Assembly (NCBI RefSeq): GCF_000237325.1
Contig: NC_017542.1
Coordinates: 4,666,001-4,730,000 of the forward strand
Direction: 5' to 3'
Length of the DNA stretch: 64,000 nucleotides
DNA from: Paenibacillus polymyxa M1
GTDB lineage: Bacteria > Bacillota > Bacilli > Paenibacillales > Paenibacillaceae
The notes beneath the pieces are model-generated. The model ran no database searches. It saw only the letters and a list, made by a program, of their open reading frames with translations, and was not told the DNA's origin. Position numbers and translations under genes: made by a program. Position 1 is the first letter of the stretch. Every line of letters starts with the position of its first letter. Below, piece after piece: positions 1 through 64,000 of this stretch.

Positions 1-126
1 GTCCTGTTGTAGGATAAACTTCTGTCACTCCTAAACTATATGCACAGGGGTCAAACGCATCATGGACGACTGCCACTGCCCGGACAAAATTGGCGTTTGC
101 CCGTCCAACTGCCCAAACGCAAATAA

Positions 127-150
127 CCCCGAAGCTGCTAGGCTTCGGGG
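127..150 (-). terminator. hairpin terminator after the arginine-rich gene
   Basis: A perfect 9-bp stem (CCCCGAAGC / GCTTCGGGG) with a 6-base loop lies 30 bases past the stop of the 180-539 gene. On the minus strand it is followed by TTATTT, only a moderate U tract. It most likely ends the nine-gene minus-strand operon. The remaining bases 1-126 hold no gene I can assign. Confidence 0.6.
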
Positions 151-179
151 GGTTAACCGTAATAGATGATTTTCATAGT

Positions 180-539
180 TTACTGTGCCTTGTAAGCGAC
201 CTGGTGGCCATCTTCATAACCTTTGGCAAAGCCTGAATTGAAACCCTCATTGTAAGCAGCATCATATCCCTGCTGGAATGCCTGCGGGTCATGCTCTAAT
301 GCAACAGGAATGGGCTGTGGGTTCTCCGCAGAAGGAGCTGCGGCCGGGTTAGCTTGAGGTTTTTTCCGTCGCCGCAGAAGAGAACGTCTTCTACGTACTG
401 AATTAAGCCCCCTTTTACGGCGTCTAAGAGCAAGCAGACGTCTTCTTCTCCGTTTTAATCTACGAATGCTAGAACGCCGGGCATCTTTACGTCTTTTGCG
501 GGCTTTGTCTCGAGCTGTGCGTTCCCACCTTGTACTCAT
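180..539 (-). CDS. arginine-rich small protein with C-terminal GxxxG repeats
   Basis: This 119-residue protein is not a family I recognise. Residues 1-60 are extraordinarily basic (about 33 Arg/Lys of 60, with runs such as KRRRRRLLALRRRKR). Residues 61-88 form a Pro/Ala linker. Residues 91-112 carry glycine every four residues followed by aromatics (GFNSGFAKGYEDG). The start is the second of two ATGs after AAAGGAGG (7-base spacing). It is the last gene of the minus-strand glycosyltransferase cluster and overlaps the preceding gene by 53 bases in another frame. The basic part could bind nucleic acid or polyanionic spore material. The glycine repeat resembles the N-terminal segment of the 1605-3068 glycosyltransferase. 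Function is unknown; a spore-associated role is inferred from neighbours only. Confidence 0.75.
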   Translation of the reverse strand: MSTRWERTARDKARKRRKDARRSSIRRLKRRRRRLLALRRRKRGLNSVRRRRSLLRRRKKPQANPAAAPSAENPQPIPVALEHDPQAFQQGYDAAYNEGFNSGFAKGYEDGHQVAYKAQ

Positions 540-837
540 TTTCATTCCTCCTTTGTTTTCTCGTCTTGGTTTCATTTTTTTGAACAGGCACATGGAGCCA
601 TGGCTTCGTTGGTTTCCCATATACCTGTCTTCTTAAAGGAATACCCGCCAACATTTTCGTGATTTCTCCCTGGTAGTTGCTGAGTATACGGATGGTCTCT
701 TCCAGACGGGGAGCCGACATATCCGCATGGGGCGTCAAGTCCGCAAGACTGGTCAGCATCCGGGCAACGGCGTGCTGGCTGGCAGCAATAGACTCCATCA
801 TATCCAGCTTAATCTCACGTTCACGCCTCATGCTCAT
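487..837 (-). CDS. small helical protein, glycosyltransferase cluster
   Basis: This 116-residue protein is of unknown function. The first ~65 residues are predicted helical, with a segment ILSNYQGEITKMLAG resembling the C-terminal helices of the two genes before it. The last ~50 residues are polar, basic and probably disordered. Its ATG overlaps the stop of the preceding gene by one base (TAATG), which implies translational coupling. Its 3' end runs 53 bases into the arginine-rich gene. The three consecutive small proteins look like divergent members of one helical family, so they may form a hetero-oligomer. A shorter true C-terminus cannot be excluded. Confidence 0.6.
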   Translation of the reverse strand: MSMRREREIKLDMMESIAASQHAVARMLTSLADLTPHADMSAPRLEETIRILSNYQGEITKMLAGIPLRRQVYGKPTKPWLHVPVQKNETKTRKQRRNENEYKVGTHSSRQSPQKT

Positions 838-1169
838 TAGTTCATATCCCCCGAGCCCATGCCTCCCATCATCCCTTCCATTCCGCCACCCTGCTGCTCA
901 TCCTGGTCCAGCAATGCTTTGAGATTACTGCATAGTCCAGTCTGAAGCCGGGTTAATCCCTCCAGCATTTCCACCATCTGCTCGTGAATTTCCAAAGGCC
1001 GTCCCAACTGCTCTTCATCGGTGTCAAATGCGTGAGGCGCCAGATGGTTCAGCGTCCAATTGCGCATTTTTTCTGCTTCGACCGCCTTGGCCTCCAGAAT
1101 CATAGACACATTCCGCTGCATCTTGGAGGCTGCGTCCAGCATGTGAATCATTGCTTTTTCCCTACTCAT
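837..1169 (-). CDS. small helical protein with Met/Gly-rich tail
   Basis: This 110-residue protein has no recognised family. It reads as two amphipathic helices (about residues 5-45 and 60-90) separated by a loop, followed by a glycine/methionine tail (GGGMEGMMGGMGSGDM). The first helix contains MLDAASKMQRNVSMILEAKA and the second contains LEGLTRLQTGLCSNLKALL, in the same places as similar helices in its two neighbours. The start ATG follows a strong GGGGAGGGAG ribosome site. It sits 29 bases after the 1199-1486 gene and is coupled to the next gene by a TAATG overlap. The Met-rich tail could be flexible or metal-contacting, but nothing proves that. Confidence 0.7.
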   Translation of the reverse strand: MSREKAMIHMLDAASKMQRNVSMILEAKAVEAEKMRNWTLNHLAPHAFDTDEEQLGRPLEIHEQMVEMLEGLTRLQTGLCSNLKALLDQDEQQGGGMEGMMGGMGSGDMN

Positions 1170-1198
1170 GTGTTCACTCCCTCCCCTCGATTGTTACA

Positions 1199-1486
1199 CT
1201 ACTCCTCTTCCGGGTATGCCGTCTCCTTCACGACACGAACGAGCATTTCAGCCATTGCTTCCTGAAGGTCGGCAATACCGTTCAAATAGGCAACAATGCT
1301 TTTGTTTACTTGTCCCGAGCTATCAATAATGCCCGGAATTCCATCAAAACGCGGCTCCTCATCCGGCAGTTCATGTATGATCTGTGCCATGCGCACGACC
1401 ACCTGCCGTTCCGCATCCAGCAGCCTCGACATCTGCTGCTGCGAGTGCGAAATATGGATCAGCAAATCATCTAACTCGTTATGCAT
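1199..1486 (-). CDS. small helical protein, first of three similar genes
   Basis: This 95-residue acidic protein has no recognised domain. A long N-terminal helix (LLIHISHSQQQMSRLLDAERQ) is followed by a loop with DGIPGIIDSSGQVN and a second helix (YLNGIADLQEAMAEMLVRV). This helix-loop-helix plan repeats in the two genes downstream. The ATG is preceded by AAAGGAGGGG at good spacing. The gene lies 118 bases after the large glycosyltransferase in the same operon, and a GC-rich hairpin stands in that gap. It is likely a structural or scaffold protein of the cluster; this is inference from size and context. Confidence 0.7.
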   Translation of the reverse strand: MHNELDDLLIHISHSQQQMSRLLDAERQVVVRMAQIIHELPDEEPRFDGIPGIIDSSGQVNKSIVAYLNGIADLQEAMAEMLVRVVKETAYPEEE

Positions 1487-1503
1487 AAGCCCCTCCTTTA
1501 TGT

Positions 1504-1520
1504 GTTCCGCCGTGCGGAAC
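1504..1520 (-). repeat. perfect 7-bp inverted repeat before the small-protein trio
   Basis: GTTCCGC-CGT-GCGGAAC forms a tight hairpin in the gap between the 1605-3068 gene and the ATG at 1486. It ends about 10 bases before the ribosome binding site. There is no U tract, so it is not a classical terminator. It could protect or process the downstream message, giving the small genes different expression from the glycosyltransferases. Confidence 0.5.
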
Positions 1521-1604
1521 GCACGAAATACCTACGGGCTTTCCGCTACTACAGCGTATGCCGCAGCGAGTAGTCGGTTCCGCCTAAAAAAGCCTATTCG
1601 ATCA

Positions 1605-3068
1605 TCACAAATGTCCTTGTAGCACTGGTGGAGCAATAATAGGTTGCTTCTCCGTCAATGCCGACAATTCTTCGGAGGACAAAAACTGAATTGGATAGTC
1701 CTCAGCCCGCCAGCTCATCACAGCGTAGAGGGTCAGAAACGGTCTTTTCCAACCGTTGCCGATTTGGTACAGTTGCCCACCTTCAGCATACAGTAACTCG
1801 ATCCATCGCTTGCGTTGAGCCGGGATATGAAGTGTGGGCAACATGGACATGTTTCCCAGCTCAGGAGCCGCCAGCACAGGCAAGGGTTCCTCATGCGCCA
1901 CAGCTACAGGGGGGGCATCAGCGGCGCCGGACACCATCGCCTCCGGCTCATCTGCTAAGGGAAGCGCCAATAAATCAAGCTGAGACACTCTAACGGGATG
2001 CACGTATTTACCTCCCGCAGCACTGGCTTCATGCAGCAGCCGCCTACTTCCCGGCTCTATCCGAAATACTGCGCCGGACGGTCCCTGAACAAGCGCTCCG
2101 ACGGGATAAAAGCTTGCTGCTGATAAGTGTGCTTCCTTACTTGATAATCCTTGGCCGTCTGGCTCTGCTGTTCCAAATTCCGGGTGGTGGAACAGCTTAT
2201 CCGCGTCCCCCCACTTTTGGACAAAAAAGGATCGGTTCCGGCTTCCTTCCTCCGTTGAACCGATTCTTTCGGTCGTTTGAGGAAAACCATAAACCGTATC
2301 CCGATCACTTTCTACAAAATGGATAAACGCATCTCCGGCAATTGTCATACGTATCCCCAACAAGCGTACGCGCAGCAACCAATCTGCATGGGCTTCCTCA
2401 ATACTGTGGCACCCTTCATCCCAGTATCCCGTCTTTACCAAAGTTTCTCTACGTAGTAGTAGACAAAATGCGGCCAGGCTTTCAGTCTCTCGCCATGCAT
2501 CCGGGTTGGGAATATTATGGGCCATGGCAAATGGACGCACTTCATTTTTATTCATATCAGGAACCTCAACCTGCTGTTCTCCGAATGGACCATTCGTTAC
2601 AGGACCGACAACTCCCATACGCGAATCGCTGTATAAACAGCTCATCAACCGGTCCAGCCAGCCAGGAGTCACCATCGAGTTTGGGTCCAGTACGACAATA
2701 GTTGTACCTTTTGCCATCATCAGTCCCTGATTCAAACTGCCGATCATCTGAACATCCTTTGTTAACAGCGCATAGCGTACAGCGATGCTTTTACGGAGCA
2801 AATAGGTAGGTGTCCCGTCCGTCGAGCCGCAGTCTACCACAATAATTTCGTGAGGATGGCTCGTATTCTCCTCAATATGGTGAATGCAAGCACGGAGCTG
2901 TTGAAGCTGATTACAGGACGGAATGATAATACTTACGCCTTCAAAAATCTTGCCGAACGAAGCCTGCCCCAACTTCCTGCCTTGTTCCTGGCCCCTGTTA
3001 TATCCTGACCAATAGCCCTTCTTTCCGAGCCGTTTGCTGTGTTTCCTTTGCGTACTCAGGCGTTTCAT
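1605..3068 (-). CDS. family-2 glycosyltransferase with tandem C-terminal repeats
   Basis: This 487-residue protein is larger than a usual GT2 enzyme. Residues 1-44 are basic and contain glycines spaced four apart (GYWSGYNRGQEQGRKLG). Residues 45-250 are a GT-A fold: nucleotide-binding VSIIIPSCN, VVDCGSTDGT, and a weakened metal motif LDPN near residues 128-130. After a linker come two segments with the same plan. Residues ~321-372 have VFRIEPGSRRLL and later VSQLDLLALP. Residues ~426-476 have LYQIGNGWKRPF and later LSSEELSALTE. Both resemble a ~45-residue I-x-x-G-x-x-R repeat seen in surface-associated proteins. The start is the ATG placed after GGAGGAG. It presumably transfers sugars in the cytoplasm; substrate unknown. 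Confidence 0.85.
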   Translation of the reverse strand: MKRLSTQRKHSKRLGKKGYWSGYNRGQEQGRKLGQASFGKIFEGVSIIIPSCNQLQQLRACIHHIEENTSHPHEIIVVDCGSTDGTPTYLLRKSIAVRYALLTKDVQMIGSLNQGLMMAKGTTIVVLDPNSMVTPGWLDRLMSCLYSDSRMGVVGPVTNGPFGEQQVEVPDMNKNEVRPFAMAHNIPNPDAWRETESLAAFCLLLRRETLVKTGYWDEGCHSIEEAHADWLLRVRLLGIRMTIAGDAFIHFVESDRDTVYGFPQTTERIGSTEEGSRNRSFFVQKWGDADKLFHHPEFGTAEPDGQGLSSKEAHLSAASFYPVGALVQGPSGAVFRIEPGSRRLLHEASAAGGKYVHPVRVSQLDLLALPLADEPEAMVSGAADAPPVAVAHEEPLPVLAAPELGNMSMLPTLHIPAQRKRWIELLYAEGGQLYQIGNGWKRPFLTLYAVMSWRAEDYPIQFLSSEELSALTEKQPIIAPPVLQGHL

Positions 3069-3140
3069 GCCGTTCACTCCTCCGGGTGGCATTATGCCTA
3101 TACTATATGCCTGGCCCGGCTGAATGGTGTTTCAGTGAAA

Positions 3141-3872
3141 TCAAGGTAGAAGTCCCTTCATTTTCACTCCAGCTTCCTGAAGGGAATCGAAGGTTCCTGC
3201 GTCGCTCCAGTAGCGCCGTAAAATATCGTATTCCAGCTTGCCTTCAGCAGCATAACAGTTGTTAACATCGGTGATCTCAAGCTCACCACGTGCCGAAGGC
3301 GCTATTTCCCGGATCTTATCAAATACGGCAGTATCGTACATATAGATACCCGTAACGCAATATTTGGACTGGGGATGCTGCGGCTTTTCTTCAATCCGCG
3401 TAATACTCTCCGGGCGCTCGGGATCAAACACGGGCACCCCGTAACGACGGGCATCTGCCACCTTTTTCAGCAAGACCCTGGCGCTCCCCGGTGGCTGTTG
3501 TTTGAAGCGTTCGATGACAGGTCCCAAGTCTTCCTTGAACAAATTATCACCTAGCAAAACAGTGAACTTCTCTTCTGACTGCATGTAGCTTCTTGCCAAT
3601 TCGAGTGCTTCCGCAATGCCGCCCGCTTTTTCTTGAATTCGGTATGTCAATTGGACACCATAATTACTGCCGCTGCCTAAAAAATCAGTGTACAGTCCGG
3701 CCGATTGTTTACCAATAATAATGAGCATATCGGTAATCCCCGCTTGCCGTAGCCTTTCGATACCATATACGATCATGGGATACTTGCCGACTGGAAGCAG
3801 ATGCTTGTTGAGTAATGTAGTCAACGGATGAAGACGCGACCCGGTTCCTCCTGCGAGAATAATCCCTTTCAT
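3141..3872 (-). CDS. glucose-1-phosphate thymidylyltransferase-like nucleotidyltransferase
   Basis: This 243-residue protein matches the short form of the RmlA/NTP-transferase family, which couples a sugar-1-phosphate to a nucleoside triphosphate to make an activated sugar donor. The N-terminus has the signature loop KGIILAGGTGSRLHPLT. Further motifs are KHLLPVGKYPMI, the metal-binding LLGDNLF and IEEKPQHPQSKYCVTGIY. It is about 45 residues shorter than full RmlA and lacks the C-terminal dimer extension. Its ATG overlaps the stop of the upstream glycosyltransferase by four bases (ATGA). It probably feeds the neighbouring glycosyltransferases, although no rmlBCD genes are in the window. Confidence 0.88.
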   Translation of the reverse strand: MKGIILAGGTGSRLHPLTTLLNKHLLPVGKYPMIVYGIERLRQAGITDMLIIIGKQSAGLYTDFLGSGSNYGVQLTYRIQEKAGGIAEALELARSYMQSEEKFTVLLGDNLFKEDLGPVIERFKQQPPGSARVLLKKVADARRYGVPVFDPERPESITRIEEKPQHPQSKYCVTGIYMYDTAVFDKIREIAPSARGELEITDVNNCYAAEGKLEYDILRRYWSDAGTFDSLQEAGVKMKGLLP

Positions 3873-4669
3873 ATCTTCCTTCCTCCTTCGACAGCATGTT
3901 CAGTGCATGGGATCGCAGCGTTCCCAGTTTCAATGAACATTCTGGGATCTATGCTCCATTTTTCTATAAATAATCGATAGTTCCGCTCGATCAGCTCTTC
4001 GAGCCAAGAAGTTTCCGAGCGCGAGAAACTCGCATTTCCCTGGTGATAGACAAAACAGTCGTTGCACATGAGCAGCTTATAGCCATGTACGCGTGCACGC
4101 AGACAATAATCGTCATCCTCATAATGTCCGGGGCTGAATCGTTCATCCAACCATCCAATCCGTTCCAGCAGCTCACGCCGGAACAACAGACAAAACCCGA
4201 CTAGCCGCTTGACCTCTTGCCATCTGGAGGGATTGCTTACATTATTCTGCTCCGCATATCTCAGACAGCTGGCGAAATCTCCTTCTATTCCATGAATCTG
4301 CTGAATACCGCTGATGTAATTCGTCACCGGTCCCACCAGTCCCACTGTGCTTTCACTGTGCAAAGCAGCCAACATATTCGATAGCCATCCCCGTGTAACC
4401 GTCACATCATTGTTTAAAATGACGAATTGATCGCCCGAAGCCAGACGGAGCCCCATATTACAAGCTGCCGGAAAGCCCCTGTTTTCAGGAAGACGTATGC
4501 TGATTAGCCGCTCGGATGCACAAAAATCATCCGTCCCGTCATTCGAAGCGTTGTCCACAACAATAATTTCATACGGTGCATCTATCGTATGTGTTCGAAT
4601 CGCCTCGATACACGGCTTTAATAAATGAAGGCCATTATAAGTCGGAATAATGATGCTCGTCAGACTCAT
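3869..4669 (-). CDS. family-2 glycosyltransferase (rhamnosyltransferase-like)
   Basis: This 266-residue protein is a compact GT2 enzyme. It begins directly with the nucleotide-binding strand (TSIIIPTYNGLHLL), followed by VVDNASNDGTDDF, ENRGFPAACNMGL, the metal-binding LNNDV and the late motif GHYEDDDYCLRARVHGYKL. The ENRG...N.G pattern is typical of rhamnosyl and related deoxysugar transferases, which fits the adjacent nucleotidyltransferase. No membrane segment is visible, so it is cytoplasmic. It overlaps both its neighbours by four bases (ATGA), so the block is translationally coupled. Confidence 0.88.
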   Translation of the reverse strand: MSLTSIIIPTYNGLHLLKPCIEAIRTHTIDAPYEIIVVDNASNDGTDDFCASERLISIRLPENRGFPAACNMGLRLASGDQFVILNNDVTVTRGWLSNMLAALHSESTVGLVGPVTNYISGIQQIHGIEGDFASCLRYAEQNNVSNPSRWQEVKRLVGFCLLFRRELLERIGWLDERFSPGHYEDDDYCLRARVHGYKLLMCNDCFVYHQGNASFSRSETSWLEELIERNYRLFIEKWSIDPRMFIETGNAAIPCTEHAVEGGRKI

Positions 4670-5601
4670 CGTGCATTCCTCCCTTTGGCAACGTCTACCC
4701 GTGTTGGAACAGGCCCGAGCGGAGAATACCCGGCTACCTGAAACACTGTCGTCAGCGCCTCTGCATGATCGCCGATGATTAACTGCTCCATAGCGTTCCC
4801 TTTCCCGACATTGAAGGTCCGCTTGCGATTTGTTTTAATCACATCGACAGCATGTACTGCTGCCACGATCATGCCATGCAGAATCGCCATCGCGTGGGCC
4901 TTCGGCGGTACCGCAAGCACAGCTGGCCCAAGTTGATTCAGCACACGTCGTGATAATGCATGCGGTACAGCGGTCAATGAGCTTGCTCCAAGATCCGACC
5001 TGCGCAGTACTCGGTTCAGAAACCCTTTGCACCGTGTTACGCTGTCCTGCTGGGTATAAGGAGGCAAATGTCTGCCCAGATCATTAAGCGCCACATCCGT
5101 TCCCTGATCGACCGCTTGAAGAAAAGGCAGCAAATCAGACGCTGGGATCGGCAAATCTCCGTCCACGAACAGCACAATATCAGCCTGCGTCAGACGTGCG
5201 CCTATCGCACGGCCAACATCATGCCCCAGGCGATCCGGTACGTCAACGAGAGTCGCACCAGGATGACGTTTGGCTACGGCGGAGCGCGTACCATCCGTAC
5301 AGCCGTTCAATACAACAATGATATCCGCAAGCGGAAGTTTCTCCAGCTCGCCCAGTACCCGGTCAATCGTAGCCTCCTCATTACAGACGCTGACCACGGC
5401 TGCTGCAGTCCCCTGCAATACTATATCACTGGGGGCTTCACGTTCCTCGGTCAGATTGACTTCGGGTATTTCTTGCGCCCGAGGGGTGGGTTTTCTCACC
5501 CGGCGGCTATGCATCGAAGCCGTCGTTTCTCGTTTTCGCTGTACACGTCTTAGCCCCCAGCCCGGGTCTTCACGCTTTCTTCTGCGATACGCTCTAGTCA
5601 C
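4666..5601 (-). CDS. family-2 glycosyltransferase with basic N-terminal tail
   Basis: This 311-residue protein has an Arg-rich N-terminal tail (~55 residues). A GT-A fold follows: AAVVSVCNEEATIDRVL, VVLNGCTDGT, LGHDVGRAIGA and the metal motif FVDGDLPIP. It shares LGHDVGR-IGA, DGD--IP, DLGASS and PHA-S motifs with the gene before it, so the two are duplicates. The start is GTG, forming a GTGA overlap with the stop of the upstream gene. DGD-type GT2 enzymes of this shape resemble polyprenyl-phosphate or glucosyl-3-phosphoglycerate-type transferases, but the acceptor is unknown. The basic tail could bind a phosphate-rich acceptor or the spore coat. Confidence 0.82.
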   Translation of the reverse strand: MTRAYRRRKREDPGWGLRRVQRKRETTASMHSRRVRKPTPRAQEIPEVNLTEEREAPSDIVLQGTAAAVVSVCNEEATIDRVLGELEKLPLADIIVVLNGCTDGTRSAVAKRHPGATLVDVPDRLGHDVGRAIGARLTQADIVLFVDGDLPIPASDLLPFLQAVDQGTDVALNDLGRHLPPYTQQDSVTRCKGFLNRVLRRSDLGASSLTAVPHALSRRVLNQLGPAVLAVPPKAHAMAILHGMIVAAVHAVDVIKTNRKRTFNVGKGNAMEQLIIGDHAEALTTVFQVAGYSPLGPVPTRVDVAKGRNAR

Positions 5602-6536
5602 GTTTTCACCTCATCTCTGATCCGTTTGCGCTCCAAATCCGTATATCCCGCACGTGCTCCCAGACGTGATGTAAGCCAGGCAATGGCATCCAGGTGATCC
5701 TGGACAATTACACCTGCCAGCGGGTCCTTGCCGTTCTGTTTTTTACGTGTTGCGTTCATTCTACCGACAGCTATTCCATGTACAGTCACCACTCGCAACC
5801 CGGAGACGATGGACATCACTTGAAATAGCGGAGGTTTTTCCAAGGACTTTAGACCTATTTCCTTTAAAGCCTTTTGACTTATGGCATGTGGAATACCAGT
5901 CATAGAGGCTCCCCCTAAATCAGCACGATTCGACAAGATATTCAATACATGCTTTGCCTCAACTACAGGATGTATGGGCGTGCGATTCACAGGTCCATGG
6001 TAATCATTCAGCACCACATCCGCTCCTGCACATACGGCCTGTATAAATGGCCGAAGTCTGACGCAGGGAATGACGATATCACCATCCAGAAAAAGCAGGA
6101 TCTGTCCGGATGCTGCCTCCGCTCCAATACGACGGCCAACATCATGTCCGAGCGGTTCCGGGAAGGAAAGTACACGAGCCCCCGCCGCCGCAGCTACCTT
6201 CGCCGTTCTATCGTGTGATCCATTCTCAACAACGATAACCTCTGTTTGTGGATGGACATGGCGCGCTTCGCGAATCACAGCTCCGATTGTTCTTTGCTCA
6301 TTCATGGCCGGAATAATGACAGATACGAGAACCTTTCCCACTGATGGCGGTTCAGATGGCCGCGCTCCGCCGATCTGTGTCCCTCTCTCCGTATCGAGAA
6401 CCTCGCTCTTATCAGGGGTTATCGGCTTCTTATCCATGTTCGGCATTCGGAATGGCAGCCACATCTTAGAATGATAGTAAGCCCTGGAATGCCTCCTCCG
6501 ATTGATCTTGAATCCAGCTCTTCCACGCTTTTTCAT
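5598..6536 (-). CDS. family-2 glycosyltransferase, first gene of the cluster
   Basis: This 312-residue protein is a paralogue of its downstream neighbour. A basic, low-complexity N-terminus (KKRGRAGFKINRRRHSR) of ~70 residues precedes the GT-A core: VSVIIPAMNEQRTIG, VVENGSHDRT, LGHDVGRRIGA, the metal motif FLDGDIVIP, and RADLGGASMTGIPHAIS. No transmembrane helix is evident. The ATG at 6536 has a G-rich but distant ribosome site. It heads the minus-strand operon, with a candidate sporulation promoter about 60 bases upstream. Enzymatic class is well supported; donor and acceptor are not known. Confidence 0.85.
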   Translation of the reverse strand: MKKRGRAGFKINRRRHSRAYYHSKMWLPFRMPNMDKKPITPDKSEVLDTERGTQIGGARPSEPPSVGKVLVSVIIPAMNEQRTIGAVIREARHVHPQTEVIVVENGSHDRTAKVAAAAGARVLSFPEPLGHDVGRRIGAEAASGQILLFLDGDIVIPCVRLRPFIQAVCAGADVVLNDYHGPVNRTPIHPVVEAKHVLNILSNRADLGGASMTGIPHAISQKALKEIGLKSLEKPPLFQVMSIVSGLRVVTVHGIAVGRMNATRKKQNGKDPLAGVIVQDHLDAIAWLTSRLGARAGYTDLERKRIRDEVKT

Positions 6537-8871
<2,335 letters not shown>

Positions 8872-9007
8872 ATCATATACACTATCCTCTTCACGATTCT
8901 CGTCCATAGACCTTTGCCGTTGTGCAACTGTTACTTGGCCCTGCCCATACCATGGACGGAAAATAGGGGTGCAGTGTACAAGTCTGCACCCCTTCCCCCC
9001 TTATTTA

Positions 9008-9040
9008 GGGCGCCCCCTCAAAGGGGCGCCCTTTTCTCTT
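9008..9040 (+). terminator. rho-independent terminator of the protease gene
   Basis: A perfect 9-bp GC-only stem (GGGCGCCCC / GGGGCGCCC) with a 6-base loop is followed by TTTTCTCTT on the plus strand. It lies between the protease and the convergent kinase-regulator gene, whose stop codon (9039) touches it. Confidence 0.9.
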
Positions 9041-10829
9041 ACAAAAGTAATCCTGTATCTCTTGCTTTTTGCACGGCTTCTTCTCGATTGTTGACTCCCA
9101 GCTTGTCATAGAGAGTGGAGGCGTAATTTCTTACTGTGCCGTTGGATAGGTAAAGTTTCTCAGAAATTGTTTTATAACGGTTTCCTTGAGATAAAAGATT
9201 CAAAACCTCTAGCTCACGTTTCGTTAAGCCATACTCTTCTCCATCTGACCTCGGTCCGACTGACTCTTCTTCATCATTTCCGTCCCACATTCTATGGAAC
9301 AAATCTTGGTTAATTACCGTGCCTCCCCGATAGACGAGGCGAATCGTTTCAGCCAGTTCACGCGACTCTATGGATTTCAGCAAATACCCGTCAGCACCGC
9401 TTCGCATGATTTCCTTCGCCCTCTCTGTATCCTGAAACGTTGACAGGATGAGGACACGAATGTCAGGCCACGTTTCCTTGATTATTTTGGTCGCACGAAT
9501 CCCATCCTGATTGGGCATCTCCAAATCCATTAATATCAAATCTGGATTCAGGCTTCTGCACAATTCCACTGCTTGTTCTCCATCTTCAGCCACACCCACT
9601 ACCTGTAAGTCCTCCTGTCCGTCCAAGATGGTATGGAGACTGTCTCGGATAAACGAATGATCATCGACGATACACAAGCGGATTCGTTCATCGGACAATT
9701 GTATCAGTCTGGGTAATACACATGAGATGAACGTCCCTTCACCCTTTTCGGAGTATACAGTGACTCTCCCTTGTAACTGTGTCGCACGTTCTTTCATTGC
9801 AGTTAATCCGAAGCCATCCTTCCACTCCTCCACTCCGTCACCATTATCCTGTACATCCAATCTCGTCTGTTGCGGCTCAAAATGCAGTGACACAATGATT
9901 TCGGTGGATTGTCCGTGGCGCACAGCATTAGTCAGCGATTCCTGCAAGCACCGATAAAGCGTCATTTTTGCTTGTTTGGAGACTATGTACTCTTCCCCTA
10001 TTATTCGAGTGCGTACATTTACTTTTGCATGTTTCTGGAACTCCTCTGCTAATTGTTGCAAAGTAACAGTCAAAGGAAGCGATTCTTGTGGTGAATCTAT
10101 TTGATGCAAATAGGCTCTCACTTCCTCCATACTGTTACGGGCTAATTGCAATAATGAGTCGATTTTCTGCTCTCCATCTTTTGTTGCTAATTCCGTACGC
10201 AATATTTCCAACCCCATAATGATAGAGGTATAGGAATGCCCCATCGTATCATGCAAATCTTTGGAAAGTCTGTCGCGCTCCTCTAACAAAGTAATCTGCT
10301 CAATCTGAGATAGGTACTGTTCCAGCACAAGCTTCTGATTGCGTATAATTTCATTTTGGCGGTAATTAGAAACTAGTAAGTGGAAGGAAAATCCTATTGC
10401 AAAAGCCAGACCGATTTGTGGGATAATCGCCCATAGATCTGTTCCTGGGGAAAATATTGCAACGAGCAATGGAAACAAAACAACTGTGATTGAACCCGAC
10501 CAACGGAATGATTTATGAGCACTATTTGCCGCGATCATGAAAGTTGGCATTAAAAATGCAAGATATGCCGCCGGAAATAATAAGGTTAAGTAGAAGCACA
10601 CTCCGCCAAACAAAACCATCTCAGTAAGCAGATAGTAGCGATAACTGAACATTAAACAAATCCAAGGTATTGAAAATGCGGCAATTTCCCAAAGAACGAT
10701 GATCCAAAGGGGCACCGTTAAATGGTCTTGGTGTTGGATAGTAGTTATCATCAATGAAAACCAGATGACAAAACGTATACAAAGCAATAACCAGTCATAC
10801 CAGAGCCATTGTTTCCAGGTTGTAAACAA
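9039..10829 (-). CDS. fused NarX-type histidine kinase and NarL-type response regulator
   Basis: This 596-residue protein joins two normally separate partners. Residues 1-155 hold five or six membrane helices. Residues ~160-245 are a HisKA_3 dimer domain with phospho-acceptor H193 in DLHDTMGH. Residues ~285-373 are an ATPase domain (N301, DNGDG, GFGLTAMKERA). The frame then continues without a stop into a receiver domain (~383-500, VDDH, phospho-acceptor D435 in LILMDLEMP) and a LuxR/NarL helix-turn-helix (~531-590). The start is TTG with AGAGGTGA upstream; no in-frame ATG is near. It follows the sensor-protein gene by four bases. A DNA-binding domain tethered to the membrane is unusual. A single lost base at the junction (near 9685-9692) could have fused two overlapping genes. 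Confidence 0.88.
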   Translation of the reverse strand: MFTTWKQWLWYDWLLLCIRFVIWFSLMITTIQHQDHLTVPLWIIVLWEIAAFSIPWICLMFSYRYYLLTEMVLFGGVCFYLTLLFPAAYLAFLMPTFMIAANSAHKSFRWSGSITVVLFPLLVAIFSPGTDLWAIIPQIGLAFAIGFSFHLLVSNYRQNEIIRNQKLVLEQYLSQIEQITLLEERDRLSKDLHDTMGHSYTSIIMGLEILRTELATKDGEQKIDSLLQLARNSMEEVRAYLHQIDSPQESLPLTVTLQQLAEEFQKHAKVNVRTRIIGEEYIVSKQAKMTLYRCLQESLTNAVRHGQSTEIIVSLHFEPQQTRLDVQDNGDGVEEWKDGFGLTAMKERATQLQGRVTVYSEKGEGTFISCVLPRLIQLSDERIRLCIVDDHSFIRDSLHTILDGQEDLQVVGVAEDGEQAVELCRSLNPDLILMDLEMPNQDGIRATKIIKETWPDIRVLILSTFQDTERAKEIMRSGADGYLLKSIESRELAETIRLVYRGGTVINQDLFHRMWDGNDEEESVGPRSDGEEYGLTKRELEVLNLLSQGNRYKTISEKLYLSNGTVRNYASTLYDKLGVNNREEAVQKARDTGLLL

Positions 10830-10833
10830 ATTA

Positions 10834-11424
10834 TCACCTCTTAATAGCTTTAAACATGGAATGCGTGTACATTCCGACTATTTGAACTAAGCTGTTTCCA
10901 ATGCGAGTATTGATCCAGACGAGAATACACCCAGCGAGCATGACACATATAGCTTTTTCCCATGAATCTACAGCGAATCCCCATAAGTATATATCAAGAT
11001 GTTGAAAAAGTATCGGTGTAACGATAAATACGATCGGAGCTATGTACAATATAACGGCACATATAAGGCTGATCACCCCAATAAAAAATTTCTGCATAAG
11101 CCAAAAAACCGCCCTCCAATTGCTACTATTAAGAATGGCTTCTCTCGCTTTCATCCATTTATCCCTTCCACTGTTTGTCCTTGTCAGGATTGGCTCTATC
11201 GATATATCCGTATAAACCTTCGTCTGAATGCGTTCATATTGGACAAACGTGTGAGTTGTTCGCAACACACACGCCAACAAGGGAATACCCACGAAGATAA
11301 CCGCCATCCCCAACGCAAATGTAATGCTGACCAAATAGAAGCAAAAATAAAACAGTCCCGATCCGAAGGTAAACAACAAAAAGTAGAAATCTTGCAACCT
11401 TTTGCGAGCTGATTCTTTCGTCAT
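10834..11424 (-). CDS. multi-pass membrane putative sensor protein
   Basis: This 196-residue protein has four predicted membrane segments (about residues 13-32, 35-55, 110-140 and 155-180) and resembles the putative-sensor family found immediately upstream of NarX/LiaS-type kinases. It probably senses or modulates the envelope signal for the fused kinase that follows four bases later; its TGA overlaps the kinase's ribosome site. The ATG has AGGAGAG at suitable spacing. A consensus-like promoter lies 64-92 bases upstream. The ligand is unknown. Confidence 0.75.
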   Translation of the reverse strand: MTKESARKRLQDFYFLLFTFGSGLFYFCFYLVSITFALGMAVIFVGIPLLACVLRTTHTFVQYERIQTKVYTDISIEPILTRTNSGRDKWMKAREAILNSSNWRAVFWLMQKFFIGVISLICAVILYIAPIVFIVTPILFQHLDIYLWGFAVDSWEKAICVMLAGCILVWINTRIGNSLVQIVGMYTHSMFKAIKR

Positions 11425-11487
11425 TTGATTCTCTCCTACTCTTTATTTTATTTGCTAATACGTTATGAATTGCCCTTCGAATCTAAC

Positions 11488-11516
11488 TTGTTATCTGTCA
11501 CATACGGTAGTGTCAA
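11488..11516 (-). promoter_or_regulatory. sigma-A promoter of the sensor-kinase operon
   Basis: Minus-strand TTGACA (11511-11516) and TAACAA (11488-11493) are separated by exactly 17 bases. The -35 is perfect and the -10 weak, as expected of an activated promoter. A direct repeat GTGTCA-AA-GTGTCA overlaps the -35 region (plus-strand sense) and could be a binding site for the fused regulator. Confidence 0.5.
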
Positions 11517-11644
11517 AGTGTCATATTTGTAGGTCATGACTATAAAACAAGCTGTACTAAGCTCTTTTTTATGTCATGCATTAGCTCCTTTACCTTCGCT
11601 CGATTTAGCTTTTGGCTATTATGCTCTGCCGATTAAAAAGAAGT

Positions 11645-11694
11645 AAAAAAACGCCATTCTTTCCTTATAATCATAGGAAAGAATGGCGTTTTTT
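11645..11694 (-). terminator. bidirectional rho-independent terminator
   Basis: A perfect 19-bp inverted repeat with an 11-base loop (left arm 11646-11664, right arm 11676-11694) carries A/T runs on both sides. It lies ~70 bases past the stop of the minus-strand 11762-12544 gene and probably ends that transcript. The rest of the 11425-11761 gap contains only the sensor-operon promoter. Confidence 0.9.
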
Positions 11695-11761
11695 CATTCC
11701 TGTTTCAGTGTCTGAGGTTGTTCTAACATTACCATAAACAAAAGCTGTGTATATTTATTAT

Positions 11762-12544
11762 CTATGATGTCCCCATCGCAATCCAGAGAATCCATCCCTC
11801 ACATATCTGACCCGGTTGTCTGCGTTCCACTGTAAGCACTGCCGAATGCCTCTGTCGTTGTGTGACGGACACTATCACTCCCGGTACGCTCGCATTGGCG
11901 GTGATTGCATATTGCGTGTCTATAAAAGGCTTATCAAACACAACGTTCACTTTGCTTGTAACTTCTTGTGCAGAAAGATAAAAAGAAGTGCTGCCAAATT
12001 GAGGTAAAGTCACTTCACTGTCAGTAGTCCCGTCATCGGTCACTGAGCCAACATGAATGGCATTCCGACCTAATTCTTTTTCAGTCTGAGAAACTAGATG
12101 GGTATCTTGCTCTGGCAAGCGCATTCGCTGCTTTGAACGCTGTCTTCCTTCCGCAATATGAATACTGGTTATAGAGCAATCCAATAACGAGTCTTGCTCG
12201 GTCTGACCTTCCGTCTTCATAGACGCCATGTCGTGATCCGTTCCGTATTCGGTATCTGAGTCAGGCACAGACAGCAGCAGCACAGATGCTCGATTCATCT
12301 GCATCGCTTCCTCCAGCGTTTTGGGAAGCTTATGCTTTTTCCATGCTGCTTCCTCTATAGCTTGCACCGGGGTATCCTTCTCTACGGGAACAGGTACCTT
12401 TGCCGTTCCACGCTGAGTGGGTCTGGGACTGCCAGCAGGCGAAGCCGTTTTTTCCTTGTTTACACGGGGAGAGGGGACTGTATTGGAAAGGTTACGCCGT
12501 GCTATTTTTTTATCCTTAGGGCTATGGTTCGTGCGATGGTTCAT
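11762..12544 (-). CDS. unknown protein with disordered body and beta-rich C-terminal domain
   Basis: This 260-residue protein is of uncertain family. Residues 1-75 are basic and Pro/Thr/Lys-rich. Residues 75-175 are polar and low in structure. The last ~85 residues look like a beta-sandwich (FYLSAQEVTSKVNVVFDKPF ... GWILWIAMG), recalling WIAG-tail or H-type-lectin-like domains that end in a WIA motif; this is recall, not a search result. The start is the ATG with AAAGGAG upstream; the longer upstream frame lacks a ribosome site. It lies beside CotSA-like and YheC/D genes, so a spore-surface, possibly sugar-binding, role is a reasonable guess. Confidence 0.65.
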   Translation of the reverse strand: MNHRTNHSPKDKKIARRNLSNTVPSPRVNKEKTASPAGSPRPTQRGTAKVPVPVEKDTPVQAIEEAAWKKHKLPKTLEEAMQMNRASVLLLSVPDSDTEYGTDHDMASMKTEGQTEQDSLLDCSITSIHIAEGRQRSKQRMRLPEQDTHLVSQTEKELGRNAIHVGSVTDDGTTDSEVTLPQFGSTSFYLSAQEVTSKVNVVFDKPFIDTQYAITANASVPGVIVSVTQRQRHSAVLTVERRQPGQICEGWILWIAMGTS

Positions 12545-12658
12545 GATGACCGCTCCTTTGACACAGGAGTGAACCAGCGGTCGCTCCGCTTCATTCACCC
12601 AGGTGGGAATCATGGCCTAATGCCTATGAGATAGCCTATGCACGTAACCGCGACCACG

Positions 12659-13822
12659 TCACTCAGTTGCGCAGTCTGTTATAAATTGAGCCCAGCGTTG
12701 GGCGGAGTGCTGCCATAAAAATCGCCTCCGTACCTCGTCCAGCCCGGCTTCTCCCATTTGTCGCCGTAAGTCGTGCTGCTGGAGCAACCTGGTGATGGCG
12801 TCGGCCATTTCCTGCTCGCCGCGTGACGGATAAACAAGCCAGCCTGTCTTGCCGTGTTGTATAACCTCCGGAATACCACCGATTCGTGATGCTACCACAG
12901 GTACTCCTGCCGCCATGGCTTCCAGATTGACCAGCCCGAAGGCTTCAGCTTCAATAGAAGGAACAACGGCTACATCGGCTAACTGATATAACGAGGCCAA
13001 TGCCGGATGCGGCACATAGCCGAGGAAGTGCACATGCCTCGCCAACCTTAGTTTACGGATCTGCCGATGCAATGCTGCGGTGTACGGCGTGAGGCGGTCG
13101 TGACCGTAATAGGCACTCCCTGCTATGAGCAGCAGCACGTCTGGACAGGTATGGGCGATACGCCGCAGAGCCTTTAGCAGCCGATGAACTCCCTTTCCTG
13201 GCATCAGTCTGCCTGCATATAACACGATTCGGCGGCCTGACCAGCCGAAATCGTCCAATCGTGCCGACCTGATCGCTTCTGCTGCAGGAGTCCACCGTGG
13301 CAGGAAATCGCCAGGATGAATACCCAACTTGTTGATGACGATGCGTTCTCTGACCGCATCGGGACTGTCAGAGGCCACGATTGCCCCCAAATACGCACTG
13401 TTCACAATAATACGATCCATCGACAACAGCAGCCTACCCATGTCCTTCCGTTTGAGGTGAGGCTCCCGGATGAACGTGGTGGAATGCAAAGTCAGCACAA
13501 TTTTGCTATCGGGCAAAGCCTCGCGAATGGCATACGCAACTGTGGGGCGATTGTGTACATCTATTACCGCAGGTAACCATCTCTTCAAATCAGCGATTAC
13601 CTCGGGAATATAACCTGCCCCCCGCGTATAGCGCATACAAGGAATTCCGTCAACATCGCCGTGATCCGGTGTTTCTGCTCCTCTTATGCCATAGATCTGT
13701 GCCTGAAGCTTATGGCTAGCCAGCGGTACCATACGAGCAATTACCCGCTCCACTGAACTGCTGCGGGGCGAAGGTATAACAAAAGATCCCGGTGTAATGA
13801 CTGCTACCTTCAGCCTCTGCAT
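12659..13822 (-). CDS. family-4 glycosyltransferase, CotSA-like
   Basis: This 387-residue GT-B fold glycosyltransferase has an N-terminal acceptor domain (KVAVITPGSFVIPSPRSSSV). Its C-terminal donor domain carries VLYAGRLMPGKGVHRLLKAL, the E-x7-E site in PSIEAEAFGLVNLEAMAAG, and GIPEVIQHGKTGWLVYP. In Bacilli the closest functional parallel is CotSA, a coat-associated glycosyltransferase, and length agrees. An ATG overlapping the AGGTGAGGTG ribosome region was chosen; GTG one codon earlier is an alternative. It is divergent from the YheC/D gene and 114 bases upstream of the 12544 gene on the same strand. The sugar and acceptor are unknown. Confidence 0.85.
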   Translation of the reverse strand: MQRLKVAVITPGSFVIPSPRSSSVERVIARMVPLASHKLQAQIYGIRGAETPDHGDVDGIPCMRYTRGAGYIPEVIADLKRWLPAVIDVHNRPTVAYAIREALPDSKIVLTLHSTTFIREPHLKRKDMGRLLLSMDRIIVNSAYLGAIVASDSPDAVRERIVINKLGIHPGDFLPRWTPAAEAIRSARLDDFGWSGRRIVLYAGRLMPGKGVHRLLKALRRIAHTCPDVLLLIAGSAYYGHDRLTPYTAALHRQIRKLRLARHVHFLGYVPHPALASLYQLADVAVVPSIEAEAFGLVNLEAMAAGVPVVASRIGGIPEVIQHGKTGWLVYPSRGEQEMADAITRLLQQHDLRRQMGEAGLDEVRRRFLWQHSAQRWAQFITDCATE

Positions 13823-14028
13823 CACCTCACCTACTTTCCTTACCTTATTCCCTCACCCTTCAACACTCATCTTGTATCATATCGTTTCTTGCTCTGAAAG
13901 GTGCTTGGCTTATTACTTTGGGCATATCGCAAGGCTAGCGTCCATGCCTGGCCGACCTTTGATACATATGATGGACTAGAATCACAATATGGTCAGTTGG
14001 ATTGACGATAAGGAGGGCGGACATACTC

Positions 14029-15156
14029 ATGTTGCATGTCGGCGTCATGCTCAACCCGGCAACTTACCGGGGCATTCCCGTCATGAGGACGCGTTATGAA
14101 TCTATCGCCAATTACGAGGAGGCCGGGTTAAGCTACGAGCTAATCCCCTGCTTTCTTCGTCTAGAAGATATTCATATATCGACCGGAACATGCCGGGCTT
14201 TTGTTAAAAACGGCAACGAGTATCGGCAGATGACTCTTCCGTTGCCGCCAGTCATCCACAATCGGACTCTCTATCGGCAAAATGAAAATGCCCGCGATAT
14301 CAACAGGCTGGTACACAAGGGATTCTATATTTTTAATGAACAAAACCGTTTCGGCAAAGACCATATACATGCAATTCTACAGGAAGATCCTCTGCTACAT
14401 CCCCACCTTCCCAAAACATTGCAAGGCAACCTGTCTTCCATCCGTACCTTGATGGAGCAAACCGGGGATGTTGTAATTAAACCCAGTAGCAGTAGCATAG
14501 GTAGAGGAATTATGCGGTTGAGGCATTCCAGCGGAAGCTGGACATTGCAATGTGCTCATCCAACGATATCTGAACGTTGGTCCACCCTACGGTTGAAGGT
14601 CGGGGAACTCCCTTTATTTCTGCACAAGCGACTGATGCATGTTCCTCATATCGTTCAGGAAACCATTCCGCTTGCTTTGTGCGACAGTCGTCCATTTGAT
14701 ATCCGTGTGACCGTTCAGCGCGGGTATGGCGGAATCTGGGGGGTGACAGGCATGTTTGCCAAAATTGCTCCATCCCACACTTTCGTCTCGAATGTAGCCC
14801 AAGGCGGTACGGCTTGTTCCCTACCAGAGGTGTTATCACGAACAGAGACAGTTCAAAACTCAAACATAGCCCGGCTGATGAATGAGCTAGAGAGACTCTC
14901 ATTGCAAATCGTCCACCGATTGGCACAACACCTGCCCCGTCTGGCCGATGTCGGACTGGATCTGGGAATTACCCATGAAGGCAAGATTGTTTTTATCGAA
15001 TGCAATGGTCGTGATCAGCGCTATGGCTTTAGCCAGGCAGGCATGAGTAATGTCTGGAAAGAAACGTACGCTCAGCCAATGGCTTACGCACGTTGGCTTC
15101 TCGAACGAATGTCTTCGTCAGGCACTGAACGTTCACCAGGCCGTCCCCTGTATTGA
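14029..15156 (+). CDS. YheC/YheD family endospore coat-associated ATP-grasp protein
   Basis: This 375-residue protein has an N-terminal fold (GVMLNPATYRGIPVMRTRYESI) followed by an ATP-grasp domain. The domain has VVIKPSSSSIGRGIMRL (phosphate-binding loop), DSRPFDIRVTVQ and the metal-binding end FIECNGRDQRYGF. YheC/YheD proteins are spore-coat-associated in Bacillus; the ligase reaction is not defined. The ATG lies after AAGGAGGG with a slightly long spacer (~12 bases). It is divergent from the CotSA-like gene and 88 bases before psd. A second, shorter family member is at 54683-55339. Confidence 0.87.
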   Translation: MLHVGVMLNPATYRGIPVMRTRYESIANYEEAGLSYELIPCFLRLEDIHISTGTCRAFVKNGNEYRQMTLPLPPVIHNRTLYRQNENARDINRLVHKGFYIFNEQNRFGKDHIHAILQEDPLLHPHLPKTLQGNLSSIRTLMEQTGDVVIKPSSSSIGRGIMRLRHSSGSWTLQCAHPTISERWSTLRLKVGELPLFLHKRLMHVPHIVQETIPLALCDSRPFDIRVTVQRGYGGIWGVTGMFAKIAPSHTFVSNVAQGGTACSLPEVLSRTETVQNSNIARLMNELERLSLQIVHRLAQHLPRLADVGLDLGITHEGKIVFIECNGRDQRYGFSQAGMSNVWKETYAQPMAYARWLLERMSSSGTERSPGRPLY

Positions 15157-15244
15157 TTTACGTCACATTCTGTGTCAATATAGTTCAGAGCGGCCGGACA
15201 GGTTCCGGCCAAGACGGCTCGGAAATGAACAAGGGGGATCTGTA

Positions 15245-16042
15245 ATGGCAAAACAGTGGCTGCGGCTTATGACGGAGCTATCATCGCGCAAGTGGGTGTG
15301 CCGGATTGTGGGCTCCTTCGCGCAAAGCGGTGCAAGCCGACTTTTTATCCCCACCTTTATACGTACGTACCAGATCCAGACGCATGAGGCGGAACAGGAT
15401 TGGAAAGAATATCGCTCCCTGAACGCCTATTTTACACGCAAATTAAAAGCGGGCATGCGCCCGATTGATACGAACGCCGAGGTGATGACCAGTCCGGTGG
15501 ATGCACGGATTACTTTTACCGGCCCAATTACGTCTGGTACTCTTTTGAACGTCAAGGGGCAAGACTATACGCTGGAAGAGCTTCTAAACCGCTCTCCGCG
15601 TCTTGAGAAATACACACACGGCTATGCTTTTGTGCTGTATCTTAGCCCGACAGATTACCATCGCATTCATGCACCGGTATCCGGTACACTGGTAGAAAAG
15701 GAACATCTGCGCGGCAAAGTATACCCAGTGAATGACTTCGGCTTGCAGCATATGAGGGGAGTTCTTAGTCGCAATGAACGACAGATTACGTACATGGCCC
15801 ACGAATATGGTGAGGTGGCGGTCGTCAAGGTTGGCGCAATGAATGTGAGCAGCATCAAATATACGGATGAAAAAGCGGTCTCATGGACAAAAGGTGACGA
15901 TCTCGCCTATTTCGAATTTGGCTCAACCGTCGTTTTGCTGACTGAAAACGGCACATTTGAGCCAGACCCCGCATTGAAGCTGGGGGATGTGGTGAAAATG
16001 GGACAACGTCTTGGTAGCTTTCGACACGATTCTAAAGCATAA
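15245..16042 (+). CDS. psd: phosphatidylserine decarboxylase proenzyme
   Basis: This 265-residue protein makes phosphatidylethanolamine from phosphatidylserine at the membrane. The self-cleavage site that creates the pyruvoyl cofactor is visible as FGST near residue 225, in YFEFGSTVVLL. Other family motifs are SPVDARI, LSPTDYHRIHAPVSG and VGAMNVSSI. Length matches the short bacterial type. The ATG follows AAGGGGGATC. A longer upstream frame overlaps the YheC/D gene and was not used. A terminator follows ~70 bases later. Phosphatidylserine synthase (pssA) is not in the window. Confidence 0.95.
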   Translation: MAKQWLRLMTELSSRKWVCRIVGSFAQSGASRLFIPTFIRTYQIQTHEAEQDWKEYRSLNAYFTRKLKAGMRPIDTNAEVMTSPVDARITFTGPITSGTLLNVKGQDYTLEELLNRSPRLEKYTHGYAFVLYLSPTDYHRIHAPVSGTLVEKEHLRGKVYPVNDFGLQHMRGVLSRNERQITYMAHEYGEVAVVKVGAMNVSSIKYTDEKAVSWTKGDDLAYFEFGSTVVLLTENGTFEPDPALKLGDVVKMGQRLGSFRHDSKA

Positions 16043-16110
16043 ATGAAGGATTGTAACAAAAAAATAGCTGCACATTTGAGCATTGGGATCGAATGATTCA
16101 AATGGCTCAT

Positions 16111-16151
16111 ATCAAAAAGGACCCGGCGTAACTGCTCCGGTCCTTTTTGAT
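16111..16151. terminator. bidirectional terminator between psd and the AraC gene
   Basis: ATCAAAAAGGACC pairs with GGTCCTTTTTGAT around an 8-15 base loop with one bulged C. T tracts occur on both strands, so it can end psd (plus) and the convergent AraC-type gene (minus, stop at 16184). Confidence 0.85.
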
Positions 16152-16183
16152 TTATCCTTTATATTCGTCATGCGTTAATAGCC

Positions 16184-16969
16184 TTATCGAATCTCAGACG
16201 GACTTTTTCCTGTATACTGCTTGAATTGGCGGCTGAAGAAAAAGATGTCGCGGTATCCCAAAGCCTCCGCCACCTCAGTCACATTCATTCCGGCATGTAG
16301 CAGTAGGTGCTGCGCGCGCTCAATCCGCATGCTGATAATATGAGATTGCACAGAAACACCTAGCAGCTCCTTGAATTTTATCGAAAAATAACGCGGTGAC
16401 AGCCCTGCACGTGCTGCCAAATCCTCGACTCGATGAGGAAGTCCCGGATGCTGCCGCACGTAGTTAGCCGTTTCTCGAATGACCTCGGTGAGCTGGTTAC
16501 TGGCCTGTTGCTCCTGCGGTTCCTTCCGGTCTGCACGCAGCAGATGAATCATCAGTTGCTTCAGGATCAGCCTGCCCTCCTCATCAGCCCCATAGGCACG
16601 CTCCAGACGCAGACGGACATATCTGGCAAGCATATGCTCCACCTCGAACGTTTCCTCCAACATACGGTAGCTGGCTGGTATTTGCTTGGGTTGTTCGGTG
16701 AGAGCAAAATGAATATAAGTAAGTATGAGCGGCTTTTGCGGATTATGTGTGGCACGGGTATCGTCTCCCGGTTTGAACAGAAAGCAGCTGCCCTTGCTCA
16801 CCGGATAGGCTTCCCCATTTAATACAACCGTCCCTTCTCCGCTCCATACATAAAATAAATCATAGTTTGGCATCGGCTTCTCGCGTACCTGCCATTTCCA
16901 GCCCGGCTCGCATACAATTTTGGCAAAGGCCGGCAGCAGGATAAACGATGACGCAGATGTATCCAGCAA
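16184..16969 (-). CDS. AraC-family regulator with cupin sensor domain
   Basis: This ~261-residue protein has an N-terminal cupin-like sugar or ligand-binding domain (YDLFYVWSGEGTVVLNGEAYPVSKGSCFLFKPGD). The C-terminus has two helix-turn-helix motifs (VEDLAARAGLSPRYFSIKFKE and VTEVAEALGYRDIFFFSRQFK), ending KYTGKSPSEIR. I chose TTG at 16969, eight bases after AAAGGAGG. A GTG three codons earlier directly abuts that site and is poorly spaced. It is divergent from the aminotransferase at 17150, which it may control. Ligand not predictable. Confidence 0.88.
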   Translation of the reverse strand: MLDTSASSFILLPAFAKIVCEPGWKWQVREKPMPNYDLFYVWSGEGTVVLNGEAYPVSKGSCFLFKPGDDTRATHNPQKPLILTYIHFALTEQPKQIPASYRMLEETFEVEHMLARYVRLRLERAYGADEEGRLILKQLMIHLLRADRKEPQEQQASNQLTEVIRETANYVRQHPGLPHRVEDLAARAGLSPRYFSIKFKELLGVSVQSHIISMRIERAQHLLLHAGMNVTEVAEALGYRDIFFFSRQFKQYTGKSPSEIR

Positions 16970-17085
16970 AATCTGCACCTCCTTTTGTTCATCTCTGGTT
17001 GTCCTGTTATCCCGTTATTTTATAATATAAGCGCAGCGCCACGATTAAGCAAAAAATACGCTCTTATGCCCCCTAATGCTTGTGC

Positions 17086-17114
17086 GTGACGCTTACCGTG
17101 TGTAATGCTATAAT
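17086..17114 (+). promoter_or_regulatory. sigma-A promoter of the aminotransferase gene
   Basis: GTGACG (17086-17091) and a perfect TATAAT (17109-17114) are 17 bases apart, and the start codon is 35 bases downstream. It lies in the divergent region shared with the AraC-type regulator. Confidence 0.6.
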
Positions 17115-17149
17115 ATGTAATCAAAATGACTTGGAAGGATGAAACGGGA

Positions 17150-18448
17150 ATGAATCCACTGGCAGCGCAGTTAAATCAAAACATTCAGACAGGCAACGAG
17201 CATGTATATCAAATGCTTTCTCTTTTAGGTAAAGAGATTTATTTTCCAAAAGAAGGGATATTGAGTCAATCTGCCGAGGCAGGGAAACTTGCTAAAAAAT
17301 ATAATGCTACGATCGGGATTGCTACTGAAGGCAATGGCCCTATGCATTTGGAGGTAATTCAGGAGAAGCTGTCCGCTTATAGTCCTAAGGATTTATATCC
17401 TTACGCTCCCCCTGCGGGCAAACCTGAACTTCGTAGCGTATGGCGTGACAAAATGCTGAAAGAAAATCCTTCGCTGGCTGGAAAAGGCTACGGCCTTCCT
17501 GTAGTTACGAACGCGCTGACCCACGGTTTGAGCATCGTTGCCGACCTGTTTACGGATGAAGGAGATGCTGTCATTTATCCAGATAAAAACTGGGAGAACT
17601 ATGAACTGACTTTCGGTATTCGCCGTCATGGACGTTTGGTGAATTTTCCGTTGTTCACAGAGGATCACCGTTTTAATAGTGAGGGTTTACGCGAGGCGCT
17701 ACTAGCGCAGAAAGAATACGGCAAAGCGATCGTTGTACTGAACTTCCCGAACAACCCGACAGGCTATACACCGGGCATTGAAGAGGGTAAAGCTATTGTC
17801 GCTGCCATTCAGGAAGCGGCGGAAGCAGGCATCAATGTCGTAGTTGTGACAGATGACGCTTATTTTGGCCTGTTCTTCGAGGACTCCCTGCATGAATCAT
17901 TATTCGGTCAGCTAGCCGGACTTCATCCGAGAATTTTACCAGTCAAAATTGACGGAGCTACCAAAGAAGAATTCGTTTGGGGCTTCCGTGTCGGATTTAT
18001 TACCTTTGCTTCGGAGCATCAGGATGTACTGAATGCGCTGGAACAAAAAACACTAGGGATTATCCGGGCAACGATTTCGAGCGGGCCTCACCCATCTCAA
18101 ACCTTCGTACTGGATGCCCTCAAATCACCCGATTTTGAGCAACAGAAGAATGAAAAGTTCCAAATTATGAAGGGGCGGGCTAATAAAGTCAAAGCGTTGC
18201 TCGATAGCGGAAAATACGGGGATGTATGGAGCTACTATCCTTTCAATTCAGGCTATTTTATGTGTCTCAAGCTGAACGGCTTGTCTGCTGAACGACTGCG
18301 CACTCATTTGCTGGAGCAATATGGGGTAGGCACGATTGCATTGGGTGAATACGATCTCCGTATTGCGTTCTCATGTATCGAAGAAGAGTATCTGGAAGAC
18401 CTATATGACATTGTTTATCGTGGCGCACAAGATTTGTTGAACGCCTAA
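17150..18448 (+). CDS. PLP-dependent class I/II aminotransferase
   Basis: This 432-residue fold-type I aminotransferase has NFPNNPTGYTP (cofactor and substrate pocket), DDAYFGLFFE, and the Schiff-base lysine in GATKEEFVWGFRVGF. It is annotated most often as an aromatic/aspartate-type aminotransferase; the true amino donor cannot be read from sequence. The start ATG is preceded by GGAAGG. A good promoter and a downstream terminator make it monocistronic. Its divergent AraC neighbour is the obvious candidate regulator. Confidence 0.88.
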   Translation: MNPLAAQLNQNIQTGNEHVYQMLSLLGKEIYFPKEGILSQSAEAGKLAKKYNATIGIATEGNGPMHLEVIQEKLSAYSPKDLYPYAPPAGKPELRSVWRDKMLKENPSLAGKGYGLPVVTNALTHGLSIVADLFTDEGDAVIYPDKNWENYELTFGIRRHGRLVNFPLFTEDHRFNSEGLREALLAQKEYGKAIVVLNFPNNPTGYTPGIEEGKAIVAAIQEAAEAGINVVVVTDDAYFGLFFEDSLHESLFGQLAGLHPRILPVKIDGATKEEFVWGFRVGFITFASEHQDVLNALEQKTLGIIRATISSGPHPSQTFVLDALKSPDFEQQKNEKFQIMKGRANKVKALLDSGKYGDVWSYYPFNSGYFMCLKLNGLSAERLRTHLLEQYGVGTIALGEYDLRIAFSCIEEEYLEDLYDIVYRGAQDLLNA

Positions 18449-18482
18449 TCTGTCTGTATCAGGTTAAATATATAGCATAACT

Positions 18483-18517
18483 AGCGGTATGCCAGATATT
18501 AGGGCATACCGCTTTTG
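18483..18517 (+). terminator. terminator of the aminotransferase gene
   Basis: AGCGGTATGCC and GGCATACCGCT form a perfect 11-bp stem with a 9-base loop, followed by TTTT on the plus strand, 34 bases after the stop codon. Confidence 0.85.
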
Positions 18518-18552
18518 ATTGGCTGACTATTGTCCATCACACGTCCGCACAA

Positions 18553-19830
18553 TTATCCTTCCGCAGCGAGCAGAGATTCCTGTGCCAGTGGTAGGAGGAT
18601 GACGACCTCCGTTCCGACTCCGGGCTCACTTTCATAGCGTATACTCCCGTTCATGGCTTCAATAATTCGAAAGGAAACGACCGTTCCCAGTCCTGTTCCT
18701 ACCTCTTTGGTTGAAAAAAACAATGTACCCACTCGTTCGAGATGCTCCTGGCTCATGCCTTTTCCAGTATCCCTAATACTTAGACATGCCTGCTCTTCCT
18801 GAACCGTCAGCTTTATGTATACCCTGCCTCCATCTTCCGCAGCTTCAATCGCATTTTTCGTCACATGTATTAACGCCTGTAGCAGCTGGTTACGATCTGT
18901 ATGTATGTAAATTTCATTCCTTAGCTCTGTATACAGCCTTACGCCTTGCTTGTTCGCCATTGGCTTCAGAAGCAAAACGATCTGTTGAACCATGCCAGAC
19001 AGATCCATCCGTTCTGTGTTTCCAATCTGCGGTCTGGATAAGTTCAGATAATCGCTAATAATTCTTTCAGCCCGATCCACTTCTGCCAGTGCCAAAGCAA
19101 CATATCTGCGATTTTTTCCTTCTAATCCTGACTGGACCATTTGCAGGAACCCTTTTACGACAGTTAAAGGATTCCGTACTTCATGGGCCATAGACGCTGC
19201 CAGTTCACCCAACGTATTCAGACGCTCGGCATATTTAATTTTTCTTCTCATTTCTTCTCGCTCCAAACTAAACTCCATCCAGAAAGAAGAAGCTCCAATA
19301 CTTAGGAATTGAATCACACCGAACCAGAGTATTGAACGGATCAGCTCAATCTCATCCTCATCCAGTCTGCCATTGATCCAAGAATGTATTAAAAGAAAAA
19401 TCAGCATGACCCCAGTAATCCATATACTCATTACCATATTCATGCCCACTCGAAGCAACATGCTTTTGAGCTGCATAAATTTGTTTCTTACCAAGAGAGG
19501 TCCCAAATAACACAACATCATGCTCGGAAGCCCCACCACCATAGACTCAGGGCCTACATACATGCGAGCCATTACCATTAGCGTCACATTCATTAGACCT
19601 GCCGTAGGACCAAAATATAAAACAGAAAGGATCAAAGGAACATAGCGAAGATCCCAATATAATCCGTACCAAATGTACGAAAACATAAGGCAAAGCACAG
19701 AAGAAACACCCAGCACCCCTCCCATAAGCAGCGGGGTATGCTTCCTATGCCGATGATCCGACAAAGCGCTATATACGAGTAACGGTACAAACACAAGAAA
19801 TATGTTCACGAGCAGCTTATCTACCAGCAT
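18553..19830 (-). CDS. orphan KinB-like membrane histidine kinase
   Basis: This 425-residue kinase has about six membrane segments in residues 1-195, in the arrangement of the 5TM-Lyt sensor domain of KinB-type sporulation kinases. The HisKA domain has phospho-acceptor His in SMAHEVRNPLTVVKGFLQ. The ATPase domain has N-box HVTKNAIEAAEDGG, G1 box DTGKGM, and a G2 region containing GTGLGTVVSFRIIE. No response regulator lies nearby, as expected for phosphorelay kinases that phosphorylate Spo0F. I chose the ATG at 19830 over an upstream TTG that lacks a ribosome site. It is a plausible target of the Sda protein encoded at 54257-54400. Confidence 0.85.
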   Translation of the reverse strand: MLVDKLLVNIFLVFVPLLVYSALSDHRHRKHTPLLMGGVLGVSSVLCLMFSYIWYGLYWDLRYVPLILSVLYFGPTAGLMNVTLMVMARMYVGPESMVVGLPSMMLCYLGPLLVRNKFMQLKSMLLRVGMNMVMSIWITGVMLIFLLIHSWINGRLDEDEIELIRSILWFGVIQFLSIGASSFWMEFSLEREEMRRKIKYAERLNTLGELAASMAHEVRNPLTVVKGFLQMVQSGLEGKNRRYVALALAEVDRAERIISDYLNLSRPQIGNTERMDLSGMVQQIVLLLKPMANKQGVRLYTELRNEIYIHTDRNQLLQALIHVTKNAIEAAEDGGRVYIKLTVQEEQACLSIRDTGKGMSQEHLERVGTLFFSTKEVGTGLGTVVSFRIIEAMNGSIRYESEPGVGTEVVILLPLAQESLLAAEG

Positions 19831-19987
19831 CTCGTCTTTCCCACTTTCCAAGTGATAATGATTACATACTTCTTCTATTCTCGATAATACGTACCTTTTC
19901 CTCTCTCATCTCCTGCATCTGATGAAAAATATAGGGCGATTCGGCAACACACCAGAACATTGGCCCACGCAATCCAAAAACCCAATT

Positions 19988-19996
19988 CATAAGATA
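19988..19996 (+). promoter_or_regulatory. candidate sigma-K -10 before the YjcZ-like gene
   Basis: CATAAGATA fits CATANNNTA and stands 40 bases before the start of a microprotein whose family is made during sporulation. No clear -35 AC is at ideal spacing, so confidence is low. Confidence 0.35.
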
Positions 19997-20036
19997 CGAT
20001 GTATCCTTTATCACAATGACCGAGAGGAGAATGAGC

Positions 20037-20153
20037 ATGGGAGCAGAAGAAACAAGAGGCGGTTATGGTGGTTATGGCGCATTCACAAGCACAGGAACAA
20101 TTTTGGTACTGTTCATTTTATTAGTTATCATCAGCAAAACGATCTTCGTTTAA
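20037..20153 (+). CDS. YjcZ-type sporulation microprotein (38 aa)
   Basis: This tiny gene encodes 38 residues: an acidic start, a glycine/tyrosine stretch (RGGYGGYGAF) and a single hydrophobic helix (TILVLFILLVIIS) ending KTIFV. This plan matches the YjcZ/YhzC-like short membrane proteins that abound in Bacillales spores. The ATG at 20037 is 7 bases after GAGGAG; an earlier in-frame ATG at 20031 is too close to it. A 21-bp-stem terminator follows. Standard gene callers may miss it because of length. Molecular function in the family is not known. Confidence 0.82.
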   Translation: MGAEETRGGYGGYGAFTSTGTILVLFILLVIISKTIFV

Positions 20154-20201
20154 GCAGACGGATATCTGCACCCACGACTACCATAGCAGCGAACGTACAA
20201 A

Positions 20202-20255
20202 AAAGGCTAATCCGCAGGCAGCTCAGCTTTTGCTGCTTGCGAATTAGCCTTTACT
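20202..20255. terminator. strong 21-bp stem terminator
   Basis: Bases 20202-20222 pair with 20232-20252 over 21 bp, including two G-U pairs, around a 9-base loop, and T-rich sequence follows. It ends the YjcZ-like message and faces the convergent ecsB stop at 20275. Confidence 0.85.
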
Positions 20256-20274
20256 TTATTCACACAGATATGGG

Positions 20275-21504
20275 TCACACTTCTTCCTCATCCTGTCCAT
20301 CCAAACGCCATTTTTTGGCTTGAGTACCACGGAGCAGGAACACAACAAGGACTCCCCCAACCAATATAAGCACTGTAGACAGTAGATCCTCCGTTCCTTT
20401 TGCCAGAAAAGGAAGCCACAGCACCACCGCAGCCGGCAACGTCAACCGAACAACAAAGTCAAGAAAAGACGCACGGCGACTATGCGCAGGAATCGGATAT
20501 AACTGAAGCCACAACGAATCCCTGTGATACTGTCTTAAAGAAGTGATCTGAACACCTATGAGGAATATAAAAAATAAATATACGGCAATACCAATCCAGC
20601 TAGCATGGGTGATATATATAATTAACAGACCCAGAATACCTAACCGAATGACAATGCCTGCTGGCTCTGTACGCAAGAACGTCTTAAACAGCAGGTAACG
20701 ATACGCTCCCCTTCTGTTCCAAGGTATGTTACCACCCAGCCAGGACAGCCAGCGGCGCGGCGTCACTCTCTGCGTAAGGGCAGGCACATCGACAAACCAG
20801 CCCAACGTACGCATCACGCGAGCAGCCTGCATGCCCTCTGTGCGGATCAGTTTTTCCCAAGCCACTAGCAGCTTGACCGGTAAACGCAGAACAAGCACGT
20901 ACACCACGCCAACCAACACGATAAATGGCAAGCTGTGTAGCGGAGGCTGCCATAGCCATGCGGCTACCATCAGCACAGCCAGAACCCACCGCAGGAGACG
21001 ATAGCCTACGCTCCCGCCAACCGATACCATGCGAAGCTCCTGCCAGCCGCCGTAGCTAAATAGCAGCTTCAGCAGCACGAACAGCAGCAGAGTCAGTAGC
21101 AGCGGCTTAGGCGCAGCATCACTGCGGATATACAGCGGCCACAAAATAATGGACAGCAGCAGCAAACCGAATATTTTATATACCACGCCTCGAATCCGGC
21201 TGGCCTTGAAATACTGGGGCATCGCGTGCTCCTGGGGACGAAGGAAGACAATATCTGCCTCATTCAAATACGTTCGAAAGCTCGCATGCGCGATTGGAAT
21301 AGCTACAATAAGCATGATCCAGCGGATGGGCAAATCCGGCGGAATATGCATCAGCAAGGACGTGTACCATGCGGCAAAGGCAATCAGCGCAAAGCCGAAG
21401 ACCACTGCAAGGCCGCTCTGAATGACATAGCCCAGATAAGGCAGCACCTGTCCCCAGAACGCTAGACGTCTTTCTTTATGCAAACGTTGCAAATCCATGC
21501 TCAT
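20275..21504 (-). CDS. ecsB: ABC transporter permease EcsB
   Basis: This 409-residue membrane protein has about 8-10 transmembrane helices and the EcsB family start (RLHKERRLAFWGQVLPYLGYVIQS). With EcsA it forms an ABC exporter that, in Bacillus subtilis, affects protease secretion, regulated intramembrane proteolysis and competence. The start ATG overlaps the ecsA stop by four bases, the classical ecsAB coupling. The C-terminus ends with an acidic tail (GQDEEEV). The third gene ecsC is not next to it here. Confidence 0.92.
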   Translation of the reverse strand: MSMDLQRLHKERRLAFWGQVLPYLGYVIQSGLAVVFGFALIAFAAWYTSLLMHIPPDLPIRWIMLIVAIPIAHASFRTYLNEADIVFLRPQEHAMPQYFKASRIRGVVYKIFGLLLLSIILWPLYIRSDAAPKPLLLTLLLFVLLKLLFSYGGWQELRMVSVGGSVGYRLLRWVLAVLMVAAWLWQPPLHSLPFIVLVGVVYVLVLRLPVKLLVAWEKLIRTEGMQAARVMRTLGWFVDVPALTQRVTPRRWLSWLGGNIPWNRRGAYRYLLFKTFLRTEPAGIVIRLGILGLLIIYITHASWIGIAVYLFFIFLIGVQITSLRQYHRDSLWLQLYPIPAHSRRASFLDFVVRLTLPAAVVLWLPFLAKGTEDLLSTVLILVGGVLVVFLLRGTQAKKWRLDGQDEEEV

Positions 21505-22247
21505 TCCCTGCCTTGTACCAGCTCATAAAATGCATCTTCCAGCGGCATGCCCGGCTTACCCGCCTGTGCTGTCACTTCGTCCAACGTACCCTGAGCGATG
21601 ATGGCACCCTGATGAAGCACAATAAAACGATCGCAATAATTTTCAATCGTGGACAAAATATGAGAACTGAGCAAAATAGACGAACCCGAACGCTTCATCT
21701 CCAACATAAAGTCAAGCAGGGAACGAATGCCGAGCGGGTCCAAACCCAAAAAAGGCTCATCTATGACATACAACGGCGGTCCCGCTAAAAATGCGCACAT
21801 AATCATCACTTTCTGACGCATCCCTTTGGAGAGATGCATCGACATACTTCCGCTTTTATCCCGCATACGGAACAAGTCCAGCATTTGATCGCTGCGCGTC
21901 CGGAAATCTGCTTCGCTGACTCCGTATGCTCTAGCCGTAAACTCCATATGCTCCATCACTGTCATTTCAGGATACAGCTCTGGAGCTTCGGGTACAAAAG
22001 CAATAGCTCCCTGATATGCTTCGGGATTCTCATCCTGCTTATGACCCTGTACGCGAATTTCTCCGGCCTGCGGTGTCATCAGTCCCAAAATATGCTTCAT
22101 AGTCGTGCTTTTCCCGGCCCCGTTCAGACCGATCAGTCCCACCATTTCTCCCGGCTTCACATCGAGCGAAATCTGATGCAGCACCGGGCGTTTGGCGCTG
22201 TATCCACCGGTCAGTCCGTTAATTTGCAACACAGGCTGTTGTTCCAT
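21501..22247 (-). CDS. ecsA: ABC transporter ATP-binding protein EcsA
   Basis: This 248-residue nucleotide-binding subunit has Walker A GLNGAGKST, a Q-loop-like region at FVPEAPELYPEMTV, signature LSKGMRQKVMI, Walker B LYVIDEPFLGLD and the H-loop SSHILST. LSKGM in place of LSGGQ is a normal variant for this family. It is coupled to ecsB by a four-base overlap. The ATG has GAGGGGGAG just upstream. It lies 18 bases after the DEAD-box helicase gene, so the three genes may be co-transcribed. Confidence 0.94.
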   Translation of the reverse strand: MEQQPVLQINGLTGGYSAKRPVLHQISLDVKPGEMVGLIGLNGAGKSTTMKHILGLMTPQAGEIRVQGHKQDENPEAYQGAIAFVPEAPELYPEMTVMEHMEFTARAYGVSEADFRTRSDQMLDLFRMRDKSGSMSMHLSKGMRQKVMIMCAFLAGPPLYVIDEPFLGLDPLGIRSLLDFMLEMKRSGSSILLSSHILSTIENYCDRFIVLHQGAIIAQGTLDEVTAQAGKPGMPLEDAFYELVQGRE

Positions 22248-22265
22248 GGCTCCCCCTCTTCTCCC

Positions 22266-23657
22266 TTACTCGTTCGGTTTTGATCCTTTTTCCTTCAGCC
22301 ATCTTGGCGCACCCTTGTTTTTACGATCACGCTCGCGCTGTGCCTTTCCTGCTTTGGATAAGGCTGCTCCTTTGCTCTTGCCTGGAGCTGAACCGTTCAC
22401 GGAATTCCTGCCTGGACGCCCTGCTTCAGTCCGAACAGGTGTCTTGCGGTTTTCCGTCACTGTTCCATTGGAAATGGATCTAGTCTCAGATGGCCTTACA
22501 GGGGCACGCTTGGCATCCGCCGGGCGCGGCACTACAACTCGACCTCCGTACAACGCACGCTCTGCAATATCGATTCCCAGCTCACGAGAAAACTTACGCA
22601 TGATGAACGTTTCGCGCTCGGTCACCACCGACACTACCAGTCCTTTGCGTCCCATACGTCCTGTCCGCCCTGCACGGTGAACATAAGCTTGACTATCCGT
22701 AGCCGGGTCAAAATGAATGACCATTTCAAGCCCCTCAATATCCAGACCACGGGCTGCCACATCCGAAGCGACCAGCACTTTGAGCTTGTCCTCGCGGAAC
22801 CGAGCCAACACGTTGCTGCGCGTGACTTTATCTGCATCTCCATACAAGGATGCCGTAGTTAGGCCCATGTGCTTGAGCTTGGCTTCAATTTCCCCGATGG
22901 CATTGGTCGTATTTACGAACACCAGCGCTTTTCTCGGATTAAAATGCCGTACCAGACGGCGCAGCATATCCACCTTATCCCGTTCTTCGGATACAAAGTA
23001 GTAATGTTCCAGTCCACTGGCCGTCTTCTGATCAGGATCAATCCCGATTTCTACGTAATCAGGCATCTCCCGTTGTGCCAATGACTGAATTTCATTATTC
23101 AGCGTTGCGGACAGGAATACCAATTGACGATCACGTTGAGCAGAGCCCAGTATATGGGTCACATCGCCGGCTCCGCCGAGCTGGAACATCTGATCCACCT
23201 CATCAATGACAATTGTTGTGATATTGTGCATCTTCAGCTTTTTCGAAGCGATGAGTTCCCGTACACGTCCTGGTGTGCCTACCACAAGCTGTGGATGATC
23301 CTTTAGCTTTTCGATTTGGCGCTTGATTGCCGCCCCACCAATCAAACCTAGTACACGGATTCCACGATGCTCTCCGTAGCGCTGACCCTCACGTACAATT
23401 TGCATGGCCAATTCCTGGCTTGGAGCCAGTATCAGCTTTTGTGTAGCCTTTTTCTGTGGGTCAATGGCTTGTAGCAGCGGTAGCAAATAAGCCAGTGTTT
23501 TGCCTGTACCGGTTTGCGAGCGCGCCAATACATGCTTTCCCTTCATTATTTCCGGTATAGCCTCTGCCTGAACTGGCGAAGGCTGTGTAATTTCATGCTC
23601 GGTCAGTTTGTCTAACAGATCTTGTTCAACGCCGAGCGCTTCAAAATTCAATGTCAT
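22266..23657 (-). CDS. DEAD-box RNA helicase
   Basis: This 463-residue RNA helicase has a Q motif (FEALGVEQDLLDKL..ITQPSPVQ), Walker A ARSQTGTGKT, GTPGR, motif II as DEVD instead of DEAD, SATL and the late motif HRAGRTGRMG. The C-terminal ~90 residues are basic, Arg/Lys/Pro-rich and likely disordered RNA-binding tail. The DEVD variant recalls YfmL-type cold and ribosome-assembly helicases. The ATG at 23657 was chosen over a TTG that abuts the ribosome site. Probable role: ribosome assembly or RNA turnover. Confidence 0.92.
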   Translation of the reverse strand: MTLNFEALGVEQDLLDKLTEHEITQPSPVQAEAIPEIMKGKHVLARSQTGTGKTLAYLLPLLQAIDPQKKATQKLILAPSQELAMQIVREGQRYGEHRGIRVLGLIGGAAIKRQIEKLKDHPQLVVGTPGRVRELIASKKLKMHNITTIVIDEVDQMFQLGGAGDVTHILGSAQRDRQLVFLSATLNNEIQSLAQREMPDYVEIGIDPDQKTASGLEHYYFVSEERDKVDMLRRLVRHFNPRKALVFVNTTNAIGEIEAKLKHMGLTTASLYGDADKVTRSNVLARFREDKLKVLVASDVAARGLDIEGLEMVIHFDPATDSQAYVHRAGRTGRMGRKGLVVSVVTERETFIMRKFSRELGIDIAERALYGGRVVVPRPADAKRAPVRPSETRSISNGTVTENRKTPVRTEAGRPGRNSVNGSAPGKSKGAALSKAGKAQRERDRKNKGAPRWLKEKGSKPNE

Positions 23658-23734
23658 GAAAAGGTCCAACCCCTATACGTAAATTCGTTACTCTCCATTA
23701 TATGCGAAAATAGCCCTGTTACCAAATCACAAAA

Positions 23735-23777
23735 ATAAAAGATGTCCCTCACCACACCTAATGGCTACGGGACATCT
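23735..23777 (-). terminator. terminator of the short-chain dehydrogenase gene
   Basis: AGATGTCCC and GGGACATCT make a 9-bp stem with a 20-base loop, and the minus strand continues TTTTATTTTTG. It starts two bases after the stop codon at 23779. Confidence 0.8.
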
Positions 23778-23778
23778 A

Positions 23779-24558
23779 TTATTTCTTATTCATCACACCA
23801 TGCCCCAGCCTGTCGATCAGTCTGGGAGCTAATTGATACAGCTTGAGGAAAGGAGATACCCACTGTGGCAGATTAACCTCCTCCTTGCGGAGTTCCATCG
23901 CCCTTACGATATGCTGTGCTACCTTATCAGGTTTTAGCATAAACCAGCCAACATTCCGCACATAACCCCCTGAAGGATCTGCCAGCTCAAAAAACGGTGT
24001 ATCAATCGGCCCAGGGTTAATCGTCGTTACGGTCACTCCACTTCCGCGCAGTTCTTGCCGGAGCGCATTGCTGAAACCGAGCAACGCATGTTTTGTGGCC
24101 GTATAAGAAGCCGATTTGGCTGTCCCGATTTTCCCAGCCATCGATGCTACATTCACAATCTGCCCATCGTTCCGCTCTGTCATTTGCGGCAGAAACGCCT
24201 TGATGCAGCGAACAACCCCCATATAGTTCACGTCCATCATTTGTTCAAACTCTGTCAGGTCGGTTTCATTAAAATACTCAAACTTTCCGTAACCTGCATT
24301 GTTGAGCAATATATCAACCCGTCCGTATTCTTCCAATACCCGTGCAGCAACAGCCTCTACCTGCTCCTGGCAGGTAACGTCCAATGGGATCAGCTCATGC
24401 CTGCCGCTGATTCCCGCAGATACTTGCTTCAATCGCTCCTGCGAGCGTGCTGTTAAAATAGGAATCGCGCCCTTTGCGCTCAACAACTGAGCGCAAAGGG
24501 CGCCAATCCCACTGGATGCACCTGTAATCACAATTACCTTATCCTGCAATGTACTCAT
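23779..24558 (-). CDS. short-chain dehydrogenase/reductase
   Basis: This 259-residue NAD(P)-dependent oxidoreductase has a Rossmann start TGASSGIGALCAQ, NNAGYG, an active-site Ser upstream of Y-x3-K in YTATKHAL, and NPGPIDTPFF. It resembles the YqjQ-type classical SDRs of Bacillales; the substrate is unknown. I chose the second ATG, eight bases after GGAGGG. A perfect 16-bp inverted repeat lies inside codons 19-31 and could fold in the message. Confidence 0.9.
   Translation of the reverse strand: MSTLQDKVIVITGASSGIGALCAQLLSAKGAIPILTARSQERLKQVSAGISGRHELIPLDVTCQEQVEAVAARVLEEYGRVDILLNNAGYGKFEYFNETDLTEFEQMMDVNYMGVVRCIKAFLPQMTERNDGQIVNVASMAGKIGTAKSASYTATKHALLGFSNALRQELRGSGVTVTTINPGPIDTPFFELADPSGGYVRNVGWFMLKPDKVAQHIVRAMELRKEEVNLPQWVSPFLKLYQLAPRLIDRLGHGVMNKK
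24467..24503 (-). repeat. perfect 16-bp inverted repeat inside the SDR gene
   Basis: GCGCCCTTTGCGCTCA (24467-24482) and TGAGCGCAAAGGGCGC (24488-24503) are exact reverse complements separated by five bases. In the SDR mRNA this gives a very stable hairpin 55-91 bases after the start codon. Such a long perfect palindrome is rare in coding sequence. Confidence 0.9.
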
Positions 24559-24597
24559 GGTCATCCCTCCACATTAAAGAAACTTACTCCTTTAATA

Positions 24598-25062
24598 TTA
24601 AGAGATCATCACCTGAATATCCAGCTCACCGATTCCTTCCACCGAAAGCGGAATACAAAGGGCACGCTGGGGCACAAAAGTGGTCAAGTTTTCTGATTTC
24701 ATGACCTGCGGAGGGGTGATATCCACGACAATTCCCTGACTGGACAAAATTGTACTGGCATTGCCACTAATCATATTGCCCAATTCCGAAATTGCGCTTT
24801 TGCCCATCTCATCAATTTCAGTCAACACAAATCCGCCCATCATCGCCGATACCATACGTAGCGCCACCTGCTCATTCAGACCGAACACAATATTTCCGCT
24901 GAGCTGTCCGGTCATCCCGATCATAATCCAGATATGGTCGTCCACTAACTCGACATTTTTCACACCGAGATTTCCGGGTAAAGGAGATACTTGGATCAAT
25001 TGTTCAATGACCCGTCTCGCCGACTCCAAAAAAGGATTTATCACTTCTGCCTTCACGATCAT
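24598..25062 (-). CDS. CheX-type CheY-P phosphatase
   Basis: This 154-residue protein of the CheC/CheX/FliY family dephosphorylates CheY-P in chemotaxis. The single E-x-x-N active-site motif is visible in SAISELGNMISGNAS, and the following ILSSQGIVVDITPP strand is typical of CheX. The ATG follows AAAGGGG. It stands alone, with no other chemotaxis gene in the window. CheX homologues without neighbours may also act on other receiver domains. Confidence 0.88.
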   Translation of the reverse strand: MIVKAEVINPFLESARRVIEQLIQVSPLPGNLGVKNVELVDDHIWIMIGMTGQLSGNIVFGLNEQVALRMVSAMMGGFVLTEIDEMGKSAISELGNMISGNASTILSSQGIVVDITPPQVMKSENLTTFVPQRALCIPLSVEGIGELDIQVMIS

Positions 25063-25480
25063 TGCGCCCCTTTACGATGGGCTTTTAGACACACAACAAA
25101 AGTCCCATATAAATTTGAATTTTTATTTAAATAATGCTGGATAACGACTCAACCTGCAATAAAATACTCTCTCTATCACTTATCGACAGCAGTCCCGCAA
25201 TTTTTTATAGCTAAAGCACAAAAAATGTGAATAATGTACTATATCTTTACTACAAGCCGAATCTAGACTGGTTATTTTTAAAGTATATCAGGACTTTAGT
25301 CTTTATCCCCCAATATACCACACTTTACGGTGTACTGCTTCGATTCATTGCCCTTCCTGCTCGAATAACCTATAATCTAATGAAATAAAGCATAACGATG
25401 GTTTTACATATAAACAAGTAGATTGGCTAAACTCAGTTTATACAGCTGCGACAAGCTAAAGAAAAGAGAGGAGGAACTTC
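25063..25480. other. 418-bp divergent intergenic region
   Basis: This AT-rich region separates the minus-strand cheX-like gene from the plus-strand LysR gene. It contains the LysR promoter at 25348-25376 and, just before 25481, a GAGAGGAGG ribosome site. Nothing else with clear coding or structural signal was found. Confidence 0.5.
25348..25376 (+). promoter_or_regulatory. sigma-A promoter of the LysR gene
   Basis: TTGCCC (25348-25353) and a perfect TATAAT (25371-25376) are 17 bases apart. The start codon is 105 bases downstream, leaving a leader long enough for autoregulatory binding. Confidence 0.55.
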
Positions 25481-26383
25481 ATGAACATCAGTCAACTTGA
25501 AACACTTATCATGATTTCCAAAACGATGAGCTTCCGTAAAGCCGGAGAACTTCTCAATTTGACGCAGCCGGCGGTGTCCGCCCAAATCAAAAGTCTAGAG
25601 GATGAGTTCAAAACCATTCTGATTGACCGCAACCAGCCCGTCACCCTGACCGACCGGGGAGTTGTTTTTTTGGAACACGCCGAGCGCATATTGGAGGTTG
25701 TTGAGGAATTAAGACAGAGATTGTATGACTTGAACGAAACACCGCAGGGTCACATTGCGCTGGGTACCACAACATCCATCGCCATTCAAATTTTACCGCG
25801 TGTGCTCTCCTACTTTCAGGATCAGTTCCCTCTCATCAAAACCTCCATTCAATCCATGGCCTCCTCGATGATCTATCAGCAGGTGGAGAACGGACTTATT
25901 GATGTTGGTATCGGTTATCTGATCGAACGTAATCCCAATCTAAGCACTTCAGTCCTGTATTATGATTCTTTTGAGCTTGTCGTGTCTCCTACACATCCGC
26001 TGGCCTCGCAACCACACGCTACTATTGAAGCCCTTCGGGAAATTCCGCTCATTCTGCTCTCTCCCGATACGGTAGGACGGAAATTCGTGGACGATGTTTT
26101 TAAAAAGCACCAAATTGTGCCCCATGTCGTGATCGAGTTGTCCAGCAGTGAGGAAGTCAAACGGATGGTCGAAATCAATCTCGGAGCTGCCATAATTTCC
26201 AGACTTTCAGTCACTTCTGAACTGCGTACAGGCACATTAAAAATGATCCATATTCCCGAGCTGGAAGTTAGTCATCCGGTAGGGGTGATTTATAAGTCCG
26301 GCCGTTATCTAAACTCAGCAATGCAGCAATTTTTGAGCGATCTGAAGGGGATGCCGGAGACGAATTTCACCAATTCTGAATAA
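25481..26383 (+). CDS. LysR-family transcriptional regulator
   Basis: This 300-residue regulator has an N-terminal winged helix (SQLETLIMISKTMSFRKAGELLNLTQPAVSAQIKSLE) and a C-terminal periplasmic-binding-fold effector domain from about residue 90 (GHIALGTTTSIAIQILPRV). The ATG follows GAGGAGG. The only adjacent gene is hisJ, 60 bases downstream in the same direction, so the two may form an operon. Its effector and regulon cannot be predicted. Confidence 0.92.
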   Translation: MNISQLETLIMISKTMSFRKAGELLNLTQPAVSAQIKSLEDEFKTILIDRNQPVTLTDRGVVFLEHAERILEVVEELRQRLYDLNETPQGHIALGTTTSIAIQILPRVLSYFQDQFPLIKTSIQSMASSMIYQQVENGLIDVGIGYLIERNPNLSTSVLYYDSFELVVSPTHPLASQPHATIEALREIPLILLSPDTVGRKFVDDVFKKHQIVPHVVIELSSSEEVKRMVEINLGAAIISRLSVTSELRTGTLKMIHIPELEVSHPVGVIYKSGRYLNSAMQQFLSDLKGMPETNFTNSE

Positions 26384-26443
26384 CGTAATTCGCTATGAAC
26401 AACATACACAATATAAACCTTGGTTACGAAAGGAAGACAGTCC

Positions 26444-27253
26444 ATGAAATTTGATCTGCACACCCATCATTTCCGCTGCGGTCATGCAGACGGCAACATT
26501 CGGGATTACATCGAAGCAGGTATTCAATCAGGCTTACAAGCTATTGGTATTTCCGACCATTCCCCCTTCCTATGTAACGAAAAGGATCAGGCTTTTCCTA
26601 AAATTTATATGGCCAAGTCACAGCTTGCTGAATATGTAAAAGAAGTACAGGAGCTTAAGAAGGAATACGAGGGCCGTATTGACGTGCTCCTTGGATTGGA
26701 AACGGATTATTTCCCTGATTTTGTTGAATTGTATCGTTCCACTTTGGCTCCTTATCCATTTGATTACCTTATCGGGTCGATTCATAATGTCGAAGGGGAC
26801 AGCATTTTTAACCGCAATCGTTGGAAAAAATTAAGTGACGCTCGTAAAGTCGAGGTCAAACAAGCCTACTATGCGCTCATTCAGCAATCTGCGCGAAGCG
26901 GCATGTTTCAGATTTTAGGTCATATTGACGCAATGAAAGGGAATTTCCCTGCCTTTTCAGACATTCCTGCCGATGAAGCCATTGACGAAACCTTGCGAGT
27001 GATTGCGGAATCCAATGTGGCGATTGAGATTAACACTTCAGGTAAAACCAAGCTGAGTGGCGGATGGTACCCGTCTGCTTCTATTTTAGAAAGAGCGCAC
27101 CATTTTGGTGTGGAGGTCACTTTTGGTTCAGATGCCCATAAGCCTTCGCGGGTAGGCGACGATTGGGAAGACGTAAAAGCGATGCTGAAGGATATCGGCT
27201 TCCGGGAATGGGTTTATTTTAAAGAAAAACGTAAAATTCCTGTGGCGCTTTAA
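26444..27253 (+). CDS. hisJ: histidinol-phosphatase, PHP family
   Basis: This 269-residue PHP-domain phosphoesterase dephosphorylates histidinol phosphate, the penultimate step of histidine synthesis. Metal ligands are visible in FDLHTHHFRCGHADG, GISDHSPF, GLETDYF, GSIHNVE, GHIDAMKG and the closing GSDAHKPSRVGDDW. Length and motifs match Bacillus HisJ. The ATG at 26444 follows AAAGGAAG; an upstream extension lacks a ribosome site. It is away from the main his operon, as is common. Confidence 0.92.
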   Translation: MKFDLHTHHFRCGHADGNIRDYIEAGIQSGLQAIGISDHSPFLCNEKDQAFPKIYMAKSQLAEYVKEVQELKKEYEGRIDVLLGLETDYFPDFVELYRSTLAPYPFDYLIGSIHNVEGDSIFNRNRWKKLSDARKVEVKQAYYALIQQSARSGMFQILGHIDAMKGNFPAFSDIPADEAIDETLRVIAESNVAIEINTSGKTKLSGGWYPSASILERAHHFGVEVTFGSDAHKPSRVGDDWEDVKAMLKDIGFREWVYFKEKRKIPVAL

Positions 27254-27278
27254 AATGTATTAAGGGTGGGAATCGCTG

Positions 27279-27330
27279 TTGCAATGGGATTCTTGGGAAA
27301 TCCTTATATAGAGTAACAATCCCATTGCAA
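27279..27330. repeat. 13-bp perfect inverted repeat after hisJ
   Basis: TTGCAATGGGATT (27279-27291) and AATCCCATTGCAA (27318-27330) are exact reverse complements with a 26-base loop. No T tract follows, so it is a poor rho-independent terminator. It may still stall or stabilise the hisJ transcript. The remaining bases to 27444 hold only the ribosome site of the next gene. Confidence 0.7.
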
Positions 27331-27444
27331 AGGCGAACACTAACGCTTCTCCAGATTCAAATCCTCGCTCTGCTACCAAGCGCCTTAAACCGTACAACTC
27401 CATTATTTTAAATAAACAACATCTTTGTGTGAGGAGAATTACAT

Positions 27445-28185
27445 ATGCAATTGGAAGATCCTATGGACAAGCTCAAAAAGCTAAAGCATGATATCACGCG
27501 ATTTATGCTCATCTATAAGTTTGCACTCGACGAAATGGAAACCAAGATTGAAATATTAAAGCAGGAATTTCAAGCATTGCACGATTACAGCCCTATTGAG
27601 CATACCAAATCACGCCTTAAATCTCCTGAGAGTATCATGAACAAAATGCTTCGTAAAAATAGTGAGTTATCGCTGGATGCTATCAAAGATTCTATCAAGG
27701 ATATCGCGGGCTTACGTATTACTTGTTCTTTTATTTCTGACATTTATGATGTCAGTAACATGCTTCAGAGACAGAGTGACCTCAAGGTGCTGGAAATCAA
27801 GGATTACATCAAGAATCCCAAGCCGAACGGTTATCAGAGTCTGCATTTGCTGGTTCAAGTTCCTGTATTCATGTCGGACTGTGAGGAACTAGTCTGCGTA
27901 GAGGTGCAGATTCGAACCATTGCGATGGATTTTTGGGCAAGCCTGGAGCATAAAATCTTTTATAAATACAACCAGTCTGTTCCCGAGAGTCTGACACGTG
28001 AATTAAAGAACGCGGCGGATTCCGCTAATGCGCTTGATCTGCAAATGGAACGTCTGCATCGTGAAATCAAGGAGATTAAAGATGCCAGAGGTGAAGAAGA
28101 CTCTATGGAAGAGCTTCGAAAGATTATGATTAATAATCAGCAAATTACGGTGCCAGCCAATTTTTTGAAGCTTCTAGGGGAATAA
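27445..28185 (+). CDS. small alarmone synthetase, RelQ/YjbM-like
   Basis: This 246-residue protein is a single-domain (p)ppGpp synthetase, transferring pyrophosphate from ATP to GDP or GTP. RelA-fold motifs are SRLKSPESIMNKMLRK, IKDIAGLRITCSF, NPKPNGYQSLHLLV and VEVQIRTIAMDFWASLEHK. No hydrolase, TGS or ACT domain is present. A helical C-terminal extension (~205-246) makes it ~35 residues longer than typical RelQ. GAGGAG stands eight bases before the ATG. It is a monocistronic stress-signalling gene, and its 3' end is next to the gene scar at 28192. Confidence 0.9.
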   Translation: MQLEDPMDKLKKLKHDITRFMLIYKFALDEMETKIEILKQEFQALHDYSPIEHTKSRLKSPESIMNKMLRKNSELSLDAIKDSIKDIAGLRITCSFISDIYDVSNMLQRQSDLKVLEIKDYIKNPKPNGYQSLHLLVQVPVFMSDCEELVCVEVQIRTIAMDFWASLEHKIFYKYNQSVPESLTRELKNAADSANALDLQMERLHREIKEIKDARGEEDSMEELRKIMINNQQITVPANFLKLLGE

Positions 28186-28191
28186 TTTTAA

Positions 28192-28632
28192 TCAACCAAT
28201 AGCATGTTTATTCAAAAATTGAAGAATAGAATCATTGATTAAAATGGGCTGTTCTCTAAGCATGTGCGGCCGATGACTACAACCCGGAGCAACTAGATAA
28301 CGTGAATCTTGGACCCATGAGCATAATTCCTGAAGCTGCTCTTCTGTGGCAAAGTCGTCATGTTCACCAGCAATAAATAATGCAGGGCACGTAATGCGGC
28401 TTAACTCATTACGTGTCAATTGCGGATATTGGCGCCAATCCTGAGCGCTCTGACGCATAAATTCCTGCCAATTACCTTTATGCGCTTCCTCATGGCGTTC
28501 CATCATTTGATGGATCATTTCATAACATTCGTTTTGGATGAGCCCCTCCGGCTCAAACTCATCTGCCCCCTCAGGACATATGACTCCACTACAGCCAATA
28601 ACGAGCACATGTCTCCATTCGGTATTACACAA
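28192..28632 (-). pseudogene. alpha/beta-hydrolase, 5'-truncated
   Basis: The 146 codons match only the C-terminal half of an alpha/beta-hydrolase: the acid residue in FIAGEHDDF and catalytic histidine in APGCSHRPHM are present. The N-terminal half with the oxyanion hole and GxSxG nucleophile is gone. The frame begins in VLVIGCSGV, normally an internal strand. On the other side of the break is the 3' tail of a different, plus-strand gene, so a deletion or inversion junction lies at about 28615-28640. The remaining piece is unlikely to be active. Confidence 0.75.
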
Positions 28633-28743
28633 TCGTGGTACATGGATACGTCCAAAGCCCAGTCAGAGGGATACTCCTTTCTCTCCCTAAATGAATGGCT
28701 TCCAGAGCTGGTAACCAGCCTGAACCGTACCTATGAATTATAA
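28618..28743 (+). pseudogene. 3' tail of a lost plus-strand gene
   Basis: About 40 codons in one frame (SWYMDTSKAQSEGYSFLSL.. EWLPEL) end at TAA 28741-28743. They read like the C-terminus of an NAD-dependent epimerase/dehydratase. No start or upstream body exists, because the preceding sequence is the minus-strand hydrolase fragment. It is followed at once by a run of nine A and a terminator-type palindrome. I infer a gene remnant; family assignment is tentative. Confidence 0.5.
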
Positions 28744-28869
28744 AAAAAAAGGACCCGAAGCTTCGGGTCCCAGCAATTTATATGATTCAAAGGGGGTCAT
28801 ATCTATGTTGTACCCAGTCTATATTAAAGTAGTTTTGCAGTTATATTTCATTTTTGTAACAAAATGAAA
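28742..28869 (-). repeat. direct repeat copy 1 with terminator hairpin
   Basis: This ~125-bp segment is about 80% identical by eye to 29205-29332. Both begin with an A run, then GGACCCGA-N4-TCGGGTCC, then CAGCAA, AAGGGGGTCAT and TTTTGCAGTTATATTTCAT. On the minus strand the palindrome followed by T9 is a strong rho-independent terminator for the MFS remnant, whose last codons are inside the repeat. The loops differ (AGCT versus ATGA) while the stems are kept. Confidence 0.85.
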
Positions 28870-29194
28870 TACAAATGAGCGCAGCCAAGGCAAGAAGGCC
28901 ACTCACCGCCACAGAAATAATGAATGCCCTGATATAATCGGACAGATTAGCATCTGAAAGCGTGTGATTGAGCGAGGATAAGAACAAGATACCGATCAAA
29001 GCGACACCCAACGAATTAGCCAAGTACATAAAGGTCGTAAACAAGCCTGAACCCGTTCCTGCCTCCTCAGCCGATACAGCACCAAGGACGACATGGGCCA
29101 GTGACGTTGTGGTCATCCCGAGACCTAGACCCTATACACCTAGTAGCATGATATTTTGAATATGACATAGCCCTTCTTTCCTGATTGGTTCTAA
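28841..29194 (-). pseudogene. MFS drug-transporter C-terminal remnant
   Basis: The frame from 29116 down encodes the last two or three helices of a DHA2-type major-facilitator exporter (TSLAHVVLGAVSAEEAGTGS, then FMYLANSLGVALIGILF). Reading the same frame upstream gives MLLGV-stop-GLGLGM, an in-frame TAG at 29132-29134, and another stop at 29195-29197, where similarity ends. About 400 residues of transporter are missing. The fragment lies between two copies of its own 3' end and terminator, so it probably arose by tandem duplication followed by deletion. Confidence 0.8.
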
Positions 29195-29204
29195 CTATAG
29201 GATA

Positions 29205-29332
29205 ACAAAAAAAGAGGACCCGAATGATCGGGTCCCAGCAACATATATTATTCAAAAGGGGGTCATGTCTGTATTGTACCCGTCCTGTGTTAGAGTTGTT
29301 TTGCAGTTATATTTCATCTTTGTAACAAAATA
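29205..29332 (-). repeat. direct repeat copy 2 with terminator hairpin
   Basis: This is the second copy of the 28742-28869 segment. It contains the GGACCCGA-ATGA-TCGGGTCC hairpin, which is followed on the minus strand by TCTTTTTTT, and codons equivalent to the last residues (CYKDEI, stop) of the MFS protein, although no transporter gene precedes them. It now serves as the terminator of the GNAT gene that ends at 29347. Confidence 0.85.
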
Positions 29333-29346
29333 TTCCAATGTTATTT

Positions 29347-29955
29347 CTATGCATAATCCCCTTGGGTCAGCGAAAATACCAATACACTCGGCACCTCTCC
29401 TGAGGGATCATAGGCACCAATGGTGCGCAGCAGACGCATCTTATTTTTCATAAGCACACGCATAGAAGCCTGGTTATTCTCTTGGCAACGGCTTTCGATC
29501 CGCTTGAGCTTCAAAGACTCGAAACCAAATTTCAGCATTTCTCCTACGACTTCTGTAGCCAGTCCCTGTCCCCAAAAAGGCCGATCCAGAATATAGCCCA
29601 GTTGTGCCTCACCCGTTCTTTCATTCCATTGCTGAAAAGAAACAATACCGAGCAACGGTGAGGAGGACCGTTCGTTGAATTCATCATGCAGATTGCTCTC
29701 TCCTGTATTTCTCCGATGCCATTCCACCGCAAAATGTAGGGAATCCAGTGAGTCAGCTGATATTTTAATTTGCGCAACCAGGCGTCTCATTCTTGCATAG
29801 ACTGGCTTGCGAATTCGATTCACATATTGGATTACCAATGGATCGGATAAGATCCGCTCCAGCGCAGGATAATCCTCCGCTTTTAGCTGGCGCAATCGGA
29901 CTCGGCGAGTGTAAAGCTCCGGCAATCCGAGACGAAGCATTTCTCTGGTCAGCAC
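29347..29955 (-). CDS. GNAT-family N-acetyltransferase, RimJ/RimL-like
   Basis: This 202-residue acetyltransferase has the family features RRVRLRQLKAEDYPALERIL, LGYILDRPFWGQGLATEVVGEML (acetyl-CoA loop) and NQASMRVLMKNKM. RimJ/RimL-type enzymes acetylate protein N-termini or small amines; the substrate here is unknown. The start is GTG, seven bases after AGGAGG. The next gene upstream on the same strand starts 52 bases away, so the genes may be co-transcribed. The duplicated terminator segment follows it. Confidence 0.88.
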   Translation of the reverse strand: MLTREMLRLGLPELYTRRVRLRQLKAEDYPALERILSDPLVIQYVNRIRKPVYARMRRLVAQIKISADSLDSLHFAVEWHRRNTGESNLHDEFNERSSSPLLGIVSFQQWNERTGEAQLGYILDRPFWGQGLATEVVGEMLKFGFESLKLKRIESRCQENNQASMRVLMKNKMRLLRTIGAYDPSGEVPSVLVFSLTQGDYA

Positions 29956-30007
29956 AATGTTCCCTCCTGCGGATGGATTCTGCTTTTAGCAATGCATATT
30001 TCCATAC

Positions 30008-30748
30008 TTAATCCAGGTCCTGAATTCCCCGGTAAATTCCGGTACGCAGCTCTCGAATATAATATGCCAAAGAAGGCACATCTGCCTCCTCTGCTTGTTT
30101 TACTGCCAATTCTATATCATAGGGTACGCGTGCAAAATGAATGGAAAAAGGCGTGAGCTGCTCCTCTCCCCATCGCCCCTCTAAAATGCAGTAGGAAGCC
30201 TGGGTAATATCCAACGGATTCCCGACACTCCCAACGTTAAAAAGTGTTTTTCCCTGAAAATGCTGGATAAAGGCATTATGCACATCCCCATATCCCACAA
30301 CCTCTGGAGCAAAAGGTACTTTTCCACTTTCTTCAGCTAGCGGATCGAACATGGCAAGCCTTTTGGCTGGCTCATCCCATGGTTGTACGCGGTGATACAC
30401 ACTTTGCGGCGAGGCATGCACCAAGCGGATACGACGTCCGCTCATTCTGAAATCATAATGAAACGGCAACTGTGCCAAATACTGCACTCGGTCTGCACCC
30501 AAACGTTCGGCTTGCCAGCTAAAATTGAGATCATCCGTTATGCTAACCAGCTCATCCCAATTGCCCCGAACGACGACTTCACAATGTTGACGGATAGCAT
30601 CCAGAACCTCGCACGGACTAGGCCCTTTGCCGATCAGATCCCCCAAACAAAACACACGGCTAATGCCTCGGGAAGCAATATCCTCCAGCACCGCCTCACA
30701 AGCAGGCCAATTGCCATGAATATCTGAAATGACAGCAATACGATCCAT
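30008..30748 (-). CDS. metallophosphoesterase, YfcE/protein-phosphatase type
   Basis: This 246-residue cytoplasmic phosphoesterase has the calcineurin-like motifs SDIHGNWPA, CLGDLIGKGPSP, RGNWDEL (variant of GNHD), HASPQS and GYGDVHN, finishing NVGSVGNP. The replacement of His by Trp in GNHD is common in this subgroup, which resembles diadenosine-tetraphosphatase-like and YfcE proteins. AAGGAGTGAG precedes the ATG. The substrate may be a nucleotide or phosphodiester; not determined. Confidence 0.88.
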   Translation of the reverse strand: MDRIAVISDIHGNWPACEAVLEDIASRGISRVFCLGDLIGKGPSPCEVLDAIRQHCEVVVRGNWDELVSITDDLNFSWQAERLGADRVQYLAQLPFHYDFRMSGRRIRLVHASPQSVYHRVQPWDEPAKRLAMFDPLAEESGKVPFAPEVVGYGDVHNAFIQHFQGKTLFNVGSVGNPLDITQASYCILEGRWGEEQLTPFSIHFARVPYDIELAVKQAEEADVPSLAYYIRELRTGIYRGIQDLD

Positions 30749-30853
30749 CTGAATCTCACTCCTTTGTCCGAAACGGCTACATTTCTACACTACATTCAAG
30801 CCAACATTATGTAGTTCCAACATATATGATGAAGATGAAAAAAGGATCATGAC

Positions 30854-31798
30854 CTATTGGCCAGATTTTAACGTAATAACACTAAGCTCCGGTCTGCACA
30901 GCACTCGTATTGGCAAATGTGTCATACCAATGCCTCGGCTGACATACAGTGGCATTCTATCCGTTCCCACATGAAATAATCCCTGAATGTACTTGCGTCC
31001 ACCTGGGGGCGGCATCGGTGCTCCAATGACAGGCAAACGTACCTGTCCCCCATGCGTATGTCCTGACAATTGAAGATCAAAGGACATTTGTGCCGCCACA
31101 TCTGCATAGTCCGGCTCATGCATCAGTAGCAGCTTGCACATCTCATCAGGCAGTCCGTGGATTGCACGCTGCGGATTGGGCTTGCCCATGATGTTATCCT
31201 CCAAGCCGACAATGGCCACACGTTGTCCCGCGCGCTCTACAACCACATGCTCATTTCTCAGCAGTGTAAATCCGGTTTTTGGATATAGCTCCTGAACGCC
31301 GGCGGGTAAGCCTCTATAATCATGATTGCCCAGAATAGCAAACTTACCAAGGGTAGCGTGCATGGAAGCCATAACTGGAACAGCAGCCTTCATCGATACG
31401 GAATAATCATCTACAATATCGCCTGTAAAACAGAGCAAATCCGGCTCCAGACCTGCTATTCGGTCCGCAAGCTCGCTCAGATCCTGCTCATCCATGTGAA
31501 ACCCCAAGTGCACATCGCTGAAATGCACCACCCTAATTCCGTCAAATGCAGACGGAAGACGAGGGAGAGACAAGTTGAAGCGTGTAATCTCCAAATGATT
31601 AGGCTCCCATAAGGAGGCATATCCTCCAGCCAATAGTGCAGTTCCTGCTGTGGCTAAAGCCGCCTTTTTCAAAAAACGACGGCGGGAAGGATTGGCTGGC
31701 TCATTTGATAAGGAACGCCGCGAAGAACCGGGAGGGATAGCGGCCTCCTGATGTGGGCCATCCTGACTCTCGCGGCGGATTTGCGGCGTCTTTTCCAT
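30854..31798 (-). CDS. Tat-exported metallophosphoesterase, YkuE-like
   Basis: This 314-residue protein has a twin-arginine signal (SRRRFLKKAALATAGTALLAG) starting at about residue 38 and preceded by a long polar n-region. The phosphoesterase domain then carries HFSDVHLGFH, CFTGDIVDD, LGNHDYRG, LMHEPDY and LSGHTHGGQ. It matches the YkuE family, which in Bacillus is exported by Tat and binds the cell wall. GGGGGAACGC precedes the ATG. Only its own Tat substrate role is visible; no tatAC genes are in the window. Confidence 0.9.
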   Translation of the reverse strand: MEKTPQIRRESQDGPHQEAAIPPGSSRRSLSNEPANPSRRRFLKKAALATAGTALLAGGYASLWEPNHLEITRFNLSLPRLPSAFDGIRVVHFSDVHLGFHMDEQDLSELADRIAGLEPDLLCFTGDIVDDYSVSMKAAVPVMASMHATLGKFAILGNHDYRGLPAGVQELYPKTGFTLLRNEHVVVERAGQRVAIVGLEDNIMGKPNPQRAIHGLPDEMCKLLLMHEPDYADVAAQMSFDLQLSGHTHGGQVRLPVIGAPMPPPGGRKYIQGLFHVGTDRMPLYVSRGIGMTHLPIRVLCRPELSVITLKSGQ

Positions 31799-31864
31799 AT
31801 GCGTTCCCCCTTGCGATCTATTCCTCTATCTCATTTTCTCAGAATCCCCTACTGTTCAGAAGCT

Positions 31865-32674
31865 TTAGCGATGAGTGGACAACCACTGCTCTGCATAGTC
31901 AACTAAATCCCGTTGCCTTGCGAAAAAACATGAAGCCTCTCCAATGTTCACCCGCATAAAGGATGTGGGACATTCCCGTTCAAAATCAAGTCCCAGTTGC
32001 TCAAAATCATCCGAGGTAATATTATAATCCTGAAAAGACACCCACGTTTTGGTCCCATCCACCATCATAGGGGCTTGATGCGTGACAACTTCACGTCCAT
32101 TGTAGGCTGTTCGATATTCTGCCAAATGTAAGGAGGTGTTGCTGTCATGTCCGCAGCCCAGCAGCAGTACATAGGCATCTGCCTCATACAGCTTCGCCAA
32201 GGGCGAATGCTCACCCAGCCCAAAATCAAGCTCATGCGCTTCCAGCAAGCCTATAGCAGCAGGTCCACATGCCGCCAGAGAAACGTGCGGATGTCCGCTG
32301 CGCACTGTTCCCGGCAGGCCACGGAACGTTTCTACAATGACGCCCATCCCTCCGGTCAACGTCCAGGCCGGATCATAAGCAGGCATTTCCTCACGTACCA
32401 GTTCCCACCATGACTCATCCAGAGGCGGGTTCATCCAGGTGGACGGATCTGTCAAGTCGTGTGACTGTGTTGGCATCACCAGCGTCCCTTCCCGGCCAAT
32501 CGCTTCGGTTAATGCGGCAAGAATGGTGGAGGCCCCGCCTGGAACAAAGCGCCCAAAGCTGCGCATCGACGAGTGAACAAGCAATGTCATGCCGCTCTGA
32601 ACTCCCAGCTCCTTTAATCCTTTCATTACATCCGACCTCGTGACAGGTCGATTCGTTATCGGTTGCACAGTCAC
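31865..32674 (-). CDS. AAC(3)-family N-acetyltransferase (YokD-like)
   Basis: This 269-residue member of the antibiotic N-acetyltransferase family acetylates the 3-amino group of aminoglycosides or related compounds. It has LLVHSSMRSFGRFVPGGAST, EGTLVMPTQS, RTVRSG-like GTVRSGHPHVSLAACG, LGEHSPLAKLYEADAYVLLLG and the catalytic His/Asp region HLAEYRT. I placed the start at GTG 32674, eight bases after AAAAGGAGG. Chromosomal homologues are common in Bacillales, and resistance cannot be inferred from sequence alone. Confidence 0.87.
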   Translation of the reverse strand: MTVQPITNRPVTRSDVMKGLKELGVQSGMTLLVHSSMRSFGRFVPGGASTILAALTEAIGREGTLVMPTQSHDLTDPSTWMNPPLDESWWELVREEMPAYDPAWTLTGGMGVIVETFRGLPGTVRSGHPHVSLAACGPAAIGLLEAHELDFGLGEHSPLAKLYEADAYVLLLGCGHDSNTSLHLAEYRTAYNGREVVTHQAPMMVDGTKTWVSFQDYNITSDDFEQLGLDFERECPTSFMRVNIGEASCFFARQRDLVDYAEQWLSTHR

Positions 32675-32778
32675 CTGTCCAGCCTCCTTTTCTCCAAAAC
32701 GATACACAATATTATAATTATACCATAAGTGCTGTCCCTCGCTCCTTCCTCCATGTTACCCTCCATCATTCCTGAGCG

Positions 32779-32818
32779 CAAAAAAACAGGCTTTCTCCGG
32801 TTGGGAAGAAGCCTGTTT
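32779..32818 (-). terminator. terminator of the sdhCAB operon
   Basis: AAACAGGCTT and AAGCCTGTTT pair around a 15-base loop, and on the minus strand the stem is followed by a T7 run. It begins 26 bases after the sdhB stop. Confidence 0.85.
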
Positions 32819-32843
32819 GAGTACAACCTATGGGCTGACTCTG

Positions 32844-33611
32844 CTACACAGTCAGCCAGCGCTTAAACATATGCTTAGTCGTTTGCTTGTTCATTTCGGC
32901 AATAGAAGTTGTCAACGGAATGCCTTTCGGGCAAGAGCGTACGCAGTTTTGCGAATTACCACAGCCTTCTAGCCCGTCGTCCGTCATCAATGCATCCAGG
33001 CGCTCTTCCTGATTCATTTCCCCTGTCGGATGGCTGTTAAACAGGCGAACCTGAGATATCGCCGCAGGACCGATGAACGTCGTCTTCTCATTGACGTTCG
33101 GGCATGCTTCCAGACAGACACCACAGGTCATGCACTTGGACAGCTCATATGCCCACTGACGCTTTTTCTCTGCCATTCTAGGACCCGGTCCCAGATCGTA
33201 GGTACCGTCAATCGGAATCCACGCTTTGACCTTCTTGAGCGCGTTAAACATCCGGCTGCGGTCAATGACCAAATCCCGTACTACCGGGAATGTACTCATG
33301 GGCGCAATCGTAATCGGCTGCTCCAGCTTATCGACGAGCGCTGCGCACGCCTGACGTGGCTTGCCGTTAATCACCATAGAACAAGCTCCACATACTTCCT
33401 CCAGGCAGTTTGACTCCCAGCACACCGGAGCCGTCTCTTTACCTTGGCTGTCTACCGGGTTACGCTGAATTTCCATCAGCGCGCTGATCACGTTCATTCC
33501 CGGTCTGTAGGCCAATTCAAATTCTTCCGTATAGGAACTAGCATTAGGCTCATCCTGACGAGTAACCACGAACTTCACTGTTTTATTCGACTTCACTGCT
33601 TGCTCCGACAT
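32844..33611 (-). CDS. sdhB: succinate dehydrogenase iron-sulfur subunit
   Basis: This 255-residue iron-sulfur protein passes electrons from SdhA flavin to the membrane quinone. The [2Fe-2S] cysteines are in CWESNCLEEVCGAC with a later C, the [4Fe-4S] ligands are in CMTCGVCLEAC, and the [3Fe-4S] ligands include CGNSQNCVRSCPKG. It is the third gene of sdhCAB, 19 bases after sdhA. The order C-A-B and a single membrane subunit identify the Bacillus-type complex II. Confidence 0.97.
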   Translation of the reverse strand: MSEQAVKSNKTVKFVVTRQDEPNASSYTEEFELAYRPGMNVISALMEIQRNPVDSQGKETAPVCWESNCLEEVCGACSMVINGKPRQACAALVDKLEQPITIAPMSTFPVVRDLVIDRSRMFNALKKVKAWIPIDGTYDLGPGPRMAEKKRQWAYELSKCMTCGVCLEACPNVNEKTTFIGPAAISQVRLFNSHPTGEMNQEERLDALMTDDGLEGCGNSQNCVRSCPKGIPLTTSIAEMNKQTTKHMFKRWLTV

Positions 33612-33630
33612 CTAAATACACTCCCTTCTG

Positions 33631-35376
33631 TTACTTGCTCTTGGAATAATCTCGAACACGCGGCTTGATCAGTGAAACGTCGACCTCTTCATACGAAATT
33701 TGTGGTCCTTCCGGTGTCCAATCTGCAATCGTCGTTTTCAGATAATCTTCATCGTTGCGATCCGGGAAGTCCGGCTTGTAATGGGCCCCGCGGCTTTCGT
33801 TGCGCAGTAGCGCCCCTTTGGTCATCGCTTCAGCCAGTTCCATCATATTCCACAACTGCCGTGTAAACGCCGCACCCGCATTATTCCAGCGCGAAGCGTC
33901 ATTAATGTTAATGTTCGAGTAACGTTCCTTCAGCTCCTTGATCTTGTGAATCGTAGCTTCCAGCTTGTCATTATAACGAACCACGGTCATATTGTTCGTC
34001 ATCCACTCACCCAGCTCTTTGTGAAGAACATAGGCATTTTCTTTTCCGTCCATATGCAAAATGCGCTCATACTTCTCCGTCTGCTGATTGACTGCGGCAT
34101 CAAATACCGAAGAAGCTACATCCTGTGCAGACTTTTTCAAGCCCTTGATATATTCCACAGCCTTTGGTCCAGCCACCATCCCGCCATAAATGGCCGACAG
34201 CAGTGAGTTTGCACCCAAGCGGTTCGCTCCGTGATACTGGAATTCACATTCACCAGCTGCGAACAGACCCGGTATATTTGTCATTTGGTTGTAATCGACC
34301 CACATGCCGCCCATTGAATAGTGAACAGCCGGGAATATTTTCATTGGGATTTTACGCGGATCGTCGCCGACAAATTTTTCATAAATCTCAATAATGCCGC
34401 CCAGCTTTACATCCAGCTCTTTCGGGTCCTTGTGAGACAGATCCAGATAGACCATGTTCTCGCCGTTAATACCCAGTCCATCATCAACGCATACGCTGAA
34501 TATTTCACGTGTCGCAATGTCGCGAGGGACCAGATTTCCATAAGCCGGATATTTTTCTTCAAGGAAATACCATGGCTTTCCGTCTTTATACGTCCAAATG
34601 CGACCGCCCTCTCCCCGTGCCGACTCGGACATGAGACGCAGCTTGTCGTCACCAGGTATAGCCGTTGGATGAATCTGTATAAACTCACCGTTCGCATAGC
34701 GAACGCCTTGCTGATACACTGCACCGGCAGCCGTGCCGGTATTAATGACGGAATTTGTGGTTTTACCGAAAATAATCCCGGGACCACCAGATGCCAGAAT
34801 AACGGCATCCGCTGCAAAAGTCTTCACTTCCATCGTACGCAAATCTTGCCCACAAATCCCTCGACAGATGCCTTCATCATCCAGTACAGCCTGTAAAAAC
34901 TCCCAGTTTTCGTACTTGGTCACCAAACCAGCAGATTCCCAGCGTCGTACCTGCTCATCGAGAGCATACAGGAGCTGCTGTCCTGTCGTCGCACCAGCAA
35001 AGGCTGTGCGATGATGCTGGGTACCGCCAAAACGGCGGAAATCCAGCAGTCCTTCTGGTGTCCGATTGAACATAACCCCCATACGATCCATGAGATGGAT
35101 GATTCCCGGAGCCGCTTCGCACATCGCTTTTACCGGCGGCTGGTTTGCCAGAAAGTCACCGCCATAGACTGAATCGTCAAAGTGAATCCAGGGTGAGTCT
35201 CCCTCACCTTTGGTATTTACCGCACCGTTAATGCCACCTTGCGCACAAACGGAGTGGGATCTTTTGACCGGAACCAAAGAAAATAAATGAACGTGGACTC
35301 CCGCCTCTGCCGCCTTGATCGTAGCCATTAGACCTGCCAGACCGCCGCCCACGACAATAATATTGGATGCTGCCAT
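33631..35376 (-). CDS. sdhA: succinate dehydrogenase flavoprotein subunit
   Basis: This 581-residue catalytic subunit of complex II oxidises succinate to fumarate. The FAD-binding start is IIVVGGGLAGLMATIKAAEAG. The flavin-attachment motif region is HSVCAQGGING. Substrate-site motifs are RRFGGTQHHRTAFAG and GEFIQIHPTAIPG, with HGANRLGANSLLSAIYGG near residues 400-418. AAGGAGTGAG precedes the ATG. It is transcribed with sdhC (93 bases upstream) and sdhB. Size is typical of the Bacillus type. Confidence 0.97.
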   Translation of the reverse strand: MAASNIIVVGGGLAGLMATIKAAEAGVHVHLFSLVPVKRSHSVCAQGGINGAVNTKGEGDSPWIHFDDSVYGGDFLANQPPVKAMCEAAPGIIHLMDRMGVMFNRTPEGLLDFRRFGGTQHHRTAFAGATTGQQLLYALDEQVRRWESAGLVTKYENWEFLQAVLDDEGICRGICGQDLRTMEVKTFAADAVILASGGPGIIFGKTTNSVINTGTAAGAVYQQGVRYANGEFIQIHPTAIPGDDKLRLMSESARGEGGRIWTYKDGKPWYFLEEKYPAYGNLVPRDIATREIFSVCVDDGLGINGENMVYLDLSHKDPKELDVKLGGIIEIYEKFVGDDPRKIPMKIFPAVHYSMGGMWVDYNQMTNIPGLFAAGECEFQYHGANRLGANSLLSAIYGGMVAGPKAVEYIKGLKKSAQDVASSVFDAAVNQQTEKYERILHMDGKENAYVLHKELGEWMTNNMTVVRYNDKLEATIHKIKELKERYSNININDASRWNNAGAAFTRQLWNMMELAEAMTKGALLRNESRGAHYKPDFPDRNDEDYLKTTIADWTPEGPQISYEEVDVSLIKPRVRDYSKSK

Positions 35377-35469
35377 TTCTGCTCACTCCTTCTTTTCAGG
35401 ATTTGTACTAAATCCCCTTTTACCATTCAAAATAGAATCTCAACACGATGTATAATTTAAATAACTCGT

Positions 35470-36144
35470 TTACAGTATCTGTTTAAAAGCGCTGCAATGC
35501 ACCAAGGCTGTTGCCGTTTCTTGGAATTCCGCGCTACGGAATGCAAGCAGGGAAGCAACGAAGCCGATCGACACCACCACGAACAGGGTCATACAGATAT
35601 AGGAAGATACTTTTTGGGCACGTGGTCCCACGGTAATCCCCCAACTGACCATAAATGCCCACAGTCCATTAGCAAAGTGAAATGATGCCGAAACGACACT
35701 GATTAAATACAAAATAAAATAGACTGGGTTCGTCACTATGCCATGCATTACGCCGCCTAGCTCCTCATGAGTGACATTACCCAGGGCCACCTGAAAGCGT
35801 GTGTCGTATACGTGCCAGATAATAAATACAAACGTAATGACGCCGGAAATACGCTGGAACAAAAAGCGCCAGTTACGCGAATAGCCAAACCTTTTAACAT
35901 TCGGATCAGCCTGATAAGCGATATACAAGCCATAGATTCCGTGGAACAGTAATGGCAAGTAGATGAATAACGTTTCTAACACAATAACCAGCGGCAAACC
36001 ATTCAGGAAGGCCACGCTGCGATTAAAACCTTCCTTACCGCCCTCCACCGCTGTGAAGTTCGTCACCAAATGCTCAACAAAAAATAGAGCCAACGGAATG
36101 ACGCCAAGAAGCGAATGCAGCTTTCTGGAATAAAATCCTCTCAT
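35470..36144 (-). CDS. sdhC: succinate dehydrogenase cytochrome b558 subunit
   Basis: This 224-residue membrane anchor has five predicted helices and conserved His residues (for example LHSLLGVIPLALFFVEHL, GIYGLYIAYQ and IWHVYD) that bind the two hemes of Bacillus-type complex II. It starts the sdhCAB operon. The upstream 217-bp gap is shared with a divergent LysR gene and contains a palindrome at 36210-36223. No separate sdhD exists in this type. Confidence 0.93.
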   Translation of the reverse strand: MRGFYSRKLHSLLGVIPLALFFVEHLVTNFTAVEGGKEGFNRSVAFLNGLPLVIVLETLFIYLPLLFHGIYGLYIAYQADPNVKRFGYSRNWRFLFQRISGVITFVFIIWHVYDTRFQVALGNVTHEELGGVMHGIVTNPVYFILYLISVVSASFHFANGLWAFMVSWGITVGPRAQKVSSYICMTLFVVVSIGFVASLLAFRSAEFQETATALVHCSAFKQIL

Positions 36145-36209
36145 CTAGGTCATGCTCCCTTCTCCCAATAATAGCGTTTTCAATAGTAATATAACATATA
36201 AAATGACAG

Positions 36210-36223
36210 TTCCCGACAGGGAA
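36210..36223. promoter_or_regulatory. palindromic operator candidate between sdhC and LysR gene
   Basis: TTCCC-GACA-GGGAA is a perfect 5-bp inverted repeat with T and A at its ends, consistent with the size of a LysR-type recognition box. It lies 66 bases before sdhC and ~140 before the LysR gene, in the divergent promoter region. Binding is unproven. Confidence 0.45.
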
Positions 36224-36361
36224 TGTTCAACAAGGTGTCCCTTATAAGGAAAAACAAAAGTGTGAACATCTTGTGTCGCTTTCATGTTACTCCTTTTCGG
36301 CTTATAATGGAATTGCAATATACGTATTAATTATTATGTCTTTTTTGCATATAGAGAGGAA

Positions 36362-37276
36362 GTGGAAGATTTGTTTGAGGATTTGAACGCTTTTGCCGTC
36401 GTTGTCGAGCAGTCCAGCCTGAATAAAGCCTCCAAACTGCTGAATTTGTCCCAACCCGCCCTGTCTCGCAAAATTGCCAAGCTGGAGGAAGAGCTGGGTG
36501 TCCATCTCTTTGATCGTCGGGGCAAACGGCTCGAAATTACATCGACTGGCCGATTTGTATATACTTTCGCGCTGGAGCAACGGCAACGTCAGCTTCGCTT
36601 CTTACAAAAGCTGTCACAGCACAAAAATGAAGCCCAGAGCATGCTTACTCTGGGCGCAAGTCTTACGACACTCCAAACGACGTTGCCTACCCTCGTCGAG
36701 GCTTTCATGAGCAAGCATCCTCAGACTGAGCTAAAGCTGCTCACCGGCAAAACGCATGAAATCGTCGCCTTTGTACGCGACAAAAAAGCAGACGCCGGCG
36801 TGGTCGGGTCTGCCATTCATGAAGCTGGATTACGCTGCATTCCGTTATTTGACGATCATTTGGAGCTAGTCGTCCCCATCGGACATGAATTAACTGTCAA
36901 GGCAGGAACGGCTTCAATGAAGGACCTGCAAGGATTGCCGATGATCATTTTCTCTAAAGGAACCTGGTACCGCAGCCTGACGGATGACTTGTTCCAGCGC
37001 AGCGGCATTATGCCGGATATCCGCATGGAAATCGACTCCTTCGAGGCGATTGTACGCCTGCTTCCAACCTGCAAGGCATCCGCTTTGCTGCCCAAATCCT
37101 ACTTGCGCAGCGAACTGCTGCGAGATAATGGACTTACTGCATTGTACTTGCCTGATTTGAAGGAGACACGCCGAACGACCTCCCTCATATACTCAGAAAC
37201 GGCCGATCTCGGCCCGACAGCACGACGCTGGATTAGCGAGACACGTGCATCGTTTGCAGGCTACCGTATGGTGTAG
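36362..37276 (+). CDS. LysR-family regulator divergent from sdhCAB
   Basis: This 304-residue regulator has an N-terminal HTH (EDLNAFAVVVEQSSLNKASKLLNLSQPALSRKIAKLE) and a substrate-binding domain (SMLTLGASLTTLQTTLPTLVEAF). The start is a GTG at 36362; the ribosome site GAGAGG is close, so TTG at 36371 is possible. A TATAAT at 36303-36308 suits its promoter. Divergence from sdhCAB suggests control of complex II or of itself in response to a metabolite, but this is inference. It converges with ktrA, six bases apart. Confidence 0.9.
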   Translation: MEDLFEDLNAFAVVVEQSSLNKASKLLNLSQPALSRKIAKLEEELGVHLFDRRGKRLEITSTGRFVYTFALEQRQRQLRFLQKLSQHKNEAQSMLTLGASLTTLQTTLPTLVEAFMSKHPQTELKLLTGKTHEIVAFVRDKKADAGVVGSAIHEAGLRCIPLFDDHLELVVPIGHELTVKAGTASMKDLQGLPMIIFSKGTWYRSLTDDLFQRSGIMPDIRMEIDSFEAIVRLLPTCKASALLPKSYLRSELLRDNGLTALYLPDLKETRRTTSLIYSETADLGPTARRWISETRASFAGYRMV

Positions 37277-37281
37277 AGAAT

Positions 37282-37959
37282 TTAACCCTCTTCATTGACA
37301 TTAACGACCTCATCCTCAAAGCGGCCGATATTGTCATTGGAGCCGATAATGACCATAATATCGTCTGCTTTCAGCCGATCCATAGCTGTCGGCGCGATCA
37401 AGATACCATTCGCCGTATGAAGTGCCACGATGCTGCAACCAAAGCGGGTACGAGCATTTAATTCTGCTAACGTTTTGCCATTCAGACATGCAGGCACATT
37501 GAGTTCCACAATGCTGTATTCCTTGGACAGCTCCAAATAATCGAGCAGATTAGGCGTGACCAGCTGATGCGCTACCCGAATACCCATATCTCGTTCCGGA
37601 TAAATGACTCGGTCCACCCCAAGCTTCTCTAACGCACGCCCATGCAGTACAGATATAGCTTTGGCTACGACTTTTCTCACACCCAGCTCCTTCAGCAAAA
37701 TGGCGGTCAGGATGCTTACCTGAATATCATCACCAATTGCAACAATGCCGCAATCGAAATTACGGATGCCCAGTGACCGCAACGCATCCTCATCTGTAGC
37801 GTCCGCCACGACAGTATGTGTCAGGATCTCACTCATACTGTCTACAACATCCTCATTCCGATCAATGCCAAGCACCTCGCACCCCATATCCACCAATTGC
37901 AAAGCCAGGCTTGAGCCAAACCGTCCCAGGCCAATGACTACAAACTGCTGCGTTTTCAT
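37282..37959 (-). CDS. ktrA: potassium uptake regulatory subunit KtrA
   Basis: This 225-residue RCK protein gates the KtrB channel. An N-terminal Rossmann RCK_N domain (VIGLGRFGSSLALQLVDMGCEVLGID) binds ATP/ADP. The C-terminal RCK_C domain (~140-220) in Bacillus KtrA-type proteins can bind c-di-AMP. It is the second gene after ktrB, 18 bases apart. The c-di-AMP riboswitch upstream of ktrB suggests that both transcription and activity respond to the same nucleotide. Confidence 0.92.
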   Translation of the reverse strand: MKTQQFVVIGLGRFGSSLALQLVDMGCEVLGIDRNEDVVDSMSEILTHTVVADATDEDALRSLGIRNFDCGIVAIGDDIQVSILTAILLKELGVRKVVAKAISVLHGRALEKLGVDRVIYPERDMGIRVAHQLVTPNLLDYLELSKEYSIVELNVPACLNGKTLAELNARTRFGCSIVALHTANGILIAPTAMDRLKADDIMVIIGSNDNIGRFEDEVVNVNEEG

Positions 37960-37977
37960 ATCTACTCGAAAACTCCC

Positions 37978-39318
37978 TTACCCTATAATTATTTTACCTT
38001 CTGGATGACGATACAATTCCTTACCCTTTTTCGGTCCCAGTGCATAAGCTAGCGTGAGTGGACCCAGCCTGCCTGCAAACATCGTCAGAGTAATCACCAG
38101 CTTGCCTACAACTGACAAATCAGGTGTAAGCCCCATAGACAGCCCTACTGTACCAAATGCAGACACTGTCTCGAACAAGATCATTAGAAAATGATGATCT
38201 TCGGTTGCGGACAGAATCATCGTCACCCCAATCACGAACAGCAGCCCCAGCAAGGTAATGGTCAAAGCCTTATAAATTCGTGCCTGCGCAAGTCGGTACC
38301 GAAACAGCACAATATCTTCCCGTCCCCGCAGCATCGAAAACACCGCTCCAATGAGCAGGGCAAATGTAGTGGTCTTAATCCCGCCCCCAGTGGAGCCAGG
38401 CGAAGCTCCAATAAACATAAGTATGATGATAAAAAACTGCGTAGCCTGCCGCAAGCCTGCAATGTCCAGCGTGTTGGCACCTGCGGTACGTGGAGTAACG
38501 GACTGGAATAAAGAACCCAGCAGTTTACCACCCCAATCAAGCGAGCCAAGCGTCTTTGGATTCGTAAACTCAAATACAAAAATGACGAGCGTCCCGACGA
38601 CAATCAGAGCAGCTGTCATGCTGAGTACCACCTTGGTATGTAAGGATAGTCTCTTACGCTTACGATAATCTGCCAGGTCTGACATCACTACAAAACCAAT
38701 ACCACCCGAAATAATGAGAAACATGGCTGTAAAATTAACAATCGGATCATATACATAACCTGTCAGGCTGCGAAATTCACCGAATAAATCAAAACCAGCA
38801 TTATTAAACATGGAAATGGCATGCCAAATTCCAAAATAAATCGCCCTGCCGACAGGCATATCAAATGACCAGCGAATCGAAAAAATAGCTGCACATACGC
38901 CCTCAATCATCAGCGAGTACCATAGCACCTTGCGGATCAATCCAACAATTCCTTCGACAGAGGTCTGATTCATCGCTTCTTGCAAAATAAGGCGCTCCCG
39001 CAAGGAAATGCGACGTTTGAACACCAGCGCGATCAAGGTAGCCATGGTCATAAAGCCAAGACCACCGATCTGGATCAGCGCAACGATAACGATTTGACCA
39101 AAGGTTGTAAAAAAGAGCCCTGTATCCTTAACGACAAGTCCGGTTACACAGGTCGCGGATGCGGCAGTAAACAAAGCGTCTATAAACGCAAGTGGTTTTC
39201 CTGTTGTATTAGAGATGGGCAGCATTAACAATAAACTACCTATTAGAATGATAATGGCAAAGCCTGCAACGAATATCTGCGGTGGAGAAAGCCGAAGCCA
39301 GCGTGCATTGGGATTCAT
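37978..39318 (-). CDS. ktrB: potassium transporter membrane subunit KtrB
   Basis: This 446-residue membrane protein has four M1-P-M2 repeats of the Trk/Ktr/HKT superfamily. Selectivity-filter glycines lie in segments such as ATCVTGLVVKDTG, FNNAGFDLFGEF and GASPGSTGGGIKTTTF. It moves K+ with KtrA as its regulatory ring. A ydaO-type riboswitch and terminator lie 377-552 bases upstream on the same strand, with only a hairpin between, so it probably starts the regulated operon ktrBA. Confidence 0.93.
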   Translation of the reverse strand: MNPNARWLRLSPPQIFVAGFAIIILIGSLLLMLPISNTTGKPLAFIDALFTAASATCVTGLVVKDTGLFFTTFGQIVIVALIQIGGLGFMTMATLIALVFKRRISLRERLILQEAMNQTSVEGIVGLIRKVLWYSLMIEGVCAAIFSIRWSFDMPVGRAIYFGIWHAISMFNNAGFDLFGEFRSLTGYVYDPIVNFTAMFLIISGGIGFVVMSDLADYRKRKRLSLHTKVVLSMTAALIVVGTLVIFVFEFTNPKTLGSLDWGGKLLGSLFQSVTPRTAGANTLDIAGLRQATQFFIIILMFIGASPGSTGGGIKTTTFALLIGAVFSMLRGREDIVLFRYRLAQARIYKALTITLLGLLFVIGVTMILSATEDHHFLMILFETVSAFGTVGLSMGLTPDLSVVGKLVITLTMFAGRLGPLTLAYALGPKKGKELYRHPEGKIIIG

Positions 39319-39573
39319 CTATTCATCACTTCTCTCCTAATCCTTAAAACTATAAAAACAGTGACTTAATACGGTGTAAGCCCGCTACGCGTTCCATTTA
39401 TCTTCCGATCGTCGTTGCCCCTGATTTTTTTGATTTTCCAAACCTTAAGTAGCTATAATTAGCATTCCCTGAATACAGGAAGAATGCATGTCAAACACTA
39501 CTCGGCTCCCTGTGCTATTGGCGAGCAGCAGCGAAGGGGGCAGAATTGTTCTGAAGAAGCGAAGCGTTTGCCT

Positions 39574-39630
39574 TTATCTCCGGATTTTAACCATTAAAGG
39601 GTTTATACAATCAAAAAAATCCGGGGATAA
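39574..39630 (-). repeat. 15-bp stem hairpin between riboswitch and ktrB
   Basis: TTATCTCCGGATTTT (39574-39588) pairs with AAAATCCGGGGATAA (39616-39630), with one mismatch or G-U wobble and a 27-base loop. It lies within the long ktrB leader, after the riboswitch terminator. No good U tract follows on the minus strand. It may be a processing or stabilising structure. Confidence 0.65.
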
Positions 39631-39694
39631 CTGCAATTGGAAGAATAATCTGAACCCGCAGCGGTCTAACCAATCCAAACACTTTTATACACAC

Positions 39695-39723
39695 AAAAAA
39701 AGACACCGGAAAACCGAGTGCCT
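39695..39723 (-). terminator. riboswitch expression-platform terminator
   Basis: On the minus strand GGCAC-T-CGG pairs with CCG-GTGTC around TTTT, with one bulged base, and is followed by T7. It stands ~20 bases after the riboswitch aptamer, as expected of a ligand-controlled terminator for ktrBA. Confidence 0.8.
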
Positions 39724-39741
39724 GACTTGGTTCCTGCCCAC

Positions 39742-39870
39742 AGCCTACGAGGTTAGCTGACGGATTCGGACAGCACAGTATGCCCTATTTACACTTCCGG
39801 TCCATCAGGATCGGCTGTAAAATTCACCCCAGTAACATGGTTCCCCCGTTTTCTCATAGAAATTCGGCTT
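39742..39870 (-). promoter_or_regulatory. ydaO-type c-di-AMP riboswitch
   Basis: The minus-strand RNA carries the conserved aptamer elements in order: GCCGAATTTC (5' side of P1), ACGGGGGAACC, GGGGTGAATTTTAC, a variable arm, then CCGAATCCGTCAGC and TAACCTCGTAGGC. The 5' GCC pairs with the final GGC. These are the hallmark blocks of the ydaO/yuaA class, which binds cyclic di-AMP and usually switches off potassium import and cell-wall genes. Promoter (39915-39943), aptamer, terminator and ktrBA follow in that order, so high c-di-AMP should stop ktrBA transcription. Confidence 0.93.
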
Positions 39871-39914
39871 AAATGTATATCATTACCCATATATTTCATA
39901 GGCATTGCCTCAAG

Positions 39915-39943
39915 ATTATAATCCTTCTCTATCCAGATCACAA
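39915..39943 (-). promoter_or_regulatory. sigma-A promoter of the ktr riboswitch transcript
   Basis: Minus-strand TTGTGA (39938-39943) and a perfect TATAAT (39915-39920) are 17 bases apart. Transcription would begin at about 39907, some 37 bases before the riboswitch P1 stem. Confidence 0.65.
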
Positions 39944-40140
39944 AACCGATTTCGCCGAAAAAACGTGAAATTGGCTTTAATTCGCGAATAGACATCGATT
40001 AATCACAGCTTATCTAATTTTATTAAAACTTTAAAGTGCTTTCACTCTATTTTCATGAATATCGCTGGTCTGTTGGCGGGAACCTGTGCAGTATGATATC
40101 TTTAATGGATGTTCTTATTTACAGATTAAGGAGGAAACTC

Positions 40141-41871
40141 ATGAATCCTATCGGGAAACCGGTCGTGCTCACGGCCAACTTCAAAAAATTAGGCTTGCTG
40201 GGCGGGGTTGGCCTGATTTGCTTTTTTATCTTTCAATTGCTTATTCCCTCAATTAGCAATCCAAGTCCGGAATCATTGATGAATGCAAAGGTCATCAGCA
40301 AACAAGAAGCGGTCATACACGCCCTGGACTTTGCCCGTTCCGAGCTGGGCTATACGGAATCACAGCCAGAGAAGCCCGTCGTAACCTATCAGGCTGAAAC
40401 AGATTTGTACGGTTATTTATCCAGAGAAAAATTGGTTCAAGAGTACGATCGTACATGGAAAAAAAATTATCCTTATGAAACCTTTCGGGTTGATTTGCCT
40501 GACTCCTCAGCGAAGGGCAAGCTGCAAATCCATGTGGATTTATCCACTGGGAAGGTCGTTAGCTTTAAACGGATCACCTCCAGCACCAATTACACACAGG
40601 CTGATGTTTCTACAGATGAACAAGCACGAAGCAGACTTGTACGTGTAGCTGAGGGTGACATGACGCTCGAAGCCAAGGAACAGGCTGCAGCAATATGGAT
40701 CAAACGCTTTGGCTTTAAGCCATCTGAATTGAAGCTCGCGACCACTGAGGGGGAAGGTGGATTAAAATATACCGTGGACGAAAAGAAAATCGGCGCCTCG
40801 GTACTTACGCTGGCTTTTACTTTTGAAGACGGGGATGTTCGCTCGTTTACCCAAAGCTTTTCGGCCCCTTCGTCCTATACCGACTATGTTAAAAAGCAAA
40901 CATACTGGGCGAATTGGATGACTTATGCGGGTTATGCCCTATTTAGCTTTGTCCTGGGCGTACTTGCCATTGTGTATGCGTCACTCACTCGACGACATAC
41001 TTCATTTGTTCGTGGTATTATTCTGTCCATTGTATACTTTATTGCTAGTATAGCTGGGACAATGAACATGCTACCTTTATTGCAAGCTGAAGCAGGCAGT
41101 AAGGGCATGCTTTTATTTCTTATGGTATTCCAGGTTGGTGTTACCTTCTTCATGGCTGTAGCTATCTATTTCTCCTTGGTAGGCGGTGACGGGCTTATGC
41201 GTCAGGTTGGACTAAATGCATGGCCACGTGCTAAAGAGCCAGGCTACGGACTGTATGTGCTTCGCAGTATGTATGTCGGTTACTTGTGGGCCTTCATTTT
41301 ACTGGGCGTACAATCCATTTTGTTCTTTGTATTGGAGCGCACATTTAATACGTTCTCCACTACAGACGCCACGCAGTCCCCTTACAATATGGCTTATCCA
41401 TGGCTATTGCCGATTATGGCTTGGATGGCAGGTATTGGAGAAGAAACTGTTTACCGTCTATTTGGTATTCCGATGGTAAAAAAAATAGTCAAGAATACGT
41501 TTGTTGCTTGTCTGATCACTACGCTTATTTGGGCACTGGGACATACGCTTTATCCGATCTATCCGGTGATTTCCAGACCTATTGAGCTGACTTTTCTTGG
41601 TTTGCTGTTTAGTTTCGTGTTCTTGCGTTACGGCTTTATCGCTGCTATGTTCAGCCACGTTATTTTTGACAGCATATTAATGGGACTTAGTGTGATAAGT
41701 CTGGGAGACACCGTGAATGTGAGCGCCGGCCTATTCTGGATCTTACTTCCGGCTATTGTAGGCTACATCATTTACTGGTTTAGTCCCAAAAAGCCTAATC
41801 GAATCATGTTTGAACCCATGAAAAAAGAGGAGCCGTATTCTACGACTCCTCCTCCCGAAGGGCAGCTATAA
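40141..41871 (+). CDS. CPBP-family intramembrane protease with extracytoplasmic domain
   Basis: This 576-residue protein has one N-terminal membrane helix (~20-38), a ~230-residue soluble region (about 45-275) that looks like two PepSY-type repeats ([17 protein letters not shown] and [13 protein letters not shown]), then about eight helices. The CPBP/Abi catalytic motifs are present: [15 protein letters not shown] and [10 protein letters not shown]. Family members process prenylated or membrane peptides and some confer bacteriocin immunity. AAGGAGG precedes the ATG. Its 3' end overlaps the convergent uvrC by 32 bases. Substrate unknown. Confidence 0.87.
41821..41851 (-). terminator. uvrC terminator embedded in the overlapping CPBP gene
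   Basis: GAGGAGCCGTA and TACGACTCCTC form an 11-bp stem (one mismatch, 3-base loop) and on the minus strand are followed by T6. The stem covers the uvrC stop codon at 41840, and the whole structure is coding sequence for the convergent CPBP protease. Confidence 0.75.
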
Positions 41872-43930
41872 TTTGACGAGCAAGCTTATCCCCAATAGAG
41901 AGAGGCCGGAAGTCTTCGACGCTGGCCTCTCTTATTTTTTTGAGCGATCCAAAATGCTTGAGCAGCAACTTACGCCGTTTCTCGCCGATGCCTGGAATGG
42001 AGTCCAACTGGGAAGTTACCATAGATTTGCCGCGCTGCTCGCGGTGGAACGTAATGGCAAAACGGTGAACCTCGTCCTGGATCCGTTGCAGCAGATAAAA
42101 TTCCTCGCTATTGCGTGCAAGTGTCACGGCCTCAAATGTTTCTCCCATCAGTAGTTGGGAAGTTCTGTGTTTGGCATCCTTCACCAAACCACACACAGGT
42201 ATAAACAAACCCAACTCATTTTCCAATACATCGGTTGCCGCTTTAATTTGTCCACGCCCACCATCGACAATGATCAAGTCGGGACGTTCAAGATTTTCCT
42301 TCAGCACACGTTCATATCGACGCCGAATAACCTCACGCATCGTCTCATAATCATCTGGTCCCTGCACAGAACGGATCTTGTATTTTCGATACTCCTTCTT
42401 GGCAGGCTTGCCATCAATAAAGACGATCATAGCCGAGACTGGATCAGAACCCTGAATGTTGGAATTATCGAACGCCTCTACCCGATGCAGACTATCCAGC
42501 CCAATGGCACGTCCCAGATTGCTTGCAGCTTTGGATGTCCGTTCCTCATCCCGCTCGATCAGCTTAAACTTCTCATCCAGAGCAACACGTGCATTTTCCG
42601 TCGCCATACCCGTCATTTGCTTTTTCAGCCCACGCTGTGGCACAAGTACTTTTACATCCAACCATTCAGCCAGAGCGAGAGCTGCCGTAGATGGGTCCTC
42701 CAGTCCACCGGATAGTTGAGTTTCTGTTTCTGTTTCTGTTTCCCCGGTTTCTTGGTCACCAACTTGAGCTTGATTCGTTCCTTCTGCATAAGCTGCTCGT
42801 GCTTCAGCTACCCGCAGTGGGTCAGCAGAACGGTCTGACTCCGTTTGTACTGCTTCCTCATCTGTAATCCCGGTAGTCTCAGCTGTAGTTGCACTGTAAA
42901 GCTCAGTTTCTGTTGCAATCGGTTGATCAACATCAGCCGATTTTGCTTTCATCAGCTTAGGAGAATCCGGCAACAATATCTCCTGCGGTACTGCCGGGTT
43001 GTCACTGTAATATTGCGTCACATAGGACATAAAATCACTGTAAGCTTCACCGTAGAAAGGGAAAGTCGACATATGGCGCTCGATCATTTTACCCTTACGG
43101 ACATATAGAATCTGTACACACATCCAGCCCTTATCTACCGAAAATCCGAATACATCCCGGTCCTTCGCATCAGATGTGGTGATTTTCTGCTTTTCCATCA
43201 TCGCGTCGATGCTAATAATCTGATCCCGCAGCTCCTTGGCACGCTCAAAGTACAATTCCTCTGCGGCCTCCTGCATTTTACGTTGGAGATCCTTTTTAAT
43301 TTCCTCATGTCCTCCACTCAAAAAGGAACCAATCTCCTGACTGATCTGGTCATATGTTTCCTTCTCAACCTCTTTCACACAAGGTCCCAAGCACTGATGC
43401 ATGTGATAATACAGACACACTTCTTTTGGCATCACACCGCACTTGCGCAGCGGATACATACGATCCAGCAGCTTTTTCGTCTGATGTGCCGCGTAGGAAT
43501 TAGGGTACGGTCCAAAATATTTCGCTTTATCTTTCAGAACGCGACGGGTTACCTCCAGCTTGGGGTGTGCCTCGTTCGTAATTTTCAAGTACGGAAAGGT
43601 TTTATCATCCTTCAACAGCACGTTATAACGCGGCTGGTGCTTTTTAATAAGGTTGCACTCCAGAATGAGCGCCTCCATATTACTGCCTGTAACGATATAT
43701 TCAAAATCACGAATATCGGCAACCAGTCGTTGCGTCTTGCCGTTATGGCTACCTGTAAAATAGGAACGGACCCGGTTTTTCAACACTTTGGCCTTGCCGA
43801 CATAAATGATGGTGCCTTCACTGTTCTTCATCAGATAACAGCCTGATGCATCCGGCAGTAATGCTAATTTGTGCCGTATATTCTCCAGCGCCTTCTCCTG
43901 GTTCTGCAAGTCCTCCGCATAGGATTTCAT
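41840..43930 (-). CDS. uvrC: excinuclease ABC subunit C with acidic insertion
   Basis: This 696-residue UvrC nicks DNA on both sides of lesions bound by UvrAB. It has a GIY-YIG domain ([19 protein letters not shown]), a Cys cluster ([11 protein letters not shown]), a UVR motif ([21 protein letters not shown]), an RNase H-like endonuclease domain ([24 protein letters not shown]) and C-terminal HhH ([20 protein letters not shown]). Usual length is about 590-610. Here ~95 extra acidic, Thr/Glu-rich residues at ~335-430, including (TE) repeats, split the linker before the nuclease domain. I chose the ATG after GGAGGA; the upstream ATG precedes the ribosome site. Confidence 0.95.
42721..42742. repeat. 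hexanucleotide microsatellite in uvrC
   Basis: TTTCTG is repeated three times plus TTTC. In the uvrC frame it encodes alternating Glu-Thr within the acidic insertion. Gain or loss of whole units keeps frame, so the number may vary between strains. Confidence 0.85.
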
Positions 43931-43999
43931 TCGCCCGGTTCCTCCTTCCATTCTTAATGACTGCTCAACTAATACTTATATTATATAGGAATAATGCAC

Positions 44000-44030
44000 A
44001 AAAACGCCCCCGGTATATATAACCGGAGGC
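44000..44030 (-). terminator. terminator of trxA
   Basis: On the minus strand GCCTCCGGT pairs with ACCGGGGGC around TATAT, followed by GTTTTTG. It separates trxA from uvrC. Confidence 0.75.
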
Positions 44031-44088
44031 ATTGACTGTTCATGGCGCTCCACCAAGCCCCCGCAGGAGCATGGGTCACATTCCATGA

Positions 44089-44406
44089 TTATTGGTGTTT
44101 AGTAAGCATGCTTTTCAATGCTTCTTTAGAGTTCAAGCCTACCACTTTATCAACAGGCTGTCCGTCTTTGAAGACGATCAGGGTAGGAATACTCATCACG
44201 CCGAAACGGGAAGCAGACTCTGGATTTTCATCCACGTTCACCTTCGCGATTTTGACACTATCGCCAACTTCTGTGGACAGATCCTCCAGAATTGGAGCGA
44301 TCATTTTGCAAGGACCGCACCATGGCGCCCAAAAATCAACCAAAACGGTTCCTGTGCCTTCGACTTCTGCGTTGAAGGATTGATCGGACACGTTAACAAT
44401 TGCCAT
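44089..44406 (-). CDS. trxA: thioredoxin
   Basis: This 105-residue cytosolic disulfide reductase has the active site WAPWCGPCKM and the cis-Pro segment MSIPTLIVFKDG. Size and sequence are those of housekeeping TrxA, the electron donor for ribonucleotide reductase and other enzymes. AAAGGAGGAAC precedes the ATG. It lies 126 bases after dnaI, and its own terminator follows. Confidence 0.97.
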   Translation of the reverse strand: MAIVNVSDQSFNAEVEGTGTVLVDFWAPWCGPCKMIAPILEDLSTEVGDSVKIAKVNVDENPESASRFGVMSIPTLIVFKDGQPVDKVVGLNSKEALKSMLTKHQ

Positions 44407-44531
44407 TGTATGTTCCTCCTTTATAGAAAAGTCAACATTATTATAACCTGTAATGTCTGTTTCGACACCTTTTAATTATATCACAATAGTCTTTTAATTG
44501 TAAGATATCAAAAGAGTAGGCAGATGACCGC

Positions 44532-45479
44532 TTATCCTCGCTGATTTTTCCCCTTGACGGTAATGACATCTACAAAAGGACGAATCCGGTCCATCAAGCG
44601 TTGTCCCTTGTACATTTCCTCTCCGTCTTTGCTTGTAAAGCTAAGATGCTTCTCTAGCCCTTGCAGCGAGTAATTGGAAGTATAAAAGGTCGGTTTGCGG
44701 TTCATTCGGTAATTCAAAATAGAGCCCATTACATGGTCCCGTACCCATGGACTCAAATTTTCAGCACCAATATCGTCAAATACAAGTAGATCACAATTTT
44801 TAAGCATTTCAGTCGTTTCCTTGAGCTTCTGTCCATCCTGAATCATGGATTTTAAGTCCTCAACAAAATCAGGCATGTACACAATCACACCGTTGAAACC
44901 CGACAGAGCCAATTCGTGCAACAGATAGCCCATCAAAAAGGTTTTTCCCGTACCAAACGTACCTTCCAGGTACAGCCCTTTTTTTAATAAACCCTGACTT
45001 TTGGTTTCCTCAATATAGCGGAATACCTGATTTACTGCAGGCACGCGTTGCAAATCCTTGCGCGCAATTTCAACGGCATTATAGCCTTCCAACAGCGCGC
45101 GCTCATCTACATAAAAGCTTTTAATTCGCTCGCGCACCCGTTGTTCATGCTGAGAAGCAACCAGCTTGGCGCACGGGGTCCGAATGTCCACCATTTCCGC
45201 TGTTCCATTTGGGTACTCCACGCCCAGCTTGCAAAAGTGACCCTGAAAATCGTTAGGACACCGTTCCAGTCCCGGACAGTTGTCGCAATTTCGACGATCC
45301 CGGGTATACTGAAAGAGCATACTCATATTAAGCCGCAATTGCGTTTCGTCCACATCAGGATGGGCAGCACAAAATTCCTTCACCAGCGGATCATTTAGAA
45401 CCTGATCGGCTACGCTGCGAGTGCGTTGGCGAAACGAAGGGTTCTGCATCTGCTGTAGCAAATCACCGAGTGATTCCAA
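44532..45479 (-). CDS. dnaI: primosomal helicase-loader ATPase DnaI
   Basis: This 315-residue AAA+ protein loads DnaC helicase at the origin. It has an N-terminal zinc-binding domain (CDNCPGLERCPNDFQGHFC) near residues 65-90, Walker A EGTFGTGKTFLMG, Walker B DLLVFDDIGAE and sensor-1 TFYTSNYS. I chose TTG at 45479, seven bases after AAAGGAGG; the GTG two codons earlier is too near. dnaB lies 98 bases upstream, the usual Bacillales order. Confidence 0.94.
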   Translation of the reverse strand: MESLGDLLQQMQNPSFRQRTRSVADQVLNDPLVKEFCAAHPDVDETQLRLNMSMLFQYTRDRRNCDNCPGLERCPNDFQGHFCKLGVEYPNGTAEMVDIRTPCAKLVASQHEQRVRERIKSFYVDERALLEGYNAVEIARKDLQRVPAVNQVFRYIEETKSQGLLKKGLYLEGTFGTGKTFLMGYLLHELALSGFNGVIVYMPDFVEDLKSMIQDGQKLKETTEMLKNCDLLVFDDIGAENLSPWVRDHVMGSILNYRMNRKPTFYTSNYSLQGLEKHLSFTSKDGEEMYKGQRLMDRIRPFVDVITVKGKNQRG

Positions 45480-45577
45480 GGACACTCCTCCTTTCTAAAA
45501 TGTGCAGAGTTATGGAGCGGGAGAGACGCTCCGCTGCCGACCGCCATAAAGTCGACACATTATTGAATTGGCTTCCA

Positions 45578-47095
45578 CTACACCTTTTTCTGTTTACCGG
45601 ATTGCAATCGTTCGGCCAGGCGAAGCAGTTCATCCAGTTCTTCCTCGGATACGGATTCCTCGGAAGGTTGATCTTGTACGATCGGAATAGACGGCTTGGC
45701 AGGCCCATTGTTTTTGGCATACGTGCGGGATCTGCCTCCGGAAGAAGAAGCAGTAGACTGTTTTCCTTTTACCTTGGCTTGATCCCTTATATATTGAACG
45801 GCTTTTTCGTAAGTGTTTACCTGCTTTAGCAGCATGTTGGAGGCAACGGCCTCGACAAAGTTGCGGTTAATCCGTTGATCGCTCCCCGATACGAGCAGTG
45901 ACATTAAATAATGGATCAGCACATTGATGACTTCACCAGGCAGCTTATAGCTGATATCTATCTTCTCGAATATATCCAGCAGGTTACCGGGAACCGTGCC
46001 AGGGAAAAAAGTTTGCAGCAAACGGCGATAAGGCTCGTTGCGCAGCATCATATTATATTGGTGAATGTCACACTTGGCTGTGAATTGTGGTGGTACCTCT
46101 ACATAAAACTCCATTTCCACAGCCTGTTCTGCAGGCGGCTCTTCAGGTGTGGAAGTTTCCCTCTGGCGCAAGGCAACCACCTTGGCGGCCTGCACCTGCT
46201 GTTCCTCCTGACGCTTCCGTTCCTGCCTGGAGTGCTGGCTAGCCCGAAGCTGAAGCTCGTCGAGCAATAAGTCACCTGCTTCGGTAAAAATGCCGTCCTC
46301 ATCCAGCAAGCGGCTAATATCCTGTACAGAGAGATCAAATTTACGTACCACGTAATTGACCATACCTAATTGCTCGTGTTCAAATCGAAGACGCTCCACG
46401 TGCTTGCGATTGGCGGATTCACGCGGAAAACGAAGAATAATATCGGCATAGTTCAATGCTTCCTCCGATTCGGACGCTAATGCTCCAGTCTGACGGCTCG
46501 TGGACACCTCGGACAGCGCCTGTTCCAGCTCATAATCGATAACATGGGTGTTCAGCTCAAACAGCTCATAAAACGGAACCGAAATATTCTCTTTATTATG
46601 GGAAGATTGCGACCATTCGCTAGATTCCCTGCTCCACAACGATTCTCTCAGAGAAAGCACTGCAAACTTACCGATTTTGTCTCTCAACAAAAGGGTGAGG
46701 TGCTGCGTTCTGAAAAATTCAGCAGGTGCGAGCGGTGGCTGCATCTCATATTCATACATATAATCGTCCGTTTCAGGCGCATACAGCCTGGACGTCTGCA
46801 ACAGACCGACAGCCTCCAGCTTGGAGGTCTGTTCAATCAAATACTTGCGTCCCTTCTCACTTGGCTCCAGTCCCAGTGTCAGAAAAAGTCGACGTTGCTG
46901 TTCCAACGGCGAATAACCGATCTGTCCGACTGGCACATGCTGGAACAACAGTCGATATAGACTGACCGCAAATGCGCCTACCATCGGCTGATAGACACTT
47001 CCCAGCATCAATTCATCCAGTGCGCTCAAGCCAAATTCCCGATAAACGCAGTAGCGGTGGTTCTCAGTATAGTGCAGCAGGTTTTTCATCCGCAT
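45578..47095 (-). CDS. dnaB: replication initiation and membrane attachment protein DnaB
   Basis: This 505-residue protein acts with DnaD and DnaI to load the replicative helicase in low-GC Gram-positives. It has the DnaB_2/DDBH1 N-terminal domain (HRYCVYREFGLSALDELMLGSVYQPMVGAFAVSLYR, split) and a C-terminal DDBH2 domain with the YxxxI-type tail region (YEKAVQYIRDQAKV). A low-complexity Gln/Glu linker (~290-320) joins the two. The C-terminal basic and acidic tail (SEESVSEEELDELLRLAERL) is polar. It starts the dnaB-dnaI pair. Confidence 0.92.
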   Translation of the reverse strand: MRMKNLLHYTENHRYCVYREFGLSALDELMLGSVYQPMVGAFAVSLYRLLFQHVPVGQIGYSPLEQQRRLFLTLGLEPSEKGRKYLIEQTSKLEAVGLLQTSRLYAPETDDYMYEYEMQPPLAPAEFFRTQHLTLLLRDKIGKFAVLSLRESLWSRESSEWSQSSHNKENISVPFYELFELNTHVIDYELEQALSEVSTSRQTGALASESEEALNYADIILRFPRESANRKHVERLRFEHEQLGMVNYVVRKFDLSVQDISRLLDEDGIFTEAGDLLLDELQLRASQHSRQERKRQEEQQVQAAKVVALRQRETSTPEEPPAEQAVEMEFYVEVPPQFTAKCDIHQYNMMLRNEPYRRLLQTFFPGTVPGNLLDIFEKIDISYKLPGEVINVLIHYLMSLLVSGSDQRINRNFVEAVASNMLLKQVNTYEKAVQYIRDQAKVKGKQSTASSSGGRSRTYAKNNGPAKPSIPIVQDQPSEESVSEEELDELLRLAERLQSGKQKKV

Positions 47096-47440
47096 TCCGA
47101 CATTCTTCCTTTCCTGACATAACGTTCTCCAAGATGTTTTACTATTCTATCATACTTGCCCTCGGGTGGGACCAACAAAATAAGGGCAATTGTCCTCCTT
47201 TTTGGCAGCCGTATTCGTCCGAGTTCTTCTTTTTTCGAGAATACTAACTATTTTATGACTTTTGTGACCTGCATCATGGAAAAAATAATATTCTTCACAC
47301 TTCTTTCATTGGTGAAAAGCTCCAAATTGAGCTACAATATAATGGTTAAACATCACGTATTGGATACAGGAACGATATACGGAAGTACACATATTTCGGC
47401 TAAGCCGATTACATTTACAGATCGTAAAGGAGTGTAGATC

Positions 47441-48220
47441 GTGAATCAACATCAACCTCAACAAACCCCAGCAACACCCAACGAAGTAACCTCCACACTG
47501 GAAGGCTGGTATGCGCTTCACGATTTCCGGTCCATCAACTGGACGGCTTGGAAAACCGCAGACGATGAAGAGCGCGCGGGAGCACTGGACGAGCTTCAAG
47601 AGTTTATGAAGGAATGGAGCGTTACCGAGGAAGCAGGCCTGGGCAGCTCGGCTGTCTATACTATAGTCGGACAAAAGGCTGATTTTGTTATGCTGCACCT
47701 GCGTGAAACGCTGGAAGACCTCAATAAACTGGAAAATGAGTTCAACAAAACAACCTTCGCCAAATATACGACCAAAACTTATTCTTATGTAAGTGTGGTC
47801 GAACTGAGTAATTATTTGAGCAAGGAAGAAGATCCAATGCAAAATCCACAAATTGTCGCACGCCTGAAACCTGTATTAAACAAGGCTCGTTATATTTGTT
47901 TCTATCCAATGAACAAGAAACGTGATCTGGATGACAACTGGTACATGCTTTCGATGGACGAACGTCGCACCTTGATGCGCAGCCACGGTTTAATTGGGCG
48001 CAGCTATGCTGGCAAAGTAAAGCAAATCATCTCAGGTTCCATCGGCTTCGATGATTGGGAATGGGGCGTAACCCTGTTCTCCGACGACGCACTTCAGTTC
48101 AAGAAGCTAATCTACGAAATGCGTTTTGATGAAGTCAGTGCCCGTTACGGTGAATTCGGCTCCTTCTATGTCGGCAGCGTGTTGAATGAAGAGACATTTG
48201 AAGACATGTTGAAGCTGTAA
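47441..48220 (+). CDS. hemQ: coproheme decarboxylase (ChdC/HemQ)
   Basis: This 259-residue member of the chlorite-dismutase family converts coproheme III to heme b, the last step of the Gram-positive heme pathway. Diagnostic segments are [13 protein letters not shown], the YPMNKKR loop near the active-site tyrosine, and [35 protein letters not shown] (residues ~175-210) with the proximal His. The start is GTG after AAAGGAG. A promoter-like TATAAT is near 47338-47343. A strong terminator follows. Confidence 0.94.
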
Positions 48221-48257
48221 AGCCACAACCGTCAGTACCATATCGCAGCATACAATT

Positions 48258-48306
48258 AAGGATTCCGCGAACTCCCACTTTCGGGACGACGGAATCCTTT
48301 TTTTTA
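48258..48306 (+). terminator. terminator of hemQ
   Basis: AAGGATTCCG pairs with CGGAATCCTT around a ~22-base loop that itself has short pairing, followed by T8. It is 38 bases after the hemQ stop. Confidence 0.9.
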
Positions 48307-48410
48307 TAAGACCTAAAGCTATAATAGAAGAGAAAAGGCCCCTCACGGGTGCCTGATTAAATCGTATTCTTTATGAATGCCAGGTCATAGCCAAGGAATG
48401 ATATCTCCGA

Positions 48411-49577
48411 TTATTGCAGCACAGGCTCGACCCCTACAGCTGCATCCTCGCTTTTTGCTAGCTTTCTTTTCTCCAGAGCAATCAGAATAAAGATCAGAAG
48501 CAGCAAACCACTTAGTAAGATCAAAAAGCCTCCCAACTCGGGAATAAAATATTTTAAGCTCCCACCTTTGAAGCCCATACCTCTCAAAAACTTGAAATGC
48601 CAGGTCAATGGAAGAATATTACTAATATATTGCAGCGATGTAGGCAGCATAGCTACTGGCAATTGAGCACCGCTCAGCAAGAACGAAGGCAATATAATCA
48701 GCAAGAGACGCGGAGAGGCTTTTCCTGGGTTCGCCGCATTCCACCCCAAAGCCATCGCAAACAAGCTCAGACTAATCGTGTACAGTAGAAACGGAATACT
48801 GATCTGCCATACATTCGCTTCAAACCGAAGTCCGCCAATCTGCTTGAGCAAACCAATGGACAAGTAAAAGGACACACATCCTACTAACGCATACGGTAGC
48901 ACCCTTAGAATCAAACCGTACGAATGCTGAAGCTCCTCTTTTAATCTTCCTTGCTCCCGCAATCGCGGGACAATTGTCAGTACAGTAGCACCAATCAGTG
49001 AAATCATGACCGTATTAATGAACCCCATAACCGAGGTCATTAAAGTAGCATTGGTGGGATTATACAGCATACGCTGCTGAAGCAGCATATTGGAAGTAAG
49101 CCCTGTAACCTGGCTGTCACTCATTCCCATCCCCTTTAATCCACTACCAGCCAGCATCGCATTTTCCGTTGTCATGATCTCTGTGACTGCCGAGCGTAGA
49201 TTTCCAGTAGCCTGACCTACCGTATTATCTACATAAAAACCGATGTTGCTCTGAACTCCTTTAATCCTATTTTCCTCCAACCCAGCTGGAAGGTAAATCA
49301 CCGCAAAAAACTTTTCATTATATAAAAGTAAATTCGGATCGGCTTCATTCTCTTGCACATGGCGTACATCAATATACTGCGATGCATCCAATTTATTAAT
49401 AAGCTGTCGGCTATAACTGCTATGATCTAAATCGACTACAGCTACAGAGGCACCGTTAAGCTGATTATTTTTAAAAACAAATCCAAAGGCTACAGCTACT
49501 ACGATAGGAACGAGCAGCATGATAAAAACCATCTTGCCGCTGATCATCAGCTTCCATTCTTCTATAAACGCCTTCAT
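48411..49577 (-). CDS. ABC-2 type export permease
   Basis: This 388-residue permease has one N-terminal helix (~17-34), a ~170-residue external domain, then five or six C-terminal helices, the layout of ABC-2/YhgE-type exporters. The external domain includes SVAVVDLDHSSYSRQLINKL and IYLPAGLEENRIKG, typical of YbhS/YbhR and DrrB-like permeases. Its ATG overlaps the stop of the adaptor gene by four bases (ATGA). No ATP-binding subunit lies in this operon, so it must share one encoded elsewhere. It likely exports a drug or lipid under MarR control. Confidence 0.87.
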   Translation of the reverse strand: MKAFIEEWKLMISGKMVFIMLLVPIVVAVAFGFVFKNNQLNGASVAVVDLDHSSYSRQLINKLDASQYIDVRHVQENEADPNLLLYNEKFFAVIYLPAGLEENRIKGVQSNIGFYVDNTVGQATGNLRSAVTEIMTTENAMLAGSGLKGMGMSDSQVTGLTSNMLLQQRMLYNPTNATLMTSVMGFINTVMISLIGATVLTIVPRLREQGRLKEELQHSYGLILRVLPYALVGCVSFYLSIGLLKQIGGLRFEANVWQISIPFLLYTISLSLFAMALGWNAANPGKASPRLLLIILPSFLLSGAQLPVAMLPTSLQYISNILPLTWHFKFLRGMGFKGGSLKYFIPELGGFLILLSGLLLLIFILIALEKRKLAKSEDAAVGVEPVLQ

Positions 49578-50911
49578 TTCGTCACAACCTCTACCGTCAT
49601 TCCAGGCAATAATTCAGATGTTCGCTGGACATCCACCCGCACTTGGAAGGAGCTTATATCCGACAGACCTTTGTCCCGACTCATTCTCATGTTGGTATAC
49701 TGAGGGGCAGAAGTAATGTACCTCACCTTGCCTTGGACATCTTTATCTAAAGCTACAACGTGCGAAGTCACATTTCCCCCAGCTTTAAACTGTGATATGG
49801 AATCCTCGCCCACATAAATATCGTAGTATAGCTGATTGGTTTCAATAACGGCGCCCGTTGCCCCCGTAGAAACGATCTCTCCCATTTTAGGTACAATACG
49901 CGACACCTTACCATCTGTGGATGCCTTCAGCACCATACGTCCACGCTGCAATTCCAAAGTTTTGAGTTGAACACTCAATGCCTGCTTTTGTTGAGCCAGA
50001 AGATCCACATTGTATTCGCTATTCTTAACATCTTTTCGTGTTTGCGAGGTTTGAGTCAAGGCTTCCTTGGCCTTTTCTGTTTTGATACGAGCCTGCTGGC
50101 GTTCCTCAGCAGTTGCACCCGCCTCCATTTTATCCAAAGCGGTTTGCTGCTGAGCGATCCCATTTTTAGCAATGTCTGATTGTTTGCTAGCCGCTATAAT
50201 CTGGTTTTTGGCAATTTCAACCTGATCTTTAGCTGTATCTAACGCGATTTGGGCATTATCCAGTTGGTTTTTGGCGTTATCCAGTTCTGCTTTGGTTCCA
50301 GCTCCAGCATCATATAACGCTTTGATACGGTTGTAATTCACATTAGCCAAGTCCAGAGCATGTTGTCTGGATGATACTGTTTTTTGCGCGATTTCCGCAT
50401 TCCTTTTGGCTGTCTCTACTCCTGTCAGAGCTGCGTCCAACGATTGCTGTGCTGCTTCAATAGCCAGCTTTTGTCTTAGGATATCCTCCGCACGTGTTCC
50501 TTGATTTAATAAGGACTCTCCTGCTTGCGCGGCTTGAATGTCCAATTGTCCCTGTTTTTCTGAAGTTGAAATTTTCTCCGACTGATTTTGCAGCCCGTCT
50601 TTAGCCTGTTTTATTTTCACATCAGCCTGTGCGATATCCGTTTTTAATTTCTCAATTTGCAAATCAAGGTCTACAGGATCGAGGGTCATGAGCACATCCC
50701 CTTTTTTCACCTGTTGTTCTTCCTTCACCTCAATCGTGTTTACTTTTCCCCCTACGCCCTGAAAAGCAACATTTACGGTATCTGCCGTAAGCAGTGTGTT
50801 TTTTTGTTGGGCTGCCATACTTACAGCATCCTTGCCGCTCATTGCCATCAGCGTACCTCCAGTACCTAATGCAACAACAAGTAGCACGTACACAATGATC
50901 TTTTTATTCAT
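49574..50911 (-). CDS. HlyD-family membrane-fusion adaptor
   Basis: This 445-residue protein has a membrane anchor (residues 4-24), a lipoyl half-motif (VNVAFQGVGGKVNTIEVKEEQQVKKGDVLMTLD, split), then an exceptionally long Ala/Gln-rich coiled coil (~80-330) and a second lipoyl/beta-barrel part (GRMVLKASTDGKVSRIVPKMGE). It links an inner-membrane pump to the cell surface. In a Gram-positive this implies passage across a thick wall rather than to an outer membrane. AAGGAGAG precedes the ATG. It lies between marR and the permease. Confidence 0.9.
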   Translation of the reverse strand: MNKKIIVYVLLVVALGTGGTLMAMSGKDAVSMAAQQKNTLLTADTVNVAFQGVGGKVNTIEVKEEQQVKKGDVLMTLDPVDLDLQIEKLKTDIAQADVKIKQAKDGLQNQSEKISTSEKQGQLDIQAAQAGESLLNQGTRAEDILRQKLAIEAAQQSLDAALTGVETAKRNAEIAQKTVSSRQHALDLANVNYNRIKALYDAGAGTKAELDNAKNQLDNAQIALDTAKDQVEIAKNQIIAASKQSDIAKNGIAQQQTALDKMEAGATAEERQQARIKTEKAKEALTQTSQTRKDVKNSEYNVDLLAQQKQALSVQLKTLELQRGRMVLKASTDGKVSRIVPKMGEIVSTGATGAVIETNQLYYDIYVGEDSISQFKAGGNVTSHVVALDKDVQGKVRYITSAPQYTNMRMSRDKGLSDISSFQVRVDVQRTSELLPGMTVEVVTK

Positions 50912-50986
50912 TGCAATAAACTCTCCTTCATGTTGATTTAGCCAATGGAGTTAAAAAATAATAGTCAAAAACAAATAAGGAACCTG

Positions 50987-51006
50987 ATAGTACGACATCT
51001 AACTAT
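50987..51006. promoter_or_regulatory. second MarR-operator candidate
   Basis: ATAGTACGACATCTAACTAT has 5-bp inverted ends (ATAGT/ACTAT) and shares the core TACGACRTCWAA with the 51564-51583 site. It lies between marR and the adaptor gene, 76 bases before the adaptor start. Confidence 0.45.
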
Positions 51007-51024
51007 TTAAGCCGGGAAATTTGA

Positions 51025-51531
51025 TTATTCCCGTTTTATCCGTTCAAGTCCTGAAGAAAACTTATTTAATAACGTAGCAAATAGAATATGATCTTCCTTT
51101 GTAAATTCATTCATTAAATCCGAAAAAAGCTGGATGAACATCGGAATTTTTTCCGTCATTAACTGTTTTCCTTCATCAGTCAAGGAGATCGCGGTCATAC
51201 GTCGATCCGTCAGCGTACTTCTTCGGATGATGCCGTCCCGTTCCAGCTTATCAATTACGCTGGTTACTGTTGAACGAGTAACCCCTGAATATTCAGCCAG
51301 CTCTGATGGAGTCAATGCACGTTCATGTAAAAACAATGGCATTAAAATTTTCAGGTTGCCTACAGATAGCCCATATTCCGAGAGTCTGGAAGACACTCCA
51401 TTGTACACTTCATGTGCTGCCTGCACGAAAAGTACCCACGTATTCAACGATTGGGAGTCCACATTTGGAAACTTTTCAGTCAATAAATGTATTCTACTGG
51501 GATCGGCATTGATTTTAAAATCAGAATTCAA
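51025..51531 (-). CDS. MarR-family transcriptional regulator
   Basis: This 168-residue winged-helix repressor has core LTPSELAEYSGVTRSTVTSVIDKLERDGIIRRSTLTDRRMTAISLTDEGK (residues ~75-125). MarR proteins usually repress nearby efflux genes and release DNA on binding small phenolic or lipophilic ligands. The ATG is preceded by AGAGGGGGAG. It is the first gene of the adaptor-permease operon, and two similar palindromes flank it, which suggests autoregulation. Confidence 0.92.
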   Translation of the reverse strand: MNSDFKINADPSRIHLLTEKFPNVDSQSLNTWVLFVQAAHEVYNGVSSRLSEYGLSVGNLKILMPLFLHERALTPSELAEYSGVTRSTVTSVIDKLERDGIIRRSTLTDRRMTAISLTDEGKQLMTEKIPMFIQLFSDLMNEFTKEDHILFATLLNKFSSGLERIKRE

Positions 51532-51563
51532 TGTGAAGCTCCCCCTCTGTAATTAGTAATCAT

Positions 51564-51583
51564 ACTATACGACGTCAAATAGT
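51564..51583. promoter_or_regulatory. MarR-operator candidate upstream of marR
   Basis: ACTATACGACGTCAAATAGT is a 20-bp near-palindrome (16 of 20 positions symmetrical) centred on GACGTC. It starts 33 bases before the marR start codon. Size and place fit a MarR dimer site. Confidence 0.55.
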
Positions 51584-51615
51584 TATGAGTCAATATCTTT
51601 TTTTGTTCATTGAAA

Positions 51616-51663
51616 TAAAAAAGGTCTCCAAGCTCCTTTTTAGGAGTCATGGAAACCTTTTTG
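51616..51663 (-). terminator. terminator of the NDH-2 gene
   Basis: A long stem with small internal mismatches (AAAAAGG..CTCCT / AGGAG..CCTTTTT, TTTT loop) lies three bases after the NDH-2 stop. Its minus-strand U tract is good. Confidence 0.85.
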
Positions 51664-51665
51664 CC

Positions 51666-52856
51666 TTAGAAAAACCGTCCTTTTTTCAGTACCAGTGGAA
51701 TGCCGCCAATGATGAACAGATAGCGTAGATCTACGATCTTTTTCAACTGTGCGGCCACCCAGCCTTTGATTTTGCGTTTACCTACTACGGCGACGGCTTC
51801 GCCCTTTCCAAGAGATGCAACTGTACCCTTATTGGAGAATACGAACTTGTGCAGCTCCTTTTTGCGGAGCGTAGCGGCCAGATTCTTGGCACAAAGCACT
51901 CCTTGCTGCATTGCAATTTGGGCAGTCGGTGGATAAGGGCGGCCTTCGGGATTAAACATCAGAGAACTGTCCCCGATAATGAAAATATCATCGTGACCCG
52001 GTGCACGCAGAAAATCGTCGACTTTCACCCTTCCACGCACCACTTCGAATCCGGCTTTCTCGATCAAACCGTTCCCACGGATCCCACCCGTCCAGACGAC
52101 CGTGCAGGCTTCAATTTTCTCACCCTCACCAACGATTACACCATCCTGCAGGCATTCCTTAATCGGAACTCCAATACGGAAGTTAACCCCTTTACGTTTG
52201 AGGACATCCATCGCATACTCCACCAGTTCAGGATCAAACCCTGGTAATGCTGTAGGAGCTGCCTCAACGTTAATGATTTGAATTCGATTAAAATCGATGT
52301 CGTAAGCTTTAGCCAGCTGTGGCAGACGATCCGCCAACTCCGCTACAAACTCAATGCCACTAAAACCAGCGCCCCCTACGACGAAATTTAGGCGACCTGG
52401 TTTACCATCATTTTTATATAGGGCCAACTGATATTCAATATGCTCTCGAATCAGGCGCACAGAGTTAATACTGCGAATCGTCAGCGCGAATTGATCCATC
52501 CCTGGAATACCGAATGTTTCCGGCTCCCCACCTAGTCCGATAACCAAATAATCGTAGGATAGCGAGCCATCCTCCAGCACGATTTTTTTCTCCGTTGGTA
52601 TGATTTCCTTAACTGTTCCTTTGACTAAATCCACCTTGAACTCATCGATTAGCTGCGCAATCGGAATCCTCGAATGCTCAATCGTATCCGTTCCTGCCGC
52701 AGGCATGTGAAGATGAGTCGTAATATAGTGGTAATCATGACGGTTGATTAGCGTGACAGTTGCCTCATTGTGCTTGAGCTCCTTTTGCAATTGCTGAGCC
52801 GTCAATATTCCGCCATATCCAGCGCCCACAATGACAATTTTGGGAATACTGCTCAT
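51666..52856 (-). CDS. type II NADH dehydrogenase (NDH-2, YumB/Ndh-like)
   Basis: This 396-residue FAD enzyme transfers electrons from NADH to menaquinone without proton pumping. It has two dinucleotide folds, KIVIVGAGYGGILTAQQL and FVVGGAGFSGIEFVAEL, and the FAD-contact IFIIGDSS. A C-terminal amphipathic, hydrophobic segment (YLFIIGGIPLVLKKGRFF) would hold it to the membrane. I chose the ATG with GGAAGGGG upstream. It is divergent from the ferredoxin-NADP reductase gene, the same pairing as yumB-yumC in Bacillus. Confidence 0.92.
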   Translation of the reverse strand: MSSIPKIVIVGAGYGGILTAQQLQKELKHNEATVTLINRHDYHYITTHLHMPAAGTDTIEHSRIPIAQLIDEFKVDLVKGTVKEIIPTEKKIVLEDGSLSYDYLVIGLGGEPETFGIPGMDQFALTIRSINSVRLIREHIEYQLALYKNDGKPGRLNFVVGGAGFSGIEFVAELADRLPQLAKAYDIDFNRIQIINVEAAPTALPGFDPELVEYAMDVLKRKGVNFRIGVPIKECLQDGVIVGEGEKIEACTVVWTGGIRGNGLIEKAGFEVVRGRVKVDDFLRAPGHDDIFIIGDSSLMFNPEGRPYPPTAQIAMQQGVLCAKNLAATLRKKELHKFVFSNKGTVASLGKGEAVAVVGKRKIKGWVAAQLKKIVDLRYLFIIGGIPLVLKKGRFF

Positions 52857-53092
52857 GCTTCTACCCCTTCCGATATACATAATCATTCAATATTCACAAC
52901 TTTTCTCTCAACACGGTTAATTTATACTCACAGGAAAGTCTTCATCAAATATTAATCGCTTTAACTTTGCAAGAGGAACCCAGCAGTTTATAATGATAAG
53001 CAGTGAATCATACGTTCGGCGGCTATCTGAACCTCTATGCGGCTGATTCAATATCTACAATTCATACTATCCCTTTCGGAGGTGTTTTTAGA

Positions 53093-54097
53093 GTGACAGC
53101 TCAATCCACAGGTGCGGAGATCCGCGATCTGATCATAATCGGAGGCGGTCCAGCCGGTATTTTCGCCGCTTTTTACGGAGGAATGCGTCAGGCATCCGTC
53201 ACCTTAATTGAAAGTATGCCCCAACTGGGCGGCCAGCTTGCAGCCCTTTATCCTGAAAAATATATTTATGACGTTGCTGGCTTTCCTAAAGTGACTGCAC
53301 AGGAACTGGTCAACAATTTGGTTCAACAAATGAACCATTTTAATCCAGAGGTGCAGCTAGAAGAGAAAGTTGTATCGTTAGAGAAGAAAGAAGAACGCCA
53401 CTTCATCGTCAAAACAGACAAAGGTGGCGAGTATCATGGTAAAGCGGTTATCATTACCGCTGGCGTGGGTGCTTTCGAGCCGCGCAGACTGGAGCTTCCA
53501 GGTGCCGATCGTTTTGAAAAAACGAACCTGCATTACTTTGTCAGCGACCTGAGCAAATTTGCAGGCCGTAAGGTGCTAATCAGTGGCGGCGGTGACTCTG
53601 CTGTAGACTGGGCCCTTATGCTGGAACCGATTGCAGAACAGGTTACATTGATTCACCGCCGTGACAAATTCCGCGCGCATGAACACAGTGTCGAAAACCT
53701 CCTCGCTTCCAAAGTAAACGTTATTACACCAACGGAAATTGCAGAATTGCATGGGGAAGATACGATTACGAAGGTCACTCTTGCTCATGTAAAAACCAAA
53801 GAAACTCAGGAAATCGAAGTGGACGATGTCATTGTTAACTTTGGATTTGTATCCACACTTGGCCCGATTGCTGAATGGGGAATTGAAATCGAAAGTAACT
53901 CCATCGTGGTCGATTCTCGTCAGGAGACGAATATTCCTGGCATTTTCGCTGCAGGAGACATCACCACCTATCCAGGCAAGCTCAAGCTGATCGCGGTTGG
54001 TTTTGGTGAAGCCCCTACGGCAGTCAACAACGCCAAGGTCTATGTAGATCCAGACGCCAAGTTGTCTCCCGGTCACAGCAGTAACATGAAAATGTAG
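53093..54097 (+). CDS. yumC: ferredoxin-NADP+ reductase, YumC type
   Basis: This 334-residue thioredoxin-reductase-like ferredoxin/flavodoxin-NADP reductase binds FAD ([21 protein letters not shown]) and NADPH ([15 protein letters not shown]), and ends with [32 protein letters not shown] (residues ~278-310). The CxxC of true thioredoxin reductases is absent, as expected. The start is GTG after GGAGGTG; the longer upstream reading lacks a ribosome site. A strong terminator follows. Confidence 0.93.
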
Positions 54098-54120
54098 TTA
54101 ATTTAGACTATGACAAAAAA

Positions 54121-54168
54121 GGGTATTTTACTCCAGGTTTGAATCTCTGGAGTGAAATACCCTTTTTT
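54121..54168 (+). terminator. terminator of yumC
   Basis: GGGTATTTTACTCCAG pairs with CTGGAGTGAAATACCC (16 bp with one G-U), a 10-base loop, then T6. Confidence 0.92.
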
Positions 54169-54256
54169 ACGGTGTGCCTATTCGTTGCAGTGATTGTCCG
54201 TAAAGTCATCCGAACCCTGAATGACTTTACAGTCGCAGTACGAGAGCTTGTCCGGT

Positions 54257-54400
54257 CTAATGAAGGACTACGGCTGTATTCATCTCTAGATTTCTTTTGT
54301 GAATTTCAGCCAGCAACAGTGCAATGAAGTCACATTCAAGTTTAAGCTCGATTGCCATCTGATAGGAATCCAAAAGCATTTCATCCGTCAGCATAGCCAT
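54257..54400 (-). CDS. sda: sporulation checkpoint inhibitor Sda
   Basis: This 47-residue antikinase binds the dimer helices of sporulation kinases (KinA/KinB) and blocks the phosphorelay when replication is disturbed. The helical hairpin is conserved: LTDEMLLDSYQMAIELKLE and DFIALLLAEIHKRNL align closely with B. subtilis Sda (LSDELLIESY... RDFIELIENEIKRRSL). The ATG at 54400 was chosen; ATG two codons later is also possible, since GAGG lies six bases before it. Its promoter has DnaA boxes and a LexA-like box, which fits control by replication initiation and DNA damage. It is too short for many annotation cut-offs. Confidence 0.93.
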   Translation of the reverse strand: MAMLTDEMLLDSYQMAIELKLECDFIALLLAEIHKRNLEMNTAVVLH

Positions 54401-54434
54401 CCTCGACACAACCTTTCCTTTTATTTCAAAATCT

Positions 54435-54463
54435 ATTCTATCAAAATACCAAAAACGGAACAA
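54435..54463 (-). promoter_or_regulatory. sigma-A promoter of sda
   Basis: TTGTTC (minus strand, 54458-54463) and TAGAAT (54435-54440) are 17 bases apart. Transcription would start ~28 bases before the ATG. The -35 overlaps the LexA-like box, and a DnaA box abuts its upstream side. Confidence 0.65.
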
Positions 54464-54469
54464 GCGTTC
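54458..54469. promoter_or_regulatory. LexA (DinR) box candidate over the sda -35
   Basis: GAAC-AAGC-GTTC matches the Gram-positive SOS consensus GAACRNRYGTTC exactly in this core; the outer bases are G and T instead of C and C/G. LexA bound here would mask the -35 element. Confidence 0.6.
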
Positions 54470-54471
54470 TG

Positions 54472-54571
54472 TTATCCACAGTCAATTGTGGAAATCCTGT
54501 GTATAAATTGTTGGTAAGTGTCGTTAACCCTTATATGTGACAGGGGATAATGTGGACAATATTTATACACA
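54472..54571. promoter_or_regulatory. cluster of DnaA boxes upstream of sda
   Basis: Three perfect TTATNCACA boxes are present: TTATCCACA at 54472-54480 (plus), TTATACACA at 54498-54506 (minus) and TTATACACA at 54563-54571 (plus). A one-mismatch box, TTGTCCACA, is at 54551-54559 (minus). They fill 100 bases next to the sda promoter. An A8T8 run and AT-rich sequence follow to ~54660. In B. subtilis, DnaA bound at such boxes controls sda. Confidence 0.85.
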
Positions 54572-54682
54572 GAATTTTGGCGATTAAACGCAAAAAAAAT
54601 TTTTTTTATGTTTATACAAATATATTATATTTAGCATCTTGTTAATAGATTATAATGGTAACTTTTTGAAAAAAACATGAAT

Positions 54683-55339
54683 TTATTGAGGTCTTGTGTT
54701 TACCTCTAAAATCCATATCCGTCCATTCCAATCAAGCCCGTAATCAAATCCCAGTTGTCCGATCCCGGGAAATCTCCTTTCGAGTATAGGAATACAGTGC
54801 TGTGTAAGTTCAACGATCTCCCGCCGCTTTCGTATAGCTAGCCGTCGCGGATATATCATCCGAAGTGCCTCGGTTCCCTTCAACAAAGTTCCTCCTTTGC
54901 ACAAATTCGTTATGACCAGTCCGGGGCGAGCATGACGCGCCACCACTGCACGAAACTCCCATTTTCCCCCTTCCTTTACGACTTTGACTCGATAGTCAAC
55001 AGGTCTACCTTGGATACTTGCTAGTTGAATACCTTGCTGAATGAGATACGGACGTTGGATTCGGAGCTTATCGATTCCGACTACAAGCGCACTAAAATGG
55101 CTGAACCGATGTGTTTGTTCCATACGCGTACAGGTATAGCCCCTCCCCTCCTTTGCCACGCGCATGACTCCGCCCCCTCCGCCTCCTTTTACGGGTTTTA
55201 TAAATACAAAAGCATGCCGCCGCAGCATCATGCGCAATTGTTCTTCACTATATAGACAGGTTTCCGGTATATAAACGGCGGTATGTGGATGATGGAGGAG
55301 GGCCTTCGTCTTTAGCCATTTGCTTGCAAGTTGTCTCAT
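54683..55339 (-). CDS. short YheC/YheD-family ATP-grasp protein
   Basis: This 218-residue ATP-grasp protein belongs to the spore-coat-associated YheC/D family but is much shorter than the 375-residue paralogue at 14029. It keeps the phosphate-binding loop FIKPVKGGGGGGVMRV, the substrate segment PVDYRVKVVKEGGKWEFRAV and the metal site WILEVNTRPQ, where it ends abruptly. The N-terminal domain of the long form is missing. GAAAGGAGAG precedes the ATG, so it looks like a real short form rather than a broken gene. Substrate unknown. Confidence 0.85.
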   Translation of the reverse strand: MRQLASKWLKTKALLHHPHTAVYIPETCLYSEEQLRMMLRRHAFVFIKPVKGGGGGGVMRVAKEGRGYTCTRMEQTHRFSHFSALVVGIDKLRIQRPYLIQQGIQLASIQGRPVDYRVKVVKEGGKWEFRAVVARHARPGLVITNLCKGGTLLKGTEALRMIYPRRLAIRKRREIVELTQHCIPILERRFPGIGQLGFDYGLDWNGRIWILEVNTRPQ

Positions 55340-55559
55340 CTAATTCTCTCCTTTCGCCGTCAGGTATACTTATACATACTCAATAGGGGTGTGCTATTCT
55401 TGGATGTTTGTCAGGATCATGTGTCTATTTCGACAAGATCATGGTGAACGGTAGCATGCACCGGACAACACTGGTACAATGACAATAATCTGAATACCAT
55501 TTAGAACGGAGCAGTTGAATTTGCTGGCAAATGGTTTCTTTCAACAAGGAGGTCAACTC

Positions 55560-57095
55560 ATGAATAGCAAAATTGGCATCATGGACATTGGCTCAAACTC
55601 TATACGTCTCGTGATCTATGAAATGACAGAGACAGGAGCTTATCGAATTGTGCAGGAATGCAAAGAAGCTGCCCGGCTGAGCGAAAAGGTTGGGGCCAAC
55701 GGTCGTATGGAACGAGAAGCAATACGCAGCATCGCTCCATTGTTACGCCAATTTATGGAAGTGTGCCGTATGCACGGGGTTGTCCGAATGCGTGCAGCAG
55801 CAACAGCGGCCATCCGCAATGCGGCGAATTCGGACGAAATCGTTCAATGGATTGCGGAAGAGACAGATCTAACATTGGAAATACTGAGCGGGGAGCAAGA
55901 GGGCTATGCCGGTTTTCTGGGCGTAGTGAATACAATGAATGTGAGTGACGGAATTATTATTGACATCGGGGGCGGCAGTACCGAAATTACGCTGTTCCGT
56001 GATCGGACACGACTGCATACAGTTTCATTTCCCTTTGGCGCAGTCAATATGAATTGGCGCTTTGGACGTGAGGTCAAGAATGGCGAATGGTCTCCTGGAC
56101 AGATTGAGGAAATGGAGAGCTTTGTCCGTTCTTCACTGCAAAACCATGATTGGATCTTCTCCAATCCGGGTCTGCCGTTTATCGGGTTGGGTGGAACTCT
56201 CCGTACTTTGGCTAAAATCAATCAGAAACGTCGGGATTACTCGCTTCCTGTGACACACCATTACGAAATGACAATAGAAGATGTCGATTATTTCTATAGT
56301 AGTCTGCCTCATCTGCCCTATGAAAAACGCAAAAAAACAGCCGGCCTGTCCAAAGACAGAGCCGACATTATCGTACCGGGGCTCATTATATTGAAAACGA
56401 TCTTTGAAGCTGCTCAAGGCTCCGCGTATTTGGTCAGTGGAGCGGGTCTGCGAGACGGCCTGTTTCATGAGCTAGTCAACGCTGAGCAACCTGTGGTGGC
56501 TAACCCGCTCATCGCGTCCATTCGCAATATCCTGTCGTTTGCTGTCCCGGTTAGCGAAGCGCATGTCAAGCGGGTTAACGAGTACGCCGTCCGGCTCTAT
56601 GACACTTTAGCTGAGGGAACCTCAATCGCTATGGACAAACGCTTGTTACTAACTGCAGCAACTCTTTACAAAACAGGCGCAGCCTTGAATTACTATCATT
56701 TCCGCCAGCATTCCGTGTTCTGGATCTTGCACGCAGGCATTGGCGGTTTATCTCACCGGGAAACGGTGCTAGCCGCGCTGATCGCTGATTACCACCCCAA
56801 AAATCGGACCCCCCGCTTGCTGCGTACACATGCAGATATTTTGGAGCCTTCCGACGAAGAACGTGTACATCGGCTCGGCTCGCTGCTCCAGCTAGCAATC
56901 GGCATGGATCGTAGCGAATCCGGCATCATCACCAGCATCCATCCCACAACAGGAGACGATGCGCTGCATATTCGTCTGGAAAGCAGGAGTGAACCGATTC
57001 TGGAACAACGAGATCTGGTGGCTGTCGCAAAAGATTTCCAAAAGGCCTGGAATCTTACGTTGTCGTGGTCCATTCTTCCTTCTTCCAGTTTTTAA
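55560..57095 (+). CDS. ppx: exopolyphosphatase Ppx/GppA
   Basis: This 511-residue enzyme of the ASKHA phosphatase family removes terminal phosphate from polyphosphate (or pppGpp). It has IGIMDIGSNSIRLVIYE (phosphate 1), ERVRAAATAAIRNA-like RMRAAATAAIRNA, IIDIGGGSTEITLF and LVSGAGLRDGLFHE. The C-terminal ~190 residues are an HD-type helical domain. AAGGAGG precedes the chosen ATG; an upstream extension is ignored. Its last 41 bases overlap the end of the convergent ppk. Confidence 0.92.
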   Translation: MNSKIGIMDIGSNSIRLVIYEMTETGAYRIVQECKEAARLSEKVGANGRMEREAIRSIAPLLRQFMEVCRMHGVVRMRAAATAAIRNAANSDEIVQWIAEETDLTLEILSGEQEGYAGFLGVVNTMNVSDGIIIDIGGGSTEITLFRDRTRLHTVSFPFGAVNMNWRFGREVKNGEWSPGQIEEMESFVRSSLQNHDWIFSNPGLPFIGLGGTLRTLAKINQKRRDYSLPVTHHYEMTIEDVDYFYSSLPHLPYEKRKKTAGLSKDRADIIVPGLIILKTIFEAAQGSAYLVSGAGLRDGLFHELVNAEQPVVANPLIASIRNILSFAVPVSEAHVKRVNEYAVRLYDTLAEGTSIAMDKRLLLTAATLYKTGAALNYYHFRQHSVFWILHAGIGGLSHRETVLAALIADYHPKNRTPRLLRTHADILEPSDEERVHRLGSLLQLAIGMDRSESGIITSIHPTTGDDALHIRLESRSEPILEQRDLVAVAKDFQKAWNLTLSWSILPSSSF

Positions 57096-59163
57096 CCTTC
57101 ATCGCTTCGAATTGGCTCCTAATGGGAGCCTCTTCGTTGTTTCTTGCTACAAATTGATAGCTACCATTAGTTAAAAGCTGGCGCGCCTTTACATTATCTT
57201 TCAAGGATAAACGTAAAATATCCACCAGCATTTCTTTGATTCGGTCGTCATAAATCGGGCACATCAGCTCAATCCGGCGAGTCAGATTGCGAGTCATCCA
57301 ATCGGCGCTGGATAAGAATAGCTCCGAATGACCTGCATTTTCAAAGTAGAACAGTCTGGAATGCTCCAAGAAACGGTCGACAATGCTGATAACCCGAATG
57401 TTCTCGCTAAAGCCCTCCACGCCAGGGCGTAAACAGCAGACCCCTCGAATGATTAAATCAATCTTTACACCTGCTTGAGAAGCCGCATATAGTTCATCAA
57501 TCATTTCCTGATTGGATAAAGAATTAATTTTGGCAATAATACGGGCTGGCTTGCCTGCAAGTGCGTGCTCCGCTTCCCTGCGGATCAGCTCAAACAGCTT
57601 ATTTTTCATTCCCGTCGGGGCTACGGTGAAAGCTTGCGGAGTCTTGAGCGCCGAGAAACCCGTGATTTCATTAAACAGCTCAGAGGCATCCTCACCCAGC
57701 ACCGGATCCGCAGTGAATAACCCGATATCCGTATATACACGAGCTGTGCTTTCATTGTAGTTGCCAGTTCCCACATGCACGTATCGTTTGAGCACATTAC
57801 GTTCATGGCGTACTATTAGAATAATTTTGGCGTGCGTCTTCAAGCCGACCAACCCGTAGACTACATGACAGCCAGCTTTTTCAAGCGTACGCGCCCAAGC
57901 AATATTACGTTCTTCGTCAAAACGTGCCTTCAGCTCGACCACTACCGTCACCTGCTTACCCGATTCGGCTGCACGTGCCAGAGCCGGAATGAGCTTCGAT
58001 TCTCCATTGACACGATACAGGGTCATCTTAATGGCCATTACATCCGGGTCCTCCGATGCCTCAATGATAAAATCAGTTACCGCATCGAATGATTCATACG
58101 GATGGTACACGAGCACGTCCCGTTTGCGAAGTACGTTAAAGATATCCTCTTGCGGAGGCAGTTCTTCCGGATACAATGGTTTGATTGCCGGAAACTTCAG
58201 ATGCGAATACCCCTCCAAATGATCGGCAAAAGACGATAAAAACGTCAGATCTAACGGCCCGTCGATCTCAAATACATGATCGAACAGCTTGAATTCGCGT
58301 TGAAGCTCCATCAGAGCAAACGGGTTAATCCCTTTCTCCACTTCCAGTCTGACCGGTGCTCCCCGCCGTCTTCGACGCAGCTCTTTTTCAATCTCTTCGA
58401 GCAAATCTTCGATCTCTTCTTCATTAATGGACAAATCAGAGTTACGCGTAACCCGAAAGGCATGAACCGCCTCGGGGATATATCCGGAAAACAGCGTTTG
58501 TATATGATGCTTAATCAGTTCCTCAATTAAAATAAATGATTTCTTCTTGCTATTCGAACGTAACGGTACCGAAACAACACGCGGAATATTGGAAGGCACC
58601 TGCACAATGGCAAAAAGCGGCTTATCCTCCTCCGTATCTCCCGGACGTCTCAAGACAACTGCCAAATATACGTATTTATTGTGAACTAGTGGAAAAGGAC
58701 GGCTCTGATCGACCGCCATCGGTGTGAGCACCGGAAATATAATTTCATGAAAATATGCATCCAGCGACTTGCGCTGTGTCGTATTTAAGTCATTATATTC
58801 AAGTAGCAAAAGACCTTTTTTCGTCAATAGGCGAGAAATATCACGATAGGTTCGATATTGCTCGGATACCATCGAGACGGTACGCTTGATCAGCCGCTTG
58901 TACAAACCGGAGGGGGTATATCCCGTAAAATCCTTTTGCATAAAACCAGCCTTGATCTTCTCGCGCGTCTCTGCAACACGAACAGCCATAAACTCATCCA
59001 AATTGCTGGACACAATTGCTAAGAATTTGGCTCTCTCCAGCAACGGTGTATCTGAATCTTGAGCCTCCTGGAGCACACGGCGATTAAATTCAATCCAGCT
59101 TAAATCTCGGTTAAAGTAACGTTCTGACCCGGCTTTATCCTTCTTCTGACTCTCTATCAACAT
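57055..59163 (-). CDS. ppk: polyphosphate kinase 1
   Basis: This 702-residue kinase reversibly polymerises the ATP gamma-phosphate into polyphosphate. The PPK1 domains are complete: RYFNRDLSWIEFNRRVLQEA at the N-terminus, the autophosphorylated His in KRYVHVGTGNYNESTARVYTD, a second conserved His in RFLEHSRLFYF, and RVNGESKLIPALARAAE. The ATG follows GGAGGCC. It converges with ppx and overlaps it by 41 bases. TTTACA repeats at 11-bp spacing upstream suggest PhoP control. Confidence 0.96.
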   Translation of the reverse strand: MLIESQKKDKAGSERYFNRDLSWIEFNRRVLQEAQDSDTPLLERAKFLAIVSSNLDEFMAVRVAETREKIKAGFMQKDFTGYTPSGLYKRLIKRTVSMVSEQYRTYRDISRLLTKKGLLLLEYNDLNTTQRKSLDAYFHEIIFPVLTPMAVDQSRPFPLVHNKYVYLAVVLRRPGDTEEDKPLFAIVQVPSNIPRVVSVPLRSNSKKKSFILIEELIKHHIQTLFSGYIPEAVHAFRVTRNSDLSINEEEIEDLLEEIEKELRRRRRGAPVRLEVEKGINPFALMELQREFKLFDHVFEIDGPLDLTFLSSFADHLEGYSHLKFPAIKPLYPEELPPQEDIFNVLRKRDVLVYHPYESFDAVTDFIIEASEDPDVMAIKMTLYRVNGESKLIPALARAAESGKQVTVVVELKARFDEERNIAWARTLEKAGCHVVYGLVGLKTHAKIILIVRHERNVLKRYVHVGTGNYNESTARVYTDIGLFTADPVLGEDASELFNEITGFSALKTPQAFTVAPTGMKNKLFELIRREAEHALAGKPARIIAKINSLSNQEMIDELYAASQAGVKIDLIIRGVCCLRPGVEGFSENIRVISIVDRFLEHSRLFYFENAGHSELFLSSADWMTRNLTRRIELMCPIYDDRIKEMLVDILRLSLKDNVKARQLLTNGSYQFVARNNEEAPIRSQFEAMKVKNWKKEEWTTTT

Positions 59164-59239
59164 ATGGCCTCCATCAATTTCATGCAGTATAGTTACCCTT
59201 TATTGTACTATTAGATGAAACGCACTAGCATCACAGAAG

Positions 59240-59267
59240 TGTAAACGCAATGTAAAATGTGTGTAAA
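59240..59267 (-). promoter_or_regulatory. Pho-box-like triple repeat upstream of ppk
   Basis: On the minus strand TTTACA occurs three times at exact 11-bp intervals (59262-59267, 59251-59256, 59240-59245), matching the TT(A/C/T)ACA-N5 tandem pattern bound by phosphorylated PhoP in Bacillus. A -10 (TACAAT, 59202-59207) without a good -35 lies downstream, as in PhoP-activated promoters. The rest of the 59164-59470 gap shows nothing else clear. Confidence 0.6.
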
Positions 59268-59470
59268 CACATAATGGATGTCGAAAAGGTCAAACGGATG
59301 CTTTACAAAAATAGCATTAAGCGGTACAGTGTTTACGTCTGTTTCATAGAGTAGAATGACGAACCGTACCTTTTTCAGTTGTTTAAGTTCATTATGATGT
59401 CTAATAGCCACTTAGTAGCCACGTTCAATTGCTGATTTTCAAATGGCATGATATAGGGAGGATTTACGTT

Positions 59471-59716
59471 ATGGAACCCAAGAAAACGCCACGTGTACTG
59501 CAAAAAAACATCGAATTTTTTACCGCGGCGCTGTCTCAACACCTCGTTTCGGTCTGGCAAGAAGACCCTGCAGGCGTGTACTGTGAGATAGGCTGTGGTT
59601 ATATCGAATTGTTCAGCAGCGAGATGATTCGGGTGCGCAATCAGGATGGGACCCCAAGCCATTATGACCGCAATATCACAATGTTTCAGCTAATCACGAA
59701 GGATCAGCCGTTATAA
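59471..59716 (+). CDS. hypothetical small protein (81 aa)
   Basis: This 81-residue protein is of unknown family. It is polar with a helical first half (VLQKNIEFFTAALSQHLVSVWQ) and a predicted beta second half (GVYCEIGCGYIELFSSEMIRVRN), and has two cysteines spaced C-x4-C. GGGAGGATTTACGTT precedes the ATG. A terminator 98 bases downstream implies a monocistronic gene. I cannot assign a function. Confidence 0.65.
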   Translation: MEPKKTPRVLQKNIEFFTAALSQHLVSVWQEDPAGVYCEIGCGYIELFSSEMIRVRNQDGTPSHYDRNITMFQLITKDQPL

Positions 59717-59813
59717 TTATTATATGCTATGTCTGCGCTGTTCTTCCAGATTAGAATGGTTATATGTTTAAACTACCAATTTTCATATCTGTTGAATCTT
59801 GCAGGTTTCTCCG

Positions 59814-59839
59814 AAAAAGCGCCATAGAGCGCTTTTTTT
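59814..59839 (+). terminator. terminator before mqnB
   Basis: AAAAAGCGC and GCGCTTTTT form a 9-bp stem with a 6-base loop, then T7. It insulates mqnB from the 59471-59716 gene. Confidence 0.85.
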
Positions 59840-59919
59840 GTCGACTTTTTTTTGAACATCGTTTGGAAAAGCAGTATGATAAGAAAGCATATTACCTAAA
59901 TTTAAAGGGGAATCAACCG

Positions 59920-60579
59920 ATGGAGCATACAACATCAGATGGGCGCATCCTGGTCATGACCGCGGTTGAAGGCGAACGGGAGGCTGTGCTGCGCGGCCTG
60001 AAAGGCGACACTCGCTTTGTGGTCGAACTGGCTGGTGTAGGCGCTCCGTCCGCAGCGGCTTCAACCGCGCTGGCACTAGCTACAGGCGATTACCGTCTGG
60101 TCATTAGCGCCGGAATTGGGGGCGGCTTCGTGGAGGCCGCTGCACTGGAGAGCGTCGTCGTCGCTGACGCGATTATTGCCGCCGACCTGGGGGCAGAGAC
60201 GGCAGAGGGTTTCAGTAGCGTGGACGAGCTGGGTTTTGGCTCCAGCCGCATTGCCGTGAACGCTGCCACCACTCAGCGATTCGTTCAGGGGCTGCGTGAC
60301 GCTGGCCAGACGGCCGTCGCCGGACCGATCCTGACCGTCTCGACGGCCACCGGCACGGCGGCAACAGCGGAACGCCTAGCCAAACGCATTCCCGGAGCTG
60401 CTGCCGAAGCGATGGAAGGTTACGGCGTTGCCGTGGCGGCCAACAGGTTCGAGCTGCCGATGATGGAGATTCGCACGATTTCCAATGCTGTTGGTCCACG
60501 TGACCGTGCAGCCTGGCGAATCAAAGAGGCTTTGCAAGCGTTGGAAGCCGCATTTTCTACATTAACGGAGGTTATATAG
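59920..60579 (+). CDS. mqnB: futalosine hydrolase MqnB
   Basis: This 219-residue nucleosidase cleaves futalosine to dehypoxanthine futalosine in the alternative menaquinone pathway. It has the purine-nucleosidase-fold motifs VISAGIGGGF and GAAAEAMEGYGVAVAA, the Met-Glu pair contacting ribose. AAAGGGG precedes the chosen ATG. The region is richer in GC than its surroundings. mqnD begins directly after its stop codon. mqnA, C and E are not in the window. Confidence 0.9.
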   Translation: MEHTTSDGRILVMTAVEGEREAVLRGLKGDTRFVVELAGVGAPSAAASTALALATGDYRLVISAGIGGGFVEAAALESVVVADAIIAADLGAETAEGFSSVDELGFGSSRIAVNAATTQRFVQGLRDAGQTAVAGPILTVSTATGTAATAERLAKRIPGAAAEAMEGYGVAVAANRFELPMMEIRTISNAVGPRDRAAWRIKEALQALEAAFSTLTEVI

Positions 60580-61437
60580 ATGCAAATTGCTTTTTCACCT
60601 TGTCCTAACGACACTTTTGTCTTCCATGCCTTGGCTCATGGATTAATTCCGGGCGCACCCGCGCTGGACATTACATTCGCCGATATCGACATCACCAACA
60701 ATCTGGCGATCACACCAGACGGACTTGATATCATGAAAATTTCGTACGCTGCACTTCCTTGGGTGCTGGATGAGTACGCCCTGCTGCCTTGTGGCGGCGC
60801 ACTGGGCCGGGGTTGCGGGCCGCTCGTGCTGACCAAGGAAGATTCCACCGTCAAAGGTCCGGAAGCCCTGTCCGGCAAGCGTGTAGCTGTTCCAAGTGAA
60901 CGTTCCACTGCTTATCTGCTGTTCCGCCTATGGGCGGCCAAGCATGTGCCTGGGGGTGTCGGCGAGATTGTCGTGATGCCGTTCGACCAAATTATGCCTG
61001 CTGTCCGTGACGGACATATAGATGCGGGATTGGTGATTCATGAAGCACGCTTCACATATCCGTCCTATGGACTTAGCAAGCAAGTTGATCTGGGGAACTG
61101 GTGGGAAGAAGATACAGGACTGCCAATTCCCCTCGGAGCTATTATTGCCCGTCGTACGCTGGATCTGGATGCGATCACCAACTGGATACGCGCCTCTGTC
61201 GAATATGCTTGGAAACATCCCGAAGCTTCGCGTGAATATGTATTGTCTCATGCGCAAGAGCTATCACCCGATGTTGCCCAATCGCATATCGACCTGTATG
61301 TGAACGATTTTACCGCTAATCTGGGCGATAGCGGTTATGCCGCCATCGAAGCCTTGCTCGGTCGCGCCGCACAGGAAGGGCTGGTGCCTTCGTTTGATTT
61401 AGCCAAACTGCGCCTTACGTCCACAACAACACGTTAA
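60580..61437 (+). CDS. mqnD: 1,4-dihydroxy-6-naphthoate synthase MqnD
   Basis: This 285-residue enzyme of the periplasmic-binding-protein fold converts cyclic dehypoxanthine futalosine to dihydroxynaphthoate. It has FSPCPNDTFVFHALAHG at the N-terminus, PSERSTAYLLFRL and DAGLVIHEARFTY, characteristic of MqnD. The ribosome site GGAGG lies in the last codons of mqnB, and the genes abut without a gap, so translation is coupled. A terminator follows. Confidence 0.93.
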   Translation: MQIAFSPCPNDTFVFHALAHGLIPGAPALDITFADIDITNNLAITPDGLDIMKISYAALPWVLDEYALLPCGGALGRGCGPLVLTKEDSTVKGPEALSGKRVAVPSERSTAYLLFRLWAAKHVPGGVGEIVVMPFDQIMPAVRDGHIDAGLVIHEARFTYPSYGLSKQVDLGNWWEEDTGLPIPLGAIIARRTLDLDAITNWIRASVEYAWKHPEASREYVLSHAQELSPDVAQSHIDLYVNDFTANLGDSGYAAIEALLGRAAQEGLVPSFDLAKLRLTSTTTR

Positions 61438-61491
61438 AAGGCGCAGACATGCCATGCATGTTATCTCCTGAATAAAGCAGCTTAAACATAT

Positions 61492-61545
61492 AAAACCTCC
61501 CGAACGAGCACATTGCCTAGCCATGCGCCCCATTCGGGAGGTTTT
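61492..61545. terminator. bidirectional terminator after mqnD
   Basis: AAAACCTCCCGAA and TTCGGGAGGTTTT form a perfect 13-bp stem with a 28-base loop, and A/T runs occur on both sides. It ends mqnBD and the convergent 61599-61919 gene. Confidence 0.88.
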
Positions 61546-61598
61546 ATGATTTCAATTCATGATGCAAATCTTCATGAGATCTCGCTTGATCTCTATTC

Positions 61599-61919
61599 TT
61601 AGCTCTGTTCTTGCTCCACGACCTCGGTCTTAAACACGTTATCCAGTTTGGTACCCAATCGTTTGACCAGGGGGACCTTGATATCCCGACTCAGCTCCTT
61701 GAAAAAAGCGTCCATGTCACAATTAATCTTATCCAACACGACCTTTACGGTGCCCTCTTCCAAAATCTGCTCATTCAGATCCTCAGGTACCGTAACCGAG
61801 ATATCATACTTCTTGCATAACGTTTTAATGTAGCGGCTAAAGATTTCGATAAGCTCCTCATTGTTGAACTTCTCAACTGCAACTTGCCCTTTGTTCGTAA
61901 ATTTCAAATTCACTCTCAC
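61599..61919 (-). CDS. hypothetical protein (106 aa)
   Basis: This ~106-residue acidic protein is of unknown family, mostly alpha/beta, with a helix FNNEELIEIFSRYIKTLCKKY and a polar tail. I chose GTG at 61919, downstream of AAAAGGGGAAA; an ATG ten codons earlier (61949) has no ribosome site. About 310 bases without a gene lie upstream (61920-62232). These contain a possible -10 (TATACT on the minus strand, near 62035) and an isolated DnaA-box-like sequence. Function unknown. Confidence 0.65.
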   Translation of the reverse strand: MRVNLKFTNKGQVAVEKFNNEELIEIFSRYIKTLCKKYDISVTVPEDLNEQILEEGTVKVVLDKINCDMDAFFKELSRDIKVPLVKRLGTKLDNVFKTEVVEQEQS

Positions 61920-62232
61920 GTTAGCATTTCCCCTTTTCCTTTTGACCATTTATTTTGGATAAACGTTGAACCCTTCAGAGGCTCTTCAAAGAAAGGGCCT
62001 TACCGGTCGTTTTAGACTCTTGTCCTTTGATATACTAAGTATAACACATTAAGTCCGTTTTCATTTCCCAACTTGTCGTTTTATGATAAAAAATGATACA
62101 TTTTGCGCATTTTCAGCATAATTTCTTTCTTTTCATGCCAATCATTAGGAATAGTTTATACACAAATACACAAGAAAACGCCTATCTGGCAAAAGAAAGA
62201 CGTCTCCACGTTGATGCTTAAGCAGTATGCAT

Positions 62233-62523
62233 TTATAGAGGTTTCGTACATTCCCAACCGTGTGAACGATACTCACGCACAGCATCTCGTATATCCTCAA
62301 TATCATCTGTATGCAGCAAAATGGCAGGTAGAATTACCCAGTACTCATTCTCCGCTAGATCAATAAATACGTCCTCGACATCATAATATTGCATATCGCC
62401 AAATGCCGTATCCCTGATTTTCTGTCCAACCAAAGGTGTAAAAGGGGAATCAAATGTTTTGGTCACCTTCGTATATTCCTTCACACCCGTTGCCGAGATT
62501 TGCTGTGAAACAATGACGCTCAA
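62233..62523 (-). CDS. hypothetical protein (96 aa)
   Basis: This 96-residue acidic protein is not a family I recognise. It has a beta-rich N-terminal half, then DMQYYDVEDVFIDLAENEYW and a C-terminal helix DDIEDIRDAVREYRSHG. The start is TTG, eight bases after GGGAGGT. It follows the small membrane protein gene by 18 bases and is probably co-transcribed with it. Role unknown. Confidence 0.65.
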   Translation of the reverse strand: MSVIVSQQISATGVKEYTKVTKTFDSPFTPLVGQKIRDTAFGDMQYYDVEDVFIDLAENEYWVILPAILLHTDDIEDIRDAVREYRSHGWECTKPL

Positions 62524-62541
62524 TGGTGTTACCTCCCTGAC

Positions 62542-62868
62542 CTAATAATGCTCATTATAACCTTCTCTCAGACCTTCTACAAAACCTTGCGCGAAAAAAA
62601 TCATAAAAATCAACAGGCCAATGCCAATGGCGACGGAGCTGATGACGATAATCAGGATGCCCTGCGTGTTTCTTTGTTCCATCTTTCTAGTCAAAATTCC
62701 GAAAACAAGGCCGATAAGCCCAAGTAAGCCTCCAATGACAAAAAAACTAAATACGAACCCCAAACCTGAAAAAATCCAGCCAAATAGAGCGAGCACCCAG
62801 CCTTGCGGCTGCGGCTCACTCTGTTTCATCTGCCAGCGTTCCCTCGCTGTAGGTGTGTATCTGTCCAT
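62542..62868 (-). CDS. small membrane protein, DUF4190-like
   Basis: This 108-residue protein has two predicted transmembrane helices (~24-56 and ~68-92) after a polar N-terminus (RYTPTARERWQMKQSEPQPQ). The G-rich first helix (GLGFVFSFFVIGGLLGLIGLVFG, split) and conserved length resemble DUF4190-type proteins of Gram-positives, but I cannot confirm the family. GGGGGAGC precedes the ATG. It lies 69 bases after the 62938-63552 gene in the same direction. Confidence 0.65.
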   Translation of the reverse strand: MDRYTPTARERWQMKQSEPQPQGWVLALFGWIFSGLGFVFSFFVIGGLLGLIGLVFGILTRKMEQRNTQGILIIVISSVAIGIGLLIFMIFFAQGFVEGLREGYNEHY

Positions 62869-62937
62869 TTCTTAGCTCCCCCGCTCATAAGACAAAGATC
62901 TGTAATGCCCAGCATCGGATTAACGTTAGGTCCCTTC

Positions 62938-63552
62938 CTATTGCTGACCAGTGAGCTTAAAAATGCCGCCTTCCCGCTTACCAAGCGGATAATTTTGAAC
63001 CGTCATTTCCACCTTCGTATTCTTATCCCATACCGGAAGCTTGTCAGATGTATTGTACTCTTTCATAGCTATGTTGATGACTTCCTCTGCCTTCTTCGTC
63101 AATGCAGCAGAAGACATATTATATTTGCCATAACCTTGATAAGCACCGCCAAAACCGAGATTAGGTTGGTTGTTCACATTCAGTAGCACACCCTTCAACT
63201 TACCATCCTCTGCCACATTAAAAGTCACTTTTTCCAATACAAAATCATCAGTAACGACAGATGTCTGCTCTAACAGATGCGTTATGGATGACAGGTTGGC
63301 TGCTAATTTAACTTTTCCCAGTAGCGCCTCTGTATCATTTTGTTGCTTGGTTAAGGCTTGTGTTGTCTGTTTTAGCGATGCATTCGCCATAGTTAAAGAA
63401 TTGACCTTCGTATTCAGATTATAGTTCCATACCGCCAAGGCTATACAGCCTAGTACAGCTACTACTGAAATGACCGTTGCTACAACTGCCAGCTTACGAA
63501 TAGACTTTGGTTGCGGCTCCACAGTCTGAGTATGACCACTTAACTCTCCCAT
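62938..63552 (-). CDS. membrane-anchored hypothetical protein
   Basis: This 204-residue protein has one N-terminal membrane helix (~20-45), then a coiled coil (NTKVNSLTMANASLKQTTQA and TKQQNDTEALLGKVKLA) and a C-terminal domain (~100-204) predicted to lie outside the membrane and containing NLGFGGAYQGYGKYNMSSAAL. It has no recognised family. AGAGAGGAAG precedes the ATG. It could be an envelope protein co-transcribed with the two small genes that follow. Confidence 0.65.
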   Translation of the reverse strand: MGELSGHTQTVEPQPKSIRKLAVVATVISVVAVLGCIALAVWNYNLNTKVNSLTMANASLKQTTQALTKQQNDTEALLGKVKLAANLSSITHLLEQTSVVTDDFVLEKVTFNVAEDGKLKGVLLNVNNQPNLGFGGAYQGYGKYNMSSAALTKKAEEVINIAMKEYNTSDKLPVWDKNTKVEMTVQNYPLGKREGGIFKLTGQQ

Positions 63553-63636
63553 ACCAAACTTCCTCTCTATTTATATAGTCATATTTTACCATTCTCCCTT
63601 CTGATATTCTAGTATATTTTTCCTAATCCTATATTT

Positions 63637-64000
63637 CTAAGCATTTGTACAGGAATTCGTTTCATCAGCCTTCGAGCTTTGGTTCGCTCGTTTTCCGGGA
63701 GAAGCCGTATTTACCAAATACACACTAACTGCAATCAGCACCAACCCTACTACAAATGTCAAAGTGAGGGATTCTCTGAGCATGACCATACTAAAGACCG
63801 TGGACAGTACCGGAATCATAAACGTATATGAGCCGACGGTTCCTGCATCCCCGTTGTCGATTAGCTTAAAATAAATCAGCCAGCCCATCGCAATCACAAA
63901 TATTGAAATAAATAATAGAATCGCGATAAAGGAGGCTGTCCAGTGAATATCGCTCCATTTCTCGGTCGTAAACCCAATCCCGTTGAGTAGGACCCCTCCC
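63637..64000 (-). CDS. EamA/DMT-family transporter, 5' end outside window
   Basis: Only the C-terminal ~120 residues are present, and the frame is open to the window edge. Four membrane segments are visible, with the typical end TFMIPVLSTVFSMVMLRESL of the drug/metabolite transporter superfamily (EamA repeat). The tail KRANQSSKADETNSC is polar. Substrates in this family include amino acids and metabolites; none can be assigned. Its start lies beyond base 64000. Confidence 0.85.
   Translation of the reverse strand, partial: GGVLLNGIGFTTEKWSDIHWTASFIAILLFISIFVIAMGWLIYFKLIDNGDAGTVGSYTFMIPVLSTVFSMVMLRESLTLTFVVGLVLIAVSVYLVNTASPGKRANQSSKADETNSCTNA

Follow-up and report, generated by a model that had tools for sequence, protein, structure and literature searches.

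A conserved gene block of Paenibacillus and relatives, probably for the synthesis of spore-surface sugar chains, with a glycine-repeat helix common to an arginine-rich protein and several enzymes

Sugar chains of the spore surface are probably assembled by a gene block that Paenibacillus and related bacteria have conserved. A short glycine-repeat (GX3) helix is common to its Arg-rich protein, RCP, and to several otherwise unrelated enzymes, as if these proteins were mutually docking. Little is known about the outer spore layers of Paenibacillus; for P. polymyxa, one study states that cotE was the sole B. subtilis cot gene that could be identified (PMC11278568). The locus offers a defined set of conserved genes for a probable spore glycan. 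Its GX3 module suggests a simple, testable rule for bringing glycosyltransferases of different families together in one machine, and might also serve as a tag that directs enzymes to spores.

Organization of the gene block

The window, a stretch of 64,000 nucleotides of Paenibacillus polymyxa M1 DNA, had been described from sequence alone as containing a cluster of nine genes. All nine open reading frames were found on the minus strand at 180-6536 and were of the types proposed: four GT2 glycosyltransferases, one nucleotidyltransferase, three small proteins and one Arg-rich protein. The features are as follows.

6598..6625, minus strand: sigma-K-like promoter site preceding GT9; -10 CATAGGTTA at 6598-6606, AC at 6624-6625 or 6622-6623
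5598..6536, minus strand: GT9, GT2 glycosyltransferase with a basic N-terminal tail
4666..5601, minus strand: GT8, GT2 glycosyltransferase with a basic N-terminal tail, homologue of GT9
3869..4669, minus strand: GT7, GT2 glycosyltransferase
3141..3872, minus strand: NT6, RmlA-like nucleotidyltransferase
1605..3068, minus strand: GT5, GT2 glycosyltransferase with an N-terminal GX3 helix (residues 18-34 counted from start 3068)
1552..1578, minus strand: site upstream of H4 that deviates from the sigma-K-like consensus by one mismatch; relatives carry full matches
1199..1486, minus strand: H4, small acidic helical protein, homologue of H3
837..1169, minus strand: H3, small acidic protein predicted to form a two-helix hairpin; relatives carry the precomputed label PF26595
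487..837, minus strand: H2, small basic helical protein, weakly similar to H4 and H3
180..539, minus strand: RCP, Arg-rich protein of 119 aa (counted from the more likely start) with a GX3 repeat at its C-terminus
127..150, minus strand: terminator-like hairpin 3' of RCP, before the CgeB-like genes, read directly off the sequence
12659..13825, minus strand: GT4 glycosyltransferase (CotSA-like; by Pfam GT4 only)
14002..15156, plus strand: YheC/D-like ATP-grasp protein

GT5 more likely starts at 3068 than at the start in the list of open reading frames. Likewise, the more likely start of RCP is 539, not 620, which gives 119 aa with 26 R and 9 K and places AAAGGAGG just before the start. Four overlapping gene pairs are present as described, three by 4 bases (GT9/GT8, GT8/GT7, GT7/NT6) and one by 1 base (H3/H2), but only the first three lie in a row and the fourth is set apart. 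The four GT2 enzymes passed the Pfam cut-off of PF00535 (23.3 bits; GT5 63.8, GT7 97.1, GT8 46.8, GT9 69.9), and NT6 passed that of NTP_transferase (194.1 vs 21.2 bits). The best PDB match of NT6 was 3hl3, a glucose-1-phosphate thymidylyltransferase; as the protein remained below the NCBIfam RfbA equivalog cut-off (TIGR01207, 223.7 vs 360.65 bits), it is referred to as RmlA-like only. The AF2 model of GT5 adopts a glycosyltransferase fold, its best matches being polypeptide GalNAc-transferases and WrtF (TM scores by query length near 0.4); no acceptor of GT5 was drawn from these matches.

The number of nine genes turned out to be a product of the window edge, since the block is longer and CgeB-like genes come next on the same strand. 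Beyond the edge lie genes for two enzymes of the CgeB type, for a GT4 with an Arg-rich tail and for NDP-sugar enzymes. CgeB1 and CgeB2 (11739-12881 and 12906-13997 in the numbering of locus L034) exceeded the Pfam cut-offs for Glyco_trans_1_2 and DUF3880, and the NCBI names of CgeB1 relatives include 'CgeB family protein' and 'spore maturation protein CgeB'. The downstream WecB was above its cut-off (259 vs 210.15), while the PseB/FnlA-like and RmlD-like enzymes were below theirs; the activated sugar is perhaps a 6-deoxy-HexNAc. Fused genes, GT9-GT8 and CgeB2-CgeB1, exist as well. The nearby CotSA-like and YheC/D genes of the sequence-only reading are both present, 6-7 kb from GT9, but the former is recognized by Pfam as no more than a GT4. 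In several relatives this CotSA-like gene is located directly upstream of GT9.

Conservation, promoter-like sites and the link to sporulation

H3 was present in 97 of the 119 genomes of the order, and across the phylum in 4/299, all from its own family. The gene order is kept across several families of the order. H4 occurred within 8 kb of H3 in 72/72 scored loci, and a glycosyltransferase of the set lay within the same distance in 62/72. The underlying 76 loci, some of them from close relatives, were hand-chosen for spread among H3-positive genomes and are therefore silent on the frequency of H3; four of the 76 (L096, L099, L111 and L135) were dropped from the synteny counts, as their H3 was lost to the overlap filter. 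One refutation named for the proposal was that the small genes would not be conserved alongside glycosyltransferases; this was examined, and in many genera H4-H3-H2 do accompany such enzymes. The gene combination had also been called unfamiliar; it proved to be a conserved feature of the order as a whole, although no description of the locus was found in the literature searched.

Upstream of GT9, the suggested sigma-K-like -10 was located 61 bases ahead of the start codon, with AC 17 (or 15) bases further upstream. The scan pattern, AC-N16/17-CATANNNTA, follows the sigma-K consensus. It matched 12/41 H4 upstream regions and 5/32 of those of GT9, the latter confined to two groups of close relatives, vs 8/342 for other genes (Fisher, 3e-8 for H4 and 0.003 for GT9). 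Among distinct H4 upstream regions, 14/63 carried a match, and the mean of shuffles was 0.3.

SpoIVA was missing in six of the 119 genomes, all of a single genus, and H3 was found in none of these six, compared to 97 of the 113 SpoIVA-positive genomes. GT8 and full-length CgeB1 are also missing from this genus, and the remaining 44 genomes of its family in the set possess both SpoIVA and H3. As the SpoIVA-less genomes form one clade, the loss counts as one event. Outside the own family, 16/69 SpoIVA-positive genomes were without H3, as was one same-genus genome (92% completeness), and the sporulators G123 and G125 possess H3 and lack CgeB1 and GT8. The enrichment of promoter-like sites and the absence from the SpoIVA-less genus support the proposed sigma-K-type transcription of the block in the mother cell, the sites themselves being promoter-like by sequence.

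Genes of the GT2, GT4, WecB and dehydratase types also take part in making vegetative polysaccharides, and the profile of the CotSA-like protein is that of a generic GT4. Both points would fit a block that produces an exopolysaccharide, a capsule or an S-layer glycan of vegetative cells and is next to spore genes by accident. We consider this highly improbable, as it is at odds with the enriched sigma-K-like sites, with the lack of H3, GT8 and full-length CgeB1 in the SpoIVA-less genus, and with the CgeB names of CgeB1 relatives. In addition, no flippase or polymerase family was identified among the cluster proteins run through Pfam, a subset of the neighbouring open reading frames.

The Arg-rich protein and the GX3 module

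RCP had been regarded as a partner of the enzymes. The protein is present, but it is more than a partner, as its C-terminal GX3 repeat is common to several enzymes. The repeat G-[FYW]-x-x-G occurred in 31/32 RCP-like proteins (defined by R/K content and length), 30/34 CgeB1, 15/35 CgeB2, 12/19 GT5 (a set that includes a fragment, L034, and a few non-orthologues, L037 and L117) and 6/19 GT-D-labelled proteins. Among these six, L102 (106 aa) is itself of the short Arg-rich kind; without it, the GT-D enzymes with the motif amount to 5/18. Unlabelled neighbours carried it in 5/838 cases, and shuffles gave about zero. The module is nearly absent from GT7 (1/74), GT9 (0/50), NT6 (0/36) and GT8 (3/49), and CgeB2 is positive in only 15/35, that of the window's own genome being among the negatives; docking therefore cannot extend to every enzyme.

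A homologue search from one RCP relative returned only two proteins, and the locus-based count was therefore used. In this count, the RCPs of L034, L035, L126 and L127 were retained with priority, having been labelled via similarity to a GT-D protein, which probably runs over the GX3 and Arg-rich modules themselves. Six of 39 distinct short Arg-rich open reading frames lacked the glycine repeat (judged by eye, from a list not cleaned of overlaps). At the DNA level, a genome-wide search for the pattern gave 28 matches vs 28 for the reversed control and thus is no evidence alone. In-frame cases within frames of >=100 codons comprised, by our reading, 13 proteins, with RCP, GT5 and CgeB1 inside a span of about 5 kb; one in-frame case is FliH-like in appearance. 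A Fisher value computed for this clustering was discarded, since it assumed a gene number and treated CgeB1 as one of the nine genes.

The runs comprise 3 to 6 glycines, which are invariant in 16/16 GT5 proteins and, as G35, G39 and G43, in 22/22 CgeB1 proteins, the surrounding tails being mostly variable. Among the matches listed, 117/120 CgeB1 relatives had the glycine motif at spacing 4 and 0/120 at spacings 3, 5, 6 or 7. AF2 places the GT5 stretch within one helix (residues 5-37), with low to moderate confidence along it (blocks 44, 60, 78, 67). Over the 76 loci, a GX3 RCP and a GX3 enzyme occurred together in 33, neither in 30 and one only in 5 and 8, at least L084 and L100 being scored as 'no RCP' despite an RCP-like open reading frame listed there.

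What the computation shows is that the genes are conserved, that modules with invariant glycines recur in several proteins, and that there are fusions, promoter-like sites and an absence from the SpoIVA-less genus; docking, the role of H2/H3/H4, the acceptor, the sugar and the location on the spore are inferred. We give an even chance to the block being the core of a mother-cell spore-glycan machine with GX3 helices arranged around an Arg-rich hub. Sigma-K-type mother-cell genes would make a glycan and attach it to the outer spore layers in Paenibacillus. NT6 and the downstream WecB, dehydratase and RmlD-like enzymes would provide activated sugars, to be added in turn by GT9, GT8, GT7, GT5 and the downstream CgeB-like and GT4 enzymes. 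RCP would act as the hub, its C-terminal GX3 helix pairing with the N-terminal GX3 helices of GT5, CgeB1 and CgeB2, and in relatives also with that of GT-D. The Arg/Lys-rich stretches of RCP, GT8, GT9 and GT4 may bind an acidic surface, such as H3/H4, the coat or the growing polysaccharide.

Alternatively, GX3 helices and Arg-rich tails may be independent signals for targeting to, or embedding in, the coat, with RCP as a structural coat protein and each enzyme delivered separately without docking. Arg/Lys-rich stretches occur in GT8 (28/49), GT9 (16/50) and GT4R (24/26), mostly without GX3, so that the two modules are separable, and 8/76 loci combine a GX3 RCP with no GX3 enzyme across the region taken. 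Against the docking model itself, several loci of one family (f6) have GT9-GT8-GT7-H4-H3-H2 and no GX3 protein within the 20 kb taken. We regard independent signals as rather unlikely, since invariant glycines at exactly spacing 4 suggest that helices meet in a defined way, loci with RCP tend also to have GX3 enzymes, and fused enzyme pairs are known.

Small proteins and comparison with known systems

H2, H3, H4 and RCP did not exceed any Pfam cut-off. The label PF26595, precomputed for 120 H3 relatives among the matches listed, was not reported for H3 itself by the Pfam copy searched and brings no function. Many H3 relatives are named 'restriction endonuclease subunit S' by NCBI, a name at odds with a helical hairpin of 110 aa. 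The AF2 model of H3 is such a two-helix hairpin (pLDDT 77.7), for which Foldseek returned no PDB match at E <= 0.001. Homology between H3 and H4 is convincing (95.8%); H2 was not accepted as a further paralogue, the comparisons being weak (30.0% and 66.5%). H3 had no match in the plasmid collection.

In B. subtilis, crust loci combine coat proteins with glycosyltransferases, and CotH phosphorylates Arg/Ser-rich coat proteins. RCP or the H proteins might be spore glycoproteins, recognised by the enzymes as glycan acceptors. The small-protein genes lie among the enzyme genes, the genes most regularly present in the loci, which were picked for H3, are H3/H4/H2, and B. subtilis loci of the cgeAB-cgeCDE type are described as affecting crust and saccharide layer (PMC7439481). 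However, a substrate role leaves GX3 on both RCP and the enzymes unexplained, and inspection by eye revealed no obvious Ser/Thr-rich stretch in H3 or H4. Phosphorylation of RCP by CotH was rejected, as PF08757 had no match in this genome (the B. subtilis control was positive), which also weakens a CotG-like substrate role. Overall, we consider an acceptor function improbable.

The B. subtilis groups sps, yfnHGFED, ytdA-ytcABC and cgeAB-cgeCDE are likewise tied to spore-surface glycans (PMC7439481). The Paenibacillus block resembles them in its CgeB relation, through the database names of CgeB1 relatives, and in a sugar nucleotidyltransferase within the locus. It differs by RCP, H2/H3/H4 and probably by the GX3 repeats of enzymes.

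GX3 motifs are described for bacterial FliH and for eukaryotic Yae1-Lto1, where deca-GX3 motifs are required for complex formation between both adaptors (PMC4523923). FliH is a flagellar assembly protein, unlike RCP, which scores weakly on FliH models (146-aa form, 24 bits; NCBIfam equivalog cut-off 180). The Yae1_N Pfam cut-off of 27.5 bits was missed by RCP (16) and by the GT-D protein of L042 (21.2). Yae1-Lto1 and the Paenibacillus proteins have in common glycines that recur strictly at spacing 4, but differ in proteins and pathway, and the Paenibacillus runs are shorter. By this analogy, a physically assembled complex of enzymes may decorate Paenibacillus spores, with RCP docking members of three families (GT2, CgeB-like and GT-D-like enzymes) via their own GX3 helices; such a bacterial, modular use of the deca-GX3 principle appears to us a serious possibility, if somewhat less than evenly probable.

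Organization and conservation of the gene block

A nine-gene glycosylation cluster with an arginine-rich partner, possibly acting at the spore surface, had been proposed at 180-6536 from the sequence-only reading, and all nine minus-strand open reading frames were found to be present. In reading order these are:

5598-6536, minus strand: GT9, GT2 enzyme, first in reading order
4666-5601, minus strand: GT8, GT2 enzyme
3869-4669, minus strand: GT7, GT2 enzyme
3141-3872, minus strand: NT6, RmlA-like nucleotidyltransferase
1605-3068, minus strand: GT5, GT2 enzyme
1199-1486, minus strand: H4, small helical protein
837-1169, minus strand: H3, small helical protein
487-837, minus strand: H2, small helical protein
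180-539, minus strand: RCP, Arg-rich protein, last in reading order

The genes overlap by 4 bases at GT9/GT8, GT8/GT7 and GT7/NT6 and by 1 base at H3/H2. Ribosome-binding sites argue for starts at 3068 for GT5 and at 539 for RCP (119 aa), the latter therefore resulting in a 53-base H2/RCP overlap. A hairpin at 127-150, read from the sequence, may represent the end of a first transcript. The window edge truncates the locus, and same-strand genes carry on to the left with CgeB2 and then CgeB1, each with DUF3880 and Glyco_trans_1_2 domains, followed by a GT4 enzyme with an Arg/Lys-rich tail (GT4R), a WecB-type epimerase and a PseB/FnlA-like dehydratase; further left-flank genes encode an RmlD-like reductase, an epimerase-like protein and a GT2 enzyme. 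Among the names given to CgeB1 relatives in public records are ‘CgeB family protein’ and ‘spore maturation protein CgeB’.

H3 was detected in 31 of 39 relatives; a profile search across the order found it in 97 of 119 genomes and 25 of 33 genera. In a phylum-wide sample 4 of 299 genomes matched, all from the family of the window genome. The H3 relatives listed, PF26595 proteins of about 110 aa for which a helical hairpin is predicted, often carry the NCBI name ‘restriction endonuclease subunit S’, which looks like a propagated misannotation. From H3-positive genomes, 76 loci, none longer than 20 kb, were collected, the open reading frames were labelled by similarity and the gene orders were written out. 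Among the 72 loci scorable for synteny, H4 (72/72), H2 (66/72) and one or more of the set's glycosyltransferases (62/72) occurred within 8 kb of H3 on the same strand, and GT9, GT8 and GT7 were all found together in 39. The fullest order (L047) was YheC/D (divergent), CotSA-like, GT9, GT8, GT7, NT6, H4, H3, H2, RCP, CgeB2, CgeB1, GT4. The CotSA-like gene adjoins GT9 directly upstream in several relatives; in the lineage of the window, CotSA-like and YheC/D genes lie 6-7 kb from GT9. Located between them in the window are a plus-strand gene at 7093-8871, which we take to be neutral-protease-like, and others. A protein with a terminal WIAG-tail domain (NF012201) is encoded at 11762-12613 (minus strand), and several relatives have a similar one (label ‘Wiam’) upstream of GT9. 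Another YheC/D-like ATP-grasp protein, encoded at 54683-55339 (minus strand), is distant from the cluster.

Probable link to sporulation

Mother-cell expression by sigma-K had also been suggested for the block. The sigma-K consensus consists of AC, 16-17 bases and CATANNNTA, and the region upstream of GT9 in the window fits it with a spacer of 17, 61 bases before the ATG. In the loci set, matches occurred upstream of 12/41 H4 genes compared to 8/342 other genes (Fisher 3e-8), and upstream of 5/32 GT9 genes (Fisher 0.003 against the same 8/342), the five falling in two groups of close relatives. A match was present in 14 of 63 distinct H4 upstream regions (200 shuffles: mean 0.3, maximum 3), and the reversed pattern gave none in these 63. 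The window’s own H4 upstream region has a near match at 1552-1560 with one mismatch.

SpoIVA (PF09547) was found in 113 of the 119 genomes used for the H3 profile search. The six lacking it are all six sampled from one genus of the window genome's own family and, as they form one clade, count as one event. All six were without H3, which every one of the remaining 44 genomes sampled from that family carried. For full-length CgeB1, also missing from the six, a single weak match of 96 positions was obtained, and for GT8, likewise missing, one match at E 1e-4. Exceptions exist: outside the family, 16 of 69 genomes with SpoIVA have no H3, nor has one genome of the window genome's own genus (92% complete), and two sporulators carry H3 without CgeB1 and GT8.

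A glycine-repeat module

GX3 repeats, glycines at spacing 4 and often then an aromatic residue, were found at the C-terminal end of RCP (GYDAAYNEGFNSGFAKGYEDG), at the N-terminal start of GT5 (GYWSGYNRGQEQGRKLG), in CgeB1 (GIHDGYDEGYLRG) and in a weaker version in CgeB2 (YRCGYREGRRMG). A module was counted if at least three glycines occurred at spacing 4, at least two of them followed by F, Y or W, and RCP-like proteins were defined by R/K content and length. In the loci set, the module was present in 31/32 RCP-like, 30/34 CgeB1, 15/35 CgeB2 and 12/19 GT5 proteins and in 6/19 labelled GT-D, a further enzyme family in relatives, one of the six being a short Arg-rich protein. It was rare in GT8 (3/49), GT7 (1/74) and unlabelled neighbours (5/838), and absent from GT9 (0/50), NT6 (0/36) and H2/H3/H4 (0/218). 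Thus, the repeat is common to enzymes of three families and one non-enzyme. Control spacings of 3, 5, 6 and 7 gave no match in RCP-like, CgeB1 or CgeB2 proteins and a handful among the remaining ones; shuffling yielded a mean of 0.75 matches in all for unlabelled proteins and at most 0.05 for module carriers. By eye (ORF list with overlaps kept), the glycine repeat was recognized in 33 of the 39 different short Arg-rich tails and was missing from 6.

In 16 GT5 proteins four glycines are invariant and the remaining N-terminal tail is variable, and in 22 CgeB1 proteins G35, G39, Y40 and G43 are invariant. Among the 120 CgeB1 relatives listed of 656 passing the limit in a large protein database, 117 carried the module and none a control spacing. 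The GX3 stretch of GT5 is predicted within a helix, residues 5-37 (AF2, low to moderate confidence). Both Arg-rich and GX3 parts can be present on a GT-D-like enzyme (PF22882) found in relatives. A small membrane-like protein at 62542-62868 (minus strand) has a short C-terminal glycine repeat, probably unrelated to the module.

Putative docking and known systems

In Yae1/Lto1, deca-GX3 motifs are described as facilitating complex formation, which glycine changes weaken, and the same account names FliH as another GX3 carrier (PMC4523923). With this complex as a model, RCP is likely a hub onto which the GX3-bearing enzymes would dock. This reading is supported by co-occurrence, RCP and a GX3 enzyme being both present in 33 loci and both missing in 30, with RCP only in 8 and the enzyme only in 5 (relatives not independent), and by natural fusions of GT9-GT8 (L040, 6704-8344) and CgeB2-CgeB1 (L088, 14893-17184).

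Arg/Lys-rich stretches are frequent in GT4R (24/26), GT8 (28/49) and GT9 (16/50) in the loci set. GX3 repeats and Arg tails might instead be coat-targeting signals only, which we regard as somewhat less likely than docking. H3, a predicted two-helix hairpin, is homologous to H4, and with a mean net charge of about -8 the two acidic proteins could serve as partners for the basic tails.

In the open-licence literature, judged by title and abstract opening, no account of the cluster and no GX3 repeats on spore glycosyltransferases were found. Genes for spore-surface glycosylation as such are already known from B. subtilis, according to PMC7439481; therefore, the putative docking module would represent the new element.
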